A stretch of 64,000 nt of DNA from Sedimentisphaerales bacterium (lineage in GTDB: Bacteria > Planctomycetota > Phycisphaerae > Sedimentisphaerales > Anaerohalosphaeraceae). A program made the position numbers and the translations under genes. A model generated the notes under the pieces. That model did not search any database. It was not told the DNA's origin and saw nothing but the letters and a program-made list of their open reading frames with translations. Within the stretch, counting starts at the first letter, position 1; each line of letters starts with the position of its first letter. Below, one piece after another: positions 1 through 64,000 of the stretch. Location: assembly GCA_016926155.1 (NCBI GenBank), contig JAFGPC010000177.1, positions 1-64,000 of the forward strand. The letters run 5' to 3'.

Positions 1-159
1 ATCACCATCCTCAACGAGGAAGACTGGGCCGTCTTCGAATCCCGCGATCCGGATGTGAACATCCACGATGTTCTGAAAGAATTCGATATCCCTACTCACA
101 AACAACACATCCGGACCGCACAGCAGCGACAGGAACAAAACTGGAGGAAACAATCATGA
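1..159 (+). CDS. C-terminal end of an unidentified protein (partial)
   Basis: The first reading frame is open from base 1 to a TGA at 157-159 and gives 52 residues, rich in Q, E and R towards the end and closing with NWRKQS. The start lies outside the window. The stop overlaps the next gene's start by four bases (ATGA), so the two are probably translationally coupled. The fragment is too short and too charged to place in a family, and I propose no function. Confidence 0.6.
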   Translation: MTILNEEDWAVFESRDPDVNIHDVLKEFDIPTHKQHIRTAQQRQEQNWRKQS

Positions 160-560
160 ATGCACGAACGATGCTAGTGTTGCTGGTGCGAATGACAGCG
201 ATTGCGATGCTTTGCGGACTGGTCTTTGTCTTCTGCCCTTTTAAATGGATGACAATGATCCACAGCCGGATTGGAATGGGCTCGCTGGAATTTACCCCCC
301 TGCTGAGCTATTTAACTCGGTCGTTGTCCGCCATGTATGCCATCGTAGGCGCTTTTCTGATGCTGATCTCATTCGATATTGAGCAGTATCGTCCGCTTCT
401 CAAACTGTCCGGCTGGATTGCCATCTTGGGCGGGATTGGTGTGACGTATCTGGATGCGATTCTCAAACTTCCTGCCTTCTGGACCTGGATGGAAGGGCCG
501 CTTACGATCCTACTCGGTATTGCAATCCTCTGGCTGCTGCCGAGAATCGAGAAACGATAG
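156..560 (+). CDS. Small four-helix membrane protein, unknown function
   Basis: This 134-residue protein is almost entirely hydrophobic. Four likely membrane helices lie at about residues 5-28, 55-73, 82-103 and 112-130, and the tail is short and basic (PRIEKR). The start overlaps the stop of the preceding gene by four bases, and GGAGG sits about nine bases ahead of the ATG, which supports both the start and operon membership. The size and four-helix layout resemble small DoxX-like membrane proteins, but I see no motif that would prove it. The role is unknown. Confidence 0.7.
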   Translation: MNARTMLVLLVRMTAIAMLCGLVFVFCPFKWMTMIHSRIGMGSLEFTPLLSYLTRSLSAMYAIVGAFLMLISFDIEQYRPLLKLSGWIAILGGIGVTYLDAILKLPAFWTWMEGPLTILLGIAILWLLPRIEKR

Positions 561-645
561 AACACATTCACTCAAACCTTGTGTTTGAACCTGAAATGCC
601 TATAATCCTCTCGAAATGGAAACTAAGACAAGTTAGGAAAACGAC

Positions 646-996
646 ATGATCGTCAAAAAGCCCAGCGATGTACCGGCCGTTCCGGTGGAAATGGAAGGCG
701 CCAACAAAGTAACGGTCCGGGTCATGTTCGGGCCCAAAGATAAAGCTCCTACCTTTGCCATGCGCATCTTTGAACTGGCCGGCGGCGGCAACACACCCTA
801 TCACAAGCATCCGTTCGAGCACGAGGCCGTGATCCTGTCCGGCGATATCGCCCTGGTTACACCCGACGGAGACAAACCAGTAGCAGTCGGTGATGTCGTG
901 CTGGTCATGCCGGATGAGATACACGCTTTCAAAAATCGCTCCGATACCGAACCGGCCTCATTAATGTGCCTGGTGCCCGTCGAATACCAGAAATGA
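646..996 (+). CDS. Single-domain cupin protein
   Basis: The 116-residue protein is one cupin barrel. The first cupin motif lies at residues 47-66, with His53, His55 and Glu60 as metal ligands. The second lies at residues 82-97, with His93 as the fourth ligand and the usual downstream Asn97. All four ligands are present, so a mononuclear metal site is likely. Stand-alone cupins of this size act as small dioxygenases, isomerases or sugar-binding sensors, and the sequence does not say which. It follows the membrane protein by 85 bases. The ATG at 646 follows AGTTAGGAAAACGAC, which contains a fair ribosome binding site. Confidence 0.85.
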   Translation: MIVKKPSDVPAVPVEMEGANKVTVRVMFGPKDKAPTFAMRIFELAGGGNTPYHKHPFEHEAVILSGDIALVTPDGDKPVAVGDVVLVMPDEIHAFKNRSDTEPASLMCLVPVEYQK

Positions 997-1019
997 TTGC
1001 ATAATATCCGGCAAATCTT

Positions 1020-1880
1020 ATGGACATCCAAATTCATCCAAAACAAAAGTCTGGGTACAAGATAGTCATTGTTATTCTTGCTCTAATATTGGTAGTAATC
1101 GTTATAGCAACTACTGTTTTCCGAAAGCCTTTGGCAATTTACTATCACAAACAAGGTCTCAATAGAGCCCAACAGAAAATCATCGAAATTGGTCCGATTG
1201 AAAAACAAGAAACATTGCTTGGAATAAGGGACCAGTCCTATTGGATTGACAAACACGATCATCACAGGGATGCTCTAGTACGATTAGGTTATTTCGACAA
1301 AAAGACTTGGAAGCTCCACTATATTACTGTGCCTTCACTTCAGTCTCGGCGACTGTGGGAGGAATTATCGATTGTATTCCCCGATCATTCTACTGCCATA
1401 ATGCAGGGATATGAGGAAAATACGGAAGACATGATTGTCGTATGGGATTGCCCCGAGAATTTATTTAAATGGGACCAAATAATCTCTGCACATGATGCTC
1501 TACCCTGCAACATACTGGAAGCAGACGATAAAGCGATTCAATCTTTTTTGGGGCAATGGGGAACACAAGAAGAGCCATTTACTTATCGAATCACCCGAAC
1601 CAATACAGGGATCGAGATCATGATTCCTCCTAACGAAATGTGGCGGACAGAACTTCGAAATCTACGAATCCATAACGGCATACTAAGCTTTGACCAATTT
1701 TTCTATACTGATCCAAAGGATGGCCTTAAAACAATCACCAACCCATCCAGTGATCATTCTTTTAGTGGAATAAGATCTAGAGTAGAAATGCAACCTGATC
1801 CGTTAAATCCAGACGTATTAATTATAAAGACTACAACTATTAATTCAGTTAAAGAGCATACTTTATTGAAAATGAAATAA
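1020..1880 (+). CDS. Membrane-anchored hypothetical protein, A+T-rich
   Basis: The 286-residue protein has a short basic N-terminus, one hydrophobic helix at about residues 13-35, and a soluble remainder probably on the outer face of the cytoplasmic membrane. I recognise no domain. Codon use is visibly richer in A and T than in the genes on both sides, with many AAA, AAT, ATT and TTA codons, which hints at recent acquisition or relaxed selection. It starts 24 bases after the cupin gene but has no convincing ribosome binding site at 1,020. It converges on the M56 gene, leaving only 17 bases between their ends. Confidence 0.65.
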   Translation: MDIQIHPKQKSGYKIVIVILALILVVIVIATTVFRKPLAIYYHKQGLNRAQQKIIEIGPIEKQETLLGIRDQSYWIDKHDHHRDALVRLGYFDKKTWKLHYITVPSLQSRRLWEELSIVFPDHSTAIMQGYEENTEDMIVVWDCPENLFKWDQIISAHDALPCNILEADDKAIQSFLGQWGTQEEPFTYRITRTNTGIEIMIPPNEMWRTELRNLRIHNGILSFDQFFYTDPKDGLKTITNPSSDHSFSGIRSRVEMQPDPLNPDVLIIKTTTINSVKEHTLLKMK

Positions 1881-1881
1881 G

Positions 1882-1899
1882 AAATCGACTAAGCGATTT
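1882..1899. terminator. Short hairpin between convergent genes
   Basis: AAATCG and CGATTT form a six-base stem around a six-base loop between the convergent gene ends, overlapping the last bases of the minus-strand gene. A T-rich tract follows on the plus strand. It could be a weak bidirectional terminator, but the stem is short and A+T-rich. Confidence 0.3.
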
Positions 1900-4800
1900 A
1901 AATCTTCTTGGTTTTGTCGATCAATTCTAATCGTTTGTCACCTTTTTCTCTCAAGATCCAACCTTTCTCGGCATGGACCTTCTCAATCAGATCCCAGATC
2001 GGCATCGTTCCTGCCGGCAAGTTTACTTTTTCATTTTGGATGGCTGGATCACAGACAACTGTCGGATTGGCCTGTACAGCGGCTGTAATTATTTCGCAGA
2101 TTTCCTGCGCTGTATACACCCGTTTGTCCAATCCAATCCATCGATCAAAAAGATGTACCCCGACCCAGGCGGCTTCCTTGACATCGACCGGTCGGACCGT
2201 TGCATTCACTTCCTGTCCCGACTGCAATGTAACCAGGGCTGCGTTCATGGCCACGGCAGGTCCGGCAAAGACCGCATATTGACCGGGAGCAAAATTCTCA
2301 AACACAAACTCCTTCTGTTGCGCCATGGTATAGAACAGAGACTGCTTTTGCAGCCGACCCAGCCGGGCATCTTCCAGGCTGTAGGCCTTGTCACTGTCCC
2401 AGACCAGCAGACCCATGTTACGGCTGAGCAAGACCATCGTAGGGATTTGCGGATGATTGAATGTAATCTCCGGCATCGTAACAATCAGCCGGGTATCATT
2501 TTGTACAGGTCTGATTTCAACAGTGCGGGCCTGTCCTGCTTCGATATGGATCGAATCCACTCCGCCCCGGTACCGCACAACAGGAGCCCAGATATTCTGC
2601 GGCGTCGGATTGGCGACCAGAGAGACCTGCATCACATCGATACGATAGTCTCCGGTATCCAGAGCCCTAAATGTAAATCCTTCTGACAGGCCCCGTTTTC
2701 GCAGATCGGGCATTTCCATCCATACTGAAGACGCAAAGGACGACATATGCGGATCTTTGCCTATCGGGATAAACCGTTTGCCGTCCAGCCGTTCCAGTCG
2801 ATATACCCAGGTACCCTGTTCGGGTTTCCCGGCTTCATCGACAATCTTTACCTCAAGTACAGCCGCCGGGCGCAACTGAACCTTAACCTCTATATCCGGT
2901 TCATTCCGTGTTAAAACGATCTTTTCTTCATACGATACATACTCCGGATGGGTAACGATCAATGGATGGTATGCAAGCCACTGGTCGTCTTCCACAAACG
3001 CCAGATTCTCCAATACAAAGCACCCTTCCGTATCAGTTCTGCCGGAGGCATGGTAGCCCTTTTCCCGATGCCGGGAATAATTCGAACCGCCCGAATCACC
3101 GAAATTGCCTGTACCCACATACGCCCCGACAATCGGCTGGCCTGTTGCTGCATTCACTATGCGCCCCTGAATCGTACCTCGACTTCGACTTTGATCCGCC
3201 GCAAACATGATCGTTTCCTCAATCGACACGCGTGATACCGGGGGTGTCCACTGTCGGGATCCTCGCGTATCACCGGTCGGAATTATCGCCTGTTCCTCAG
3301 CCTGTAGTGGCCAAGGATTGGTAAACGGCAATGGTTCAACCGTACCGGCAGATATGGAACGAGCTTCGGAATCCGCAGGCAAGGAAAAGTCCCGTGCCAT
3401 TGGATTGACAAAACCCGGATCGACCTCAAGATTCCCCTCTTGCTGTGATGGAATTATCTCTTCAACAACAGCCTGCCCATCTTCTCCCGGCCGGCTCCAT
3501 TCGACATTTCTGTCATTCTGCCAGAACACATTGTTGCTCAAATTTACTGTGCCATTGGAGATACGAGATTCCCCCTGGCCCGCAATATTTCCCAGAGTGA
3601 TACCAACCGGATTATCATAAAAGATGTTCCCCTGTACCAACGGATCGGATGTGCCCAGGATCTCCAAACCGGATCGCTCATTGCCGACAAAGGTATTACC
3701 CTCGATCACATCGCGATTATTGAACCAACAGCTCATTCCCGCCATCTCATTGGTAAAGAATACATTTTCACGAACAACCGCCGCCGTTTGGCCTGAGGCA
3801 TAGATCCCAAATCGTGCGTGATCGAAAAGCAGATTTCCAGTGATCAATGGCGCAGCAGAATCGTACCGAATCCCATGCCAGGCTGAACCGGAGATACGAC
3901 ACCGCCGTACAATCGTCTCATCACACCCACGACCGATTGTTATGCATCGATGATAACAGTTCCGAATATCACAATCGGTGATGAGGACTTTGGAAGAATT
4001 GCTCACGGCGATGCCTGTACCCCACGCTGCTGCTATCAGGCTTTTTTCAATTGTCACATTCGAATTATTTATAATTTGAATCCCGTCTCCCGGTGTTCCA
4101 ACTATAGCACATTCGACAACACTGCCTTTTGCATTATTCAGGTTGACAATGGGTATACGCATGACACGGCCTTCCTCCGCCGAACCCGGCATGGTCAACT
4201 TCAGGTTGCAAATAGCCACATCTTCAGTACCAACAATCGACACAACATTTGTTGTCTGCATCGTTTTAAGCATAGATTCATATTTAGCCCGAATCATCTG
4301 TTGTTCCTGTACAGAGGCCGCCTGTTGTGCTTCCTTCATAGCTTCCTCGATCAGGCTTTTGTATTGTTTGGCTCCATCACTATAATCCATGCGTATAGTC
4401 GTCTTATCCCAACCGGCTCCGATAATCGTCAACGGTTTCTCGATCCGTACAGGACCTTCATATTCGCCCGGATCCAGTTTGAGTACCGATCCAGGGGCAG
4501 TCAAATCAATCACTGTTTGCAGGGATTCACCTGCTTGTACAATGATTGTCTCGCCGTTTGACTCGATACTGTCTGAGGATGCCAGAGCATTCTCTGTTGG
4601 TCCGGTCAGCCAGACAAAGCCCGGCAGCATCAGAACCGCCAGCAACATCACAGGCCAGCTTCGACTCAGACGAATCGGTTCCTGAGTCGAGATCCCAAGC
4701 AGACGCAGTACCCGGACTCGAAGATGACTGCTTGTTTTATTTGGACCTGTTGCCTCCAGCACCAATCGACCGGAAAGAGATTGTAAACTCCGTTCGGCCA

Positions 4801-5725
4801 TATCCACCAGACAGGAGGCATAGGCCGTCCCAGCCGCTCCTCCGGCCAGGACAATATCATCGCAACAATGTTCCCGTTCCACACGGATTCGATGGGAAAT
4901 GAACCACGTAGCCGGATGAAAAAACAGCAGTGCTTCGATTACCCTCTGTATGATATTCCACAATGGATCAAACCGACGAATATGTGCCAGTTCATGAGCC
5001 AGCAGCATTTCAATCTGCTCACCAGTAAGACCCGTTCCAAATGAAACCGGCAGAAGAATCATTGGCCTTAGAATCCCCACCACTGTTGGAACCACTACGT
5101 GCTGACAACAAGCGATTGCAGGGGTAAAGCGGATTTGCAATGCATGCGATTGTCGGATCAGAGCCGACAGAATATTCGGATCGTCCATGGCCAGTGATAT
5201 ACGCTGTAATCGCTTTCCTCCTGCGAGGGCAATTACCAGCCGACCGAACATCGCCATAACTCCCAGCCAGTATATCGCAACGACGTATGGTGCTAAAATC
5301 TGCCAATTCCAAGAACCTTGTTTAATGGGTGAAACATCCAAGGCAGGGGCTTTTGTAGCCTCTATCTTCGAGGACTCTTCAGAGGGCAATCGGGAATCAT
5401 TTTCCATCGCTTCATTACGAGATCCAAGTACTGCTTCCGATTCCTGCAAACCGGTTGATTCACTCAATACCGAAGGATTCGCAGGGATTTGTGTATCATA
5501 GGATCCAGAGTTGTCGTCGAGAAATGCATAAGTACCCATGACACAAAAAACCATGGCCATCAATGAAAACATATAGATGTTATAGCGCACCCGTGAGGAA
5601 CGACCGAGGAACCGGGCAAAGATAACCGCTACAATCGCAACAAGAAGACCCTGCCATATAAAATGCAATAACGCGGCAGCCAGCCGCATACAAAGGGTTG
5701 AATCAAAAAATAGTAGCGGTTCCAT
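1898..5725 (-). CDS. M56 (BlaR1-type) membrane metallopeptidase fused to a beta-helix, a carboxypeptidase-regulatory-like domain and an STN-like tail
   Basis: This 1,275-residue protein begins as an M56 sensor peptidase. Helices lie near residues 15-38, 50-68 and 143-168. The zinc motif HELAH is at 244-248, followed by EREHCCDD at 283-290, and a fourth helix is at about 357-375. The exported part then carries a right-handed parallel beta-helix (about 394-800) that begins like a NosD/pectate-lyase repeat, and a carboxypeptidase-regulatory-like beta-sandwich near 860. The last 90 residues, with CDPAIQNEKVNLPAGTMPIW, resemble the STN fold of secretins. BlaR1 proteins sense a ligand outside and cleave a BlaI-type repressor inside. 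Here the usual penicillin-binding sensor is replaced by beta-helix and sandwich domains, so the ligand is probably a polysaccharide or wall polymer (inference). The gene starts one base inside the blaI stop codon. Confidence 0.9.
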   Translation of the reverse strand: MEPLLFFDSTLCMRLAAALLHFIWQGLLVAIVAVIFARFLGRSSRVRYNIYMFSLMAMVFCVMGTYAFLDDNSGSYDTQIPANPSVLSESTGLQESEAVLGSRNEAMENDSRLPSEESSKIEATKAPALDVSPIKQGSWNWQILAPYVVAIYWLGVMAMFGRLVIALAGGKRLQRISLAMDDPNILSALIRQSHALQIRFTPAIACCQHVVVPTVVGILRPMILLPVSFGTGLTGEQIEMLLAHELAHIRRFDPLWNIIQRVIEALLFFHPATWFISHRIRVEREHCCDDIVLAGGAAGTAYASCLVDMAERSLQSLSGRLVLEATGPNKTSSHLRVRVLRLLGISTQEPIRLSRSWPVMLLAVLMLPGFVWLTGPTENALASSDSIESNGETIIVQAGESLQTVIDLTAPGSVLKLDPGEYEGPVRIEKPLTIIGAGWDKTTIRMDYSDGAKQYKSLIEEAMKEAQQAASVQEQQMIRAKYESMLKTMQTTNVVSIVGTEDVAICNLKLTMPGSAEEGRVMRIPIVNLNNAKGSVVECAIVGTPGDGIQIINNSNVTIEKSLIAAAWGTGIAVSNSSKVLITDCDIRNCYHRCITIGRGCDETIVRRCRISGSAWHGIRYDSAAPLITGNLLFDHARFGIYASGQTAAVVRENVFFTNEMAGMSCWFNNRDVIEGNTFVGNERSGLEILGTSDPLVQGNIFYDNPVGITLGNIAGQGESRISNGTVNLSNNVFWQNDRNVEWSRPGEDGQAVVEEIIPSQQEGNLEVDPGFVNPMARDFSLPADSEARSISAGTVEPLPFTNPWPLQAEEQAIIPTGDTRGSRQWTPPVSRVSIEETIMFAADQSRSRGTIQGRIVNAATGQPIVGAYVGTGNFGDSGGSNYSRHREKGYHASGRTDTEGCFVLENLAFVEDDQWLAYHPLIVTHPEYVSYEEKIVLTRNEPDIEVKVQLRPAAVLEVKIVDEAGKPEQGTWVYRLERLDGKRFIPIGKDPHMSSFASSVWMEMPDLRKRGLSEGFTFRALDTGDYRIDVMQVSLVANPTPQNIWAPVVRYRGGVDSIHIEAGQARTVEIRPVQNDTRLIVTMPEITFNHPQIPTMVLLSRNMGLLVWDSDKAYSLEDARLGRLQKQSLFYTMAQQKEFVFENFAPGQYAVFAGPAVAMNAALVTLQSGQEVNATVRPVDVKEAAWVGVHLFDRWIGLDKRVYTAQEICEIITAAVQANPTVVCDPAIQNEKVNLPAGTMPIWDLIEKVHAEKGWILREKGDKRLELIDKTKKI

Positions 5726-6114
5726 TATTTAACCTCCTTAGTTTTTTCACGGATTAAATTCTTCAATTCCGAAAGTTCGGCGTCGTTAAGATCTTGTGTT
5801 TCCAGCAAATGTACCATCGCCGCCGCTGCTGAACCGTTAAAAACACGATCCACCAGATCCCCCATCATCCCAGTCATCGTGTTCTGCTCGCTCAACAAGG
5901 GTGTATAGACATACCCACGACCTTTCTTGCTTCGTTTCAGATATCCCTTCTCCGTCATGATCCCCATTATTGTCATTACGCTCGTATGTGCCAGATCACG
6001 AACTACTCTTAGGCTGTCTCGCACCTGTCGCACACTGGCTGGTCCTTCTCGCCAGAGAACTTTAAGGATTTCCAGTTCCAACTCCGTCGGATATCTACTG
6101 CTCGAACGTGCCAT
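5725..6114 (-). CDS. blaI: BlaI/MecI-family transcriptional repressor
   Basis: This is a winged-helix repressor of about 129 residues beginning MARSSSRYPTELELEIL, the typical BlaI opening, followed by the DNA-binding domain and a short C-terminal dimerisation region. BlaI dimers bind TACTA/TAGTA palindromes and are inactivated when the partner M56 peptidase is triggered. I chose the ATG at 6,114 because GAGG lies nine bases upstream and family members start here. A longer in-frame start at 6,189 would run through the promoter and operator described next. The gene overlaps the M56 gene by one base (TAATG), so sensor and repressor should be made together and regulate their own synthesis. Confidence 0.9.
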   Translation of the reverse strand: MARSSSRYPTELELEILKVLWREGPASVRQVRDSLRVVRDLAHTSVMTIMGIMTEKGYLKRSKKGRGYVYTPLLSEQNTMTGMMGDLVDRVFNGSAAAAMVHLLETQDLNDAELSELKNLIREKTKEVK

Positions 6115-6144
6115 TTGCATATACCTCACAAAAACACAAACAAC

Positions 6145-6160
6145 TACTAATTCCTTAGTA
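6145..6160. promoter_or_regulatory. BlaI-type operator 1
   Basis: TACTAA-TTCC-TTAGTA is a perfect inverted repeat with a four-base spacer and TACTA/TAGTA ends, the layout of MecI/BlaI operators. It begins one base downstream of the proposed -10 box of blaI, where a bound dimer would cover the transcription start. Binding is inferred. Confidence 0.7.
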
Positions 6161-6161
6161 A

Positions 6162-6189
6162 ATATTACATCAGCTTCCTTACGTGTCAA
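6162..6189 (-). promoter_or_regulatory. Promoter of the blaI-M56 operon
   Basis: Read on the minus strand, a perfect TTGACA (6,189-6,184) is followed after 16 bases by TAATAT (6,167-6,162). Transcription would start just before blaI. BlaI-type palindromes lie on both sides of this promoter, which supports it. Confidence 0.65.
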
Positions 6190-6195
6190 ATTAAA

Positions 6196-6213
6196 TTACT
6201 AAAAAATTAGTAA
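6196..6213. promoter_or_regulatory. BlaI-type operator 2
   Basis: TTACTAA-AAAA-TTAGTAA is a perfect seven-base inverted repeat with the same core and spacing as operator 1. The two centres are 52 bases apart, about five helical turns. It lies just upstream of the blaI -35 box and about 22 bases upstream of the divergent lacI-type promoter, so BlaI might influence both directions. Confidence 0.7.
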
Positions 6214-6235
6214 AAACATTATAATCACTTTAATA

Positions 6236-6264
6236 TTGACACCTGGAATATAGTCTCTTATGAT
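6236..6264 (+). promoter_or_regulatory. Promoter of the LacI-type regulator gene
   Basis: Perfect TTGACA at 6,236-6,241, a 17-base spacer and TATGAT at 6,259-6,264 form a near-consensus sigma-70-type promoter facing the regulator gene at 6,324. Confidence 0.75.
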
Positions 6265-6282
6265 TGCACAAACGATTGTGCA
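6265..6282. promoter_or_regulatory. LacI-family operator, probably autoregulatory
   Basis: TGCACAA-ACGA-TTGTGCA is a seven-base perfect inverted repeat with a central CG, the usual layout for LacI-family sites. It starts directly after the -10 box, so binding would block transcription of the regulator and the overlapping hydrolase gene. The regulator's identity as the binder is inferred from position. Confidence 0.65.
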
Positions 6283-6323
6283 TAAATAGTAAGGCCTTAA
6301 CTATACGCGAGGGTGTTTCCCCA

Positions 6324-7382
6324 ATGGCGAAAAAGACGCTGACAACTCTGCAAACCATAGCCGAGCGTCTGCATCTTTCGGTCTCGACCGTATCACGTGT
6401 TCTTAACGGTAAAAGCAACCAATATCGCATTAGCAGTCGGACACAACAGGCTGTCCGGGATATGGCCTGTCAACTGGATTTCAAACCCAATCAACTGGCC
6501 CGTTCTCTGCGCCTTCGAAAGACACAAACCCTCGGCCTTGTTATCCCGGACATTTCGAATCCCTTTTTTGCACAGATCGCCCGCAGCGTTGAAATTGAGG
6601 CGAGAAGACACCGTTATTCCATCATCCTTTGCGATACGCAGGAATCCACGGAGTTAGAGATTGAGTCAGTCCGTTTATTGCGAAGTCGTGAGGTGGAGGG
6701 CCTGATTCTTCTGCCCGTTGGCCAACAAAGTAAACATTTGACAAACTTGCAGACGGAAGACTTTCCCGTAGTCATTGTAGACCGTTTCCTGCCCGATCTG
6801 GATTTACCTTATGTTGCTTCAAATAATTACCGAGGGGCATACGATGCCGTTTGCTATTTAGTAAATCATAGCCACACCAAAATTGCCTGTCTTCAGGGTC
6901 TGCCGGGGACATCTCCAAATGAACGGCGAGTACGTGGCTATCTTGACGCATTACAGGCACATAATATTGCTCCTGATTTGGATCTCATTCGAGGCGACAG
7001 TTATGGTTCACAAACCGGATATGACCAAACCAGGCAGCTTCTGTCAGAAAAAGTATCGGTTACCGCATTGTTTGCGTTGAGTAATCTCATTGCCCTTGGA
7101 GCAATTCGGGCTCTGGTTGAATTGAACCTGCGAATCGGAGAGGATATCTCAATCCTCTGTTTCGACGACCAACCTTATCTGGCTTATATGGACCCACCGA
7201 TCACAACTGTGGATCAACAAAACACCGAAATGGGTCGTCTTGCCGTTCGGCTTCTGTTTGAGCAATTGGCCGACGAAACAATCGAAAAGAAAAATGTTTT
7301 GCTACCTACCAAATTTATAGAACGAAAATCGGTCAAAAACTTATGTCTGGAAAGGAGAAACAAATGCACTCCAAAACACTGA
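6324..7382 (+). CDS. LacI-family transcriptional regulator
   Basis: The 352-residue protein has an N-terminal LacI helix-turn-helix (about residues 8-28, with the recognition stretch VSTVSRVLNG) and a hinge. The periplasmic-binding-protein-like effector domain starts at LGLVIPDISNPFFAQI. Effectors in this family are normally sugars or nucleosides. I chose the ATG at 6,324, where MAKKTLTTLQTIAERL matches the family start; an earlier in-frame ATG at 6,264 would overlap the promoter and operator. The gene overlaps the downstream hydrolase by 19 bases, so that hydrolase is the most likely target. The ligand may be a product of that enzyme, such as a nucleoside or ADP-ribose derivative (inference). 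Confidence 0.93.
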   Translation: MAKKTLTTLQTIAERLHLSVSTVSRVLNGKSNQYRISSRTQQAVRDMACQLDFKPNQLARSLRLRKTQTLGLVIPDISNPFFAQIARSVEIEARRHRYSIILCDTQESTELEIESVRLLRSREVEGLILLPVGQQSKHLTNLQTEDFPVVIVDRFLPDLDLPYVASNNYRGAYDAVCYLVNHSHTKIACLQGLPGTSPNERRVRGYLDALQAHNIAPDLDLIRGDSYGSQTGYDQTRQLLSEKVSVTALFALSNLIALGAIRALVELNLRIGEDISILCFDDQPYLAYMDPPITTVDQQNTEMGRLAVRLLFEQLADETIEKKNVLLPTKFIERKSVKNLCLERRNKCTPKH

Positions 7383-9949
7383 AACAACGGTTTCTGTTAT
7401 TGATCCTTGGCTTGCTGACTCCTCTGCTTTTTGCTGTGAAAATCCCGGTTATTTACGACTCAGACATTGGAGACGACATTGACGACACCTGGGCATTGGG
7501 ACTGCTTTTGAAATCCCCGGAATACGATGTGAAACTCGTTGTGGGCGATCAGGGTAAAAACGAATATCGTGCCAAATTGTTTGCCAAATTTCTAACCAGG
7601 GCCAGCCGAATGGATATCCCCGTCGGCATCGGTCTGGATGTGAATGCTCATGGCGGCGGACGTCAATCCGAATGGGTTCAAGACTACGACTTAGCTTCCT
7701 ATCCCGGCAGGGTAATCAAAGACGGCGTTCAGGCTATTATCGATACAATCATGAACAGCGAGCAGAAGATCACCCTGATCTGTGTCGGTCCGGTGCCCAA
7801 CATCGCTGAAGCCCTTCGCCGTGAGCCGCGGATCGTCGAAAAAGCCCGTTTTGTCGGAATGCACGGCAGCGTCCGCAAAGGGTACGGTGGAAAGGACAAA
7901 ATTGATCCCGAATACAACGTCCGTGCCGACGCCAAAGCCTGTCAAAAAGTCCTGTCCGCCGATTGGCCTATCACCATCACACCTCTGGACACCTGTGGGC
8001 TGGTTCATCTGACTGGCGACAAGTACAAGAGGGTATTTAATTCCAACGATCCCATCGCCAAAGCAATCATTGAAAACTACCGCATCTGGTCGGAAAACAA
8101 GGAAACGGCTGAGATTCGAAGCAGCACTTTATTTGATACGGTTGCTGTTTATCTCGGATTTGAAACCGAACTGTGCAAGATGGAAATACTTTCTATCCGT
8201 GTAGATGACCAAGGATTTACCCGAATCGATCAACAGGGCAAGAACATGAACGTCGCCACGGAATGGAAGGACATGGGCGCCTTTGAAGATCTTCTCGTCA
8301 CGCGTTTAACTCACAAAGTCAGATCCGCTGCGCAGGCCAATCGCTTCCGTCGCCTGCCGGTCGACGAATACGTTGATAAAATGAAAGGTGGCTGGATCGG
8401 CCAAATGGCCGGGGTCGGCTGGGGCGGACCAACCGAGTTCCGCTGGAGGGGCCAGATTATCCCGGAAGATAAAATGCCCACATGGAAACCGGAAACGATC
8501 AATCAGTTCCATCAGGATGATATTTATGTGGAAATGACCTTTCTGCGTACACTCGAAATGCATGGTATGGACGTTTCCATCCGCCAAGCCGGGATAGATT
8601 TCGCCAATAGCGGATATCCTCTCTGGCATGCTAACAGAGCAGGTCGTGACAATCTCCGAAATGGCATCGCTCCTCCGGATTCCGGTCACCCTCAGTTCAA
8701 CAAGCACGCTGATGACATAGATTACCAGATCGAGGCTGATTATTCCGGCCTGATCGCACCGGGTTTGCCCAATGTCGCTATTGAACTGGGGGAAATCTTC
8801 GGCCGGTTAATGAACTATGGTGATGGTCTTTATGGTGGACAGTTTGTCGGTGGAATGTACGCCGAAGCGTTTTTCGAAGATAATCCGCTCAAGATCGTGC
8901 TGGCCGGCCTGAAATGCATCCCCGAAAAAAGCCAGTATTCCGAATGTATTCGAGATGTATTGACCTGGTATAAGAAATATCCCGACGACTGGCAGAAAAC
9001 CTGGCAGCTTGTCGAGGCCAAGTACCAGGATAATCCGGACTACCGGCGTGCTTCCTGTGACAAGGGGGATTTCAACATCGACGCCAAGATAAATGGGGCT
9101 TATATTGTCATGGGTTTGCTCTATGGCCAAGGAGATATGGATAAAACCATCGCCATTTCCACACGCTGCGGGCAGGATTCCGACTGTAATCCCGCCAATT
9201 CGGGAGGTATTTTAGGAACTACAATTGGTTTTAATAAACTGCCCGACAAGTTCAAATCCGCTCTGAATCCCGAAGGTAAATTCAGCCATACAACCTATAA
9301 TTTCCCAACCTTGATTAAAGTCAACGAAAAACTGGTTCGCGAATCGGTTCTGCGCCGGGGTGGAAAAATTATTAAAAATGATCAGGGCAATGAAATCTTC
9401 CTCATCCCAACTGAAGAACCAAAACCCAGTCAATTTGAGCAGTGCTGGGAGTCCGGCCCAATTGCCAACAGCCGATTCACAGAAGAAGAAATGAAACAGA
9501 TTACTGCCGTCGCTGGCATAGACCTGTCCAAGGCCCTGGCCCAATTTGCACCCGGCTGGAAGGCTTCCCGCTGCGGTGCCGATATGAATCCCGGTTTCTA
9601 CGAAACGTTACATGGGAAAAAGAATGTTCTGATGACCCATCCTCTCGATCAGCAGACCGGCTGTATCCTGCAGCAGAAGATCAAACTGCCGACAGGCAAG
9701 AAATCCATCCTGCAACTGACCGTGGGTAACGATCCCCGCGGCGATTGGGACCTGATCGTCAAGGCCGATAATCAGGAACGATTCAAAAAGCTCATAGGTC
9801 CCCAGACCACAAAAAACGGCTGGCTCGATATTCACATTGACCTGAGCGATCTGGCGGGCAAAGAAGTTAATCTGCAACTGATTAATCAGGCCAACGGCTG
9901 GGCGTATGAAGCGGGGCTCTGGGCGAACATCGATGTAAAAAGCAACTAA
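7364..9949 (+). CDS. Secreted fusion of inosine-uridine nucleoside hydrolase and ADP-ribosylglycohydrolase
   Basis: The 861-residue product has a signal peptide (about 1-22). A nucleoside hydrolase domain follows, whose calcium-binding Asp cluster reads DSDIGDDIDD near residue 28. From about residue 330 comes an ADP-ribosylglycohydrolase domain: MKGGWIGQMAGVGWGG, then the metal-binding HQDDIYVE and CGQDSDCNPANSGG near 600. The last 130 residues look like a galactose-binding-type beta-sandwich. Both catalytic domains hydrolyse N-ribosyl bonds, so the protein may strip ribosylated compounds outside the cytoplasm. The start at 7,364 has AAAGGAG seven bases upstream; an in-frame ATG at 7,343 has no such site. 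The substrate is unknown, because secreted relatives are often misannotated and sometimes lie in glycan-degradation loci. Confidence 0.88.
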   Translation: MHSKTLKQRFLLLILGLLTPLLFAVKIPVIYDSDIGDDIDDTWALGLLLKSPEYDVKLVVGDQGKNEYRAKLFAKFLTRASRMDIPVGIGLDVNAHGGGRQSEWVQDYDLASYPGRVIKDGVQAIIDTIMNSEQKITLICVGPVPNIAEALRREPRIVEKARFVGMHGSVRKGYGGKDKIDPEYNVRADAKACQKVLSADWPITITPLDTCGLVHLTGDKYKRVFNSNDPIAKAIIENYRIWSENKETAEIRSSTLFDTVAVYLGFETELCKMEILSIRVDDQGFTRIDQQGKNMNVATEWKDMGAFEDLLVTRLTHKVRSAAQANRFRRLPVDEYVDKMKGGWIGQMAGVGWGGPTEFRWRGQIIPEDKMPTWKPETINQFHQDDIYVEMTFLRTLEMHGMDVSIRQAGIDFANSGYPLWHANRAGRDNLRNGIAPPDSGHPQFNKHADDIDYQIEADYSGLIAPGLPNVAIELGEIFGRLMNYGDGLYGGQFVGGMYAEAFFEDNPLKIVLAGLKCIPEKSQYSECIRDVLTWYKKYPDDWQKTWQLVEAKYQDNPDYRRASCDKGDFNIDAKINGAYIVMGLLYGQGDMDKTIAISTRCGQDSDCNPANSGGILGTTIGFNKLPDKFKSALNPEGKFSHTTYNFPTLIKVNEKLVRESVLRRGGKIIKNDQGNEIFLIPTEEPKPSQFEQCWESGPIANSRFTEEEMKQITAVAGIDLSKALAQFAPGWKASRCGADMNPGFYETLHGKKNVLMTHPLDQQTGCILQQKIKLPTGKKSILQLTVGNDPRGDWDLIVKADNQERFKKLIGPQTTKNGWLDIHIDLSDLAGKEVNLQLINQANGWAYEAGLWANIDVKSN

Positions 9950-9969
9950 TCAATCGTATTACATTGTAA

Positions 9970-10001
9970 AAGGGGAATCGATTAACTATTAAGTTCCCCT
10001 T
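9970..10001 (+). terminator. Probable terminator after the hydrolase gene
   Basis: AAGGGGAA and TTCCCCTT form an eight-base stem with a 16-base loop, 20 bases after the stop codon, followed by a pyrimidine-rich CTTCTTCTCT tract. The loop is long and the T-run is broken, so efficiency is uncertain. Confidence 0.5.
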
Positions 10002-10162
10002 CTTCTCTGCCTACTTAGTTGTATTACATCAATGGATCGTTGATTTGATCCGATTTCCAGGTAAAACACTTGCCAGAATAACTGTTGATGTTTACCTTGC
10101 CGATACAAAGATAGGCAAATTATGTGCCCGTTTTTTGCCGTTCGAATTTGAGGAATAGTACA

Positions 10163-12028
10163 ATGGCCCGACCAAATCTGCTCGAACTTGTGCACAACCG
10201 TGTTGCGTTTGCCGACGGCGCGATGGGCACCATGCTCTTTCAGCACGGCGTGTTTCTGAATACCTGCTTCGATGAACTAAACCTGACCAATCCCAAACTA
10301 GTTGCCCAGGTTCATACCGACTATCTTAATGCCGGTAGTGATTTTATCGAAACCAACACCTTCGGAGCCAACGAATTCAAGCTGGCCAAGTATGGTCTGG
10401 CAGATAAGGTCACCCTGATCAACAGCGCAGGTGCCCGCATCGCACGCGATTGTGCCGGTGGCAATGCCCTTGTGGCCGGCTCTGTCGGCCCGTTGGGTAT
10501 CGAACATATTGGCCTGGGAACCACTGTCGATGAACAGGCTCATCGGGCATTTGCCCATCAAATCAAGGCCCTGATCGATGCGGATGTGGATTTTTTGATC
10601 CTGGAAACATTTACCAACCCAGCCGAACTTTTACTGGCGATCAAAACAGCAACAGAACAGACTAATCTACCGATCATCGCCCAGATGGTGGCCAATGAAC
10701 TGAATCAGACCTTGTTGGGCGGGCCGATTGAGGAAGCTATCACGCGGATCGCTGTCGAACCGGCCGTCAGTATTGTCGGACTGAACTGTTCGGTCGGCCC
10801 ATCGGCCATGCTGGAAAGCCTCAAGCTCATCCGCTCCGTCACCGACAAACCGATCAGCGTGCAACCCAATGCCGGTCTGCCCCGGGACGTCGAGGGCCGG
10901 CGTATCTATATGTGCACACCTGAATATATGGCCGAGTTTGCCAAGCGGTTCTTCGAAAACGGGGCACGGATCATCGGGGGCTGCTGCGGCACCACACCGG
11001 AACATATTCGCCAGATCGTTAAAGCAGTTTCCGCTATGGACAAGGCGATGGAACAACAGGCGATCCGGCCGAAAATAACTATCAAGACTGTCGAACAAAC
11101 ACAAGGCCTGGAACCGATACCGCTCTCCCAAAAATCCCGGATCGGGGCCAAACTGGCTGCCGAGCAACGCTTTTGCAGTATCGAACTGGTACCTCCACGG
11201 GGAATCAATCTGGCCGGTATTGAAGAAAAGGTCCGAACGTGTGCCGACTATGGCATTGATGCCATCAACATCCCCGATGGACCACGGGCCACCTCACGTC
11301 TGTCACCTATGGTGACCGCCGTCAAAGTCCAACAGGCCGCCAATATCGAAGCGATTCTGCATGTCTGCTGCCGAGACAAAAACATCATCGGTATGCAGTC
11401 GGATATGCTCGGTACCGAGGCCATGGGCGTTAAAAATGTCCTTTTAATTACGGGCGATCCCCCTAAACTGGGCGAATACCCGGATGCAACAGCCGTGTTC
11501 GACCTGGATGCGATTGCATTGACAACCGTCGTGCATAATCTTAACCGGGGCCTGGATATCGCGGGCAATGAGTTGTCTGAACCGTTGTCTTTAACCATCG
11601 GTGTCGGGGCCAATCCCGTCGCCTCGGATCTGGACAGGGAGATCTACCGTTTTCGCAGGAAAGCCGCCGCCGGTGCCGAATACGCGATCACTCAACCGGT
11701 TTTTGACGTTAAGATGCTATTGGATTTTATAGATGCCGTCGCCGATACGTCCATTCCCATCGTAGCCGGAATATGGCCGTTTACCAGCTACAAGAATGCT
11801 GAGTTCATGGCCAATGAGGTGCCCGGTGTCGTTGTACCCGATGCTTTGCTCCATCGCATGAGCGCCGCCAAGACACGCGAACAGGGTCGGGCGCTGGGAG
11901 TCCAGATAGCACGGGAGATGATCGAACAGGTCACCAACCGAGTCGCCGGATTTGTCGTCAGTGCCCCTTTCGGTAACGTCCGGATCGCCCTGGCTGCTCT
12001 CAGTAAAATCACAGCCGAAGAAATCTGA
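10163..12028 (+). CDS. Bifunctional homocysteine S-methyltransferase / 5,10-methylenetetrahydrofolate reductase
   Basis: The 621-residue cytosolic enzyme begins with a homocysteine methyltransferase barrel. Its zinc-binding cysteines are visible as GLNCSVG (about residue 207) and GGCCGTTPEHI (about 273). From about residue 325 it continues into a MetF-type reductase barrel with ERFCSIELVPPRG-like entry and an FAD-binding core. The reductase makes 5-methyl-THF and the other half methylates homocysteine to methionine, so the fusion couples two steps of the methyl cycle. The length fits the known fused family. I chose the ATG at 10,163 because GAGGA lies eight bases upstream and family homology begins here; an in-frame ATG at 10,124 adds 13 residues without support. 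It converges on the APC/EIIA gene with only 11 bases between them. Confidence 0.93.
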   Translation: MARPNLLELVHNRVAFADGAMGTMLFQHGVFLNTCFDELNLTNPKLVAQVHTDYLNAGSDFIETNTFGANEFKLAKYGLADKVTLINSAGARIARDCAGGNALVAGSVGPLGIEHIGLGTTVDEQAHRAFAHQIKALIDADVDFLILETFTNPAELLLAIKTATEQTNLPIIAQMVANELNQTLLGGPIEEAITRIAVEPAVSIVGLNCSVGPSAMLESLKLIRSVTDKPISVQPNAGLPRDVEGRRIYMCTPEYMAEFAKRFFENGARIIGGCCGTTPEHIRQIVKAVSAMDKAMEQQAIRPKITIKTVEQTQGLEPIPLSQKSRIGAKLAAEQRFCSIELVPPRGINLAGIEEKVRTCADYGIDAINIPDGPRATSRLSPMVTAVKVQQAANIEAILHVCCRDKNIIGMQSDMLGTEAMGVKNVLLITGDPPKLGEYPDATAVFDLDAIALTTVVHNLNRGLDIAGNELSEPLSLTIGVGANPVASDLDREIYRFRRKAAAGAEYAITQPVFDVKMLLDFIDAVADTSIPIVAGIWPFTSYKNAEFMANEVPGVVVPDALLHRMSAAKTREQGRALGVQIAREMIEQVTNRVAGFVVSAPFGNVRIALAALSKITAEEI

Positions 12029-12039
12029 ACATAGAAATA

Positions 12040-13920
12040 TCACTCATGATCCCGTTTTCGGGTCGACAGCAAGACCATATTTCGAAGGCCCTCAACGCCG
12101 CGGGCGTTGAGCCACCGTTTTTCGAAATCCTTTTCCTGAGCAATCTGGGCGATGGCCATCAGAGCTCTTAGGTGATAGTTCCGTTCGTCTTTGCTGCCGG
12201 CTAATACAAACATGGCCCGCACCGGCTCATCCGTCTTGGGATAATCGATTCCCTCCGTTGCCCGCACCAGCACCAACTCGAACCGTTCCTGCCCTTCGAC
12301 AATGATATGCGGAATCGCCAGGCCTGGAGCAATCACCGTCGAACCTTCGGCTTCACGCCGCATCAGCCGCTTGAATAATTCGGATTCGTTCATTTTAAAC
12401 CGCTGCGACAGTACCTCTGCAACCCGCCCGAACACCTCTTCTGCCAATTGCCTGCCCGACACATCAATAATCCGGCAATCCTGGACCAGTCGATCAAACC
12501 GATCGGCCACAATAGCATCCCGCTCCAGCAGGATATCCCGCAGTTCGTTCTCGAGTGTTACGGTCTGTAACTGCCGGTCTGTAACCCGCGCAACAACATG
12601 CATAGCTGCCGAGACCTTTCTTACACGCTTTCGCACATAGACAAAATACCAAACAACACTGGCTGCGACAAATCCAGCGGATATTCCCAGAGGGGCCGGT
12701 CCCATATCCACAATCAAAAGAATATAAAACAGAATCGCCGCAATCTGCAAATAGGGATACAGTGGGCAACGAAATTTGGGCTGATAGGCCTGGATCCGGC
12801 TTTCCCGCATGATGATCACACTGGCATTATCCAGTAGAAACAGCAGGATCATCAGGGTTGAAGCTGTTTTGACCAATGATTCCAGATCCAGCACAAGGAT
12901 CGCTATGGTCATGAATCCGCCGGTAACCAGCACACTGAACATGGGAGTCCTAAGTGTTGGATGCACTCGGGCCAGAACCGATGGAAGCAGGTTATCCCGG
13001 CTCATAGCCATCGGCGCCCGTGAGGCCGCCAGGATTCCCCCATTGGCTGTGCTGATATAGGCGGCGATAGCCCCAAGCCCAAGCAGGATAAATCCCGCCG
13101 AACCCATAAACTGCCCTGCCGCCATAGAAAGGGGCGCATAACTCTGGCCCAACTCCTGACCATCCATCACGCCCACACTGACAGTTACTGCGCCAATATA
13201 GAGAATCGTTACAATAAACCATGCAAGAAACATTCCCCTTGGCAAGTTTCTTCCCGGGTGACGTACCTCTTCGGCAATGCTAGCAACCTTTGTCACCCCA
13301 CCGAAACTCACAAACACCAGACCCGAAGTAGCCAGGATAGCCATCCAGCCTTTCGATAGAAATCCCTCCAAACGACGCACTTCCACCGCAGGGAAGCCAA
13401 ACAGGATAAATCCCGTCAGCAGTACAAGCAGGATTACTACTAAAAGCACCTGAAATCCGGTTGCGTGTCGTACACTAACTGCGTTAAGGCCGGTAAAAAA
13501 GAGCCCGCAGGCCGCCGCCAAAATCCGAATCTGCCATTGGGCTAAAAGAGGACCGCCAAACCATTGGATCATTACCTCTGCAAAGAGAGCCATTCCAACA
13601 ATGGCGAATCCGCTTTTAAGAGCCAGGGAAAACCACCCCGCCAAGCCACTGAACAGTCCCCACACCGATCCCAGACTTCGTTCAACAAAAAAATACGTCC
13701 CTCCTGCCCTGGGCATGGCCGTGGCCAGCTCAGCTTTGCTCAACACGCCCGGTAAAACGAGGATGGAAGCCAAAAAATAGGATAAAATCACGCCCGGCCC
13801 GGCTTTTGAATAGGCCAAGCCAGGCAGAACAAACAGACCGGAACTTATCATTGCCCCGGAGGCAACGCAAAAGACCTCCATCAATCCCATAGTTCGTTTT
13901 AGTCGGTTTTCCTGCTTCAC
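12040..13920 (-). CDS. APC-superfamily permease with C-terminal PTS EIIA-like domain
   Basis: The 626-residue protein has a twelve-helix amino acid/polyamine permease body (about residues 10-430). It begins with the family's GAMISSGLFVLPG substrate-binding loop. A linker with a coiled-coil flavour (about 430-490) precedes a PTS EIIA type-2 domain. The EIIA phosphorylatable histidine is present at 538 (APGLAIPHI), and a second conserved histidine is at 583. Such fusions are thought to let PTS phosphorylation or nutrient state control amino acid uptake. Whether this organism has EI and HPr cannot be seen here. The substrate is unknown. The gene stands alone and converges on the methionine-cycle gene. 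Confidence 0.88.
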   Translation of the reverse strand: MKQENRLKRTMGLMEVFCVASGAMISSGLFVLPGLAYSKAGPGVILSYFLASILVLPGVLSKAELATAMPRAGGTYFFVERSLGSVWGLFSGLAGWFSLALKSGFAIVGMALFAEVMIQWFGGPLLAQWQIRILAAACGLFFTGLNAVSVRHATGFQVLLVVILLVLLTGFILFGFPAVEVRRLEGFLSKGWMAILATSGLVFVSFGGVTKVASIAEEVRHPGRNLPRGMFLAWFIVTILYIGAVTVSVGVMDGQELGQSYAPLSMAAGQFMGSAGFILLGLGAIAAYISTANGGILAASRAPMAMSRDNLLPSVLARVHPTLRTPMFSVLVTGGFMTIAILVLDLESLVKTASTLMILLFLLDNASVIIMRESRIQAYQPKFRCPLYPYLQIAAILFYILLIVDMGPAPLGISAGFVAASVVWYFVYVRKRVRKVSAAMHVVARVTDRQLQTVTLENELRDILLERDAIVADRFDRLVQDCRIIDVSGRQLAEEVFGRVAEVLSQRFKMNESELFKRLMRREAEGSTVIAPGLAIPHIIVEGQERFELVLVRATEGIDYPKTDEPVRAMFVLAGSKDERNYHLRALMAIAQIAQEKDFEKRWLNARGVEGLRNMVLLSTRKRDHE

Positions 13921-14184
13921 ATGAATCTATCCGGCATTTTTATCAAGTTTCCAATCGATCCTTATCCAGCCAAAATCCACGCCATCCACCCGGATATACA
14001 TAATTTCACATCATTCCCTTGCTGATTTCTACCACCGGCTAGGGACAAGATCCAGCATCAATTCGATGTTTCTTTCTGTCCCCTTCGAACCAGCATGGTG
14101 ATAGGGCCCTCAATTCGATGTTGACTATTCGAACCCACCGTCGTACCATATCCCTTTGGGTTGTGGATTTGCCCGGATGGAATT

Positions 14185-14388
14185 ATGGCCAAAATCAATC
14201 TGAACATGGAACGTTGTAAGGGATGCGGCCTTTGTATCGGCGCCTGTCCTATCGATAATCTCCGCATGAGTGAAGAACTCAACAGCAAAGGGTATCCTTT
14301 TGCTGAGGTCATCGACAAAGACAAGTGCACGGGTTGCGCCTTATGCTGTCGAATGTGTCCGGACGTGGCGATTGAGATCGAGAAATAG
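14185..14388 (+). CDS. 2-oxoacid:ferredoxin oxidoreductase delta (ferredoxin) subunit
   Basis: The 67-residue protein carries two [4Fe-4S] motifs, CKGCGLCIGACP and CTGCALCCRMCP, and little else. It is the electron-output subunit of the four-part oxidoreductase encoded by the next three genes. I start it at the ATG at 14,185 because MAKINLNMERC matches the family; an upstream in-frame start at 14,161 adds eight unsupported residues. The first gene of a tight operon (delta-alpha-beta-gamma), it is separated from the alpha gene by 24 bases. Confidence 0.9.
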   Translation: MAKINLNMERCKGCGLCIGACPIDNLRMSEELNSKGYPFAEVIDKDKCTGCALCCRMCPDVAIEIEK

Positions 14389-14412
14389 TCCTCAATCCAA
14401 GGAGACGACTTT

Positions 14413-15483
14413 TTGAATTCGACAACTGAAAAGCTGTTTATCAAAGGTAATGAAGTCATGTGCGAGGCGGCTGTAAGAGCCGGCTGCCGGTTTTTTGCCG
14501 GCTACCCCATCACACCGCAGAATGAGGTCCCCGAATATATGTCCTGGCGACTACCCCAGGCAGGAGGCATTTTCCTGCAGGCCGAATCGGAAATAGCAGC
14601 GATTAATATGCTCTTCGGAGCCTCTTCCACCGGAACACGCTGTATGACCAGTTCCTCTTCGCCCGGTATCAGCCTTAAACAGGAAGGAATCAGCTACATC
14701 GCCGGAGCGGAATTGCCCTGCGTCATCGCCAATATCCAACGTGGCGGACCCGGTCTGGGTAATATCCGAGGCTCTCAGGCCGACTATTTTCAGGCTACCA
14801 AAGGCGGTGGACACGGGGATTATCGCCTGATCGTACTGGCGCCGGCAACCTGTCAGGAATTATGGCAGTTAACCATGAACGCCTTCGATTATGCGGACTA
14901 TTACCGCAATCCGGTGATGATCCTGGGAGACGGCATTCTGGGACAGATGGCCGAGCCGGTCGAGCCGATTCCTTACAAGCCTATCGTCGATTTGCCGGAT
15001 AAAGACTGGATTCTGGATGGATGTAAGAACAGGGATCCGCGCGTAATTCGAACTCTCTTTCTTCGTCCTTCCGATGCCCTGATGAAGCACAATCTGCACC
15101 TTCAGGACAAGTGTCATACAATCCAGACGGAACTGGAACTTGTGGAAAAAGTCAATATTGACGATGCCAAACTGGTCGTTACTGCGTATGGCTCGACCGC
15201 TCGTATCGCCAGAGGAGCGATTCAGATGGCCCGGCATAAAGGCATGAAAGTCGGGCTGATCCGACCGATTACTCTCTGGCCGTTTCCCTATGTACCTTTC
15301 TTGGAAGCCACAGAGACTGCGAAAAAGTTTCTGGTCTGTGAGATGTCACAGGGCCAGATGATTGAAGATGTCATGCTGGCCTGTCAATGCAAACGGCCGG
15401 TTGAGTTTTTCGGTTACGGCGGCGGGTGGTACCCGACTTCGGAAAAAATATTTGACCATATTCAAGCCGTCTATGAGGAGTGA
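14413..15483 (+). CDS. vorB: 2-oxoacid:ferredoxin oxidoreductase alpha subunit, VorB-like
   Basis: The 356-residue subunit contains the pyrimidine-binding part of a thiamine-diphosphate enzyme. It matches the VorB/KorA pattern: [14 protein letters not shown] near residue 35, [20 protein letters not shown] near 80, then RGGPGLGNI and KGGGHGDYR. With the beta, gamma and delta subunits it would oxidise a 2-oxoacid to its acyl-CoA and reduce ferredoxin in the cytosol. VorB-type proteins are annotated for branched-chain 2-oxoacids, but 2-oxoglutarate is also possible and specificity cannot be read from sequence. The start is a TTG at 14,413: AAGGAG lies ten bases upstream, and homology begins immediately, ahead of any ATG. 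Confidence 0.92.
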
Positions 15484-15490
15484 CCCTACT

Positions 15491-16222
15491 GTGAAATTCA
15501 CACGACCGGAAACACTCTATGATACGCAAACCCACTACTGCAGTGGCTGCGGACACGGGATCGCCCATCGCCTGGTAGCTCAAGCTATTGATGAGTTGGG
15601 TATCCGGGAACGGGTGATCGGCACTGCACCTGTCGGCTGCGCTGTTCTTTTGTACGATTATTTTAATTGTGATATCATCGAATGTTCTCACGGTCGCAGC
15701 CCCGCCGCTGCAACGGGTATTAAGCGATGTCTGCCGGACCGGATTGTGTTTACCTATCAGGGAGACGGCGATCTGGCCGCCATCGGAACCGCCGAAACGA
15801 TCCATACCGCCAACCGAGGCGAAAATATCACAGTGATCTTTATTAATAACGCGATCTACGGCATGACAGGCGGACAGATGGCTCCGACCACCATGGTCAG
15901 TCAGATCACAACAACCACTCCTGACGGCCGTGATGCACAACTGCAAGGGCCTCCCATCAAGGTTTGTGAATTGCTCAGCAGCCTGGACGGAGTAGCCTAT
16001 CTCGAACGCGTTTCAGTCAGCAGTCCCAAAGATGTGATTAAGGCCGGACAGGCTATTAAAAAGGCGTTTCAATACCAGATCGACGGCAAAGGCTTTTCTT
16101 TGGTGGAAGTACTTTCCATGTGTCCTACCGACTGGAAAGTGTCACCTGCCAAGGCTCTGGACTTTGTGAATAATGAAATGAAGACCGCCTTCCCTCTTGG
16201 TGTGTACAAGGATGCAGGTTAG
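15491..16222 (+). CDS. 2-oxoacid:ferredoxin oxidoreductase beta subunit (thiamine-diphosphate binding)
   Basis: The 243-residue subunit has the beta-subunit signature [14 protein letters not shown] near the N-terminus and the thiamine-diphosphate/Mg site [12 protein letters not shown] near residue 92, followed by [11 protein letters not shown]. It completes the active site with the alpha subunit. I prefer the GTG at 15,491, which has GAGGAG ten bases upstream. In-frame ATGs at 15,473 and 15,362 lie inside the alpha gene and lack a ribosome binding site. The gap to the alpha gene is seven bases. Confidence 0.9.
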
Positions 16223-16258
16223 GACGGCGGGAATAGATCCTCAGGCGTAATAAGAGTT

Positions 16259-16807
16259 ATGAACGATAGCGAAGTAAAAATCATTATCGCCGGCTTCGGG
16301 GGACAGGGTGTTGTCCTGACCGGCAATGTGATCGCCAGAGCCGCCATGCTCGAAAATAAAAATGTGACGCTCATGGTCTCTTATGGTGCGGAAATGCGGG
16401 GTGGGACAGCAAATTCCACAGTCGTGATATCTCAGGAAGCCGTTGCCAGCCCTTATGTCGAAATTCCCGATATTGCCATCATTCTGAACCGTCCTTCACT
16501 GGACCGTTTTGAACCGGTCATGGCCGAAGGAGGAACGGTCGTGCTTAATACTTCATTGATTAATCGTCGTGTCGAACGCCCCGATCTGAAAATTGCGAAT
16601 ATCGACGCGACAGAAATCGCACGCCGGCTTGGTGTAATCCGTGCGGCAAACATGGTGGCACTGGGGGCTTTTGCCGGAACAACAGGACTTCTCAAGCCTG
16701 ATAGTCTCATGCAGGCCGTTCGTGAAATGTTTGAGAAGAAAAAACCGCAGTTCGTCGATATTAATAGAAAGGCTTTGCAGGCCGGGATGGAAGCAGTACA
16801 GGTATGA
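16259..16807 (+). CDS. 2-oxoacid:ferredoxin oxidoreductase gamma subunit
   Basis: The 182-residue subunit shows the gamma-family opening IIIAGFGGQGVVLTGNVIA and the following SYGAEMRGGTANSTVVIS. Gamma binds the CoA-facing part of the heterotetramer. The gene follows beta by 36 bases, and its end overlaps the start of an exbD gene by four bases (ATGA). That coupling joins a central-metabolism enzyme to a membrane energy-transducing protein; it may be accidental but is worth noting. Confidence 0.9.
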   Translation: MNDSEVKIIIAGFGGQGVVLTGNVIARAAMLENKNVTLMVSYGAEMRGGTANSTVVISQEAVASPYVEIPDIAIILNRPSLDRFEPVMAEGGTVVLNTSLINRRVERPDLKIANIDATEIARRLGVIRAANMVALGAFAGTTGLLKPDSLMQAVREMFEKKKPQFVDINRKALQAGMEAVQV

Positions 16808-17307
16808 TCACGAATCCCGCGACAAGCCTTCGCCGGAATCTCCAGCGGCGCTTGTCCTACGGCAAACGCCCCATTCTAGCCCTGCGCATGACTCCCATGA
16901 TCGACGTTATCTTCCTGCTTCTTGTCTTTTTTGTTCTTACCGCAAAGTTCCGAACCCCCGAGCAGTTTCTACCGATCCAGCTTCCCACAGAAAACGAAAA
17001 CCTGCAACGTCTGGATGTTATTGAGCCACTGGCCGTCGGTCTCCTCCCTGAATCCGAAGGCTGCCGTATCACAATCGGTTCCGAGACGTCCCTGGCAGAA
17101 ATCATAGTCGATGCCGAACCTAAGGCCGAACAGCTTGCCGAATTCGCCAAATCTTTGACAGCCATTTTACATCAACAAAAACGGACAGCCGCCGATCCAA
17201 TAGAGATCCGCTGTGACGATCAGGTCAAGTGGGATCATCTTGTCAAGGTGTATAACCTGCTCTATACCATGGGTATCAACGACATTACCTTCCATATGGA
17301 GTTGTAA
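16804..17307 (+). CDS. exbD: ExbD/TolR-family biopolymer transport protein
   Basis: The 167-residue protein has a basic cytoplasmic tip, one membrane helix (about 32-52) that includes the essential aspartate in MTPMIDVIFLLLVFF, and a periplasmic domain. ExbD/TolR dimers sit inside an ExbB/TolQ pentamer and use the proton gradient to drive an envelope machine. No exbB is next to this gene on the same strand; the nearest is at 21,541-22,389 on the other strand beside a second exbD. The next gene follows after three bases, so the two are co-translated and probably co-functional. Confidence 0.9.
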   Translation: MITNPATSLRRNLQRRLSYGKRPILALRMTPMIDVIFLLLVFFVLTAKFRTPEQFLPIQLPTENENLQRLDVIEPLAVGLLPESEGCRITIGSETSLAEIIVDAEPKAEQLAEFAKSLTAILHQQKRTAADPIEIRCDDQVKWDHLVKVYNLLYTMGINDITFHMEL

Positions 17308-17310
17308 TCC

Positions 17311-19581
17311 ATGCTGCAGATAGTATTTCGAATGGCTCCAATTTTGATCCTCTTTCTGGCCCCGGCTGTCTTTGTCCAATCTCAGGACTTGCCCGGTCCG
17401 GATGCCATTCTCCAGATGGAAAAAGAATCGATCCAGATTGCCGAACAATTCTTTCGGGACACAACTGAACTGCGACTTCGTTACGAATACGCCGACCGTT
17501 TTATCCATGAAACGGATCAGGAAAAAATGCGGGCTCTCAGTCGGGAATGTCGAGAGAAACTAAAAGAAATATACAATACGCAGACCAGTGCCAAGGAATT
17601 CATCGAGGCCTATGAAGGCGATGACTGGGATGTTCGTTTCGGCGTAACCGGCCTATGGCGAAAACTTCATTCGGACAGCAATCGAACTGCTTGGCTTTTA
17701 TGCAAAACGGATTACTGGTTTGCTATCAGTGGTAACGCTCCCGACCGTCATGCAATTCTCGATCAAATCATTCAGACATGCCGGCAAAACACTGACGTCT
17801 TCGATCCACACCATGCCCTCCTGTTGACGGCGCAGGCTCAGATTCAACTGTCTGTACAGAATCCCGGCCTCCTTCGACTGGCAGAGTTAACACTTATGGA
17901 ATTGCTTACTCGTTATGCAGAAAATAAGAACCTGCCCGATGAAGTGTATTTTCGAGCCGTCATGCTTCGTCTGAAGTTGGAGGGCAAAGCAACGAGTGAT
18001 CAGATCGCACGGCTTGCCGCCGGCTTGGCCAAAACAAAATGGTATGACGATCCGGAATTGAATATCATGCTGGTATTTCTCGAACTCCGATTTGGGGACT
18101 CCTCCGATCGGCAGTTAGTCGAAGTTCTGGACAGGATCCCCCACGTTCGCCCATTGATCGCCGGCGTCCTTCTGGATGGCCTGACTCGCCATTTCCAGGA
18201 AGACACTCTCACTACCTCTGTTCTTCAGGAGATGACCCCATTGCAGCTTGGTCTGGCTTTACGGCAAGCCTGTCGTGAAGAACCCGAAAAATATACCGGC
18301 CTCCTTCGCTCCCTGGCTCAACTCCAATCGCCTCCACGTCCCTTGCTTCATTTTGCCCTGGCCCAGGCGAACCGCACAGGTAATCCTCAACAAGCCATCA
18401 CTCATTATATTCGCGCTGCTGCTACGCAGAAACAGCAGCCCGATCCACAACTCAATGTTCCGGCAGCGGCCATCGCCGCCGCTGCCGCTCGACAAGCCTA
18501 TCAGCTTTACTTCGCAGATGATCGTCAGGCCCAACTGGCTTGTCAGGCTCTGGCCTTTTACTATGACCTCGCCGAAGATCGTCCCGATCCAAAACTTGAA
18601 TACGCCTATGCCACGGTCCTACGGGCGTGCGACAAACTCGAACTGGCCGATACCTTGCTTCTGCAAATCGCCGACAAGGCAGGCCCTTATGCCTGGCAAG
18701 CCCGCCTGGACCGGATTGCTCATCGCCTCGAATATCCAGGTCTCACAGAATCCGAGAAAGAGTCTATTAAACAAACGATTCACACTCTGATCAACCGAAT
18801 TCCAAACAACAAAGAACAGGACAAACAGGTCCGTAACCAGGCAATAATATTATGGTGCCAGTTGGTTCTCGAGAAGCCCGCCCTTCAAGAAGTCCAAATG
18901 GTTCTACAATTGCTGGATACAGTTACTGAACTGGATACTGTAATTGTCACAGTGTTGCGTTCGTCAGCCTTGCGAACTTTAAAGCGTTATCCAGAAGCCG
19001 CTAAGGAATTAGCCACTATCCTGAATTCTCCTCATCAGGATGTTCTTACCGAAGCACTCGCCATTTTGACTGACAGTATCAGTTCTATCGACATCTGGCA
19101 GACTACCAAAGACTATTCCACGTTTATTCATCAGCTTAGAACGCTGGCTTTCTACGCCATCCCACAGTTACAAGTCGAACAGAGGTCCCCGTTGCAGCTT
19201 ATACTGGCCGAATTGCTGACGCTTATACCTGACGACAAAGAGGCACTGGATAATGCGGTTTCTCTGCTTGCGTCTTTAAATCCGGGCCCTGAAAATCAGG
19301 ATATCAACTGGATCCGCACCACGGCCCGTCTACATATGGCCAATAAGCGATTTGTCCGCGCTGCCAGCATCTGGGGGAACATCTGTCAGGCCACTCGATC
19401 GCTTCGCGAAAAGGATCCATGGCCCTGGTGGCAGGCTAAATATTACCAATTGTATTGCTTTTCCAGCATTCCTTCCACCCGCCAATCCGAAACCAACCAC
19501 GCAATTGATGTCCTTCTTAGCAGCACAACAGGCTGTCCAAATTTCTGGAAAGAAAGATTAAACGCTCTTAAAAAGCCATAA
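17311..19581 (+). CDS. Exported helical-repeat (TPR-like) protein beside exbD
   Basis: The 756-residue protein starts with a signal peptide (about 1-24, ending VFVQSQ). The rest is almost wholly alpha-helical, with repeated Ala/Leu/Tyr spacing typical of tetratricopeptide or related solenoid repeats, for example around residues 345-470. No enzymatic motif is visible. It starts three bases after exbD. In planctomycetes, ExbB/ExbD genes are often accompanied by such large repeat proteins of unknown role, which could be a periplasmic scaffold driven by the ExbBD motor (inference). A start two codons earlier or later would not change this reading. Confidence 0.75.
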   Translation: MLQIVFRMAPILILFLAPAVFVQSQDLPGPDAILQMEKESIQIAEQFFRDTTELRLRYEYADRFIHETDQEKMRALSRECREKLKEIYNTQTSAKEFIEAYEGDDWDVRFGVTGLWRKLHSDSNRTAWLLCKTDYWFAISGNAPDRHAILDQIIQTCRQNTDVFDPHHALLLTAQAQIQLSVQNPGLLRLAELTLMELLTRYAENKNLPDEVYFRAVMLRLKLEGKATSDQIARLAAGLAKTKWYDDPELNIMLVFLELRFGDSSDRQLVEVLDRIPHVRPLIAGVLLDGLTRHFQEDTLTTSVLQEMTPLQLGLALRQACREEPEKYTGLLRSLAQLQSPPRPLLHFALAQANRTGNPQQAITHYIRAAATQKQQPDPQLNVPAAAIAAAAARQAYQLYFADDRQAQLACQALAFYYDLAEDRPDPKLEYAYATVLRACDKLELADTLLLQIADKAGPYAWQARLDRIAHRLEYPGLTESEKESIKQTIHTLINRIPNNKEQDKQVRNQAIILWCQLVLEKPALQEVQMVLQLLDTVTELDTVIVTVLRSSALRTLKRYPEAAKELATILNSPHQDVLTEALAILTDSISSIDIWQTTKDYSTFIHQLRTLAFYAIPQLQVEQRSPLQLILAELLTLIPDDKEALDNAVSLLASLNPGPENQDINWIRTTARLHMANKRFVRAASIWGNICQATRSLREKDPWPWWQAKYYQLYCFSSIPSTRQSETNHAIDVLLSSTTGCPNFWKERLNALKKP

Positions 19582-19675
19582 AGCGACCGATTGCATCCAT
19601 CTCCCAGAAACCAGAAGTTTAAAATCCGATTCCCTGTTTAATGTATAGTCTTTTTCCTAGAAAGTTCCCCATATC

Positions 19676-19704
19676 TTGCCAACGCATCGTCCAAGTGGTA
19701 TAAT
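19676..19704 (+). promoter_or_regulatory. Promoter of clpX
   Basis: TTGCCA (19,676-19,681), a 17-base spacer and a perfect TATAAT (19,699-19,704) lie 47 bases upstream of the clpX start. clpX therefore seems to be transcribed on its own rather than from a clpP operon. Confidence 0.7.
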
Positions 19705-19750
19705 TCTAATATAGTAATGAGTGTTCTATTTTTAGCAGGATGGTCCAGAG

Positions 19751-21001
19751 ATGGCAAAAAAAACGGACGGGCGACGGGATATTTGCAGTTTTTGCGGTCG
19801 CACAAAAAAACAGGTCGACGCCTTTGTCGAAGGACCGGGCAATGTCTTTATCTGCCCGGAATGCATTGACTTATGTTACAATATTATCCGACAGGAACGA
19901 AAACGCGCCGATCTCGGCGATATCCCCAAACCCCGTGAAATCAAAGAGTTTCTGGACCAGTATGTGATCGGCCAGGAATATGCCAAGAAATGTCTGGCCG
20001 TCTCCGTCCATAACCATTACAAGCGATTGCTGCACGTTGGCGAAGGAGACAGCGATGTTGAAATCGAGAAATCCAACATCCTTTTGATCGGTCCGACAGG
20101 CTCCGGCAAAACCCTGCTGGCCCGTACTCTGGCCCGTGTGCTCAACGTCCCGTTTGCCATCTGTGATGCGACGACTGTCACCGAGGCCGGTTATGTCGGT
20201 GAAGATGTGGAAAACTTCCTGTTACGCCTGGTGCAGGCCGCCGATTACGATATCGAAGCGGCCCAGCGAGGGATTGTCTATGTCGATGAAATCGATAAAA
20301 TCGGTAAAACCAACCAGAATGTCTCTATTACCCGAGATGTTTCCGGGGAAGGAGTTCAACAGGCCCTGTTGAAAATGCTGGAAGGCACCATGGCCAACAT
20401 TCCTCCCCAGGGTGGCCGAAAGCATCCCGAACAATCCTATATACAAGTTGACACGACGCAAATCCTCTTTATCTGCGGCGGCACATTCGTAGGACTGGAA
20501 AACATCATCAAGAAACGCCTGGGCAAGAAAATGATCGGCTTCGATTCCGAACAGTCCGGTCGTCAGGATGATAAAGAAGAATATTCAGACCTGATCCACC
20601 AGGCGATCCCGGAAGACGTAATCGAATACGGCATGATTCCCGAGTTGGTGGGCCGACTTCCTGTGATCACGACTCTGGAAGCTTTGGACACCGATGCCCT
20701 GATCGAGATCCTGACCAAACCCAAAAACGCCCTGGTACGACAATATCAGAAACTCTTCCAGATGGAGGACGCAGAGTTGACCTTCACCGATGATGCCCTG
20801 ACTGCCCTGGCTGAAAAAGCCATCCAGCGAGATACCGGGGCCCGTGCCCTTCGCGCAACCACCGAAGAAATCATGATTGACCTGATGTACCGCCTACCCG
20901 AAGAGCCCAAGCCCGGACAGTATATCATCACTCGAGACATCATCGAAGGCAAAGCTTCGCTGTTCGAAGAAGATACCGAACAGAAGAAAGAATCCGCATA
21001 G
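19751..21001 (+). CDS. clpX: ATP-dependent Clp protease ATP-binding subunit ClpX
   Basis: The 416-residue AAA+ unfoldase has the N-terminal zinc domain (Cys12, Cys15, Cys35, Cys38). It also has Walker A GPTGSGKT at 114-121, Walker B VYVDEID at 176-182, the pore loop region GYVGEDVEN and the C-terminal sensor-2 domain. ClpX hexamers feed tagged proteins into ClpP. The IGF/LGF loop that docks ClpP is represented by KKMIGFDSE. No clpP is adjacent, unlike many bacteria. It is flanked by ExbD/ExbB genes on both sides but has its own promoter. Confidence 0.97.
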
Positions 21002-21067
21002 TATTTCAACTTTGCAGTGATTCAACCTATTTGGGTGTTTAGCATTTCTATATAGTACAGTATGTTT

Positions 21068-21529
21068 TTATTCGATCTTTTCTTTAACAACCGCCCATTT
21101 GATATCGGTAGCGCTACTCTGACTGATCCCCGCCAGAGCATATTTACTGAATTTAAACGGTATTGATTTGTCGTTTCGCAAGGTAACCACTCGTTTACCC
21201 GGAGGCAAAGAACGCAACTGGCGATCCAATGAGCCGGCAATGGACCGAACCAGATTGTCTCCCTGACCGGCTATAATTTCAGCCCCTACAGCATATCGCA
21301 CCTGTCCATCTTCGTCCTGCATCACCGTTACGATGGCTGTCTGTCCGGCCTCAATTTGCTCCGAATGCACTGCTGTGTTGATTTGATCAGGTACCTCGAC
21401 CTGGAAGTTTTCGGCTACAATGAACTGACAGACCAGCATAAAAAAAATGATTAGCAGGAATACTACATCGATAATGGGCGTCATATTGAAACCCACAATT
21501 TCGGATTGGTTGGATCTGACAAAACGCAT
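21068..21529 (-). CDS. exbD: ExbD/TolR-family biopolymer transport protein (second copy)
   Basis: The 153-residue protein has the basic tip MRFVRSNQSEI, one membrane helix (about 17-40) with the essential aspartate in MTPIIDVVFLLIIFF, and a periplasmic domain rich in beta-strands. It lies 11 bases downstream of exbB, with which it should form the motor. It differs clearly from the exbD at 16,804 outside the helix, so the two are not recent duplicates. They could form a heterodimer in one motor, as expected when two exbD genes accompany one exbB (inference). Confidence 0.92.
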   Translation of the reverse strand: MRFVRSNQSEIVGFNMTPIIDVVFLLIIFFMLVCQFIVAENFQVEVPDQINTAVHSEQIEAGQTAIVTVMQDEDGQVRYAVGAEIIAGQGDNLVRSIAGSLDRQLRSLPPGKRVVTLRNDKSIPFKFSKYALAGISQSSATDIKWAVVKEKIE

Positions 21530-21540
21530 CTCTTCGACCT

Positions 21541-22389
21541 TTACGAAGAACTTGGATCCACTCGATTTCGCGTTCTCGCTTCGCGGCGTTTTCTCATCGA
21601 CTCCTCTCGATCCTCAAAAGGCTCATGGGTGTCCGTTTCCAACCCGAAGCGACCGGGATTCATCGAAGGCAGTAATCGTCGAAGCAATGTTTCGACCTGG
21701 ACCGCCGCTTCGCTGCTTAAAGACTCGATCCGCGAGCGAAATACACCATACAAGGCAAGTGCAGGAATTGCAATCAGAAGTCCCCAGAACGTCGTTACCA
21801 AAGCAACACTAATCTTTTCTGCCAACTCGTCCGGGCGAGGCTGGCCTCCCGCAATCCCTAATATGCCAAACGCCTGAATCATTCCATATACCGTTCCAAA
21901 CAGGCCTACCATCGGAGCAACGTTTCCGATAATGTTGCATAACTCGACTTTACGGAGAAGTCGGCTTTCTTCATCGTGCAGCGCCTCAGCCATCAAATCC
22001 TCCAGGAGTGCACGGTCGGGTTTACCGGTTGTCTGTGCGGCTGCCCGCCAGAAAACACGACTGATCAGATCGCGTTTTTCCGATAAACGATGCGCCAAGG
22101 CGGAAAAACCGTACTGATGCACTACCGTGGCAATTTCTGTCGGAGCTGAAGCGGGCACCAGTCGCTTACGACGTACCAGATAGCATAATTCAAAGATTCG
22201 AAACAACGCCACTATAGACATCGGAATCAGAACATAGTAGACAATGCCGCCTCCTGCCACGACGAATTGATCGAAGAAGGTGTCCTTGCCATCTGCAGCC
22301 ATGGTATAACCGGCTGTCAGTAAAACAAGAATGCAAATAAAAGGAACTGCCCGCTTCCATTTCTGTAACTGTATTTTTTCTCGATGCAC
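21541..22389 (-). CDS. exbB: MotA/TolQ/ExbB proton channel family protein
   Basis: The 282-residue protein has a cleavable or anchor N-terminal helix (about 14-30), a second helix near 46-65, and the MotA/TolQ/ExbB core. That core holds VAPMVGLFGTVYGMIQAFG near 155-175 and the last helix near 195-215. The C-terminus is charged. This is the stator subunit that conducts protons for envelope work. The start is a GTG at 22,389 with GAGGA seven bases upstream. Order on the minus strand is VWA protein, exbB, exbD, a recurrent planctomycete module. Confidence 0.93.
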   Translation of the reverse strand: MHREKIQLQKWKRAVPFICILVLLTAGYTMAADGKDTFFDQFVVAGGGIVYYVLIPMSIVALFRIFELCYLVRRKRLVPASAPTEIATVVHQYGFSALAHRLSEKRDLISRVFWRAAAQTTGKPDRALLEDLMAEALHDEESRLLRKVELCNIIGNVAPMVGLFGTVYGMIQAFGILGIAGGQPRPDELAEKISVALVTTFWGLLIAIPALALYGVFRSRIESLSSEAAVQVETLLRRLLPSMNPGRFGLETDTHEPFEDREESMRKRREARTRNRVDPSSS

Positions 22390-22480
22390 AAGTATTCCTC
22401 AACGACCAGAAAGATCTTACCGCCGGTTTCAACCGGGAACTACATTTCATACTTCAGCAAGGTTTCATTCTGATCGCTCT

Positions 22481-23392
22481 CTATTCGATATTCGTAAACG
22501 CCCCTCCGCTCTGTCGAGCGATATGCCGAAGAATTGCAACATCCTCCAGCTCCGTCCAAAAGCCTATCGTATTGATTCGCGTGCCTGGTGCAAGGGCCTT
22601 ACGCATATTTTCAATCTGCACGGCAAACGCTTCCACTCCCGCTCCCTCACCCAGATCAAATCCATCGGTCAGAAAATAAATCAATTCGGGGGCTCGTCCC
22701 AGGGAGTCTCGTATCTGCATTGCCCGGCGAAGGGCATTGACCGCATTGGTAGGACCACTGGGCATAACCGTATCAATAAAAGTTTGAGCCTGCTCCTTGC
22801 TTTTCGGGGTTGCCCGCAACAGTTTTCCACCCCTCATTTCCAACAGACGGTCGCCATCCTGAAAGAAAATGATGGAAAAGAACTGATCGGGCCGGAGCTC
22901 CTGAATTGAATCGATCAACTGGCTTTTTACATTTCCCAATCGGCCGTGCATACTGCCGGAAGCATCCACGACATAACAGATTTTTCGACTTCCAGTGTAT
23001 TGACCGAAAAACGAAACGCCCTCAGAACCGGTCCTGTCGATTGCTTCAAGATCCAACGGCACTTCCGAAAATAATCCGACGATGGGCTCTTCTGCCTCTC
23101 CCAGATCAATTTTACCGACTGTGCTCAATTCAAGCTCTTTCTTGACTGGTCGCAGGATTCGACGCGAGGAAAAAAGGTTTTTGACTTTTGGTTTGGGCGT
23201 CATTGCCGGCATATTCATGGCCTGCTTGATCTGGGCCATCGCCGGAAGCGGTTTGGACTGCGGAGCGGCGCCCTGTCCGGAACCTCGAAAGGGAACCGCG
23301 CCAAAGACACTGAAAACCACGACATGAATCAGTATGCTGCCCAGCCAGGCAAGGATCGTTATCGTTTTTTCGTGTCGCAATCTGCGACGCAT
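22481..23392 (-). CDS. Membrane-anchored von Willebrand factor A domain protein
   Basis: The 303-residue protein has a basic N-terminus and one helix (about 11-31). A Pro-rich linker precedes a VWA domain whose metal-ion site DASGSM begins at residue 143, with later partners GPTNA and TDGFD. VWA domains bind partner proteins through a metal ion. The TonB-like layout (short tail, one helix, Pro/Lys linker) and its place just ahead of exbB suggest that it takes the energy from the ExbBD motor to an envelope partner (inference). I chose the ATG at 23,392, which has AAAGGTGGG upstream; the longer TTG start at 23,422 would overlap the upstream gene. Confidence 0.88.
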   Translation of the reverse strand: MRRRLRHEKTITILAWLGSILIHVVVFSVFGAVPFRGSGQGAAPQSKPLPAMAQIKQAMNMPAMTPKPKVKNLFSSRRILRPVKKELELSTVGKIDLGEAEEPIVGLFSEVPLDLEAIDRTGSEGVSFFGQYTGSRKICYVVDASGSMHGRLGNVKSQLIDSIQELRPDQFFSIIFFQDGDRLLEMRGGKLLRATPKSKEQAQTFIDTVMPSGPTNAVNALRRAMQIRDSLGRAPELIYFLTDGFDLGEGAGVEAFAVQIENMRKALAPGTRINTIGFWTELEDVAILRHIARQSGGAFTNIE

Positions 23393-23411
23393 CGACCGCC
23401 CACCTTTCACA

Positions 23412-24536
23412 TTAATCCGCAATCGTCACCTTGCTGTGAATCGGGACAAGAATGTCATACAGTTCGATGATTTCACCGTTATACAGCCGGATGCATCCGC
23501 GCGAGGAACGGGTACCAATCGTATCGGGATCTTTGGTTCCATGAAGGGCAAAACCCGTTTGCCCCTTAGCATCCCCCTCAAGTCCCTCTAATGCAATCCA
23601 TCGGGATCCCAAAGGATAATCCGGATCGTCCGCTATAAAGGTTTTTCTTGTATCCGGATCGGTCCAGGTCGGACTGATCAGCTTACCCCCGGATTTGACA
23701 CGCCAAAGACCGGTCGGCGTATCACTGCCTTCCTTACCCAATCCAACCTTATACGTCTTGACAAACATATCTCCCAGATACAAGTCCAGGGTAAACGTAG
23801 ATCGATATACCTTAACATGGAACGGCCCCCGAACAACCTTGATATTCGTCCCCGCCTGTAACAAACGGGCATCCTTGATTCCGTTGATCTTCATCAATAA
23901 CTGATGAGGCACTTTATAATCCCGTGCAATCAAGGCCAACACATCACCTCGTTTGACCTGGTAGGTACTGGTCAGGTTATCTCCTTCCAGAACGCCCTTT
24001 CCAAATAGCCATTGTTCGGAAAGTTGAGCCATCTTGATCTTGACTTTGTTGCGAAATTCCGAACTCAGTTCTAATCCCAACACTTCATTGAGCTTGTTTC
24101 GGGCCGCAATGTACTGCCCTTTTTCCTCAAAAGCCACTGCTGATTCGGTCAATGTAACCGCCTCCGGACTGGTGACAGTATCACCGACCAGAATAGTTTT
24201 TTCAGGCTCTTTTATGGTCGGACTTTGGGGAGGCGGAGAACTCTTCTGAAGATCCCCATTATCCTTTGAATCGGATTCCGAAGAAGATTCAATGGGGGGC
24301 TCGATCACTCGCTCGAATGACCCTATTCCCGAATCGCGAAGATCAGGATCCTTGTTGGTTATCGGATTCGTACGTCCTCCGCTCAACTCGGTAGCGCCGA
24401 CCCACCGTTTCTTGACCAGATAGAACATGCCCCCAACCACAATCACCGCCGCCAAACCCAGAAGCAGCATGTTCTGGTTTTCGCGACGACGTTGACGATA
24501 CGACTTGTAACGATATCGTTTTGCCACTTTATTCAC
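23412..24536 (-). CDS. LysM domain / L,D-transpeptidase (YkuD family)
   Basis: The 374-residue protein has an N-terminal membrane anchor (about 22-42), a Ser/Pro-rich linker, and a predicted helical pair. A LysM peptidoglycan-binding domain (about 190-235, YQVKRGDVLALIARDYKV) precedes a YkuD catalytic domain. The catalytic residues are His332 (HGTKDPDT) and Cys348 in SSRGCIRL. It would make 3-3 cross-links or attach proteins to peptidoglycan, which fits the presence of dapF in this window. It overlaps the end of the upstream folate gene by eight bases and is followed after 19 bases by the VWA gene, so cell-wall and ExbBD functions appear to share an operon. Confidence 0.93.
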   Translation of the reverse strand: MNKVAKRYRYKSYRQRRRENQNMLLLGLAAVIVVGGMFYLVKKRWVGATELSGGRTNPITNKDPDLRDSGIGSFERVIEPPIESSSESDSKDNGDLQKSSPPPQSPTIKEPEKTILVGDTVTSPEAVTLTESAVAFEEKGQYIAARNKLNEVLGLELSSEFRNKVKIKMAQLSEQWLFGKGVLEGDNLTSTYQVKRGDVLALIARDYKVPHQLLMKINGIKDARLLQAGTNIKVVRGPFHVKVYRSTFTLDLYLGDMFVKTYKVGLGKEGSDTPTGLWRVKSGGKLISPTWTDPDTRKTFIADDPDYPLGSRWIALEGLEGDAKGQTGFALHGTKDPDTIGTRSSRGCIRLYNGEIIELYDILVPIHSKVTIAD

Positions 24537-25110
24537 CTCCGTGCCTTATGCACTCCCTGTTCCCCTCATCCGTTATTAAAATATCCATATACCGATCATG
24601 CGGTTCCATTGGAACGGATGCAACCATTTGTTCGGAAAATCCAATGCCATATAAAGTAGCACGTAGCCCCTTAGAACTTAAAAAACGGTCATAATATCCG
24701 CCACCCCTTCCCAGGCGTCCTCCCTGATCATCAAATGCCAATCCGGGCGTGAGGATCAGATCAATATCCTCAACCGGCACAGGCCTTCCCCGCAAAGGAT
24801 TCCTAAGACCCGATACCTCTATGGAAAACGCTGTATCCATAGAATGTATCTCCACGGCAAGCATGTGCCTCTGTTCCCAATCCACGCGAGGGGCGGCCAC
24901 GACCTTACCCTGCTGCCATGCATATAACATCACCCGCGACAGGTCCGCTTCGCGGGGAATCGCCAAATAGGCTAAAATGACTGAAGCTTTCTGGAACGCC
25001 TCGGTTTTTTCCACAAAATCACATATGCGACGGCTTTTATCTTGAACTGCATCCGGTTCCATAACCAGCAATCGGCTTTTAATCTGGTCCCGCAATTGCC
25101 GCTTGTCCAT
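24529..25110 (-). CDS. 5-formyltetrahydrofolate cyclo-ligase
   Basis: The 193-residue enzyme has the family's ATP/substrate motif GRLGRGGGYYDRFL near residue 135 and LAYLAIPREAD near the N-terminus. It converts 5-formyl-THF to 5,10-methenyl-THF with ATP and so recovers folate from its storage form. I chose the ATG at 25,110 (MDKRQLRD), whose A is also the last base of the upstream rarA stop codon; an earlier in-frame start at 25,158 would sit inside rarA. The rarA-cyclo-ligase pairing is a common bacterial neighbourhood. Confidence 0.93.
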   Translation of the reverse strand: MDKRQLRDQIKSRLLVMEPDAVQDKSRRICDFVEKTEAFQKASVILAYLAIPREADLSRVMLYAWQQGKVVAAPRVDWEQRHMLAVEIHSMDTAFSIEVSGLRNPLRGRPVPVEDIDLILTPGLAFDDQGGRLGRGGGYYDRFLSSKGLRATLYGIGFSEQMVASVPMEPHDRYMDILITDEGNRECIRHGGE

Positions 25111-26498
25111 TACGATTCGGTCGCCACCCTCTGCGGTTTTGCCTGCTCTTTTCTGCACTGTTCTAACTGATCTCTAAGCGTTTGTAAATACTCAGCTATC
25201 TTCTTCTCTCTACCGACACTTTTTGGGCGATAATAATGCTTACCTAGTTCCTGACCCAGATAATCCTGAGCTACAAATCCATCCGGCCAGTTATGGGGGT
25301 ACTTATATCCCTGACCATGACCCAGCTTTTTAGCTCCACTATAGTGCGAATCCCGCAAATGCTGGGGTACCGGGATGGTCCGCCCGACTTTGACATCGGC
25401 CACCGCTTCCCAGATTGCAGTGGAAGAAGCATTCGATTTCGGAGCACAAGCCACATAAATTGCAGCCTGAGCCAATGGCAACTGGGCCTCGGGAAGCCCC
25501 ACAAATTCGGATATCTGTACTGCCGCCGCCGCCAGCATGGTCGCCACAGGGTCTGCGTTGCCAACATCTTCCGCTGCACAAACAGCAATTCGACGGGCGA
25601 TGAACCGAGGATTTTCACCCCCGGCAATCATCCGAGCCAGCCAATACACTGTTGCATCCGGGTCAGAACCCCGCATGCTTTTCTGTAAGGCACTGGCTAT
25701 ATCATAATGCGTATCGCCGCTTCCATCATATTGAATCGACTTCTTCTGGACGGATTCTTTAGCCAGATTAACATCGAAGTAGATTTTCCCTCCTCCCTGA
25801 CTTTTCAATTGGCTCAAAATACCCACTTCTAAGCCTGTCAAAGCCCGCCTTGCGTCCCCATCGCTAACGACTGCCAGATACTGGAGAGCTTTTTCATCCG
25901 CCTCTATTTCGTATTGCCCAAATCCCCGCTCTGTGTCTGAAATCGCCCTTTTCAGGATTAAAATCACATCATCTTCACTCAACAGTTCAAACTGAAACAC
26001 CGTACTTCGACTGATTAATGGAGAATTAACGGAAAAAAAAGGATTCTCAGTCGTCGCTCCGATCAGAATGATAATCCCGTTTTCCGTATCATCCAATAGC
26101 ACATCCTGCTGGGCCCTGTTAAAACGATGGATTTCATCCAGAAACAGCAGTGTCCGGCCTCCACCTGTCGCCAGCCGATCTTTGGCTGATTCCGAGATTT
26201 CACGCACATCCTTTACACTCGCCGCCGGGGCACTGAGATAGTGAAATCGAGCTTTTGTTTTTCCTGAGATCAACCGGGCAAGGCTCGTTTTCCCTACTCC
26301 GGGGGGACCATAGAAGATCAGGCTGGTTAATCGGTCTGCCTCCAACATTCGTCTGAGCATCTTGCCCGGCCCGGCAAAATGCCCCTGTCCAACAAATTCA
26401 TCCAGGTCTCGGGGACGCATCCGAACCGCCAGGGGTGCATGGGTGTTCATCTGCTCGCGTTCCACTCCGGAAAACAAAGTTTCTTGCCGTTTTGTCAT
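25110..26498 (-). CDS. rarA: Replication-associated recombination protein A (RarA/MgsA AAA+ ATPase)
   Basis: The 462-residue protein matches RarA. It has Walker A GPPGVGKT at 64-71, Walker B LLFLDEIH at 117-124, sensor ATTENPFFSVNSPLISR, and the helical tetramerisation region RRIAVCAAEDVGNADP. It acts at stalled replication forks with single-strand binding protein. I prefer the ATG at 26,498 (MTKRQETLFSGVEREQ), with AAGGG close upstream. An in-frame start at 26,561 would add 21 residues that do not look like the family. Confidence 0.94.
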   Translation of the reverse strand: MTKRQETLFSGVEREQMNTHAPLAVRMRPRDLDEFVGQGHFAGPGKMLRRMLEADRLTSLIFYGPPGVGKTSLARLISGKTKARFHYLSAPAASVKDVREISESAKDRLATGGGRTLLFLDEIHRFNRAQQDVLLDDTENGIIILIGATTENPFFSVNSPLISRSTVFQFELLSEDDVILILKRAISDTERGFGQYEIEADEKALQYLAVVSDGDARRALTGLEVGILSQLKSQGGGKIYFDVNLAKESVQKKSIQYDGSGDTHYDIASALQKSMRGSDPDATVYWLARMIAGGENPRFIARRIAVCAAEDVGNADPVATMLAAAAVQISEFVGLPEAQLPLAQAAIYVACAPKSNASSTAIWEAVADVKVGRTIPVPQHLRDSHYSGAKKLGHGQGYKYPHNWPDGFVAQDYLGQELGKHYYRPKSVGREKKIAEYLQTLRDQLEQCRKEQAKPQRVATES

Positions 26499-26602
26499 TC
26501 CCTTATTATACCCACCTGAAATCCCCCTCGAAAGAAATTCATCGAGAAGATTATAAAACAAGAGACTGATTTGGATCTGGGAATGGGAAAAAATGGAATG
26601 GA

Positions 26603-27406
26603 TTATTGAAGCAGGGCCAAAGCTGTATCCGTTGAGGTGTTTGCCTGGGCAGCCAGAAATACAGCGGCATGATTGCTAGCCATTCCTGCCAGCATACTCA
26701 CTACAGCCATGGCGGCGCTGGTGCTTTCAATGGCGGATTGAGCCGCTAATAAACTCGTCCGTTGCACTTCTAACGCCGTCTGAGCGGCATCCAGCGTATT
26801 GGTTTTACTTTCCAGATAGATGCTATAATTGTCAATTTCAGTAATCGCGGCATTGACAACCGCTACTGCGCCGGATGCATCGTTGACTAAATCCACCTGA
26901 TCCAGCTTCAGACCACTACTGGTCATATCATGGGTTTCAATGTTCACCGTCAGTGAGGTGCTGACCGAGACGGATTCTTGTCCCCCATCCTGGAGTAGTA
27001 GCCGAGGGTGCCCGAATGTACCCTGAGCAAGCTGGTCGATTTCCAAGGCCAGTTGTCCGAATTGATCCTGCAAATCTTCCAATTGTTCCTGTGTCAGACC
27101 TCCGACAGTGGTCTGGTCAGCCAGGGATTTCATGTCATCGACCTTATCGGCAATTTGAACCAGATAACCGTTGTTCTCCTGAATCATCGACAGGCCGGAA
27201 CTGACGAGATTGCTTTTGCTCTTGTTCTCATTAAGCATAATCTGGATGCTTGCACTGCTGGAAGTCTGACCGGAGAAAAAACCCGCATTATCCAGAAACA
27301 TGCTTGCAATGGTATGATCAATCCTGATACCCAAACCGGCGTATACGCCGTTGAGTACAAGCGGATTGTTTAACATTGAATAACTGTTGTTTTCAATGGG
27401 AAACAT
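26603..27406 (-). CDS. Flagellin-like protein, divergent
   Basis: The 267-residue protein shows flagellin features in weak form. The N-terminal helix has SNLVSSGLSMIQENNGYLVQ, comparable to the flagellin ND0/ND1 region. LTQEQLEDLQDQFGQLALEI follows, and the C-terminal helix ends with LAAQANTSTDTALALLQ, like the flagellin LAQAN..P..VLSLL ending. The variable centre is short. The canonical N-terminal start of flagellins is replaced by a Tyr/Asn-rich stretch. It may be a minor filament protein, a hook-filament junction-like protein or a degenerate flagellin. The ATG at 27,406 follows GGGAGG closely. A sigma-28 gene is in the window (35,709), but no clear sigma-28 promoter precedes this gene. Confidence 0.75.
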   Translation of the reverse strand: MFPIENNSYSMLNNPLVLNGVYAGLGIRIDHTIASMFLDNAGFFSGQTSSSASIQIMLNENKSKSNLVSSGLSMIQENNGYLVQIADKVDDMKSLADQTTVGGLTQEQLEDLQDQFGQLALEIDQLAQGTFGHPRLLLQDGGQESVSVSTSLTVNIETHDMTSSGLKLDQVDLVNDASGAVAVVNAAITEIDNYSIYLESKTNTLDAAQTALEVQRTSLLAAQSAIESTSAAMAVVSMLAGMASNHAAVFLAAQANTSTDTALALLQ

Positions 27407-27593
27407 TATCCTCCCCCGTCCCACCATACTCGACGGCCGAGCGGAAGGCCTGTCCCCTCCGGCAAGCCTCCCGACGACCGGATCGAATGTCCCATAATGC
27501 CGTACTTTCCCGCCATATCCCTCGCCCTTTGCCTCGTCCGTCCTCTTTCAATCGTCTCCTGTGAAAATATAGGAAATGACCGGGCACAGACAA
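27407..27593 (-). promoter_or_regulatory. Promoter and GGA-rich leader of the flagellin-like gene
   Basis: On the minus strand, TTGTCT (27,593-27,588), a 16-base spacer and TATATT (27,571-27,566) form a plausible promoter. They leave a leader of about 155 bases that contains twelve GGA triplets, the last two overlapping the ribosome binding site. GGA is the core recognised by CsrA/RsmA. The leader has no gene on either strand that I can support, although it is open in two frames. Confidence 0.4.
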
Positions 27594-27649
27594 AATGAAT
27601 GCGAAAGAATTTCAAAAAAAATCTGTTTGCAGGTCCTGATGAACAAAGC

Positions 27650-27678
27650 TTGACAGGGTAGAGACGGCATCCTATGTT
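27650..27678 (+). promoter_or_regulatory. Promoter of the alpha-L-rhamnosidase gene
   Basis: TTGACA (27,650-27,655), a 17-base spacer and TATGTT (27,673-27,678) precede the gene by about 50 bases. A small inverted repeat, TATCA-CCT-TGATA at 27,694-27,706, lies in the expected early transcribed region and could be an operator, but is short. Confidence 0.55.
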
Positions 27679-27729
27679 GTTTTGATGTTATCGTATCACC
27701 TTGATATAAAGAGTATAAGGAGGTTTTTC

Positions 27730-30700
27730 ATGACTTCGAAAATGCATCTTAAAATCCTGGTTATAACAGGTTTATTCGCGTTGCCCTTGACGCTGGTCGG
27801 TTGTAAACAACCTGAAGAAGACGAGGTTAATCGGATGTCATCTGAATCTCATAAATCCCATACCGAACCGATCATGAAATTATCGCTGAATCCCGATGAA
27901 ATTTCAGCCAAGTGGATCTGGAAGCCGCAGGCCGATTATAAAGTGTATAACCAGACTATCTTAGCCAAAAAAGAGTTTACTCTCCAAAAGCCAGTCGCTG
28001 CAACCATCCGTATCACAGCCGACAGCTTCTACCGTCTGTTTATCAATGGCCAGTGGGTCAATGACGGTCCGTGCCGCAGTTGGCCGGAACATTACCAATA
28101 CGATCAGATTGATATCTCAGGCTATATCCGACACGGAAGTAACCACATCCTTATCATTGCGCGATATTACGGAGTGGGAGATTTTCATCGCGTCTGCAAA
28201 CAAGCCGGATTGCTCGCTCAACTGAACATTATCGGCGAAGATGGAAAACAGCAGCGGATTATCACCGATAATTCCTGGGATGTGGCGGCCGCACAGGGCT
28301 GGATTGTCAATACACCGAAGGTCAGTATTCAGATGGAACCGGCGGAATGGTTCGACGCCCGGTTGACAGGCCAAGAAGACTTTACGAAAGCCGCAATCCT
28401 ATATGAAGCTGACAGGGGGCCGTGGTCGGATTTGAATCCCAGAGATGTGGCCCTGTTGACAAAAGAACCATTTGCCTTCCGATCGTTCATACGAGCTAAA
28501 CTGGTCAAATGTGATGGCTGGAACTTCTGCCTTCCCTCCGCCCGTTTGGTCAATCCGGGTATCGTAGAGGCGAATCACACCGTCAGCAATGCCTGCGGCA
28601 TGGCCACCATTCTACACGCCCGGAAGGATTCGGTTATCGATTTCCAATCCCAGGGATTTAAAGTGGCGTTGGATGGACAGATCCTTAAGGATGGTAGGTA
28701 TAACGTCAAAGCGGGCTCACATTTGATTCTTGCCTTTGTGCGTGAGGTGTGTGGACACGACAAGGAAAAATCAGTGCGTTTTTTTGACCCTCAGGAAATC
28801 CGTCTGGCCAATCCGATGGATGAGAATCATAAGAATCCCTGGTGCTTTCTGCGATTCAATGAATTCGCCTTTGTCAAGGATGATCTGCGATGGATTAATT
28901 TCCGCCATGAAAATAAGGAAGTGACAGACATCATCAATCAATACAATCGGCTCACTGATGATCTGATGCGCTCAGTAACGGATTTGGACGCTTTTCCGGC
29001 ACAACTGTCCGCACACGCTGAAAAACTCGACTTTGCCGAGATGTTCGTTAACGACAGTATCTGGCAGTTTCAAAACCGCCGCGAAATCGGAGATGCTACT
29101 CGATTCGTAACCAATCCATCCGGCCTCATGTTTGACAATGGGGAAGTGACCACGGTCTTTCCCGGAGGAGATGGCGATGTGGAACTGTTGTATGATCTGG
29201 GAGAACAGAATTGCGGATATTATGCTCTGGATCTGATTGCCGATCCGGGAGTCAAGGTGGATATCAACGGCGTCGAGTATATCACCGAGGATGGACGTAT
29301 TCAGTTTGCCCGGGGACATCGAAACGGATTGCGATACATCACAAAACAGGGCCGAAACCGTTTTATATCCCTGAAACGTCGTTCGGGCCGATATATCTTC
29401 ATTACCCTGCGTGACCAGCACCGTCCGGTACGTATCCGTAATGTCAAACTTATCGAATCGACCTACCCGTTAGATTACGTAGGCTCGTTTTCCTGCAGCG
29501 ATGCCCGGCTTGACGCCATCTGGGAAATCTCCGCTCGAACACTCAAGCTTTGTATGGAGGATTCGTTTACAGATTGCCCGCTCTATGAACAGACGCTATG
29601 GGTGGGCGATGCACGAAATGAATCTTTGTTCGGCTACACCGTTTTCGGAAGCACAGACATTGCGCGCCGCTGTATCCGTCTCGCAGGCGAGTCCCTGGAA
29701 CGATACCCGATTGTCGGCTGTCAGGTCCCCTCGGCCTGGGATTGTCTCCTCCCGGCCTGGAGCTTTCTATGGGGCATCTCCACATGGGACTATTACTGGT
29801 ACACCGGCGACAGAGAATTTCTCCGGACAATCCAACCGGTCGTAATTCGAAATCTCAAAGGCGCCGAATCGATGCTTAACAAACAAGACCTGTTCAGCGG
29901 ACCTTATTGGAATATGTTTGATTGGAGCGGAATCGACCAGGGCGGGAAAACCGTCCTACATAACAGCATGTTTGTTATCGGGGCTATTGATGCCGCTCTG
30001 CTCTCTGCGGAAGCTCTTGACGATGATACAAATGTGGCATGGCTTAAGGCCTTTCGATCACGAGTAGCCAACGCTGTCAATGCCCTCTGGGACACGAACA
30101 AACATACCTACCCGGACGCTGTTCGTGACGATGGATCGATCAGCCCCAGTACGTGTCAGCATACTAGTTTCCTTGCCGTTCTTTATGACGTCATTGCAGA
30201 AGAAAATATTTCCCAGGCCCAACGCAATATATTGAATCCACCCGAAGGTATGGTCCGTGTGGGTTCCCCATTTGCCATGCTTTATCTCTATCAGGCCCTG
30301 GAAAAACTCGGACAGGAAGACCAGATCATAGGCATGATCTATAAAAACTACCTGCCGATGCTGGAAGCCGGAGCCACTACTGTCTGGGAAAGCTTCCCCA
30401 CCGGCACAACCGGATCCGGTGGATTTCCCACACGAAGCCACAGCCACGCCTGGTCATCTGCTCCGGTCCACTTTTTGAACCGCATTGTGCTCGGCATTAA
30501 ACCGGTTGCTCCCGGCGGCAGCGAGATTGAGATCAGCCCGCGACTCAATGGCCTAAGCTGGGCTAAAGGGGCCTCGGCCACAATTAATGGCCCTGTTCAA
30601 GTCCGATGGCAGAAGATCGGTGATACCTTGAAAGTGAATTATTCGGCACCTGAAGGGACAATCGTTCGCTTCGTACATAACGATACCCATGAAGGTTTGA

Positions 30701-30732
30701 AAATTACAGTCAACAATAAGCCGTTACCATAA
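27730..30732 (+). CDS. Alpha-L-rhamnosidase (GH78-type) lipoprotein
   Basis: The 1,000-residue protein has a signal peptide ending in the lipobox LVGC, so it should be anchored in a membrane facing outward. An N-terminal beta-sandwich (SAKWIWKPQADYKVYNQ, RLFINGQWVNDGP) is typical of bacterial rhamnosidases. It is followed by an (alpha/alpha)6 barrel with FTDCPLYEQTLWVGDARNE near residue 613, matching the GH78 region that carries the general acid. A C-terminal beta domain holds IVLGIKPVAPGGSEIEISPR. It would release L-rhamnose from glycans. I chose the ATG at 27,730, with AGGAGG seven bases upstream; an earlier in-frame ATG at 27,682 sits on the promoter. The rhamnose pathway is encoded at 41,714-49,760. 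Confidence 0.9.
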   Translation: MTSKMHLKILVITGLFALPLTLVGCKQPEEDEVNRMSSESHKSHTEPIMKLSLNPDEISAKWIWKPQADYKVYNQTILAKKEFTLQKPVAATIRITADSFYRLFINGQWVNDGPCRSWPEHYQYDQIDISGYIRHGSNHILIIARYYGVGDFHRVCKQAGLLAQLNIIGEDGKQQRIITDNSWDVAAAQGWIVNTPKVSIQMEPAEWFDARLTGQEDFTKAAILYEADRGPWSDLNPRDVALLTKEPFAFRSFIRAKLVKCDGWNFCLPSARLVNPGIVEANHTVSNACGMATILHARKDSVIDFQSQGFKVALDGQILKDGRYNVKAGSHLILAFVREVCGHDKEKSVRFFDPQEIRLANPMDENHKNPWCFLRFNEFAFVKDDLRWINFRHENKEVTDIINQYNRLTDDLMRSVTDLDAFPAQLSAHAEKLDFAEMFVNDSIWQFQNRREIGDATRFVTNPSGLMFDNGEVTTVFPGGDGDVELLYDLGEQNCGYYALDLIADPGVKVDINGVEYITEDGRIQFARGHRNGLRYITKQGRNRFISLKRRSGRYIFITLRDQHRPVRIRNVKLIESTYPLDYVGSFSCSDARLDAIWEISARTLKLCMEDSFTDCPLYEQTLWVGDARNESLFGYTVFGSTDIARRCIRLAGESLERYPIVGCQVPSAWDCLLPAWSFLWGISTWDYYWYTGDREFLRTIQPVVIRNLKGAESMLNKQDLFSGPYWNMFDWSGIDQGGKTVLHNSMFVIGAIDAALLSAEALDDDTNVAWLKAFRSRVANAVNALWDTNKHTYPDAVRDDGSISPSTCQHTSFLAVLYDVIAEENISQAQRNILNPPEGMVRVGSPFAMLYLYQALEKLGQEDQIIGMIYKNYLPMLEAGATTVWESFPTGTTGSGGFPTRSHSHAWSSAPVHFLNRIVLGIKPVAPGGSEIEISPRLNGLSWAKGASATINGPVQVRWQKIGDTLKVNYSAPEGTIVRFVHNDTHEGLKITVNNKPLP

Positions 30733-30830
30733 TATGGTTTTGAGGCAGAATAGGTCATATATCTCTTTGGCTGATTATCTCACTTGCCACAGAAAAGGAA
30801 CGACTGAGATCTGCACAAGCAAGATATCAT

Positions 30831-32132
30831 TCACTGTTCCATCCAGTGGGTTGCCAGGATAATGAAATCAAGCATATTAATTTTCTGATCGTCATTCAAA
30901 TCGGTATTCTCATAAAAGTTCAAATCCGAATCGTCTGTCAGCCAAGACATTGCTAGAGCGTGAACATCGGTAATCGCCACACCATCGGGACAGGCAACGT
31001 CACCCGGCGAAAATTCCCACCACAAACGAGGTGGATTCACGCCATCAACACACATTCTCCATGTGTCTTCAGTACCGTTTCCGTCATCTACAAAATCCCA
31101 TCCAACATCGGTAAATATGGATCTGACTTGCATTCCTGAAGAGCTTACACAAAACACATTCTGCTCCATGCCGGGCCAGGAGATATACCCGCAGGAGGGG
31201 GACATACAACAAAAGGAAGCGCGGACGGTTCCAAGGTTGACACCGCACAATCCTCCGACGTACGTCGTCAATGTGGCGATTGCTGAAGCGTTTCCCGTCG
31301 AATAACAATTGAGGATGAGTGCTCCGCCGTTGTGCCCAACCAGGCTGCCGGCTTTCGTATACGTTGCCTCAGCAGAGACATTTCCTGTCGCATAGCAATT
31401 CTGGATAGATCCGCGATCATTTTTGCCAGCCAGAGAGCCAGCTGCGGCAACCCCGGTGTCTTTTCCCGAATAGGCATGCACATTGCCTGTTGCACGGCAA
31501 GCCACGATTGCCCCATCGTTTTCGCCGACCAAGCCTCCGGCGGTGCAATGAATATCAGAAGCGAACCCGGAAGTATCAGCCGCCGAGGAACAGTTGAGGA
31601 CCTGACCGTTCTGGTCGTTCCATCCGACCAGACCGCCAACCTGGTAGTAACCCTCGACCGTACCAGTGACATGGCAATGGGTAACAATCCCCGCGTTGTA
31701 GCCAATCAATCCACCCGCATATGTTTTTTGTCCAAGAACCGATACGTTTTCCAGACCCAGATTCCGCACTGAAGCCCCGGCCAGAACGTTCATAAACAAA
31801 CCCACTGTGTTCCAACTGAGCAATTCGACTTGTACATTGGAAAGGACATGCCCATTCCCGTCAAAATGACCCATAAAATTGATCGGAGGGATCCCAATGG
31901 GTGGAATCGTGATGCCGTCAAGATTGATATCGGCGACCAATTGTGAATATACTCCTGCAGCCCAAAATACGTTCCCATATGTCGGATCAGTAAATTTCTG
32001 TAAATCGGCCGCATCAGTAATTTGATAGGGATCTTCTTTGGTACCCTGACCTGTAATACTACCGTTGATCGCATAAACTGAATGGATAAAAATACAGAAC
32101 AGCAGCGAAAAGACAACACAGAATTTCATCAT
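30831..32132 (-). CDS. Secreted GLUG-repeat protein with C-terminal dockerin-like domain
   Basis: The 433-residue protein has a signal peptide (about 1-21). From about residue 120 to 310 it carries repeats of the GLUG type, with recurring phrases such as AGGLIGYNAG, VGGLVGWNDQ, AGSLVGHNGG and CYATGNVSA spaced 30-50 residues apart. These form a beta-helix-like solenoid seen in surface and adhesion proteins. The last 60 residues hold two Asp-rich calcium-binding dockerin-like repeats (ITDVHALAMSWL and DLNDDQKINMLDFIILATHW). No cohesin is visible here. In planctomycetes such dockerins may serve as sorting or attachment signals (inference). Two adjacent ATGs, at 32,132 and 32,129, follow GGGAGAGG; either could be used. 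Confidence 0.85.
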   Translation of the reverse strand: MMKFCVVFSLLFCIFIHSVYAINGSITGQGTKEDPYQITDAADLQKFTDPTYGNVFWAAGVYSQLVADINLDGITIPPIGIPPINFMGHFDGNGHVLSNVQVELLSWNTVGLFMNVLAGASVRNLGLENVSVLGQKTYAGGLIGYNAGIVTHCHVTGTVEGYYQVGGLVGWNDQNGQVLNCSSAADTSGFASDIHCTAGGLVGENDGAIVACRATGNVHAYSGKDTGVAAAGSLAGKNDRGSIQNCYATGNVSAEATYTKAGSLVGHNGGALILNCYSTGNASAIATLTTYVGGLCGVNLGTVRASFCCMSPSCGYISWPGMEQNVFCVSSSGMQVRSIFTDVGWDFVDDGNGTEDTWRMCVDGVNPPRLWWEFSPGDVACPDGVAITDVHALAMSWLTDDSDLNFYENTDLNDDQKINMLDFIILATHWMEQ

Positions 32133-32399
32133 CCTCTCCCTATAAACCAACGCTTCTAAACAGAATCACACCACACACTGTAATTCAAACTAAAGCACCG
32201 TAAGTGTACAGAAACCACTCGTCTTTGTCAAGTTATTTTACCTTTGGATATGGTTTCCGTTACATCACCGGGCAGATTCAAATCACTATGTTAATCGACA
32301 ATCAAATGTACAAATCAGACAATATTATTAAGGGGGGAAGAGAGAGTGGTTATGCTACGAATGATTTCAGCGGGTGAAGAATATGTCGTTCAATCGGAT

Positions 32400-33473
32400 C
32401 TACATGGCAGGTTGCATTTCGACGACTTTGACGGTGTTTTTGCCCGCCTGCTTGGCGGCGTACAGGGCCGCATCGGTTGCCTTAGTCACATCGCCGATAT
32501 AACTGGCCCCGTCGAACTGTCCGACACCAACGCTCAGGGACAGGTGGATCTCATGGCCTTCCCAGACGACGGGATTTTCCGAGACCATTGTTACCATACG
32601 CTCAGCGACAGTCACTGCATCGCTCAGGGAGGTGTTGGGCAGGATCACAGCAAACTCGTCCCCGCCGTAGCGGGCGGCAATATCGATCTGCCGGATGCAG
32701 GCACCCAGACGCCGGCTGATCTGCTTGATCGCCATATCCCCGGCCCGGTGGCCATAAGTGTCATTGACAGGCTTGAAGTTATCCACATCGGCCATGATGA
32801 TTGATATTTTGCCGCCGTATCGCTGGGACCGGCGAAGCTCGGCCTCGAGGTCTTCATAAAATGTCCGGTGGTTGAGCATTCCCGTCAGACCGTCACTTTT
32901 GGCCTGTTTCTGGGTTTTCTCAAACAACTTGACATTGCCGATTGAAGCCCCGATGAGCTGGCGGAATAATTCCAGCACGGCGATGTCTTCAGTGCTGAAC
33001 TTCTCAGCCCCGACCTTATCGGTCAGGTTGAGAACCCCGATGACACGATTATGGCAGATTAAAGGTGCAATAATGCAGCTTTTAGTACTGTAATTGTCCG
33101 CAAAGGCCCGTTGTGTCTTCTGTATATTGGGTCTGCTGTGGGTTTCCAGGTCGCTAACCAGCATCAGTTCCTTACTGCGAACAGCCGCCACCATGGGCGA
33201 GGGTGGATTCTGATTGAGTGAGACTACATTGTTGATCAGGAAGGGGTGGTTGTTCTTTTCCAAATGCAGAATATCGCTTGTCTCATCCAGAATATAGAAT
33301 GACGCCAATCTCGCCCCGATTAACCTGGGAATCTCATCGATGCAGACATCGGCGATTTTGCTCATTTCCAGGCAATTGAGCCGCCTGGCAAGTGGTGTAA
33401 TATTTTCCAGCCAGGCAACAGGACTCTGATTTGAGCCAGGCGACAATGATTCCATTTCTTTATCTTGATTCAT
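32400..33473 (-). CDS. GAF-GGDEF diguanylate cyclase
   Basis: The 357-residue protein has a GAF sensor domain (about 35-180) and a GGDEF domain (about 195-355) with the intact active-site motif ARYGGDEFAVIL. An inhibitory-site RQID (RxxD) lies five residues ahead of it. It should make cyclic di-GMP from GTP and be subject to product feedback. It has no membrane helix or signal peptide, so it senses a cytosolic signal. An in-frame TTG at 33,479 is an alternative start, but the ATG at 33,473 is more likely. Its nearest relevant neighbours are the flagellar regulators starting at 33,945, divergently arranged, and c-di-GMP often controls motility. Confidence 0.93.
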   Translation of the reverse strand: MNQDKEMESLSPGSNQSPVAWLENITPLARRLNCLEMSKIADVCIDEIPRLIGARLASFYILDETSDILHLEKNNHPFLINNVVSLNQNPPSPMVAAVRSKELMLVSDLETHSRPNIQKTQRAFADNYSTKSCIIAPLICHNRVIGVLNLTDKVGAEKFSTEDIAVLELFRQLIGASIGNVKLFEKTQKQAKSDGLTGMLNHRTFYEDLEAELRRSQRYGGKISIIMADVDNFKPVNDTYGHRAGDMAIKQISRRLGACIRQIDIAARYGGDEFAVILPNTSLSDAVTVAERMVTMVSENPVVWEGHEIHLSLSVGVGQFDGASYIGDVTKATDAALYAAKQAGKNTVKVVEMQPAM

Positions 33474-33479
33474 GGCCAA

Positions 33480-33840
33480 CCATGTAAGATTTTATAGTAA
33501 AATGACTTATCTGTCACACAAACCCTTGCCATCCGGCTGTTATATCGGAGCTTTTATTGCAAGCATTTAGGGTGATTTGTTAAAAACAATTCGATCCTAT
33601 TTTAAAAGCGTCCGCACTTAAACAAAAGATACGAAATGTATCGGTTAATGTAAAACTCCATCGAAAGGAGAATTCGATCTTTCGAATAATTCCTTAATTT
33701 CTTTTATAGCTTTCTCTCAATCTATCCTGCTTTTGAATTTCCTACTATACCCTCTTTTTTACTAGGAACGTCCGATAGTAAAAATTTATCAGATAATTCT
33801 TAAAAAAATCAAAAAAGACATTGACGAAAACCGAAATGAC
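33480..33840. other. A+T-rich intergenic region, no gene seen
   Basis: This stretch lies between the divergent diguanylate cyclase and merR genes. It is distinctly A+T-rich and I support no gene in it. One inverted repeat, TCGAAAG (33,661-33,667) with CTTTCGA (33,679-33,685), could form a seven-base stem; its role is unknown. Confidence 0.5.
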
Positions 33841-33864
33841 TTTTACATTTTGCAAAATGTAAAA
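33841..33864. promoter_or_regulatory. Perfect 24-bp palindrome upstream of merR, probable operator
   Basis: The half-site TTTTACATTTTG is followed directly by its exact reverse complement, making a 24-base perfect palindrome 81 bases before the merR start. TTTACA (33,842-33,847), a 17-base spacer and TATGTT (33,865-33,870) would make a promoter whose -35 box and whole spacer lie inside the palindrome. A bound regulator would therefore control this promoter directly. The adjacent MerR-type protein is the natural candidate. Confidence 0.6.
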
Positions 33865-33869
33865 TATGT

Positions 33870-33890
33870 TTTTTGGTATAAGACCAAAAA
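33870..33890. promoter_or_regulatory. Inverted repeat downstream of the merR promoter
   Basis: TTTTTGGT and ACCAAAAA form a perfect eight-base stem around ATAAG, starting at the last base of the proposed -10 box. It could be a second operator or an early RNA hairpin. Confidence 0.4.
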
Positions 33891-33944
33891 CGCTCTTTTG
33901 GAAATCAGGACAACACAAAAGTACCTTCTTTCAATGAGAGACTA

Positions 33945-34226
33945 ATGCGCCCAACTGATAATTATGCGAAGTTTGTTGTGCCTGCCAAATTATACCGGAT
34001 CGGAGAAATCGTTCGGTACACCCCTTTTACCCGCCAAACCATTCATAATTACACCACCATGGGTCTGATTCAGGAATCGGACTGGACTGAAGGTGGGCAT
34101 CGTCTATACGACGAAGCAGTGTTTGACCGGCTGGCAAAAATTCTGGAGTTGAGGAAAACGAAAACATTATCGGAAATCAAATTGATTCTGGACCATGAAG
34201 AGCCAGAACATGTCGTCGCATCCTAG
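33945..34226 (+). CDS. Minimal MerR-family DNA-binding protein
   Basis: The 93-residue protein is a single MerR-type winged helix: YRIGEIVRYTPFTRQTIHNY, then the wing EGGHRLYDEAVFDRL and a short helical end. It lacks the long coiled coil and effector domain of classical MerR regulators, so it cannot sense a ligand in the usual way. It heads a flagellar group (flgB, flhG, fliA), separated from flgB by 35 bases, and may control that group. Stand-alone domains of this type are also found in excisionases, but no phage gene is nearby. The start at 33,945 has GAGAG upstream. Confidence 0.85.
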   Translation: MRPTDNYAKFVVPAKLYRIGEIVRYTPFTRQTIHNYTTMGLIQESDWTEGGHRLYDEAVFDRLAKILELRKTKTLSEIKLILDHEEPEHVVAS

Positions 34227-34261
34227 AACTCTATAAAAAAACGAAGAAAGTACTCATTGAT

Positions 34262-34675
34262 ATGAAACTGACAACGACAATAAGAGATAATGTTGGCGAA
34301 TTGCTAAGTAAAATACTGGAATTCACCGAACAACGACGCCTGGTCTTGACGCAGAACATCACGAATGTAAACACCCCGGGTTTTATACCGAAAGATCTCG
34401 ATGTGGAAGGATTTGCCGGTCTGATGGCACAGGCGGTTGCAGAACACATGCGTCATGAAAGGCTGGTTCTTTTTGATACAGAATCGATCCAATTCGGTCC
34501 GGATGGTTATTTTGTAAGCCAACCGTTGGTTGATACGGAAGCCAAAGAGCTTCTGAAATCAGAGCCGAAGGCTTATCTGGAAAACCAGGTCAACAAATTG
34601 GCTGAAAATTTGATAAATAACAAAGTAGCACATCAACTTTTACAAAAAAAACGTCAGAAAGAATTACAGCGTTAA
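34262..34675 (+). CDS. flgB: Flagellar basal-body rod protein FlgB
   Basis: The 137-residue protein fits FlgB in size. It has the conserved rod-protein signature RRLVLTQNITNVNTPGFIPK near residues 24-45, followed by DLDVEGF, and a C-terminal helix that packs in the rod. FlgB is the proximal rod subunit, exported by the flagellar type III system. Usually flgC and fliE follow; here flhG follows after 37 bases and no other rod gene is present, so the structural genes are dispersed. The ribosome binding site is weak (GAAGAAAG). Confidence 0.85.
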   Translation: MKLTTTIRDNVGELLSKILEFTEQRRLVLTQNITNVNTPGFIPKDLDVEGFAGLMAQAVAEHMRHERLVLFDTESIQFGPDGYFVSQPLVDTEAKELLKSEPKAYLENQVNKLAENLINNKVAHQLLQKKRQKELQR

Positions 34676-34712
34676 AGGATGGATCAGGAGGCCGGAGGGA
34701 CATGGTAGGCGG

Positions 34713-35561
34713 ATGAACAGGACTTATACTAAGCATCTTCAAAGAATGATGGACGAAACGTCGCGTCAGGCAGATGTAATCGCAGTAACCAGCGGAAAAG
34801 GCGGGGTCGGCAAGACCAATATCGCAGGAAACCTGGCGATCTGCCTTGCAGCGGCAGGCAAAAAAGTAGTTCTGATGGATGCCGACCTGGGGCTTGGCAA
34901 TCTCGACGTGATCATGAATATCAACAGCCGGTACAACATCTCGCATGTGGTATCGGGGCAAAAAACACTGGATCAGATAACCCATATCGGACCTGCTGGT
35001 GTTGAGATCATTTGTGGCGGATCCGGACTGGAGGAACTGGCCAATTTGTCGCAATTTCAACGCAAGCACCTCATCGATGAACTAAATGCCCTACAGGATC
35101 GAGCGGATATGATTGTGATCGATACAGGCGCTGGAATCAATGCGTCTGTCCTGGGTTTCTGTAAGGCATCCCATCATACCGTCGTGGTCACGACACCGGA
35201 ACCGACAGCAATGACCGATGCATATGCCGTGATCAAGGTACTTGTCGGAAAGAATTATGAAGGCCGGATCAGCCTGATTGTAAATATGGCTGATTCCGTA
35301 GCCGAGGGAAAAAAGATTTACCGCCAGATAGCGGATGTGGCTCAACGCTTTTTAGATTTTCCTGTGTATGAGGCAGGTATTCTGTGCCGGGATGAAAGAT
35401 TAATATCCGCGGTAAAATCGAGGGAACCGGTCGTTTTAGCTTACCCCCGAGCAAAGATAACGACATCTCTGGTGGCAATGACGGCCCGCCTGGCCCGAGG
35501 TCCGGCGGCCGGAAGAGGCCCGGAAGGCTTCTTCCAGAAAGTGGTAAACTGGTTTTTCTAA
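34713..35561 (+). CDS. flhG: MinD/ParA-type ATPase FlhG (FleN)
   Basis: The 282-residue ATPase has the deviant Walker A KGGVGKT at 29-35, the switch-I-like LMDADLGLGNLDVIMNI and Walker B region MIVIDTGAGI. The central IICGGSGLEELANL matches FlhG rather than septum-site MinD. FlhG controls flagellar number and placement, usually with FlhF, whose gene is not in the window. A four-codon reading frame (ATG at 34,700, stop at 34,714) overlaps the start of flhG and might couple or tune its translation. The fliA gene follows after 147 bases. Confidence 0.92.
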   Translation: MNRTYTKHLQRMMDETSRQADVIAVTSGKGGVGKTNIAGNLAICLAAAGKKVVLMDADLGLGNLDVIMNINSRYNISHVVSGQKTLDQITHIGPAGVEIICGGSGLEELANLSQFQRKHLIDELNALQDRADMIVIDTGAGINASVLGFCKASHHTVVVTTPEPTAMTDAYAVIKVLVGKNYEGRISLIVNMADSVAEGKKIYRQIADVAQRFLDFPVYEAGILCRDERLISAVKSREPVVLAYPRAKITTSLVAMTARLARGPAAGRGPEGFFQKVVNWFF

Positions 35562-35708
35562 ACCGTTCTGTTTTTTTAGCCGATAGGAGCACGCTCGATA
35601 GTGTTTTTATCAGTTCTCTTGTCGGTATGGTGAATATAGAAATGCAGTTATCGGACGAAAAAGCCGATTAAGAGAGCTATTTTCGATGCGATACATGGAG
35701 GTTAGTCA

Positions 35709-36488
35709 ATGAAAACGGCTCAGTTGGAAAACATCGAAGAAGTTTGGAAAGATTTTTTTGACCGTCGGGATGAATACTGTCGTAATCTCTTGATGGAACA
35801 TTACCTTCCCATTGTCAAATATACGGCCGAGCGAATCTACGCTAAGCTGCCGGACAAGGTGGAACTGGATGACCTGATTAGTGCAGGTATTTTTGGACTG
35901 ATGGACGCTATCGACGCCTTCGATCCGGAACGCGGAGTCAAGTTCGAAACCTATTGTACGCCGCGGATTCGTGGGGCTATCCTCGACGAATTGCGAAGTA
36001 TGGACTGGGTGCCCCGGCTGGTTCGCGCTCGGGCTCATCAACTCGAACGGGCGTTACAGACCCTGGAAGCCCATTTAGGACGGATGCCTACCGAAAAGGA
36101 GATCGCCGAAGAGCTCCAACTGGAAATGACAGAATTTCGCCGTCTGCAGCGAGACGCCAATGCAATCGGTCTGGTTTCATTGAGTAACAAATTTTCCGAT
36201 GCTGACGGGGAAAAGGATATCCGTGAGATCGATATCATCGAAGACCAGAAAAGTCAGAATCCAGTCCTTGAGGCCCAAAAACGCGACCTGAAGGGTCTCT
36301 TAACCAAGGGCCTGACCCGTGCCGAACGGCTGATTGTGGTATTGTATTACTATGAAGAAATGACGATGAAAGAGATTGGAGCGACCCTGGATCTGTCTGA
36401 GTCACGTGTCAGCCAGATGCATTCGTCGATCATTGCCCGTCTCAAGGCCCAGATGAACTCCCGCCGCAAGGAATTCGCGATCTCATAA
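35709..36488 (+). CDS. fliA: RNA polymerase sigma factor for flagellar genes (FliA/sigma-28)
   Basis: The 259-residue sigma factor has region 2 (PIVKYTAERIYAKLP, DDLISAGIFGLMDAIDAFDP, TYCTPRIRGAILDELR), region 3 (about 95-150) and region 4 (EEMTMKEIGATLDLSESRVSQ). This is the FliA/WhiG layout. The ELRSMDWVPR phrase is typical of FliA. It would direct transcription of late flagellar genes. GGAGG lies seven bases before the ATG. No anti-sigma FlgM is visible next to it. It is the last gene of the merR-flgB-flhG-fliA group. Confidence 0.95.
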   Translation: MKTAQLENIEEVWKDFFDRRDEYCRNLLMEHYLPIVKYTAERIYAKLPDKVELDDLISAGIFGLMDAIDAFDPERGVKFETYCTPRIRGAILDELRSMDWVPRLVRARAHQLERALQTLEAHLGRMPTEKEIAEELQLEMTEFRRLQRDANAIGLVSLSNKFSDADGEKDIREIDIIEDQKSQNPVLEAQKRDLKGLLTKGLTRAERLIVVLYYYEEMTMKEIGATLDLSESRVSQMHSSIIARLKAQMNSRRKEFAIS

Positions 36489-36579
36489 CCAATTACTAAA
36501 AAAGATTTTATGAACTTTACATCCTTGCTTATTTGAGCATGGAATACAATCCAGACAACTCTGTCTCAACCTTTAAAAA

Positions 36580-38928
36580 TCATTTTCTCTTTAGAATACG
36601 ACAACCAAACACACCACCGGCGGTTTTTCCCTCATGGGCCTGAAATCGAAGAGTAATCTTTTCTTTTCCTTCTAATAACTCTTTCGGCAATGCATAGGTC
36701 ATATCAAAGAATTCGCCGGGCGCATCACGATTGAGAACCTGGGTTGCCAGTAATTTGCCATCCACAAGCAGATCGAACTCCCGATTCCCGGCATCGTCTC
36801 CCCAATAGGTGCAAACCAGATCAATCGGCTGATCATCGATAACCTTGAGATCGAAGGAAAACCAGCCCCCATTACGAGCATCCCGCCATTTCCGGTTCTG
36901 ATGCGATCCTGCATACGTCGTTTCCCCCTGGAAATTGTGGTCGCGTTCCGGTTGCATTTCCCCCGGCTGGACAAAATCGACCGTACGGGCCTCCAATTCA
37001 CGAAGACGCTTCTGTTCCGCTTCATATTTGGTCTTACGCTGTGTCCATTGCTGTTCTGTGAACAGGTCAAAATAGACCGAATACCATTGATGGTGCATAC
37101 GATAGAACGGAATTAAAGTAAAATCGTCCGGCCTTCCAACACCTTCTGTTTTAAAACGAATTAAATCACCCGGTACCGGCTTGATCCAACGGGAGGGATT
37201 TCGGTCCTGTGCCATCAGAACCGGTACCCATGGTTCAGGACGTCTATCGCCAAATTCGCCCGCCAGTACCAATGGCCCATACATAAAAACAATACGGTCG
37301 GTATTGTCAGGCATGGTCTCCAATCGAAGTGTCATCGGTATATGAATTTCAATGGAATCGCCGCTTACCCATGTACGTTTCAAGGGGATATACTCTTGCG
37401 ACTTTGAGGATACTTGCTGGGTTTGACCATTGATCTTAATTGTAACCCCCTTCTGAGCCCAATAAGGATATCGTACGTAGACCATTCCGGCATGGGCTTG
37501 TTGGCACTGGATAATCAGCCGGGTAAAAGGACGCTCCGGAAATCGGGTTTCCTGTCGAATCTTGATCCCCTTTTCTTTCCAATCCAGCTCCGAGGCAATA
37601 AACAGATTTACGTATAAATCATCCCCATTGTGTGAGTAGATCTGCTGGCCGTATTTCACATGGTTTTCCATCCCCGTACCCGTGCAACACCAAAAGGAAT
37701 CGAAGGGTGAGCAATAGGTCTTCATTGCTCCCTGTGCCAGCGGTACAAAGTAACAGGTCATCCCGTCATCCGGATTCTGGGAAGCCAGAATATGGTTCAG
37801 CAGGGCTCGCTCATAGTAATCCATATAGCGAGCTTCGCCCTGCCAGGAAAATAAAGGACGAGTGAATTTAAGCATATTATACGTATTACATGTTTCCGTC
37901 GTATTTTCGCTGAGACGTTCGGACAACTGATCCTGTGGGCCAAAATGCTCTCGGTTACTATTACCTCCGGTAATATAGGTATGATGATCGATAATCGTAT
38001 CCCATGCAAAGGTCGCAATCGTGTGAAACCTGGGATTTCCTGTCAGTTCATACAGCCTGGCGATTCCGACCAGTTTTGGGATCTGCGTATTGGCATGAAC
38101 ACCGGGGAAGGGATCGTCTTCTCGGCTGAGCGGATCAAGAATGGCTTTATGATAAAAACGCTCGGCCAGAGTCAAATACTTACTATCTCCCGTCAAAGCA
38201 TACACTTCGGCTGCGAGTTCGTTCATACCGCCATGTTCACAGGCCAACATGGTCTGAATCTGTTCATCGTTGAGCTTGTCTGTGATGGCATAGGCCCAAT
38301 CCGCCAGCTTGACAAGGATGGTTTTCGCCTTGGCATTGTCACAATACAGATACGCGTCTCTAAGACCGGCCATAAGCTTGTGCGTGGTGTACCAGGGAAC
38401 CCATAAACCGTTAAGATCAAAGCCTTTGGAGCGGATATCCCCTTTTGCCACCTCGGCAAAAACCTTTCGGCCGTTGGGAATCCCCGCAACATATCCATCC
38501 CCATAGGCATCCTGGCACAAAGCCAGTTCATCGATGATATAATTGACCTTTTCAAGCAGTCTTTGATCGCCCGTAGCAGCGTAACCCAGAGAGCAGGCTG
38601 TGAGGTAGTGCCCCAACGAATGACCCGAGATCGTATCTCTCTCCCAGCCGCCATAGATTGGAGCTTTGGGTTCCAGGCCGGCATATTCTCGGAATCGCGA
38701 TAGTAGTCTGTCCGGCTCAAGACGAACAAGCCAGTCGATATCTTTTTCCATGGCATGACGAAAGGGTCCATCCAGCAACCGGATTCGATCCAGATCGAAC
38801 GGTTGAGCTTGTATTTTAATCTTAGGCCTTACGGTATATTGGCCGGCAAGAACGGCATCCCATCTCCCAAAACCAGAACTGAGTACGAGAAATAAACAGC
38901 TTATTATAGCCTTTTTTGAGAACTGCAT
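36580..38928 (-). CDS. Exported beta-L-arabinofuranosidase (GH127, DUF1680)
   Basis: The 782-residue protein has a signal peptide (about 1-28, ending AVLAGQ), an (alpha/alpha)6 catalytic domain and C-terminal beta-sandwiches. The GH127 metal-site residues are present: Glu and Cys in TETCNTYN near residue 345 and the double Cys in SFWCCTGTG near 412, one of which is the nucleophile in characterised members. SGHSLGHYLTACSLGYAATGD is the family's conserved core. It would remove beta-L-arabinofuranose from plant-type glycans such as extensin or arabinan. GGAGG lies nine bases ahead of the ATG. It stands alone between fliA and dapF. Confidence 0.92.
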   Translation of the reverse strand: MQFSKKAIISCLFLVLSSGFGRWDAVLAGQYTVRPKIKIQAQPFDLDRIRLLDGPFRHAMEKDIDWLVRLEPDRLLSRFREYAGLEPKAPIYGGWERDTISGHSLGHYLTACSLGYAATGDQRLLEKVNYIIDELALCQDAYGDGYVAGIPNGRKVFAEVAKGDIRSKGFDLNGLWVPWYTTHKLMAGLRDAYLYCDNAKAKTILVKLADWAYAITDKLNDEQIQTMLACEHGGMNELAAEVYALTGDSKYLTLAERFYHKAILDPLSREDDPFPGVHANTQIPKLVGIARLYELTGNPRFHTIATFAWDTIIDHHTYITGGNSNREHFGPQDQLSERLSENTTETCNTYNMLKFTRPLFSWQGEARYMDYYERALLNHILASQNPDDGMTCYFVPLAQGAMKTYCSPFDSFWCCTGTGMENHVKYGQQIYSHNGDDLYVNLFIASELDWKEKGIKIRQETRFPERPFTRLIIQCQQAHAGMVYVRYPYWAQKGVTIKINGQTQQVSSKSQEYIPLKRTWVSGDSIEIHIPMTLRLETMPDNTDRIVFMYGPLVLAGEFGDRRPEPWVPVLMAQDRNPSRWIKPVPGDLIRFKTEGVGRPDDFTLIPFYRMHHQWYSVYFDLFTEQQWTQRKTKYEAEQKRLRELEARTVDFVQPGEMQPERDHNFQGETTYAGSHQNRKWRDARNGGWFSFDLKVIDDQPIDLVCTYWGDDAGNREFDLLVDGKLLATQVLNRDAPGEFFDMTYALPKELLEGKEKITLRFQAHEGKTAGGVFGCRILKRK

Positions 38929-39138
38929 TGTACATGCCTCCTACTTCAATCTACTATTTCGATCTACTCATAAATCCTACTGTTGGACCAATTATTGTAT
39001 CACAAGATCATAGAATAAAATGACCAAGATGCGTTTTTCTGTCACCAGATTGCGAATGGACAAATCATCGGGTTGCAAATCCAGCACCCGGTTACTATAA
39101 TATCTGGCTCAACACTGTCAAAAATGATGAGGTATAGA

Positions 39139-40014
39139 ATGCGTTTTACAAAGATGCATGGACTGGGAAATGACTATATTTATGTCAACTGCTTTAATGA
39201 GAAGGTTGCCGATCCATCTTCGCTGGCTGTCGAGATCAGCAATCGACATTTTGGAGTCGGCTCGGATGGGCTTATCCTTATCTGCCCCTCAGACATTGCG
39301 GATGCCAGAATGCGGATGTTTAACTCGGACGGCTCTGAAGCACAGATGTGCGGCAATGGAATCCGCTGCCTGGCTAAATACGTTTACACCCATGGATTGG
39401 CTGAGCCGGGTGGACCGTTTTCTGTGCCGGGCAAGGAGACATTCGACTCGTCATTACGGATTGAAACGCAACGAGGTATTCTGACACTGGGCCTTGCCAT
39501 TGGTGATAACGGAACTGTAGATCGAGTCTGTGTGAATATGGGCCAACCCATTCTGGCAGGCGCTCAGATCCCTGTGGCCCTGACCTCTGATCCGGTCGTC
39601 AACGAACCGATTGAGGCGACCGGTGTGGAACTGTTCATGACATGCGTATCGATGGGCAATCCGCATGCTGTTTTTTTTGTGGACGATCTGTCGCTTGTAG
39701 ATTTAGAAGGATTAGGTCCTGCGGTGGAGCATCATGAACTGTTTCCGGAACGGGTCAATGCGCATTTCGTCAAAGTCGCCGGACCGAATGAATTTACCAT
39801 GATTACATGGGAGCGGGGTAGTGGGATTACGCTGGCCTGTGGTACAGGAGCATGCGCTTGTTGTGTGGCGGGTGTTTTGACCGGTCGAACCGAAGCCAAC
39901 ACGTTGGCGCATCTGCCGGGCGGCGACCTGGAGCTATATTGGTGCCCGGAGGATAATTGCGTCTATATGACCGGCCCGGCAACCGAGGTCTTTTCGGGTG
40001 ACTGGCCGGAATAG
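39139..40014 (+). CDS. dapF: Diaminopimelate epimerase
   Basis: The 291-residue enzyme has both catalytic cysteines in context: MCGNGIRCLAKY near residue 71 and ACGTGACACC near 233. KMHGLGNDYIYVNCF is at the N-terminus and NRHFGVGSDGLILI follows. It converts LL- to meso-diaminopimelate for lysine and peptidoglycan, so the cell makes a DAP-type wall. I chose the ATG at 39,139 because GAGG lies six bases upstream; in-frame starts at 39,073 and 39,127 add residues outside the family. Confidence 0.96.
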   Translation: MRFTKMHGLGNDYIYVNCFNEKVADPSSLAVEISNRHFGVGSDGLILICPSDIADARMRMFNSDGSEAQMCGNGIRCLAKYVYTHGLAEPGGPFSVPGKETFDSSLRIETQRGILTLGLAIGDNGTVDRVCVNMGQPILAGAQIPVALTSDPVVNEPIEATGVELFMTCVSMGNPHAVFFVDDLSLVDLEGLGPAVEHHELFPERVNAHFVKVAGPNEFTMITWERGSGITLACGTGACACCVAGVLTGRTEANTLAHLPGGDLELYWCPEDNCVYMTGPATEVFSGDWPE

Positions 40015-40070
40015 AATTCTCTAATCCTCATAGAGACAGTCCCAGGAATTTCCGATAGCAGGATAATGGA

Positions 40071-41675
40071 ATGAGAGGACATTTCACAGGTCTCGATTGG
40101 GCGGTTTTGCTGGTATACTTTGCCGGAACAATGTCGATCGGTTTCATGTTTTACCGTAAAAGCCGCTCCACGGAGGGTTTTACAGCCGCTTCCCGGTCTC
40201 TGCCCGGCTGGGCATGCGGATTGAGCATTTTTGCAACGTATTTAAGCAGTATCAGCTTTCTAGCGCTTCCGGGTAAGGCCTATGCAGCCAACTGGAATCC
40301 ATTCGTATTCAGTCTGTCTCTTCCGCTAGCAACATGGATTGCCGTACGTTTTTTTCTATCCTATTATCGAAGTACGGGTGAGATCTCTGCATATGTCCAT
40401 TTGGAACATCGGTTCGGTCCATGGGCACGAGGCTATGTGAGCCTGTTCTATCTGCTCACTCAGCTTGCCCGAATGGGTGTCGTGATGTATTTGATCGCAC
40501 TTTCCCTTTCCGTTCTTCTGGGATGGAATATCTTTGTAATCATTCTCCTGATCGGCGTCTCCGTAACCCTATATGCATTTGTCGGCGGAATCGTCGCTGT
40601 CATCTGGGCCGACGCATTACAGGCCATCGTTCTGATGATCGGAGCGGCAGTCTGCTCGATTCTTATGTTATTTCATATGCCCGAAGGTCCCGGGCAGATT
40701 TTTACGATCGCCGCCGAACATCATAAATTCAGTCTGGGTCGTTTCGACTGGTCCTGGACGGCACCGACCTTCTGGGTGGTGTTGGCTTATGGAGTGGTTA
40801 TCAACCTGCAGAACTTCGGGATCGATCAAAGCTATATTCAAAGATATATTGCTTCCCGGTCTGAAAAGGAAGCCCGAAAAAGCATCTGGCTGGGTGGATT
40901 GTTATATGTACCTGTTTCCGCCGTGTTCTTTTTCATCGGAACCGAATTGTTTGCCTTCTACAGCACCCAACCAGAGTATCTAGGCGAAGTAAAACAGATC
41001 GCCGTCACACAAGCATTGTTGAAGGATGGTATTGACGAATTGCAGCCTGACTATGAACAACGAAAGGCAACTAGGATCGAAACACTTAAAGAGTCTGAAA
41101 TCGGAGACAGTGTATTTCCACATTTCATCGGAAGAATGCTGCCTCCGGGTATGACAGGATTGCTTATTGCCGCCATCTTTGCTGCAGGCATGAGTACTGT
41201 CTCAACAAGCCTGAATTCGTCGGCAACGCTTCTCGTAACAGACTGGTATAAACGCTATATCAACAGGCAAAGCGTGGAACGACAATCGATGGCGGCTCTG
41301 TATACAGCTACTATTATCTGGGGTGTCCTGGGCACGATTGTCGCGCTTCTGATGGCCAAAACCACCGGCAACATCCTGGATATATGGTGGAATCTGGCCG
41401 GCATTTTAAGCGGCGGCATGCTGGGATTATTCCTGCTGGGCCTGATCAGTCGAAGGGCAAACAATGCCGTAGCGATTGTAAGCGTACTACAGGGCCTGTT
41501 TGTGATCGCATGGATTACATTATCCGTGAAGACACAGTCTATTCCGGAATCGCTGCAATGGCACGCGCATGAGTTTCTGATTCCGGTTCTGGGAGTAGCG
41601 AGCATTCTGTTTACAGGACTACTGTTAAGCCTTTTGTTGAGCAGGTCCAAAAACGCTTCCATTCATGAGAGCTGA
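40071..41675 (+). CDS. Sodium:solute symporter (SSS family)
   Basis: The 534-residue protein has about 13 membrane helices and SSS-family marks. These include the opening LDWAVLLVYFAGTMSIGFMFYRKSR, SLPGWACGLSIFATYLSSIS (sodium-binding region) and GLLIAAIFAAGMSTVSTSLN near residue 360. A cytoplasmic insert of charged residues lies near 310-345. Planctomycete and Bacteroidetes members near glycan genes often carry sugars, sialic acid or uronates. The substrate cannot be told from sequence, but a pentose or deoxysugar would fit the neighbours. It starts 56 bases after dapF and ends 38 bases before the rhamnose operon's last gene. Confidence 0.92.
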   Translation: MRGHFTGLDWAVLLVYFAGTMSIGFMFYRKSRSTEGFTAASRSLPGWACGLSIFATYLSSISFLALPGKAYAANWNPFVFSLSLPLATWIAVRFFLSYYRSTGEISAYVHLEHRFGPWARGYVSLFYLLTQLARMGVVMYLIALSLSVLLGWNIFVIILLIGVSVTLYAFVGGIVAVIWADALQAIVLMIGAAVCSILMLFHMPEGPGQIFTIAAEHHKFSLGRFDWSWTAPTFWVVLAYGVVINLQNFGIDQSYIQRYIASRSEKEARKSIWLGGLLYVPVSAVFFFIGTELFAFYSTQPEYLGEVKQIAVTQALLKDGIDELQPDYEQRKATRIETLKESEIGDSVFPHFIGRMLPPGMTGLLIAAIFAAGMSTVSTSLNSSATLLVTDWYKRYINRQSVERQSMAALYTATIIWGVLGTIVALLMAKTTGNILDIWWNLAGILSGGMLGLFLLGLISRRANNAVAIVSVLQGLFVIAWITLSVKTQSIPESLQWHAHEFLIPVLGVASILFTGLLLSLLLSRSKNASIHES

Positions 41676-41713
41676 TTCGCTCGAAGTCGGAGGTTTTTCT
41701 TTTCCAGGCTACA

Positions 41714-43675
41714 TTATCGTACCATAACCTGCCCTGCATCAGAAACCAGTGTCTGGCCGGTGATCCGCTGAGCTCGATCACTGCATAAAAAGATCACAGC
41801 ATCGGCAATGTCCTGGCCTTTGATCTCCTTGTTTAAAGCAGTTTTGCTGACATAATAAGGTATTACCTCTTCGGGCTTGATCCCATATTTTTTGGCACAC
41901 ACCCGAATGTATTGCGGATTCCAAATCTTGGAGCCTTCAAAGACGTTGCCCGGACAGACCGAGTTGACACGAATACCATGAGAGCCAAGTTCGAGCGCCC
42001 AGCCGCGGGCCATATGGATCTCTCCTGCCTTGGTGGCGTTATAGGGCGTATTGTTTTTACTGGCTTCCAGACCCGACTTGCTGGACAGATTCACAATCGC
42101 CCCGCCCATCCCCTGGTCAATCATAATACGAGCGGCATATTTGGCCATAAGAAAATAGCCGGTCAGATTGACTTCCAGGGCCTGCCGCCATTTATTGACG
42201 GGCAGATCAATCAGGGGATATGGTGGTGCAACACCCGCGGCATTGACGAGAATATCAAGCCCCCCAAAGGTCTCCAGAATGCCCTCGAACGCCGAAGTGA
42301 CGCTCTCTTCGCTGGTCACATCGCAATGACAGACAATTGTCGACGCCTTGGGAATTTCACGGGCAATCGTCTGTGCCGTCTCAGCGGCGGCAATCGAATC
42401 GATATCCAGAAGGACGACCATGGCCCCGGCTCGAGCTAGCCCAAGAGCAATACTTCGCCCCAGACCGGAACCGGCCCCGGTAACCACGGCGACTCGATCT
42501 TTCAGATCTCCCCCGCTTACACCTTCGACCAGAGCACGCCGGAAGGATTCCATTTCCCATTCGTTAATGAAGGTCCGTTGTCGTTTGGATAAAGTGGCGA
42601 TCCCTCCAAGAAACCTGGCGTTGACACGGATGAAAAAGGAACCGGCCGCAATATCGCGGATCGTTTGTGCTACATTTTCTTTGGCGGCAACAAACAGCCC
42701 CTGATTCTTTACCAGAAACGCCAGAGCAGGTTTATCCCCCTTCTCCCTCTGGTTTATCAACCGCTTTATGATTCGATCTGAATCGACTTTATCAATCCAC
42801 AAGGCCGGGCCATTGGCATACACCAATTCATCCGGTGATAAAGCCCCGGCGGCAAGCATACCGGCAACATCCTTTTGCTTCATGAACCAGGCGATTTCAT
42901 GATCCTGGAAGTGGTGAATAGGAAGATACTGGCCTGTCGCCTGAAAAACCGCCTTGCGAATCGTCAACTTTGTCTGATGTATAACAGCCTGATCTGCTTC
43001 TCTGATTCGATGGGGCAATGGATTTTTTAGACGATTACCGCAGGCCTTGATCACTTTACGGACCAGACGCAGGGCCGCATTTGAGGTAGGAGCTGTGACA
43101 AACAATCCATGTTTTTCCAGAAACAAAATCGCCGGTTTACATCCATACTCGGCCTGATACGCCTGGACCCGTCTGGAAATAGTGCGTGCCAGCATAAAAC
43201 CGGGATCGGTATACGGCACCCATAACGGCGGCTTTTTTTCCTGATGGAAAAGTCGTTCCAACAGAGTCTTTCCATTTTGGGCGTTCACATAGGCCCCGAC
43301 AACGTTAGGATGTAAATGAATCACCGCCGTATCGAGAAAGGCGTGCAGATGGGCTTCCACCGAGGGACGGGCACTGTCGTTCAGTTCGTCATCACAGGCC
43401 AGCAGCAATCGATTCATCACCTCCGTTTCACGACGCTGGGCATCCAGACCTGCAATAGTCTCATCCCTGATAACATCAAGAACCATATCGAGCCGCATCC
43501 TTCGCCAGCCGCGTTTGTCGTCCATGTCCTTCAAAGCGGTTCCACTGGCTTTGATATACATATATTTGCCGTCGGCTGTCTTGACGGAAGTGTTGCCCCC
43601 CCCGCCCTGCACCAGGGCCGGATCCTTGCCGGTATGGTTGGAAATCCGAATCAGCTCCACCAGAGCTTTATTCAT
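41714..43675 (-). CDS. Bifunctional rhamnulose-1-phosphate aldolase / L-lactaldehyde dehydrogenase (RhaEW type)
   Basis: The 653-residue protein joins a class II aldolase domain to a short-chain dehydrogenase. The aldolase has GGGGNTS at 24-30, zinc ligands in HLHPN at 120-124 and EKHGLF near 200. The dehydrogenase has the NAD motif GAGSGLGRS near 400 and catalytic YNATK near 545. This layout matches RhaEW/YuxG proteins, which split rhamnulose-1-phosphate into DHAP and L-lactaldehyde and oxidise the latter to lactate. I start at the ATG at 43,675, ten bases after GGAG; ATG 43,684 is too close. It is the last gene of the rhamnose operon. Confidence 0.92.
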   Translation of the reverse strand: MNKALVELIRISNHTGKDPALVQGGGGNTSVKTADGKYMYIKASGTALKDMDDKRGWRRMRLDMVLDVIRDETIAGLDAQRRETEVMNRLLLACDDELNDSARPSVEAHLHAFLDTAVIHLHPNVVGAYVNAQNGKTLLERLFHQEKKPPLWVPYTDPGFMLARTISRRVQAYQAEYGCKPAILFLEKHGLFVTAPTSNAALRLVRKVIKACGNRLKNPLPHRIREADQAVIHQTKLTIRKAVFQATGQYLPIHHFQDHEIAWFMKQKDVAGMLAAGALSPDELVYANGPALWIDKVDSDRIIKRLINQREKGDKPALAFLVKNQGLFVAAKENVAQTIRDIAAGSFFIRVNARFLGGIATLSKRQRTFINEWEMESFRRALVEGVSGGDLKDRVAVVTGAGSGLGRSIALGLARAGAMVVLLDIDSIAAAETAQTIAREIPKASTIVCHCDVTSEESVTSAFEGILETFGGLDILVNAAGVAPPYPLIDLPVNKWRQALEVNLTGYFLMAKYAARIMIDQGMGGAIVNLSSKSGLEASKNNTPYNATKAGEIHMARGWALELGSHGIRVNSVCPGNVFEGSKIWNPQYIRVCAKKYGIKPEEVIPYYVSKTALNKEIKGQDIADAVIFLCSDRAQRITGQTLVSDAGQVMVR

Positions 43676-43722
43676 CAGTATCATGCTCCATATCAAAAAG
43701 AATAGTTATAAATAGAAAAGAA

Positions 43723-43926
43723 TTATATAACGGTTTCCTCTTCTTCAACCGTCGGTCCGGTATCCTTCCACATCCATAAAGAAGCGCTGACAAACCACAC
43801 AACAGTAGCTGCCATCATATATGCTTTGATTCTGTCAAGTTCCATACTGCCTGCCAGATACAATATCGACGGCACCACTAAAGCCACAAGAGACAGCCAG
43901 GAAATGATCTGTAATGTCGTACGCAT
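43723..43926 (-). CDS. Small two-helix membrane protein in the rhamnose operon
   Basis: The 67-residue protein has two hydrophobic helices (about 6-24 and 32-51) and an acidic tail (EEEETVI). The ATG at 43,926 follows GGGAG by nine bases; a TTG at 43,941 is the alternative. It lies 15 bases after the permease gene and ahead of the aldolase gene, so it may be a small accessory subunit of the permease. I recognise no family. Confidence 0.75.
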   Translation of the reverse strand: MRTTLQIISWLSLVALVVPSILYLAGSMELDRIKAYMMAATVVWFVSASLWMWKDTGPTVEEEETVI

Positions 43927-43941
43927 TTTATGATCTCCCAA

Positions 43942-45372
43942 TTAGGCCGCCACCGAAGGACGGATTTTTTTCTGATAAAATAGACTAATCACAATATACA
44001 GTCCCGCCGCAACAAACCAGCCCGGCAGCGAAACAAAGAACTTCTTATCCTGACCGTACTGGAAAATGATCCACAAACAGAAACCCAGGGTCAGAAACCA
44101 GGCCAAACCTGCCGCCCAGTTAAAGGTCTTTCCACTCAACTCGGCATAATTACTTTGCAAACCGAATTTGCGTATCAGCCAGAAATCTACAAAAATAACA
44201 GCTCCCATTGGCATCAGCAACATTCCATACAAAGCCACAAAATCCAGTAGTTTCATCGCGATAGCCGGGAACATAGCCGCAATCGTAGCAATCAAGCCCG
44301 TCACCAGCGTCACTTTAAACCGGGATGTTTTGGGCATGATCGCCTGGAATGCCAGACCGGCACGGTAAATGGTCGGATTGGCCGTCGTCCATCCGGCAAT
44401 AATCACACAGATCAGCCCGGCAATCCCACAGGCTTCATAGGCCAAGGGGCCAGGTAACACTTTTGTATTCGAAGGATCCACATGCAATTGAAAAGCATAC
44501 AAGATCGAGGCGCTGATCCACGCCATGAAATGTCCGACATACATTCCGGTTCCGGATGCTATGCCATACCAGGATTTCTTTGCAAAACGGAAAACTGACA
44601 GATCGCTCATACCCACATGCATGGCCATATTACAGAACCACGCAAAGAACATGACATGCCAGAAAGTAAATTTCGTCTGGCCAGGCAGGGGATCGCCCCC
44701 TTTCCAGATCGTTGTTTTTGCCAGCGACCACAGCTCGGCGGGAGAAGAGATCTCCGCCCCAGTTACACTAATAAATTGCCTTAATCCAACAAACCCGAAC
44801 GCCAGAAATACCAGCACCATCCATGGGGAAGCAATATTGGCGAATTTAGCGACGGTCTGGTACCCATACGCAGCAACCACGGCGATCAACGCCCCAACAG
44901 CCAGCACGGCCAATATCCAACCTGCACTATTGGGATACATGTCATTCAACTCAGGCATTGGGAACTTAAAAAACACCCCTACCGCTGTCGCCGAAACCGT
45001 GATCATCGCTCCTGCCAGAAAACAAAACATCACCCCATTGGCCAGATTGTACAGAGTAACCAGATTTCGTCCGCAGATTTTTTCGAGCTGGTAATATAGA
45101 GTAAGCCGTACTCTTGTCGCAATCGGCGCACAGAGAAACACCCAGCTCATGACCGCCAGTGCATTGCCGACGATCAGGCCGACTACGACATCGAAGGCGC
45201 TGACACCGGCCGCTACAAATAATGGCCCGATCATCAATTCGGTCCCGGCACAATGTTCGCCGGCATACATGCCGATGAAACTCTTGAAACCCAACAGAGA
45301 CCGTCGTGGAACCGGCTCTCGTTCAAACTCGCTGTGTCCTGGATCCTGTTGCGTTTTTTGTTCCTCGCTCAT
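43942..45372 (-). CDS. NCS1-like (purine-cytosine permease-like) transporter in the rhamnose operon
   Basis: The 476-residue protein has about 12 membrane helices and resembles the cytosine permease/NCS1 group, with GLIVGNALAVMSWVFLCAP early and GWTTANPTIYRAGLAFQAI near residue 335. NCS1 proteins carry nucleobases and vitamins. Its position between rhaA and the rhamnulose-phosphate aldolase makes L-rhamnose or rhamnulose a more likely cargo (inference). The known rhamnose transporters RhaT, RhaY and ABC types are absent here. The ATG at 45,372 follows AGGA by seven bases. Confidence 0.82.
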   Translation of the reverse strand: MSEEQKTQQDPGHSEFEREPVPRRSLLGFKSFIGMYAGEHCAGTELMIGPLFVAAGVSAFDVVVGLIVGNALAVMSWVFLCAPIATRVRLTLYYQLEKICGRNLVTLYNLANGVMFCFLAGAMITVSATAVGVFFKFPMPELNDMYPNSAGWILAVLAVGALIAVVAAYGYQTVAKFANIASPWMVLVFLAFGFVGLRQFISVTGAEISSPAELWSLAKTTIWKGGDPLPGQTKFTFWHVMFFAWFCNMAMHVGMSDLSVFRFAKKSWYGIASGTGMYVGHFMAWISASILYAFQLHVDPSNTKVLPGPLAYEACGIAGLICVIIAGWTTANPTIYRAGLAFQAIMPKTSRFKVTLVTGLIATIAAMFPAIAMKLLDFVALYGMLLMPMGAVIFVDFWLIRKFGLQSNYAELSGKTFNWAAGLAWFLTLGFCLWIIFQYGQDKKFFVSLPGWFVAAGLYIVISLFYQKKIRPSVAA

Positions 45373-45411
45373 TCGGTTTTCCTTCCCCAATGACCTACAA
45401 TCCTCGTATTC

Positions 45412-46674
45412 CTATGCACGCTTACTCAAAACATTCTTTTCGTACATCTTGACCTCATCCAACCACGTCATGCCCACAGGCACATCCTTTGTAAAGCAGT
45501 AATAATCCCAGACGGCGCCAAACGGCATGGTCTTCAACTCTTCAAGTACCGCCAGCCGCTCCGTAAAATTGCCTTCCCGCTCGGCGGCTTTCAGCCGGTC
45601 CAGCGGCTCGAGCAAACCGTACAATAATGCCTTAATCATGCAGCGAGTCCCGATAACCCAGGCGGCAACCCGATTGATCGAGGCATCAAAAAAGTCCAGC
45701 CCGATGTGCACCCGATCGATATAACCGCCACGTATAACCTGCTGGGCAATGGCCCGCAGTTCATCATCAAGGATCACAACATGGTCGCTGTCCCATCGGA
45801 CCGGCCGACTTACATGCAAAAGCAGCTCATCCACAAACGTCAGGACGGATGAAATCTTGTCGCTGATGACTTCGGTTGGATGATAATGGCCCGCATCCAG
45901 ACAGAGCAACTTCTTGTTTGCCACGGCATACCCCAGATAAAATTCGTGCGAGCCGGTCGTATAACTCTCGGCACCGATTCCAAATAACTTACTCTCAACG
46001 GCATCCAGATTATGCCTTGGATCAAGAGGCTCTGCAAAAATCTCGTCGAGTGATTTCTTAAGGATTTCCCGCGGGCTTTTTCTGTCAATGGGAATATCTT
46101 TAAAACCGTCCGGAATCCATACATTGGTTACCGTCGGTATCCCCAGAGCCTTGCCCATTGCCGCCCCGATCATTCGACAGACAATTCCATGCTCCACCCA
46201 GAATCTTCGGACTCCTTCATCATGGCTGCTTAGTGTTAAACCGCTGTCCGCTTTGGGGTGCGAGAAAAAAGTCGGATTGAAATCCAATCCCATTCCATTG
46301 TTTTTCGCCCAGTCAATCCATCCGGCAAAGTGTTCCGGCTGCAGTTCGTTCCGCTCAATTCGCTTGCCTCCGGTCTCTGCATAAATAGCATGCAGGTTGA
46401 ATCGGTGTGTTCCGGGAATCAGAGACAGGGCTTGATCGGCATCAGTGCGAAGTTCCTCCGGTGTTCGGGCTTTGCCGGGATAATTGCCCGTAACCGCCAG
46501 ACCTCCATCCAGCCCTGCGTCGGGATTCTCAAATCCGCCCACATCATCCCCCTGCCAGCAATGCAGCGAAACCGGAATCGAAGCCAATTTCTCCATCGCC
46601 GCGTCGGTATCCACTCCCCATTGTGCGTAAGCCTGTCTGGCCAGTTCGTATGCTTGCTCCACATTTGTTGCCAC
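45412..46674 (-). CDS. rhaA: L-rhamnose isomerase
   Basis: The 420-residue enzyme matches RhaA along its length. [14 protein letters not shown] near residue 36 is diagnostic, as are [38 protein letters not shown] near 255 and [13 protein letters not shown]. These include the metal-binding Glu, Asp and His residues. It interconverts L-rhamnose and L-rhamnulose using Mn. It lies between the zinc-type dehydrogenase and the permease on the minus strand with short gaps (42 and 39 bases). Confidence 0.96.
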
Positions 46675-46716
46675 GTTTTCTCCTTTCCCTTCAAACCATC
46701 AAGGCGGTTAGAGGTA

Positions 46717-48387
46717 TCATCCCGAATAATTGGCCAGCAGGACTTGTTCGGCTTTTTTGTTCCAAAGTCCGTTATCCAGACACGCCGCCACATCCGGCAT
46801 GGTTTCAGAAAGCTTTTCCAACGGAATTAAGCCCATCTCGGCACAGGCCGGATACACGAGAATTTTTCCCGGAATCAGGGCCTTCTCTACAGATCGAATT
46901 CCATCCACCGCCCCGGCCATCCCACTGATGGCTGCCACCGAGATATCTGTGTCCAGCTTGCCGGATTCCACCTTCTTCAAGACTACTTTCATATCTTCAA
47001 GCACCGAGCCGCTGGTGCCGATGAAATAAAGCTGTTTTTCAATGTATGCATCCAGATCCAAATCACCTTTAACACCGGCAGGAATTCCCGCAAATATATT
47101 AATGATCCCCCCCACCTCGGACTCCTCAATCGCCTGGGCTGCCAGTTGCGGAACCGGCGCCATAAGAGCCGTATAATCAAATCGTGTAGCCGGTTTTTCC
47201 TGTTTGGCATGATAGGGATAATAGGCTACGCCCAGTCTTGCCGCCATAGGGCCGGCAATTCGATTAAGAAGACCCAATCGGTAATCGTCCAGGTCCCCTG
47301 CAAAGACCGTGATATTCGGTATACCCTGACAGATATTCCGGATGACATGCATGACACCCATCGGCCCACCAGCACCGATCACATTGATCTTGTCATTAGC
47401 TTGAATTTCTCCAGAATAAGGGATGTACTCCATCGACTCGGCCGGATCGATGCCAAACGTGCCGACCATACGGATATTTCCGTAATGGAATCGTCCTATT
47501 GTGGAGGTAACCGTACGACCGAATTTATTACCACACTGAATGATATTGTAGAGACCATTGGGCCCGATCTTATGGAACAATTTCTCAGTGGTTTCCACGT
47601 CCGAGCCAAAATACAACACATCGTCATACACACCATCGGGCAAATCCTCAATCCTCTCCGTCTCTTTAATGGGAATTGTCCCTGCCGTGATTAAGGCCTT
47701 ACGTGTTACCATCGTAATCTCGCCGGGTCGACCGTATCGACCGAGAAAGGCAATAAAGTCCGGTTCGGGCACAGCCTGATCGGCCACGATCAGCATCCTT
47801 CCGCCTTCGACCAAACTGGATCGCTCTTTAACACGATACGCCTCTTCTACGCACGCCCAAGGCTCTACAAGAGCCACCGCCGAAGCACTCAGTTCTTCCG
47901 ATGCGGGTAATAGAAACAATTCGCCCTCGGGAGATGTAATAATTCGCTGGTCCATCAATACGTACTGCTGCAATCCGCCTTCAAAATTATAGCCGAACGA
48001 TGCATTGGAGTTGGTCGTAGGCAACCAGCGATAATCCGTCTCCACCAGATAACGCGCACCGATCCGGACGCCGCTCACCTTCTCACCTACAGCAATGATG
48101 CGAACCGTTGTCTCATGCCCGGGTACAGTCGGCTGATTGTCCGGCACATAACTCGGGATTTCTTTCAAAATAGATTCTTCAATCCCTTCTCGAATGTGCT
48201 CCTTACGGGCATGTTTGTCATATTGTTTTAACAGCTTGAGATCGGAAAAGCACAAACCAACCGCTTCCACCCGTCCAAGAATCTGCCAGGGACCGAGTTC
48301 GGGCATCTGTTTTTTACGATTCAATGTTAATTGGTCCGGTCCGATCAATTGAACAGCATATTGGGTTTTAGGTATTGTTGTGCTCAT
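46717..48387 (-). CDS. Zinc-dependent medium-chain dehydrogenase-like protein in the rhamnose operon
   Basis: The 556-residue protein has alcohol-dehydrogenase marks: GLCFSDLK with a zinc cysteine, VPGHETTVRI with the catalytic His-Glu, and a nucleotide-binding fold with INVIGAGGPMGVMHVIRNI near residue 335. It is about 200 residues longer than typical members, with a long insert between the catalytic and nucleotide-binding parts. It probably oxidises or reduces a sugar or aldehyde of the rhamnose route, such as lactaldehyde to propanediol, but no substrate can be assigned. I start at the ATG at 48,387 (MSTTIPKTQY). The preceding PHP gene ends 53 bases upstream. Confidence 0.82.
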   Translation of the reverse strand: MSTTIPKTQYAVQLIGPDQLTLNRKKQMPELGPWQILGRVEAVGLCFSDLKLLKQYDKHARKEHIREGIEESILKEIPSYVPDNQPTVPGHETTVRIIAVGEKVSGVRIGARYLVETDYRWLPTTNSNASFGYNFEGGLQQYVLMDQRIITSPEGELFLLPASEELSASAVALVEPWACVEEAYRVKERSSLVEGGRMLIVADQAVPEPDFIAFLGRYGRPGEITMVTRKALITAGTIPIKETERIEDLPDGVYDDVLYFGSDVETTEKLFHKIGPNGLYNIIQCGNKFGRTVTSTIGRFHYGNIRMVGTFGIDPAESMEYIPYSGEIQANDKINVIGAGGPMGVMHVIRNICQGIPNITVFAGDLDDYRLGLLNRIAGPMAARLGVAYYPYHAKQEKPATRFDYTALMAPVPQLAAQAIEESEVGGIINIFAGIPAGVKGDLDLDAYIEKQLYFIGTSGSVLEDMKVVLKKVESGKLDTDISVAAISGMAGAVDGIRSVEKALIPGKILVYPACAEMGLIPLEKLSETMPDVAACLDNGLWNKKAEQVLLANYSG

Positions 48388-48440
48388 TGTCTCTTTATTA
48401 CTCTCGATTTTTGCCTGTCCGTCCTTCCCTGACGAACGGG

Positions 48441-49760
48441 TCATTGTAATTTAAATAAATCATCCGGCTTTGTATCGGTATTAACAGCGGCAAGCCGATG
48501 TTCCTGAGCAGGCTCAATCTCACGACCAACTGTTTCATAAAACTGGTTTCGCTCGCCCCGATCCGGAAACAGTTTTTTCGCCCAGCCACTTGTATAACCC
48601 AGACCGCATTGTCGTTGCAGGACCGAATGGGCATAGACAATTCGTGCTCCCTGCAGGAAAAGCGGCATATAGGGTGACAATTCCGCCGTTTCAAAATTAT
48701 CGATAAACTTCTGACCCGGACTGTTCATCTCGGTGCCTACAATGATCGGCAACTGACGCTGGGAGGCGATTTGGATCACCGCCCTCAGATTGGCAACCAA
48801 CTCATCTTCCACACCCGGCGTGAAGTTGCGATCCGGAATGATATTAATCGCCTCTACCCCGCTGGCCATGGCAATATCGAGAAGTGTCTCAAGCTGTTGT
48901 TCCCCTTCACTCAATCCATTGAGCCAGGTCAGGGTCGGAATCCCTCCGATAGCCAGGACGAACTCATTGACTTCGGCCATTCTGGGAAATGCCCCGGCAT
49001 CGGGCACGACATAACCCGGCCCTCCCCGCTTCATCGTCTTAGAGCGAATGGTATTTAATATGTCACGCCCTTGTGGCAGCTCCATGTTTGAGACATCCAC
49101 TCCAAGCTTATCCGACCAGAAGGAGATCAACTCATCGTCAGAGGCAAAGTGTTCGGCAGCTTTGCGAGCATAGGCGACACAGATGTGCCGTTCCGTGGGA
49201 TTTCCAGCCGGAGCCAGCGGTAAAACATCCTTTTCGTAATCCAACTTTATCGATGAAAGATAGGCATTAACTCGTTCCACCAAGATTCTATTACGGTCCT
49301 GGGCTGTGTTTTTCAGTTTCCCTTGAAATGTCTTCCATTTTCCTGTCAACTGCCCTGAGGGGATTCCCATTCCCATGTGATACGTAATCCCCGGCTCACC
49401 CGGGCTGGTCATCACCTTATCGGCGAATTCCGGCACAAAGACACGCGTCTCCAAACCTCCACAGGTCGGCAGATCGAGCAGTCGGCCAGCCTCTATAAAC
49501 TCATCGAGTCCATCCAGAACATCAAAATCCACGATTCCTGCCAGAGCCATGCCGCTTCGTTTGGCCAGCCAGGCGTACTTACTGGGTGAATAACCATAGC
49601 TGTTATAGGAATAGAACGTATGACAATGCATATTGATTTTATCGGTTGGGGCAGGAAATTCGATCTGACCGGCCTCGACAAGGGTAATAAGCTCCTGCAA
49701 GGCGGTTAAACGTTTTCCCCAGTCAAAGCTGTCAAGCTGCTGTTCCCATTTTTCTATCAT
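48441..49760 (-). CDS. PHP-domain protein at the head of the rhamnose operon
   Basis: The 439-residue protein carries a polymerase/histidinol-phosphatase (PHP) fold. The first metal pair is His45 and His47 in INMHCHTFYS, and GIVDFDVLDGLDEF follows; later candidates are GGLETRV, GTEMNSPGQKF and YAHSV. PHP proteins hydrolyse phosphoesters. A sugar-phosphatase role in rhamnose use is possible but not shown. It is the first gene of the six-gene operon and is preceded by a promoter-like sequence. GGGAG lies seven bases before the ATG. Confidence 0.85.
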   Translation of the reverse strand: MIEKWEQQLDSFDWGKRLTALQELITLVEAGQIEFPAPTDKINMHCHTFYSYNSYGYSPSKYAWLAKRSGMALAGIVDFDVLDGLDEFIEAGRLLDLPTCGGLETRVFVPEFADKVMTSPGEPGITYHMGMGIPSGQLTGKWKTFQGKLKNTAQDRNRILVERVNAYLSSIKLDYEKDVLPLAPAGNPTERHICVAYARKAAEHFASDDELISFWSDKLGVDVSNMELPQGRDILNTIRSKTMKRGGPGYVVPDAGAFPRMAEVNEFVLAIGGIPTLTWLNGLSEGEQQLETLLDIAMASGVEAINIIPDRNFTPGVEDELVANLRAVIQIASQRQLPIIVGTEMNSPGQKFIDNFETAELSPYMPLFLQGARIVYAHSVLQRQCGLGYTSGWAKKLFPDRGERNQFYETVGREIEPAQEHRLAAVNTDTKPDDLFKLQ

Positions 49761-49808
49761 TATACGCTCCCATTGTCCTTACAACACTCCTGCTCCGATT
49801 GGTGAAAA

Positions 49809-49837
49809 ATCTTACCGTGACATGGCGAGAATTGCAA
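49809..49837 (-). promoter_or_regulatory. Putative promoter of the rhamnose operon
   Basis: On the minus strand, TTGCAA (49,837-49,832), a 17-base spacer and TAAGAT (49,814-49,809) lie about 50 bases before the first gene's start. Both boxes match four of six consensus positions. I see no clear operator around it. Confidence 0.45.
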
Positions 49838-49891
49838 AACAAAACCCCTATTAGGCCTCTCAAGTGAACCAAATCGGTCATAAACGAACGT

Positions 49892-51136
49892 CTACGGCTT
49901 ACCTTCCAGACAAAAGAGATGGGTCAGTGTTCGCAGATACAGCCGATTGTTAGCGACGGCCGGACTGGCCTGGGTTTCTTCTCCAAGATCATTGACCGCC
50001 AAAAACTGGTATTCCCTGTCTGCTTTGATTACGACAGCTTTTCCATCCATCGTGACACAGTAGATGTTCCCACCTATATAGATCGGCGAACAATAAAACC
50101 GCCCTCCCGGCTTTTTAGTCCAGATCGACTTTCCGGTTTTGGCATCGAAACAACAGACCGGGCCGGTATCGTGAAAGGTAAACATCAAATCGCCAACAAT
50201 CAAAGGCATCGTCACATAAGGCAGGATTTTCCGATCAGTCAGGGCATATGCGATTTTCGGTTTTGCATGAGAATTTGTGGGAGGAACAACGGCGGCCAGT
50301 TGCATTCCTGTCCCCCCATCTCCGCAATTGACAATCACCATATCCTTGGTAACGACAGGGGACGCAACCACACGGGCAGGACAGGCTGTGATCTCTTCCC
50401 AGAGAACCTTGCCTGTCCGTGGATCGACACCAGTAACACCATGGCTCTTGCTGGCAAAGACAAGCTGATCTTGACCATCCGATCCGGTATATACACACGG
50501 CGTGGAATACGAAATGTGACTGGCATTGTTGCGTTTGAGCTGCCAACAAATCGTGCCTGTATTTTTATCCAAAGCATACCAATAACTTTTTACATCGTCG
50601 CTATTGACACGCTGCTCCATGGTGAATACCAACAGATCATCAATCAGCATGGGGGTTTTGCAGGGGCCGTGCTGGGAGGCAGTCGGGCCGAAGGACTTTG
50701 ACCATAAAGGCTCACCGGCATGATCCAGGGCGAGTACTGTCGTTTCCTCGGCGGTGCTCCATATCACATACACTGCCCGTTCATCACAAGCCGGGCTGCC
50801 TGCGGCGTAGTGGTTCAGGCTGTTCATACGGTACGGGGCAAGCGTATAGTCCTTTTTCCACAGGATTTTGCCCGTATCTGCATCCAGCGCCAGAAGTGCA
50901 ACGTCATTCTTGTTTCCGCAGGTAATAAACAGCTTATGTTTCCAGAGGACCGGGGAGGAATGCCCCTGGCCCGGCAGTTTGGTCTTCCACAGATAATCGC
51001 TGTCCGTCCACTGGAAGGGAATCCCCTTGGCCTGACTGATCCCCGATCCATTAGGCCCTCGAAACCGGGTCCAGTCCTGCGCATATACTCCCGTCACTAG
51101 CCAAATCAAAAGGCTGTAATATAACACACATCTCAT
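49892..51136 (-). CDS. Exported PQQ-repeat beta-propeller protein
   Basis: The 414-residue protein has a signal peptide (about 1-19, ending VYAQ) and the planctomycete opening WTRFRGPNGSGIS. It then carries repeated beta-propeller blades with the PQQ-like motif: LALDADTGKILWKKD, YALDKNTGTICWQL, GVDPRTGKVLWEE and CFDAKTGKSIWTKK. No dehydrogenase active-site Cys-Cys pair is seen. Such proteins are more often scaffolds or binding proteins, like BamB, than quinoprotein enzymes. It is followed on the same strand by the rhamnose operon after 131 bases, probably as a separate unit. Confidence 0.9.
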   Translation of the reverse strand: MRCVLYYSLLIWLVTGVYAQDWTRFRGPNGSGISQAKGIPFQWTDSDYLWKTKLPGQGHSSPVLWKHKLFITCGNKNDVALLALDADTGKILWKKDYTLAPYRMNSLNHYAAGSPACDERAVYVIWSTAEETTVLALDHAGEPLWSKSFGPTASQHGPCKTPMLIDDLLVFTMEQRVNSDDVKSYWYALDKNTGTICWQLKRNNASHISYSTPCVYTGSDGQDQLVFASKSHGVTGVDPRTGKVLWEEITACPARVVASPVVTKDMVIVNCGDGGTGMQLAAVVPPTNSHAKPKIAYALTDRKILPYVTMPLIVGDLMFTFHDTGPVCCFDAKTGKSIWTKKPGGRFYCSPIYIGGNIYCVTMDGKAVVIKADREYQFLAVNDLGEETQASPAVANNRLYLRTLTHLFCLEGKP

Positions 51137-51281
51137 CTATCCACTCCCATCTAATGAGTCCCATTCTTTCACGTATATAATTCAATTATAGACATAAGTG
51201 GAATGGAAGTCACAAAGGAATTCAAACAGCAATAACAGGAGACAATTCTGTTTTGGCAAGTAAGAAATGAAATCCAAATTG

Positions 51282-51575
51282 TTATCTACCTTTCCACATT
51301 TTAGACAAATCTGGATTATTAGATATCATTGCTTTTCGAAATTCGCCATCTTTGACCACCCTTGTTGCCAATTCACGCAAAATCTGTTCATGAACTAAAT
51401 CAAATATTTCCTTCATCCCGAATATATTTCGTTCCTTATTTCGGAAAAGAAAAGCCGTATACCACTGGTTATCTTCACGTTGAGAAGGAGATTCATGATA
51501 AGCAATAAAAATCCAAGGATGATTCCTATCTTTCTTACCTAGACGTAGAGGTTTAATTTCTGACCACCAACCCAT
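51282..51575 (-). CDS. Short hypothetical protein
   Basis: The 97-residue protein (MGWWSEIKPLRLGKKD...) is soluble, mixed alpha/beta by eye, and A+T-rich compared with its neighbours. I recognise no family. The ATG at 51,575 follows AGGTGA by six bases and lies one base after the stop of the upstream hydrolase gene, so the two are coupled. A GTG at 51,584 is a possible earlier start. Confidence 0.6.
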   Translation of the reverse strand: MGWWSEIKPLRLGKKDRNHPWIFIAYHESPSQREDNQWYTAFLFRNKERNIFGMKEIFDLVHEQILRELATRVVKDGEFRKAMISNNPDLSKMWKGR

Positions 51576-51576
51576 T

Positions 51577-52422
51577 TTAATCACCTTTTTTATTTCTGGG
51601 CTGGTCTACATATTCAATCGCCTGCAGAAGTCGTTCGGGGGGAGGTCCTTCGTGTTTCATTCCCGGTACATCAATAAACAAGACGTTTTTCAGGTATGGC
51701 TTATATCCATACTGGTAATAAGCCTGCATAGGTATTCGATTAAAGTCGTACTCTCCCGTCAACAGTACATATCGCCCCCGATTACGAGCCTCGACCAGAT
51801 ATCGTATCTTCGGCGCAGGAAACGCCTGATACGCCCTGCCCGGCTTGCCAGGTACTGCTATCGGCCTCCAAAAAGAGGCTCCGATTACAAAAATCCCCCC
51901 TGTAAATACATCACTGAAATGAAATGCTACGATCGATGACACATGCCCCCCACCTGACAACCCCCCCACGTAAATCCGCTCCGGATCGATTCGATACAAT
52001 TTCTGGATATTATGTAGTCCATCCAGCGCCAGTGGAATTCGACGTGTATAAACATGTTGATTATTGCCCGACTTGTCGGCTCCGATACAGATCAGCTTGC
52101 GTTTGGTAAATTCGTCCTCAATCCGATCGAACAGTACCTGTCCCTTATCTCCCGGCGAAATCTCCACTACTACACCATAAGCAGTATTGGGATCGTAGTC
52201 TTGGGGAACAAACACATCATATGTCTCCTGATTCAGGTCACAGGTATAACCATCCTCTCGTACGATATCGATGGGTACTGTTGTGCGTTTTTGAATCTCT
52301 TCGGCCCTGGATAATGGATGATGTTCCTGAAACGTCGCCGTATATCGCCCCACTTTCGGGCTAACACCAGCGGAAGTTCCCACAGAAAAGGTCAGCAAAA
52401 GGATGATTAGAATGCTTTTCAC
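51577..52422 (-). CDS. Exported alpha/beta hydrolase (esterase-like)
   Basis: The 281-residue protein has a signal peptide (about 1-18, ending TSAG) and an alpha/beta-hydrolase core with nucleophile elbow GGLSGGGH near residue 156. The motif YDVFVPQDYDPNTAYGVVVEI precedes it, and a late His lies in MKHEGPPP. The overall look is that of PHB-depolymerase-like or feruloyl/acetyl-esterase families. It would act outside the cytoplasm, perhaps removing acyl groups from plant glycans. It is transcribed away from the Gfo/Idh run; a -10-like TATAAA lies in the shared upstream region. Confidence 0.85.
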   Translation of the reverse strand: MKSILIILLLTFSVGTSAGVSPKVGRYTATFQEHHPLSRAEEIQKRTTVPIDIVREDGYTCDLNQETYDVFVPQDYDPNTAYGVVVEISPGDKGQVLFDRIEDEFTKRKLICIGADKSGNNQHVYTRRIPLALDGLHNIQKLYRIDPERIYVGGLSGGGHVSSIVAFHFSDVFTGGIFVIGASFWRPIAVPGKPGRAYQAFPAPKIRYLVEARNRGRYVLLTGEYDFNRIPMQAYYQYGYKPYLKNVLFIDVPGMKHEGPPPERLLQAIEYVDQPRNKKGD

Positions 52423-52521
52423 GTCGTTTGCCTCCTTGAATACTAGTACAGTACCATTTTATACTCCAGTAAGCCGCTCTGCAACACCAACTTTCAAAAC
52501 CATCCCAATAGGGCAAATCGC

Positions 52522-52550
52522 TTGCAAAAGAGCCTTTTGACCGGTATAGT
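52522..52550 (+). promoter_or_regulatory. Promoter of the Gfo/Idh/MocA run
   Basis: TTGCAA (52,522-52,527), a 17-base spacer and TATAGT (52,545-52,550) lie 80 bases before the first oxidoreductase gene. It shares a divergent 207-base region with the hydrolase gene on the minus strand. Confidence 0.6.
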
Positions 52551-52629
52551 GGTGAGGTTATTATCCGGCCCCGACGGGCTGCGGAGGAATCCTTTCGATT
52601 CAGCACACAAAGTTTGATGAGGTGAGGCT

Positions 52630-53985
52630 ATGACAGGCAAGAAGACAGACTTTTCAGGGGATCCTATCAGTCGTCGCCGTTTCCTTGGCACAGCAGGAGT
52701 TTCGGCCGCCGTTTTCACGGTTGTCCCGCGTCATGTGCTGGGTGGCCCCGGAAGACAGGCTCCCAGCGACACTCTCAATGTCGCCGGAATTGGAATAGGG
52801 GGGATGGGTTTTAACGACATCCGCACGGTTGCCGGCCTGGGAGAAAATATCGTAGCCCTTTGTGATGTTGACCAGAGACACGCCGCCAAGGCGTTCAACG
52901 AATTTCCCAAGGCACGTAAATGGCAAGACTACCGCAAGATGCTCGAAGAGCAAAAGGACATCGATGCGGTTACGATTGCTACTCCGGATCACCTGCACGC
53001 CCCGATCACCATGGCCGCGATTAAAGCCGGCAAACACGTTTACTGCCAGAAACCCCTGACTCATACCGTATATGAAGCCCGTCAGATCGCCAGAGCCGCC
53101 AAAGAAGCTGGTGTTGTGACGCAGATGGGCAATCAGGGCCAAGCGGGCGAAGGCCCCCGATTGCTCACCGAGTTCATCTGGGATGGAGCGATTGGCAATG
53201 TCCGTGAGGTTCATGGATGGTCCAACCGATATCCCCGCATTTCGCCGCGCGGTCAGGCCCGTCCCCAAGACACACCGCCTATACCCGATGGTCTTGACTG
53301 GAATCTTTGGTTGGGTCCGGCTCCGGAGCGGCCTTACCATCTGGCTTATCTGCCCTTTGTCTGGCGCGGTTGGTGGGATTTTGGAACCGGCGTACTTGGG
53401 GATATCGGTTGTCATAATTTTTCGGCGATTTTTAAAGCTCTTAAACTGAAATACCCAAAAACAGTTCAAGCCAGCGGTACTTTTCTACAGGATCCTCCCG
53501 AAATTCGAAATGAAAGTGCTCCGATCGCTTCGGTCGTACATTATGAATTCGAAGCCGATGATAACCACCCTGCCGTAACTTTAACCTGGTATGACGGCGG
53601 AATGCTTCCAAACCGCCCCCCGCAACTGGAACAGGGCCGGCGTCTGGGAGGAGGCGATGGCATGCTCTATATTGGAGATAAAGGTGCGATTCTGGACAAT
53701 CGGTTGATCCCCGAAGCCCGAATGAAAGAATACGGAAAACCGCCGCAAAAACTGCCGCGTTCGCCGGGGCATTATAAGGAGTGGATCATTGCCGCCAAGG
53801 GTGGCCCCAAGGCCGGGAGTGACTTTTCTTTTGCAGGGCCGCTTACCGAGGTAGTGCTTCTTGGCAATATCGCGATCCGAACGGGTGAAAAACTCGAATG
53901 GGACCCGATTCAGATGAAAATAACCAATGTTCCAGATGCCAATAAGTTTTTGCACTATGAATATCGTAATGGCTGGAGCCTGTAA
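52630..53985 (+). CDS. Tat-exported Gfo/Idh/MocA-family oxidoreductase 1
   Basis: The 451-residue protein begins with a twin-arginine signal (SRRRFLGTAG, then a hydrophobic stretch to HVLGG). An NAD(P)-binding Rossmann domain (VAGIGIGGMG, about residue 52) and the Gfo/Idh C-terminal domain follow. The usual catalytic EKP is QKP here (YCQKPLTHT near 140); the lysine is kept. WRGWWDFGTGVLGDIGCHN supplies the substrate-side His. Such exported enzymes carry bound cofactor folded in the cytoplasm. Related planctomycete and Bacteroidetes enzymes oxidise or hydrolyse glycosides through 3-keto or NAD-dependent elimination. It is first of three exported paralogues. Confidence 0.92.
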   Translation: MTGKKTDFSGDPISRRRFLGTAGVSAAVFTVVPRHVLGGPGRQAPSDTLNVAGIGIGGMGFNDIRTVAGLGENIVALCDVDQRHAAKAFNEFPKARKWQDYRKMLEEQKDIDAVTIATPDHLHAPITMAAIKAGKHVYCQKPLTHTVYEARQIARAAKEAGVVTQMGNQGQAGEGPRLLTEFIWDGAIGNVREVHGWSNRYPRISPRGQARPQDTPPIPDGLDWNLWLGPAPERPYHLAYLPFVWRGWWDFGTGVLGDIGCHNFSAIFKALKLKYPKTVQASGTFLQDPPEIRNESAPIASVVHYEFEADDNHPAVTLTWYDGGMLPNRPPQLEQGRRLGGGDGMLYIGDKGAILDNRLIPEARMKEYGKPPQKLPRSPGHYKEWIIAAKGGPKAGSDFSFAGPLTEVVLLGNIAIRTGEKLEWDPIQMKITNVPDANKFLHYEYRNGWSL

Positions 53986-54098
53986 CAAGCCTGAAGCAGA
54001 AAATTGATCGCTTGATGTATGATAAATTGCCAGAAAATGCGTGTTTCAAACGTCTAAAGCAGTGAGAAAGTCTGTTCATTGTTTGTGAGAGGAATTGT

Positions 54099-55520
54099 AT
54101 GAAATCTGCAAAGCATCTCCAATTTACCCGAAGACATTTCATGAGTTCGGCAGCCGCTTCAGCGGCGGCATTTACCATTCTGCCGCGTTTCGTTCTGGGC
54201 GGAGCCAGATTTGTCGCTCCCAGTGAAAAAATCTACATTGCCATCATTGGTTGCGGAGGCCAGGGCCGAACCAACGCCCGTGGCTTGTTCAGCCATAGTG
54301 ATGCACAGATTGTCGCTATCGCCGATCCTAACGAAAAAGACGACTACAGTCGATTTTATTATAGCGGAACAGCCGGACGATTTCCCGTCAAAGGAGAAGT
54401 GGAAAAATACTATTCCCAGCAGAATCCCAATTTCCGCTGCAACGATTACGTCGATTTCCGCCAATTGCTCGAGAAGGAGAAGAATATTGACGCTATTTTA
54501 TGTGCCACACCCGATCACTGTCACGCATGGGTTACGATGAGTGCCATTAATCGCGGCAAACACGTGTATTGCGAAAAACCCCTGACGCACAACATCTATG
54601 AAGCCCGGACGGTAGCAAAAGCCGCTAAAGAAGCCGGAGTTGCTACCCAAATGGGCAACCAGGGCCGCAGTGATGAAGGAAATCGACTGACCTGCGAATG
54701 GGTCTGGGATGGTGCGATCGGGAATGTGCGCGAGGTGCATGCATGGAGCAGCGCCGGCGGCTGGGCCCGTGGACGCGGACGTCCCAAAGATACCCCACCC
54801 ATACCGCAGGGCCTGAATTGGGACTTATGGCTTGGCCCCAAACCGCCCCGGCCCTATCACCCGGCTTATACACCGTATAACTGGCGCGGCTGGTGGGCAT
54901 TCGGTACTGGTTGTGTGGGCGACATGGCTATTCACAACCTCGATCCGGCGTTTGCTTCTTTAAAGCTGGGACATCCAATCAGCATCGAAGCAGTACAAAC
55001 CGATTTTGTTGACTCGGAAGTCATCGGAGGAAATAATCACGTGATCTGGAAGTTTGGTCCGCGTGGTGATATGCCACCGGTAACCATACACTGGTATGAC
55101 GGAAATCTGCATCCGGAACGTCCCGCCGAACTCGAAGAAGGTCGTCGCGTCGGAGAAGGCGGCAACGGTATTCTGTTAATTGGCGACAAAGGCACGATCA
55201 TGGGAGGCGGATGGAGTCGCTCGCCACGAATCATTCCAGAAAGTAAGATGCGGGCCTATCAGCGTCCGCCCAAGACTCTTCCTCGATCCAAAGGGCACCA
55301 TCGCGACTGGCTTAACGCATGCAAGGGCGGTCCTGCCGCCAGTAGCAACTTCAGCTATGCCGCACGATTAACAGAGTTCGTGCTTCTGGGTGATGTGGCC
55401 ATCCGTACAAAAAAGAAAATCGAGTGGGATGGTCCGAATATGAAAGTTAAAAATGCACCCGAAGCACAGGCTGTGGTACAGGAACAGTACCGTCCCGGAT
55501 GGGATATGGAAAATGTCTGA
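54099..55520 (+). CDS. Tat-exported Gfo/Idh/MocA-family oxidoreductase 2
   Basis: The 473-residue paralogue has the twin-arginine signal TRRHFMSSAAASAAAFTILP and the Rossmann motif IAIIGCGGQGRTNARG. It has the standard EKP (YCEKPLTHNIYEAR near residue 155) and WRGWWAFGTGCVGDMAIHNL. A YYSGTAGRFP insert near the nucleotide domain makes it longer than its neighbours. It follows the first paralogue by 113 bases, has its own GAGAGGA ribosome binding site and is clearly diverged from both neighbours, so substrate preference may differ. The role is as for paralogue 1 (family knowledge plus inference). Confidence 0.92.
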   Translation: MKSAKHLQFTRRHFMSSAAASAAAFTILPRFVLGGARFVAPSEKIYIAIIGCGGQGRTNARGLFSHSDAQIVAIADPNEKDDYSRFYYSGTAGRFPVKGEVEKYYSQQNPNFRCNDYVDFRQLLEKEKNIDAILCATPDHCHAWVTMSAINRGKHVYCEKPLTHNIYEARTVAKAAKEAGVATQMGNQGRSDEGNRLTCEWVWDGAIGNVREVHAWSSAGGWARGRGRPKDTPPIPQGLNWDLWLGPKPPRPYHPAYTPYNWRGWWAFGTGCVGDMAIHNLDPAFASLKLGHPISIEAVQTDFVDSEVIGGNNHVIWKFGPRGDMPPVTIHWYDGNLHPERPAELEEGRRVGEGGNGILLIGDKGTIMGGGWSRSPRIIPESKMRAYQRPPKTLPRSKGHHRDWLNACKGGPAASSNFSYAARLTEFVLLGDVAIRTKKKIEWDGPNMKVKNAPEAQAVVQEQYRPGWDMENV

Positions 55521-55634
55521 TAACAGGGCAGAAAAGCTAAATTCCTGATTCGAAATCCCTCTTTCACGGTTTAAAAATGTATCGTTCAATACATCCTATT
55601 CTGAAAATATGTGTTATTGCAGAGGAGTTAAGTC

Positions 55635-56987
55635 ATGAGTCAGAAAACTTCCCATTCCAACCTTTCCAGAAGGACTTTTTTATCGAGTGCAGCGGCCGTC
55701 TCAGCCTTCAGCGTTGTTCCCCGACATGTATTGGGTGGAGCGGGCAATAAAGCTCCCAGCGACAAGTTGAATATTGCAGGCGTTGGAATTGGCGGAAAAG
55801 GTTATTCCGATCTGACCAGTGTTAAAAGTGAAAATATTGTTGCCCTCTGCGATGTGGATTGGCGTCATGCGGCAAATGCCGCCAAGACATTCCCAAAGGC
55901 ACGCCAATGGCAGGATTTCCGCAAGATGCTGGACGAGCAAAAGGATATTGATGCGGTAATTACCGCGACTCCGGACCATTTACACGCCGTCGTTTCCATG
56001 GAAGCAATCAAGCGAGGAAAACATATATACACGCAAAAGCCGCTAACCCATACCGTTTACGAAGCACGCGCTCTTGCCGAGGCTGCTCAAAAATATAATG
56101 TGGCCTCACAGATGGGTAACCAGGGTCAGGCGGGGGAAGAGACCCGGCGTTTGCGAGAAATGATCTGGGACGGGGCTATCGGACCGGTTCGGGAAGTCCA
56201 TGTATGGACGGACCGTCCCAATCGTGGTTTTACCGATGTTTATTGGCCGCAAGGAGTGGGACGACCAACTGATATACCGCCTGTGCCGGAAGGACTGGAC
56301 TGGGATCTCTTCCTGGGCCCGGCACCTGTACGCCCCTATCATCCCGCCTATCATCCCTTCCGATGGCGCGGATGGTGGGATTTCGGAACAGGGGCACTGG
56401 GAGATATCGGGTGCCACAGTCTCGACCCGATCTTCCGAGCGTTGCAACTTGGGTATCCGCTGACTGTACAAGCCGTCTCGACCCTGGTGAATAATGAAAC
56501 CTATCCATCCGGTTCTATTGTCAAATACGAATTTCCTGCCCGTGTAGATATGCCGGCTGTAACACTGACATGGTATGATGGCGGCATGAAGCCATTCCGT
56601 CCGGACGAACTGGAGGATGGTCGCCAATTGGGCACCAACGGCACGCTTTACATCGGAGACAAAGGTAAGATCCTTGACGGCTTAATTATTCCGGAATCGA
56701 AGCGAAAGGAATATAAAACACCGCCGAAAAGCATTCCGAGTTCACCTGGTCACTATGAGGAATGGCTCAATGCCTGCAAGGGAGGCCGACCGGCCGGATC
56801 GAATTTCAGTTTCGCCGGACCGTTGACCGAAGTGGTCTTGCTGGGTAATATTGCATTACGGCTTGAACTGAAAGAGAAGGTTTCACGTTTGAAACTGCAA
56901 TGGGACCCGAAAAATCTGAAAATTACCAACTTACCCGAGGCAAACCAGTTCCTGCATGTAGAATACCGTAAGGGCTGGACCCTTTAA
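55635..56987 (+). CDS. Tat-exported Gfo/Idh/MocA-family oxidoreductase 3
   Basis: The 450-residue paralogue has the twin-arginine signal SRRTFLSSAAAVSAFSVVP and the Rossmann motif VGIGGKGYSD. Like paralogue 1, it has QKP in place of EKP (YTQKPLTHTVYEAR). The ending (LKITNLPEANQFLHVEYRKG) closely matches paralogue 1 (MKITNVPDANKFLHYEYRNG). Paralogues 1 and 3 are therefore sisters flanking a more distant paralogue 2. GAGGAG precedes the ATG. Confidence 0.92.
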   Translation: MSQKTSHSNLSRRTFLSSAAAVSAFSVVPRHVLGGAGNKAPSDKLNIAGVGIGGKGYSDLTSVKSENIVALCDVDWRHAANAAKTFPKARQWQDFRKMLDEQKDIDAVITATPDHLHAVVSMEAIKRGKHIYTQKPLTHTVYEARALAEAAQKYNVASQMGNQGQAGEETRRLREMIWDGAIGPVREVHVWTDRPNRGFTDVYWPQGVGRPTDIPPVPEGLDWDLFLGPAPVRPYHPAYHPFRWRGWWDFGTGALGDIGCHSLDPIFRALQLGYPLTVQAVSTLVNNETYPSGSIVKYEFPARVDMPAVTLTWYDGGMKPFRPDELEDGRQLGTNGTLYIGDKGKILDGLIIPESKRKEYKTPPKSIPSSPGHYEEWLNACKGGRPAGSNFSFAGPLTEVVLLGNIALRLELKEKVSRLKLQWDPKNLKITNLPEANQFLHVEYRKGWTL

Positions 56988-57044
56988 GAATTCAGATTCG
57001 ATAATAATGGTGTTACATTAAAATGCGGCGAAAGGAGTGTGAAT

Positions 57045-58061
57045 ATGCTGCGCATAGGGATAGTCGGATTCGGTTTTATGGGCAGGATGCACTATAAGTG
57101 TTGGCAGGCCATGGACGATGCAGAGGTAGTGGCCGTTTGTGATTCGAATCCAAATCTAATTGCTGATGCCAACAAGGCAGTGGGCAACATCGAGGGCGCC
57201 GCCGATCATATCGATTTTGATAAGATGGAGGTTTTTTCCAACTTTGATGCCATGCTCGAAAGTGGAAAAGTAGATGCCATTTCTCTGGCTCTACCGACGA
57301 ATTTACACCCTGATTTTTCTATCAAAGCACTGCAGGCCGGCATCCATGTACTATGTGAAAAGCCGATGGCTCTGGATGTAGCCGAATGCGAGCGAATGAT
57401 TGACGCCTCCCGAAAAACCGGAAACGTATTGCAGATCGGCCATTGTGTACGATTCTGGCCGGAATACGCAAAAGCAAAGGAAATTGTTGACAGCGGCTGT
57501 TATGGGAAAATCCGTTCGGCTATGCTGCAAAGACTCAGCGCCCCGCCAACATGGGCCACAGACGGCTGGCTGGGAGATGATAAACGCAGCGGAGGAATGG
57601 TCCTGGACCTGCATATTCACGATACCGATTACGTACAGTATCTCCTTGGCACACCTAAAGCAGTGCAAAGTTTTATCGCTCGAGATAAAGCTGGAAGTGC
57701 AATTCACGTGGCAACGCATTATCGATATCATAATGACAAGGTTGTCACCGCCGAGGGCGGATGGGCGATGACTCCCTCATTCGGCTTTGAGATGAGTTTT
57801 AACCTCCTTCTGGAAGGAGCCACACTGACGTATGACTGCACTCGCAATCCTGCCTTCAGGGTCTGCCCTAGTGACGGAGAAGCGTATACGCCCGAAGTGG
57901 CTCCGGGTGACGGATATTCCCGGCAAATCGAGTATTTCAACCGTTCGATTCAAGGCGACAATACGGAAGAAGTGATCACCCTGGACCAATCCATGGAGTC
58001 GATACGAATCATTCAAGCCGAGATTGAATCGGCATCGAAAGATAAAATGATTTCCCTATAG
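57045..58061 (+). CDS. Cytosolic Gfo/Idh/MocA-family oxidoreductase
   Basis: The 338-residue protein has no signal sequence. It starts directly with the Rossmann motif LRIGIVGFGFMGRMHYKCW and has the standard EKP (HVLCEKPMALDVAECERM) and GGMVLDLHIHDTDYVQYLLG as the catalytic His-Asp region. It is typical of inositol- and sugar-dehydrogenase-like members that use NAD in the cytosol. It would process the sugar taken up after exported members act outside (inference). AAAGGAG lies seven bases before the ATG at 57,045; a GTG at 57,039 is less likely. The isomerase-like gene follows after 19 bases. Confidence 0.93.
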   Translation: MLRIGIVGFGFMGRMHYKCWQAMDDAEVVAVCDSNPNLIADANKAVGNIEGAADHIDFDKMEVFSNFDAMLESGKVDAISLALPTNLHPDFSIKALQAGIHVLCEKPMALDVAECERMIDASRKTGNVLQIGHCVRFWPEYAKAKEIVDSGCYGKIRSAMLQRLSAPPTWATDGWLGDDKRSGGMVLDLHIHDTDYVQYLLGTPKAVQSFIARDKAGSAIHVATHYRYHNDKVVTAEGGWAMTPSFGFEMSFNLLLEGATLTYDCTRNPAFRVCPSDGEAYTPEVAPGDGYSRQIEYFNRSIQGDNTEEVITLDQSMESIRIIQAEIESASKDKMISL

Positions 58062-58080
58062 GACGGATAAGGAGACGGAT

Positions 58081-58902
58081 ATGATACAATGCGGAAAGTG
58101 GCCGGTGGGCGTATGCAGTTGGTCATTACAGACCGATGTAAAAGGTGTTGCGGATGCCATGAAGCAAATTGGTCTGAGCCATGTGCATCTGGCCGTTACC
58201 CCCGCCGTGGGAGAACAGGGAAAGGAGTACCTTGCCGCGGTTAAACAGCAGGACTGGACAATCAGTGCCACAATGGTCAATTTTCCTCAGGAAGATTACT
58301 CCACATTAGACAGTATACGCGTGACCGGGGGCATTGCGCCGGATGATTGCTGGCCGCAGAATCGCGATTTATTCTTTGCCGCCGCCGATATTACCGCGGA
58401 ATTGGGCGTCAAATACCTGTCTATGCACCTGGGCTTTCTCGATCATCATGATTTAGCCTATGCCAGGAAATTTTTTGAGCGTACAAAGGAACTGGCCGAC
58501 AAAGCCGGGCAAAATGATCTTATCCTGCTGTTAGAGACAGGGCAGGAAAGCGCAGCCGATTTGCAGCATTTCCTCAAAGAATTCAACCACCCCTCTGTTG
58601 GTGTCAATTTTGATCCGGCCAACATGATTCTCTACGATAAAGGTGATCCAATTGAAGCGGTCCGTGTACTGGCTCCCTGGATCAAGCATATTCATATCAA
58701 AGACGCCAACCGCACTCAGCAAATCGGAACATGGGGTGCGGAAGTTCCCTGGGGAGACGGTCAAGTCGGAATGCGGGCTTTCCTGGAAGCCCTTAAAGAA
58801 GTTGGTTTCGAGGGGGTTCTGGCGATCGAACGGGAAGCGGGTGATGACCGAATCGGAGACATCAAACTCGCCGCTGAACGACTATCTCAGTTTACGGATT
58901 AA
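58081..58902 (+). CDS. Sugar phosphate isomerase/epimerase-like TIM-barrel protein
   Basis: The 273-residue protein is a xylose-isomerase-like TIM barrel. Metal-site candidates appear in order: LLLETGQES (Glu near residue 157), VNFDPANM (Asp near 180), KHIHIKDAN (His near 205) and AIEREAGDD (Glu near 249). Family members epimerise or isomerise keto-sugars or inosose. It follows the cytosolic oxidoreductase by 19 bases with GGAGA ahead of the ATG. A dehydrogenase followed by an isomerase of this type recurs in inositol and 3-keto-sugar routes. Confidence 0.92.
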   Translation: MIQCGKWPVGVCSWSLQTDVKGVADAMKQIGLSHVHLAVTPAVGEQGKEYLAAVKQQDWTISATMVNFPQEDYSTLDSIRVTGGIAPDDCWPQNRDLFFAAADITAELGVKYLSMHLGFLDHHDLAYARKFFERTKELADKAGQNDLILLLETGQESAADLQHFLKEFNHPSVGVNFDPANMILYDKGDPIEAVRVLAPWIKHIHIKDANRTQQIGTWGAEVPWGDGQVGMRAFLEALKEVGFEGVLAIEREAGDDRIGDIKLAAERLSQFTD

Positions 58903-58947
58903 TATCTCCTGTTGATTGTAACTCTTATGAAAAACTGGAGGATAAAG

Positions 58948-60294
58948 ATGAAAGGAATTACAATGAATCGTAAAATTGTTCTGTTCGTAATATTAGCCTA
59001 TGTTCTGCTCCCATCCGCACAAGGTTTGGCGCAAACTCAGCCGGTTCCAGAAGGCTTTATCCCATTGTTCAATGGGCACGATCTGACCGGCTGGAAAGGT
59101 CTTCTCAAATCTCCCTATGATAATCCCATTCGTCGAGCCGGCCTTTCCGATCAGGAACGAAAACAACTCCAGGCCCAGGCAGATGAACTAATGCGAAAGC
59201 ACTGGATCGTAAAAGACGGTGTTCTTTGCTTTGACGGAAAAGGCTTCAGTCTTGTTACGGTTCGAGAGGATTATGCTGATTTTGAATTGCTTGTTGACTG
59301 GAAACTTGTCACACCGAAAGGTGACAGTGGCCTTTATCTACGCGGCTCGCCTCAGGTCCAGATCTGGGATCCCGAATACCGTAAAATCGGAAGCGGTGGA
59401 TTGTATAATAATCAGAAGAATCCCAGTAATCCCTTAAAGATCGCGGATAAAGCTATCGGTGAGTGGAATACATTCCGTATCAAAATGATCGGCGAGCGTG
59501 TCACCGTCCACCTCAACAGCGAATTGGTCGTCGATAATGTCGTCATGGAAAATTACTGGGATCGCAACCGGCCGATCTTCCCAACTGGCCAGATTGAACT
59601 GCAATGTCATGGCGATCCAATTTGTTTCCGTAATATTTTTATCCGCGAAATTCCCCGTCCCGGTCAATGGAAAAAACTCTTTAACGGCCGCGACATGGCC
59701 GGCTGGACAGAAGGAGCCGAGGCATATCAAGTGAAAGACGGGGCTATCCTTTGCGATCCGACATGGGGAGTTGATGTCAAAGGATACAAGGTGGAAGACG
59801 GCACAATTGCATGTAAACCGGGCGGAAATCTATATACCCTGGAAGAGTTTACTGATTTTCACTTCAAGTTTGAATTCAAGCTCACCCCCGGCGCCAACAA
59901 CGGCCTGGGGATTCGTACTGGAATTCCCAGTCATGCCGCTTATGACGCGATGGAATTGCAAATCCTCGACAATACTGCCGAGAAATATAAAAATCTCCAG
60001 CCTTATCAGTACCACGGATCCGTCTATGGTGTTGTTCCCGCCAAACGGGGCTTTCTAAAACCCATCGGTGAATGGAATAAGCAGGAAGTCATTGCCAAGG
60101 GACCACAAATCACCGTTATCCTCAACGGTGAAACCATCATCGATGCCGATGTCCTCAAAGCCAGCAAAAACGGCACTGATACTATGGATCATCGAGATCA
60201 TCCCGGCCTCAAACGCATGAAAGGACATATCGCATTTCTCGGCCATGGGGATGTTCTCTGGTTTCGGAATATGGAGGTCATGGAACTGAAATAA
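58948..60294 (+). CDS. Exported protein with two DUF1080 (3-keto-disaccharide hydrolase-like) domains
   Basis: The 448-residue protein has a signal peptide (about 1-29, ending GLAQTQ). Two jelly-roll domains then follow, each starting with the DUF1080 phrase: FIPLFNGHDLTGWKG near residue 37 and KLFNGRDMAGWTEG near 250. DUF1080 members include hydrolases that cut 3-keto-glucosides made by Gfo/Idh-type dehydrogenases. It is the last gene of the run and likely acts with the three exported oxidoreductases. The ATG at 58,948 follows GGAGG; an in-frame start at 58,912 lacks a site. A strong hairpin follows the stop. Confidence 0.9.
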   Translation: MKGITMNRKIVLFVILAYVLLPSAQGLAQTQPVPEGFIPLFNGHDLTGWKGLLKSPYDNPIRRAGLSDQERKQLQAQADELMRKHWIVKDGVLCFDGKGFSLVTVREDYADFELLVDWKLVTPKGDSGLYLRGSPQVQIWDPEYRKIGSGGLYNNQKNPSNPLKIADKAIGEWNTFRIKMIGERVTVHLNSELVVDNVVMENYWDRNRPIFPTGQIELQCHGDPICFRNIFIREIPRPGQWKKLFNGRDMAGWTEGAEAYQVKDGAILCDPTWGVDVKGYKVEDGTIACKPGGNLYTLEEFTDFHFKFEFKLTPGANNGLGIRTGIPSHAAYDAMELQILDNTAEKYKNLQPYQYHGSVYGVVPAKRGFLKPIGEWNKQEVIAKGPQITVILNGETIIDADVLKASKNGTDTMDHRDHPGLKRMKGHIAFLGHGDVLWFRNMEVMELK

Positions 60295-60316
60295 CAGTAT
60301 ATCCTCCACGCATAAT

Positions 60317-60347
60317 AAAAGGGGCAGATATTTAACCTGCCCCTTTT
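60317..60347. terminator. Strong bidirectional terminator
   Basis: AAAAGGGGCAG and CTGCCCCTTTT form an 11-base perfect stem with a nine-base loop, followed by T-runs on both strands. It lies between the ends of the convergent DUF1080 and DUF6786-type genes and can stop transcription from both sides. Confidence 0.9.
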
Positions 60348-60369
60348 TCATTTTATTGTGAGTATCACC

Positions 60370-61599
60370 TTACTTTGGTAAGGCTGATTTGATCTCACCC
60401 AGACCGACTCCCAGAACCACACGGGAAACCGCATCAAGCTGCCCTTCGGGACCCTGCAAATGAAATGTTCGATGCAGATGCCCCATCGTTTCACCCGGTT
60501 TAAGTACAGCGGCCGGCGAAGAGGTTTCCAGCTCATAAAACGGTCCAAGAGGCTTTGCCCCCGGCGAGGCAGGCCCGTCGTTATAGGAATTCACTGCATC
60601 GCCCGCAAACGGTTTATCCTGCAACTCCCACATACTGTTAACATAATCAGTCACTCCCTCCGGAAGTGAGTACTGCACAATCGTAAGGACCTTGTTCGCC
60701 GCGTCATAACTGCCCAGCGAGGATTTTGCTCGAAGCGGGCTGATGCCGATTTTGCTGCGCATCTGGCCGTCTCCGCTGAAAAACAGCACATCATCTTTGA
60801 CCACCAACCGCTCGGGCGGAACTTTTCCGAAATAGGCATCATTGACCTTGGGCCCCAGTTCCGCTTCTGGACCTGCTTTGAATGGAATCACTACCGTTGT
60901 CTTCGGCGAGGGTTTATACATCCCCAAAATCCAGATCGACAGCAGACCCCCTTCTTTCGTCCATGCCTGGTTGCCGATATTTGTTATGCTATTCTCACTC
61001 TGGTATGCCACCATCTTAACGGATTCCGGTACATTCGTGTTCAAAGCCAGTTTCGCCTGTGAAGTATCAAGCAAATGAATGTTCCGCCTGATCAACACAT
61101 CGAATTGCGTACCGGAGTAGTTTGTCAATTTCGCTTGTTTCTGAAAGACTGCATTGTCGGCCGTTTGCGAAAGCAGCTCAAACGGTTCAGTATCAATCAC
61201 AGCGGGTGTCTGCCAATCTTCCAGATTAAATTGCGCACCTTTCGCAAAAAAGATGGCGAACTGGCCTCCTTCCGGTCCCATCCAGAACCGATCTTCGCCT
61301 CCAAATACGTTGATATGCGGCTCAAATTTTCCCGATGCGACCAGATCATAATTGATCCATCCATAACTGAAACCCTCCGTTCCTCCAGCCGTACTGGTCA
61401 TTACGCGCCCCTGATAATCCGGCACGATCGCTACCTGAGCCTGCCCATCCGGACTGGAAAGCACGAAAGCATCGGTATGTTCTGCAAGAAATTCCACATC
61501 CTGACCGAATGTCTTTTCCCCATCCATACGCACCTCCATCATCCCGCAACCCGATGTCAACAGGACCATTCCCATGGTCACATATACAATAGTTCTCAC
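60370..61599 (-). CDS. DUF6786-type lipoprotein
   Basis: The 409-residue protein has a short signal peptide with lipobox LTSGC, then a beta-sandwich-rich body. SSPDGQAQVAIVPDYQGRV opens the domain, and GGEDRFWMGPEGGQF follows, resembling aldose-epimerase-like folds of the DUF6786 group found in planctomycetes and Bacteroidetes. The function is unknown; a sugar-binding role is likely. I start at the GTG at 61,599 because GGAGG lies six bases upstream and the signal peptide then begins at once; an ATG at 61,620 would put extra charged residues before it. It lies 46 bases after hypB but has no evident link with it. Confidence 0.8.
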   Translation of the reverse strand: MRTIVYVTMGMVLLTSGCGMMEVRMDGEKTFGQDVEFLAEHTDAFVLSSPDGQAQVAIVPDYQGRVMTSTAGGTEGFSYGWINYDLVASGKFEPHINVFGGEDRFWMGPEGGQFAIFFAKGAQFNLEDWQTPAVIDTEPFELLSQTADNAVFQKQAKLTNYSGTQFDVLIRRNIHLLDTSQAKLALNTNVPESVKMVAYQSENSITNIGNQAWTKEGGLLSIWILGMYKPSPKTTVVIPFKAGPEAELGPKVNDAYFGKVPPERLVVKDDVLFFSGDGQMRSKIGISPLRAKSSLGSYDAANKVLTIVQYSLPEGVTDYVNSMWELQDKPFAGDAVNSYNDGPASPGAKPLGPFYELETSSPAAVLKPGETMGHLHRTFHLQGPEGQLDAVSRVVLGVGLGEIKSALPK

Positions 61600-61645
61600 G
61601 TTTGACCTCCTTTCATGCATACCTGTATCCATGTATTCCTACTGG

Positions 61646-62290
61646 TTATGCGGTCATGTCACATAGCCAGTCATACCACTGCTGCATCCCGTCTCCTGTA
61701 ATCGCAGAGATTTTGAAAACCTTTGCATCCGGATTGACCTTTCGAATGTCATTCAATACCCGATCCAGATCAAAGGGAATGTATAAAATCAGATCCATTT
61801 TGTTGATCAGTATAACATCGGCCCCTGCAAAAGTACCGGGATATTTGATAGGTTTGTCATCACCCTCAGGAACGGAAAGCAGAACCACTCGCTTATTTTC
61901 CCCGAGATCAAACGCCGAGGGGCAGACCAGATTGCCTACATTCTCAATGAAAATCACGTCTTTATCCATCGCCTCGATTTGTGTAAGGGCGTCATGGACC
62001 TGAACCGCCGACAGATGACAGGCCCCCTGGGTTTCAATCTGCACCGCTGCCGCTCCGGTAGATCGAATCTTTTCCGCATCCGTATCGGTTTTTATATCTC
62101 CTTCGATCACGCCGATTTTGAGCTTGTCTTTTAATGCCAGAATCGTCCGCGAAAGCATTGTTGTCTTGCCCGATCCGGGCGAAGAAATCACATTGACACA
62201 TAAAACACTATTTTGCTCAAAAAAAAGTTTGTTTTTCTGAGCACATTCATCGTTTCGATCCAGTATCCGTTTGTTCAGGGAAACTTTCAT
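61646..62290 (-). CDS. hypB: Hydrogenase nickel-incorporation GTPase HypB
   Basis: The 214-residue GTPase has Walker A SSPGSGKT at 36-43, the ligand-rich EGDIKTDTDAEKI, GACHLSAVQV (nickel/zinc-site Cys-His) and the NKMDL guanine-specificity motif. It lacks the His-rich N-terminal nickel store of some HypB proteins. With HypA it inserts nickel into the large subunit of NiFe hydrogenase. It overlaps hypA by four bases. Confidence 0.95.
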   Translation of the reverse strand: MKVSLNKRILDRNDECAQKNKLFFEQNSVLCVNVISSPGSGKTTMLSRTILALKDKLKIGVIEGDIKTDTDAEKIRSTGAAAVQIETQGACHLSAVQVHDALTQIEAMDKDVIFIENVGNLVCPSAFDLGENKRVVLLSVPEGDDKPIKYPGTFAGADVILINKMDLILYIPFDLDRVLNDIRKVNPDAKVFKISAITGDGMQQWYDWLCDMTA

Positions 62291-62637
62291 GAGTCCTCAT
62301 CTTCAAATTCAATTTCTTCAAGCAGCAGTGGAGCATCAGGCACAAATTCAATTTCGCTGTTTCCGCAAGTCGGACAACTGCCGGAATAAATATCGAATTC
62401 AAATTCATTTTGACATTTCTTGCAGTTGGCGCGTAAAGGAACATGGTGGATTTCAAGCTTCATACCTTTACATGCTGTGTCCTGGGATGCCACGTCAAAA
62501 GCAAATTCCATTACTTCATCGTTTAAAGCATTGAACTGGCCGCAGGAGATTTTGGCCCGAATCGGCTTTTTGTCGATTTTTTTCGCCTCGACCAAAATCG
62601 TTTCGACGATACTCTGTGCTACAGCCGTCTCATGCAT
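62287..62637 (-). CDS. hypA: Hydrogenase nickel metallochaperone HypA
   Basis: The 116-residue protein begins MHETAVAQSI, with the nickel-binding His2, and has the zinc motif formed by Cys72, Cys75, Cys88 and Cys91. The C-terminus is acidic (EEIEFEDEDS). It delivers nickel to hydrogenase with HypB. It overlaps hypE by one base upstream and hypB by four bases downstream. Confidence 0.95.
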   Translation of the reverse strand: MHETAVAQSIVETILVEAKKIDKKPIRAKISCGQFNALNDEVMEFAFDVASQDTACKGMKLEIHHVPLRANCKKCQNEFEFDIYSGSCPTCGNSEIEFVPDAPLLLEEIEFEDEDS

Positions 62638-63662
62638 CAGCAGATCCTCGGTAATTCCCGGCCATAGGGCATCTGCACAATCCGCCGCCCACCGATTTTG
62701 GTTATCAATTCCACAATTCCCTCCTCTCCGGCCTGCGGCGCTATAACACTGCCGATCACTGCTGTTTGTGTACCGAACGGATGATCCCGACAGACCTGTA
62801 CAACTCGTTCGGCATCTTCCGAGGAAACCACCATCAGCATCTTTCCTTCATTGGCTATGTCGAGTACATCAAAACCGAGCATGTCCGCCGCTGCCCGAAC
62901 TGTCGGATCGACCGGTAAAGCCGCCTCCTCGATTTCTACATCGAATCCCGTTCCGGCAACGATTTCATTCAAGATTGCCGCAACTCCTCCACGAGTAGGA
63001 TCACGCATGAACTTAACACCGGGCACAGCGTCTAATACACAGCATGTCAGATCTGCCAGAGAAGCGCAATCACTCTTGAGGGGACTGTCAAACCGTATTC
63101 CCTTACGCCGCGAGAGAATGGTCATCCCATGGTCCCCAATCGTGCCGTTAATAATGATTTTATCTCCCGGTTGAATCCGCTCTAAAGACAAATTCACATT
63201 CGGCAACATCACACCAATACCGGCCGTGTTGATGAACAAGCCATCCGCCGCTTCGGACTCTACCACCTTCGTATCCCCGGTTACCACGGACACATTTGCC
63301 TCTTGTGAAGTTCGGCCGATACTATCCAGGACACGATCCAGACTTTCCAGGGGAAATCCTTCTTCGATGATCAGCCCCAGACTTAACGCAATCGGTTTGG
63401 CTCCCATCGCCGCCAAGTCGTTGATCGTTCCACAAACGGCAAGCTTGCCGATATCCCCACCGTTAAAGAAGAGCGGTTGGACAACATAACTGTCGGTCGT
63501 AAAGCAAACCGAAGCCCCTTCGATATTCAGAACAGCCCCATCCGTAAGCCGATTGAGTGTATCATTGGCCAGCCTGGGTAAGATGGTTTTCTGAATCAGA
63601 TTGCCCATAAGACGACCACCACCGCCGTGTGCAAGGAGAATTTTCTGTGCTTCTTTAGTCAT
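62637..63662 (-). CDS. hypE: Carbamoyl dehydratase HypE
   Basis: The 341-residue protein has the AIR-synthase-like opening ILLAHGGGGRLMGNLI, ATP-binding regions TTDSYVVQPLFFNGGD and VVTGDTKVV, and ends in the diagnostic ELPRIC. Its last cysteine carries the thiocarboxamide that becomes the cyanide ligand. I chose the ATG at 63,662 (MTKEAQKILLAHGGGG), which overlaps the hypD end by eight bases. In-frame starts at 63,686 and 63,776 are inside hypD. Confidence 0.94.
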   Translation of the reverse strand: MTKEAQKILLAHGGGGRLMGNLIQKTILPRLANDTLNRLTDGAVLNIEGASVCFTTDSYVVQPLFFNGGDIGKLAVCGTINDLAAMGAKPIALSLGLIIEEGFPLESLDRVLDSIGRTSQEANVSVVTGDTKVVESEAADGLFINTAGIGVMLPNVNLSLERIQPGDKIIINGTIGDHGMTILSRRKGIRFDSPLKSDCASLADLTCCVLDAVPGVKFMRDPTRGGVAAILNEIVAGTGFDVEIEEAALPVDPTVRAAADMLGFDVLDIANEGKMLMVVSSEDAERVVQVCRDHPFGTQTAVIGSVIAPQAGEEGIVELITKIGGRRIVQMPYGRELPRIC

Positions 63663-64000
63663 GATGAACTTTACCTCGTCTGCCATATTTGTACCAGGCC
63701 GAACAGGCCCCTTCGCTGCTGACCATACAAGGCCCGACCGGAGTGTCCGGCGTACATACAGCGTCAAAAAGCCCACACTGGGGAGGATTAATCAGACCAC
63801 ACAAAACCTGCCCACACAAACAACCATTGGGTTCTTCTTTGGGTATTTCTTCTATACCAAATCGAACAAGGGCATCAAACCGCTTATATTGCCGTTTCAG
63901 CCGAAGGGTACCATTGGGAATGCAACCCAAACCCCGCCAGGGGCCATCATACGGCTCAAAATAGGCCTCGATCAGTTCCCATGCCCGAGTATTACCCTGG
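63655..64000 (-). CDS. hypD: Hydrogenase formation protein HypD (C-terminal part)
   Basis: The frame is open from the window edge to a stop at 63,655 and gives about 114 residues of the C-terminal part of HypD. It includes QGNTRAWELIEAYFEP, then RGLGCIPNG, and the cysteine-rich end CLCGQVLCGLINPPQCGLF with later CTPDTPVGPCMVSSEGACSAW, which bind the [4Fe-4S] cluster. HypD assembles the Fe(CN)2CO unit with HypC and HypE. The start is beyond the window, with hypC and hypF presumably upstream. Confidence 0.93.
   Translation of the reverse strand, partial: QGNTRAWELIEAYFEPYDGPWRGLGCIPNGTLRLKRQYKRFDALVRFGIEEIPKEEPNGCLCGQVLCGLINPPQCGLFDAVCTPDTPVGPCMVSSEGACSAWYKYGRRGKVHHD

Follow-up and report, generated by a model that had tools for sequence, protein, structure and literature searches.

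A candidate BlaR1/BlaI-type signalling unit with a beta-helix in the sensor position in a Sedimentisphaerales bacterium

The blaI-M56 operon and its putative operators

The window, i.e. the whole stretch of 64,000 nucleotides analysed here, contains a two-gene operon in which a repressor gene of the BlaI/MecI type is followed by the gene of a BlaR1-like M56 peptidase with an unusually composed C-terminal part. The features are listed below in the direction of transcription.

6197..6212, no strand assigned: distal putative BlaI operator TACTAAAAAATTAGTA, just upstream of the blaI -35
6162..6189, minus strand: predicted blaI promoter, TTGACA (6184-6189), 16 bp, TAATAT (6162-6167), matched by eye
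6145..6160, no strand assigned: proximal putative BlaI operator TACTAATTCCTTAGTA, just downstream of the blaI -10
5725..6114, minus strand: blaI, BlaI/MecI-type winged-helix repressor, 129 aa (PF03965, E 1.9e-31)
1898..5725, minus strand: BlaR1-like M56 receptor gene, 1275 aa
4586..5725, minus strand: residues 1-380, M56 membrane peptidase (Pfam, alignment to BlaR1)
3221..4549, minus strand: residues 393-835, right-handed parallel beta-helix (Pfam, AlphaFold model, fold match, conservation)
2174..3190, minus strand: residues 846-1184, beta-sandwich region with a carboxypeptidase-regulatory-like domain first (Pfam, all-beta model)
1901..2158, minus strand: residues 1190-1275, STN/secretin-N0-like terminal domain (predicted fold)

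An initial sequence-only reading had placed a HELAH-type M56 peptidase with an adjacent BlaI at this position, and both assignments are borne out, as is the open reading frame itself. The M56 family (PF05569) matches residues 131-315 with an E value of 2.7e-31 (109 bits against a cut-off of 31). HELAH occupies residues 244-248 and is followed by E285, D289 and R338. Among 14 aligned M56 proteins, H244, E245, H248, E285, D289 and R338 do not vary; they correspond to H201/E202/H205, E242, D246 and R294 of BlaR1, the roles of which have been described (PMC9834060), making up the complete set of BlaR1 catalytic residues. Membrane-like segments are found at about residues 18-36, 50-68, 143-166 and 359-377. 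With four such segments, the approximately 895 residues that follow (381-1275) should be located outside, as in BlaR1, giving a predicted receptor with a four-helix anchor and a long outer part, slightly longer than the roughly 870 extracellular residues of the sequence-only reading.

The likeness to the BlaR1/BlaI systems of Staphylococcus aureus and Bacillus licheniformis (MEROPS M56; PMC9834060, PMC3356374) comprises the zinc site with its helper residues, the surrounding helices, the predicted extracellular location of the C-terminal part, the neighbouring BlaI/MecI-type repressor and the promoter dyads. Compared with BlaR1, the outer part is longer by a factor of about three, and the operon lacks a beta-lactamase gene. 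The NCBIfam model blaR1_generic reaches only 80.5 bits against a cut-off of 400 and covers residues 35-368 alone. Pfam detects no penicillin-binding or class-D-beta-lactamase-like sensor domain in the receptor and finds a beta-helix in its place, on which grounds we rejected a beta-lactam sensor. A further difference concerns self-cleavage, which in BlaR1 takes place at a Ser-Phe bond before the last helix (P1' residue F284) and is mitigated by the F284A substitution. The receptor has an alanine (A325) at the aligned P1' position, hence self-cleavage may be absent.

The repressor matches MecI and BlaI structures in the PDB (1okr, 1sd4) over nearly its whole length. Its stop codon overlaps the M56 start as TAATG, preceded by AGGAGG. 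Two perfect TACTAA-N4-TTAGTA dyads, 52 bp apart from centre to centre, enclose the blaI promoter and are the sole copies in the 5.0 Mb genome even when one mismatch is allowed, compared with 36 for the reversed control pattern, although part of this gap could stem from a general avoidance of TAG/CTA triplets. The same dyad and promoter plan (TACTAATTATTTAGTA, TTGACA-17-TATTAT, TACTAATGAATTAATA) is present in the relative G007, with a BlaI 64% and an M56 protein 47% identical to those of the window, and upstream of blaI in L036 the layout is judged by eye to be the same. Among the 98 genomes related to that of the window, a sister dyad, TACGAA-N4-TTCGTA, marks blaI-M56 promoters across the order; it occurs at 28 places in 24 genomes of relatives, at 21 of these places (18 genomes) about 450-650 bp before the M56 start by count from coordinates, that is, before blaI. 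Position around the promoter, uniqueness in the genome, the layout kept in G007 and the sister dyad before blaI together indicate that the dyads are very likely BlaI operators, as the sequence-only reading had supposed.

With no second target operator elsewhere in its own genome at up to one mismatch, a larger regulon was rejected, and judged from the genome sequence the blaI-M56 unit most likely controls chiefly itself. Extra dyad sites in relatives were likewise set aside: the additional exact site of G007 is inside a gene, and the ORFs surrounding those of G091 and G017 include no BlaI-M56 unit. Possession of its own dyad by the window BlaI may insulate paralogues.

The beta-helix module

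Pfam Beta_helix matches residues 601-738 with an E value of 2.3e-25, and the NosD family is matched as well. An AlphaFold model of residues 385-1275, built from 17 aligned rows, has a mean pLDDT of 86.7 and a pTM of 0.54, indicating that the single domains are confidently predicted and their mutual arrangement is not. Within the beta-helix, pLDDT is mostly 80-98. The best fold match is the mannuronan epimerase AlgE6 (Z 34.1, rmsd 2.7 over 317 residues), followed by AlgE4, PL6 lyases, NosD (Z about 31), AlgG and phage tailspikes; most of these are carbohydrate-active or carbohydrate-binding proteins, and most are enzymes. Modelling thereby substantiates the pectate-lyase-like beta-helix that had been proposed for the sensor position. 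Relative to AlgE4, AlgE6 and AlgG (mannuronan C5-epimerases) and the PL6 lyases, with which the right-handed beta-helix is shared by fold match, identity amounts to 13-18% and the module is fused to a membrane peptidase. A fold common among sugar enzymes is no proof of sugar binding; the score of NosD, which matures a copper site, is nearly as high. Unlike NosD, which belongs to the NosDFY transporter, the beta-helix of the window is part of a receptor, and the operon has no NosF/NosY partner.

Across 21 beta-helices from all contexts, R588, W616, H617, G618, R620, Y621, D622 and D672 are invariant where aligned. The groups of this polar patch follow one another at intervals of about 22-28 residues, as they would on neighbouring turns of a beta-helix, and this spacing suggests a conserved groove kept for binding or catalysis. 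Taken with the model, the outer part of the receptor possibly binds a glycan or an envelope component.

Recurrence and exchange of outer modules

We scanned the named genomes, nearly all of them metagenome bins, with the beta-helix alignment alone, without asking for M56. This returned 20 loci in Phycisphaerae/Sedimentisphaerales, Pirellulales, other Planctomycetota, Verrucomicrobiota and one bin named Chloroflexi, 12 of which carry the beta-helix on an M56 protein. Ten of these M56/beta-helix homologues have upstream DNA, and each of the ten is immediately preceded by a BlaI gene; the contigs of the other two start too late. The order BlaI, M56, beta-helix, which the sequence-only reading had proposed to look for, is therefore found again in Planctomycetota, Verrucomicrobiota and the "Chloroflexi" bin. 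In most cases the beta-helix directly follows the M56 part; L133 and L136, each about 3000 residues long, have it at their far end. The genes downstream of M56 were compared by eye from the ORFs: none recurs among the homologues, and a conserved target gene at this position was rejected.

At the remaining loci the beta-helix is on proteins that lack M56, several of which have a signal-peptide-like start. Altogether, modules of the receptor occur as separate, presumably secreted proteins at six loci (L138, L142, L120, L137, L116 and L037). L149:5996-11332 encodes a 1778-aa Ser/Thr protein kinase (Pkinase, 3e-50) with the same beta-helix at its C-terminus, located past membrane-like segments, where an exchangeable outer sensor would be expected.

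Mapping the beta-helix label onto a tree of 33 M56 domains takes nine changes, of which well-supported branches force seven; the label clusters no more than shuffled labels do, some rows being long-branched. By this phylogeny, the beta-helix is a mobile module, gained or lost by M56 lineages no fewer than seven times. L130 and L134 bear closely related beta-helices on distant M56 parts. The M56 domain of the window is sister to that of L036, also its closest BlaI/M56 relative, and the tail of L036 is unrelated. Since the closest BlaI/M56 pair has another tail and the same beta-helix is found on distant M56 proteins, the tail was not inherited together with its own blaI.

The outer parts of 21 other M56 proteins of the order are varied, with CarboxypepD_reg in nine, secretin in five, and TPR, LRR, HEAT, redoxin, LysM and other families; a penicillin-binding match is absent from all 21 among the families listed. 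Going by these domain assignments, the pair of the window is not unique: the order has many BlaI-M56 pairs, and their tails vary. M56 receptors with a secretin (PF00263, up to 4e-42) are seen at L040:758-6613 in the same genome, which additionally has LysM and Dioxygenase_C, and at L043, L046, L049 and L052. In the giant M56 protein at L036:7084-15933, near-identical linkers (SDTLNSRSEEK and variants, four times) separate the outer modules, as if cassettes had been added by recombination.

These observations are best explained by a two-gene, BlaR1/BlaI-type proteolytic signalling unit with an exchanged sensor, to which we assign a probability of about 60%. The main rival takes the outer part to be an effector: a beta-helix protein, tethered to the membrane or released, that acts as a glycan lyase, epimerase or binder, with BlaI setting its dose and the M56 peptidase needed for its release. 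The genome has no such operators besides those of the operon itself, so the receptor is the only evident output; the occurrence of the same modules as secreted proteins, the likeness of the invariant patch to an active or binding site and the predominance of enzymes among the fold matches point the same way. The great diversity of the modules joined to M56 in the order, however, fits sensing better than a single enzymatic role, and the beta-helix is also found on a kinase. On balance, we consider an effector role unlikely.

Terminal modules and proposed signalling

The carboxypeptidase-regulatory-like sandwich described in the sequence-only reading is borne out by an all-beta model and by a CarboxypepD_reg match (residues 851-943, E 1.3e-4), which is below the family cut-off. 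In the homologue L116 this family is matched with an E value of 1.3e-13. Among solved structures, no sequence relative of the sandwich region was found.

The last 106 residues (1170-1275), modelled alone, reach a pLDDT of 80. In VIA-align the top rows are the secretin N0 domains of EscC (Z 9.4) and PilQ (Z 9.0-9.2), and PupR/FecR-like anti-sigma C-terminal domains and FpvA/FecA signalling domains are also similar. The match is weak by Foldseek (E 0.02 at best), phage baseplate proteins reach Z 7-8 in VIA-align, and none of seven ends scanned matched Pfam STN at E values up to 1. Given the missing Pfam match and the unrelated rows at Z 7-8, we call the end STN/N0-like only, its predicted fold pointing to a small domain of this kind. 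The earlier label of a secretin-like tail is narrowed accordingly, a secretin in this receptor being rejected. In predicted fold the last ~85 residues resemble the STN/N0 domains found in TonB receptors, secretins and FecR/PupR regulators, but the protein has neither a Pfam STN match nor a secretin or TonB barrel. Homologous ends are found in L111, L116, L118, L037 and L039. Together with the sandwich, the end is situated near the terminus of the 4347-residue M56 protein L111 and forms free proteins with a signal-peptide-like start in L116 and L037; no other protein was found in which these modules and the beta-helix are joined as in the window.

The resemblance to PupR/FecR-like and FpvA/FecA domains would fit an end that takes its signal from an outer-membrane transducer, as in FecR/PupR, with the beta-helix as a mere spacer or scaffold. 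This we hold to be rather improbable, as none of the other M56/beta-helix proteins found has such an end, the polar patch of the beta-helix does not vary, the Foldseek E values are weak, and secretin N0 domains match equally well. Least probable of all is a fortuitous fusion with no signalling role: the wholly different tail of L036 and the great variation of tails in the order would agree with it, but one beta-helix family repeatedly joined to M56 beside blaI, in at least two phyla and at 12 of 20 loci, is unexpected if random, and the patch is conserved after fusion.

For the exchanged-sensor unit, we envisage the following sequence of events. At rest, a BlaI dimer would occupy the two dyads around its own promoter and keep blaI-m56 expression low. 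The M56 receptor would be held by its four-helix anchor, its zinc site facing the cytoplasm and ~895 residues lying outside. The conserved groove of the beta-helix would take up a ligand, probably a glycan or envelope component, and the sandwich with the STN-like end may tether the receptor or contact an outer-membrane partner. The resulting change would be passed through the last helix to the peptidase, which would then cleave the dimer region of BlaI at H102/L103, equivalent to N101/F102 of S. aureus BlaI, leading to derepression of the operon. Such a system consists of two proteins, BlaI and M56, in place of the one-component system originally suggested.

To our knowledge, BlaR1 is known almost only as a trigger of beta-lactam resistance. 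The repeated swap of sensors in at least two bacterial phyla indicates that BlaR1-type receptors probably sense far more than antibiotics. More tentatively, and with less confidence than for the signalling unit itself, we propose that the BlaI-M56 pair of Planctomycetota and Verrucomicrobiota could be a general receptor chassis that takes its outer modules from secreted proteins, the beta-helix version being a proteolysis-coupled glycan receptor. If true, the chassis would stand as a signalling class of its own alongside two-component systems, hybrid sensors and sigma/anti-sigma pairs. The protease/repressor switch appears here as a receptor design of general use, with exchangeable outer modules and operators readable from sequence, which makes the ligands, and the signalling of unrelated sensors across the membrane to one protease, directly testable. 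We found no description of M56/BlaI receptors with other exchangeable sensors in the open-licence articles searched.

Two neighbouring regions were also noted. Convergent with the receptor gene, a plus-strand ORF of 286 aa (1020-1880) has one N-terminal hydrophobic stretch and no Pfam match. On the other side (6264-9949, plus strand), Pfam identifies a LacI-type regulator and, after it, a protein of 868 aa in which nucleoside hydrolase and ADP-ribosylglycohydrolase domains are fused; the regulator has its own dyad, TGCACAATCGTTTGTGCA (6265-6282), and a TTGACA-17-TATGAT promoter.
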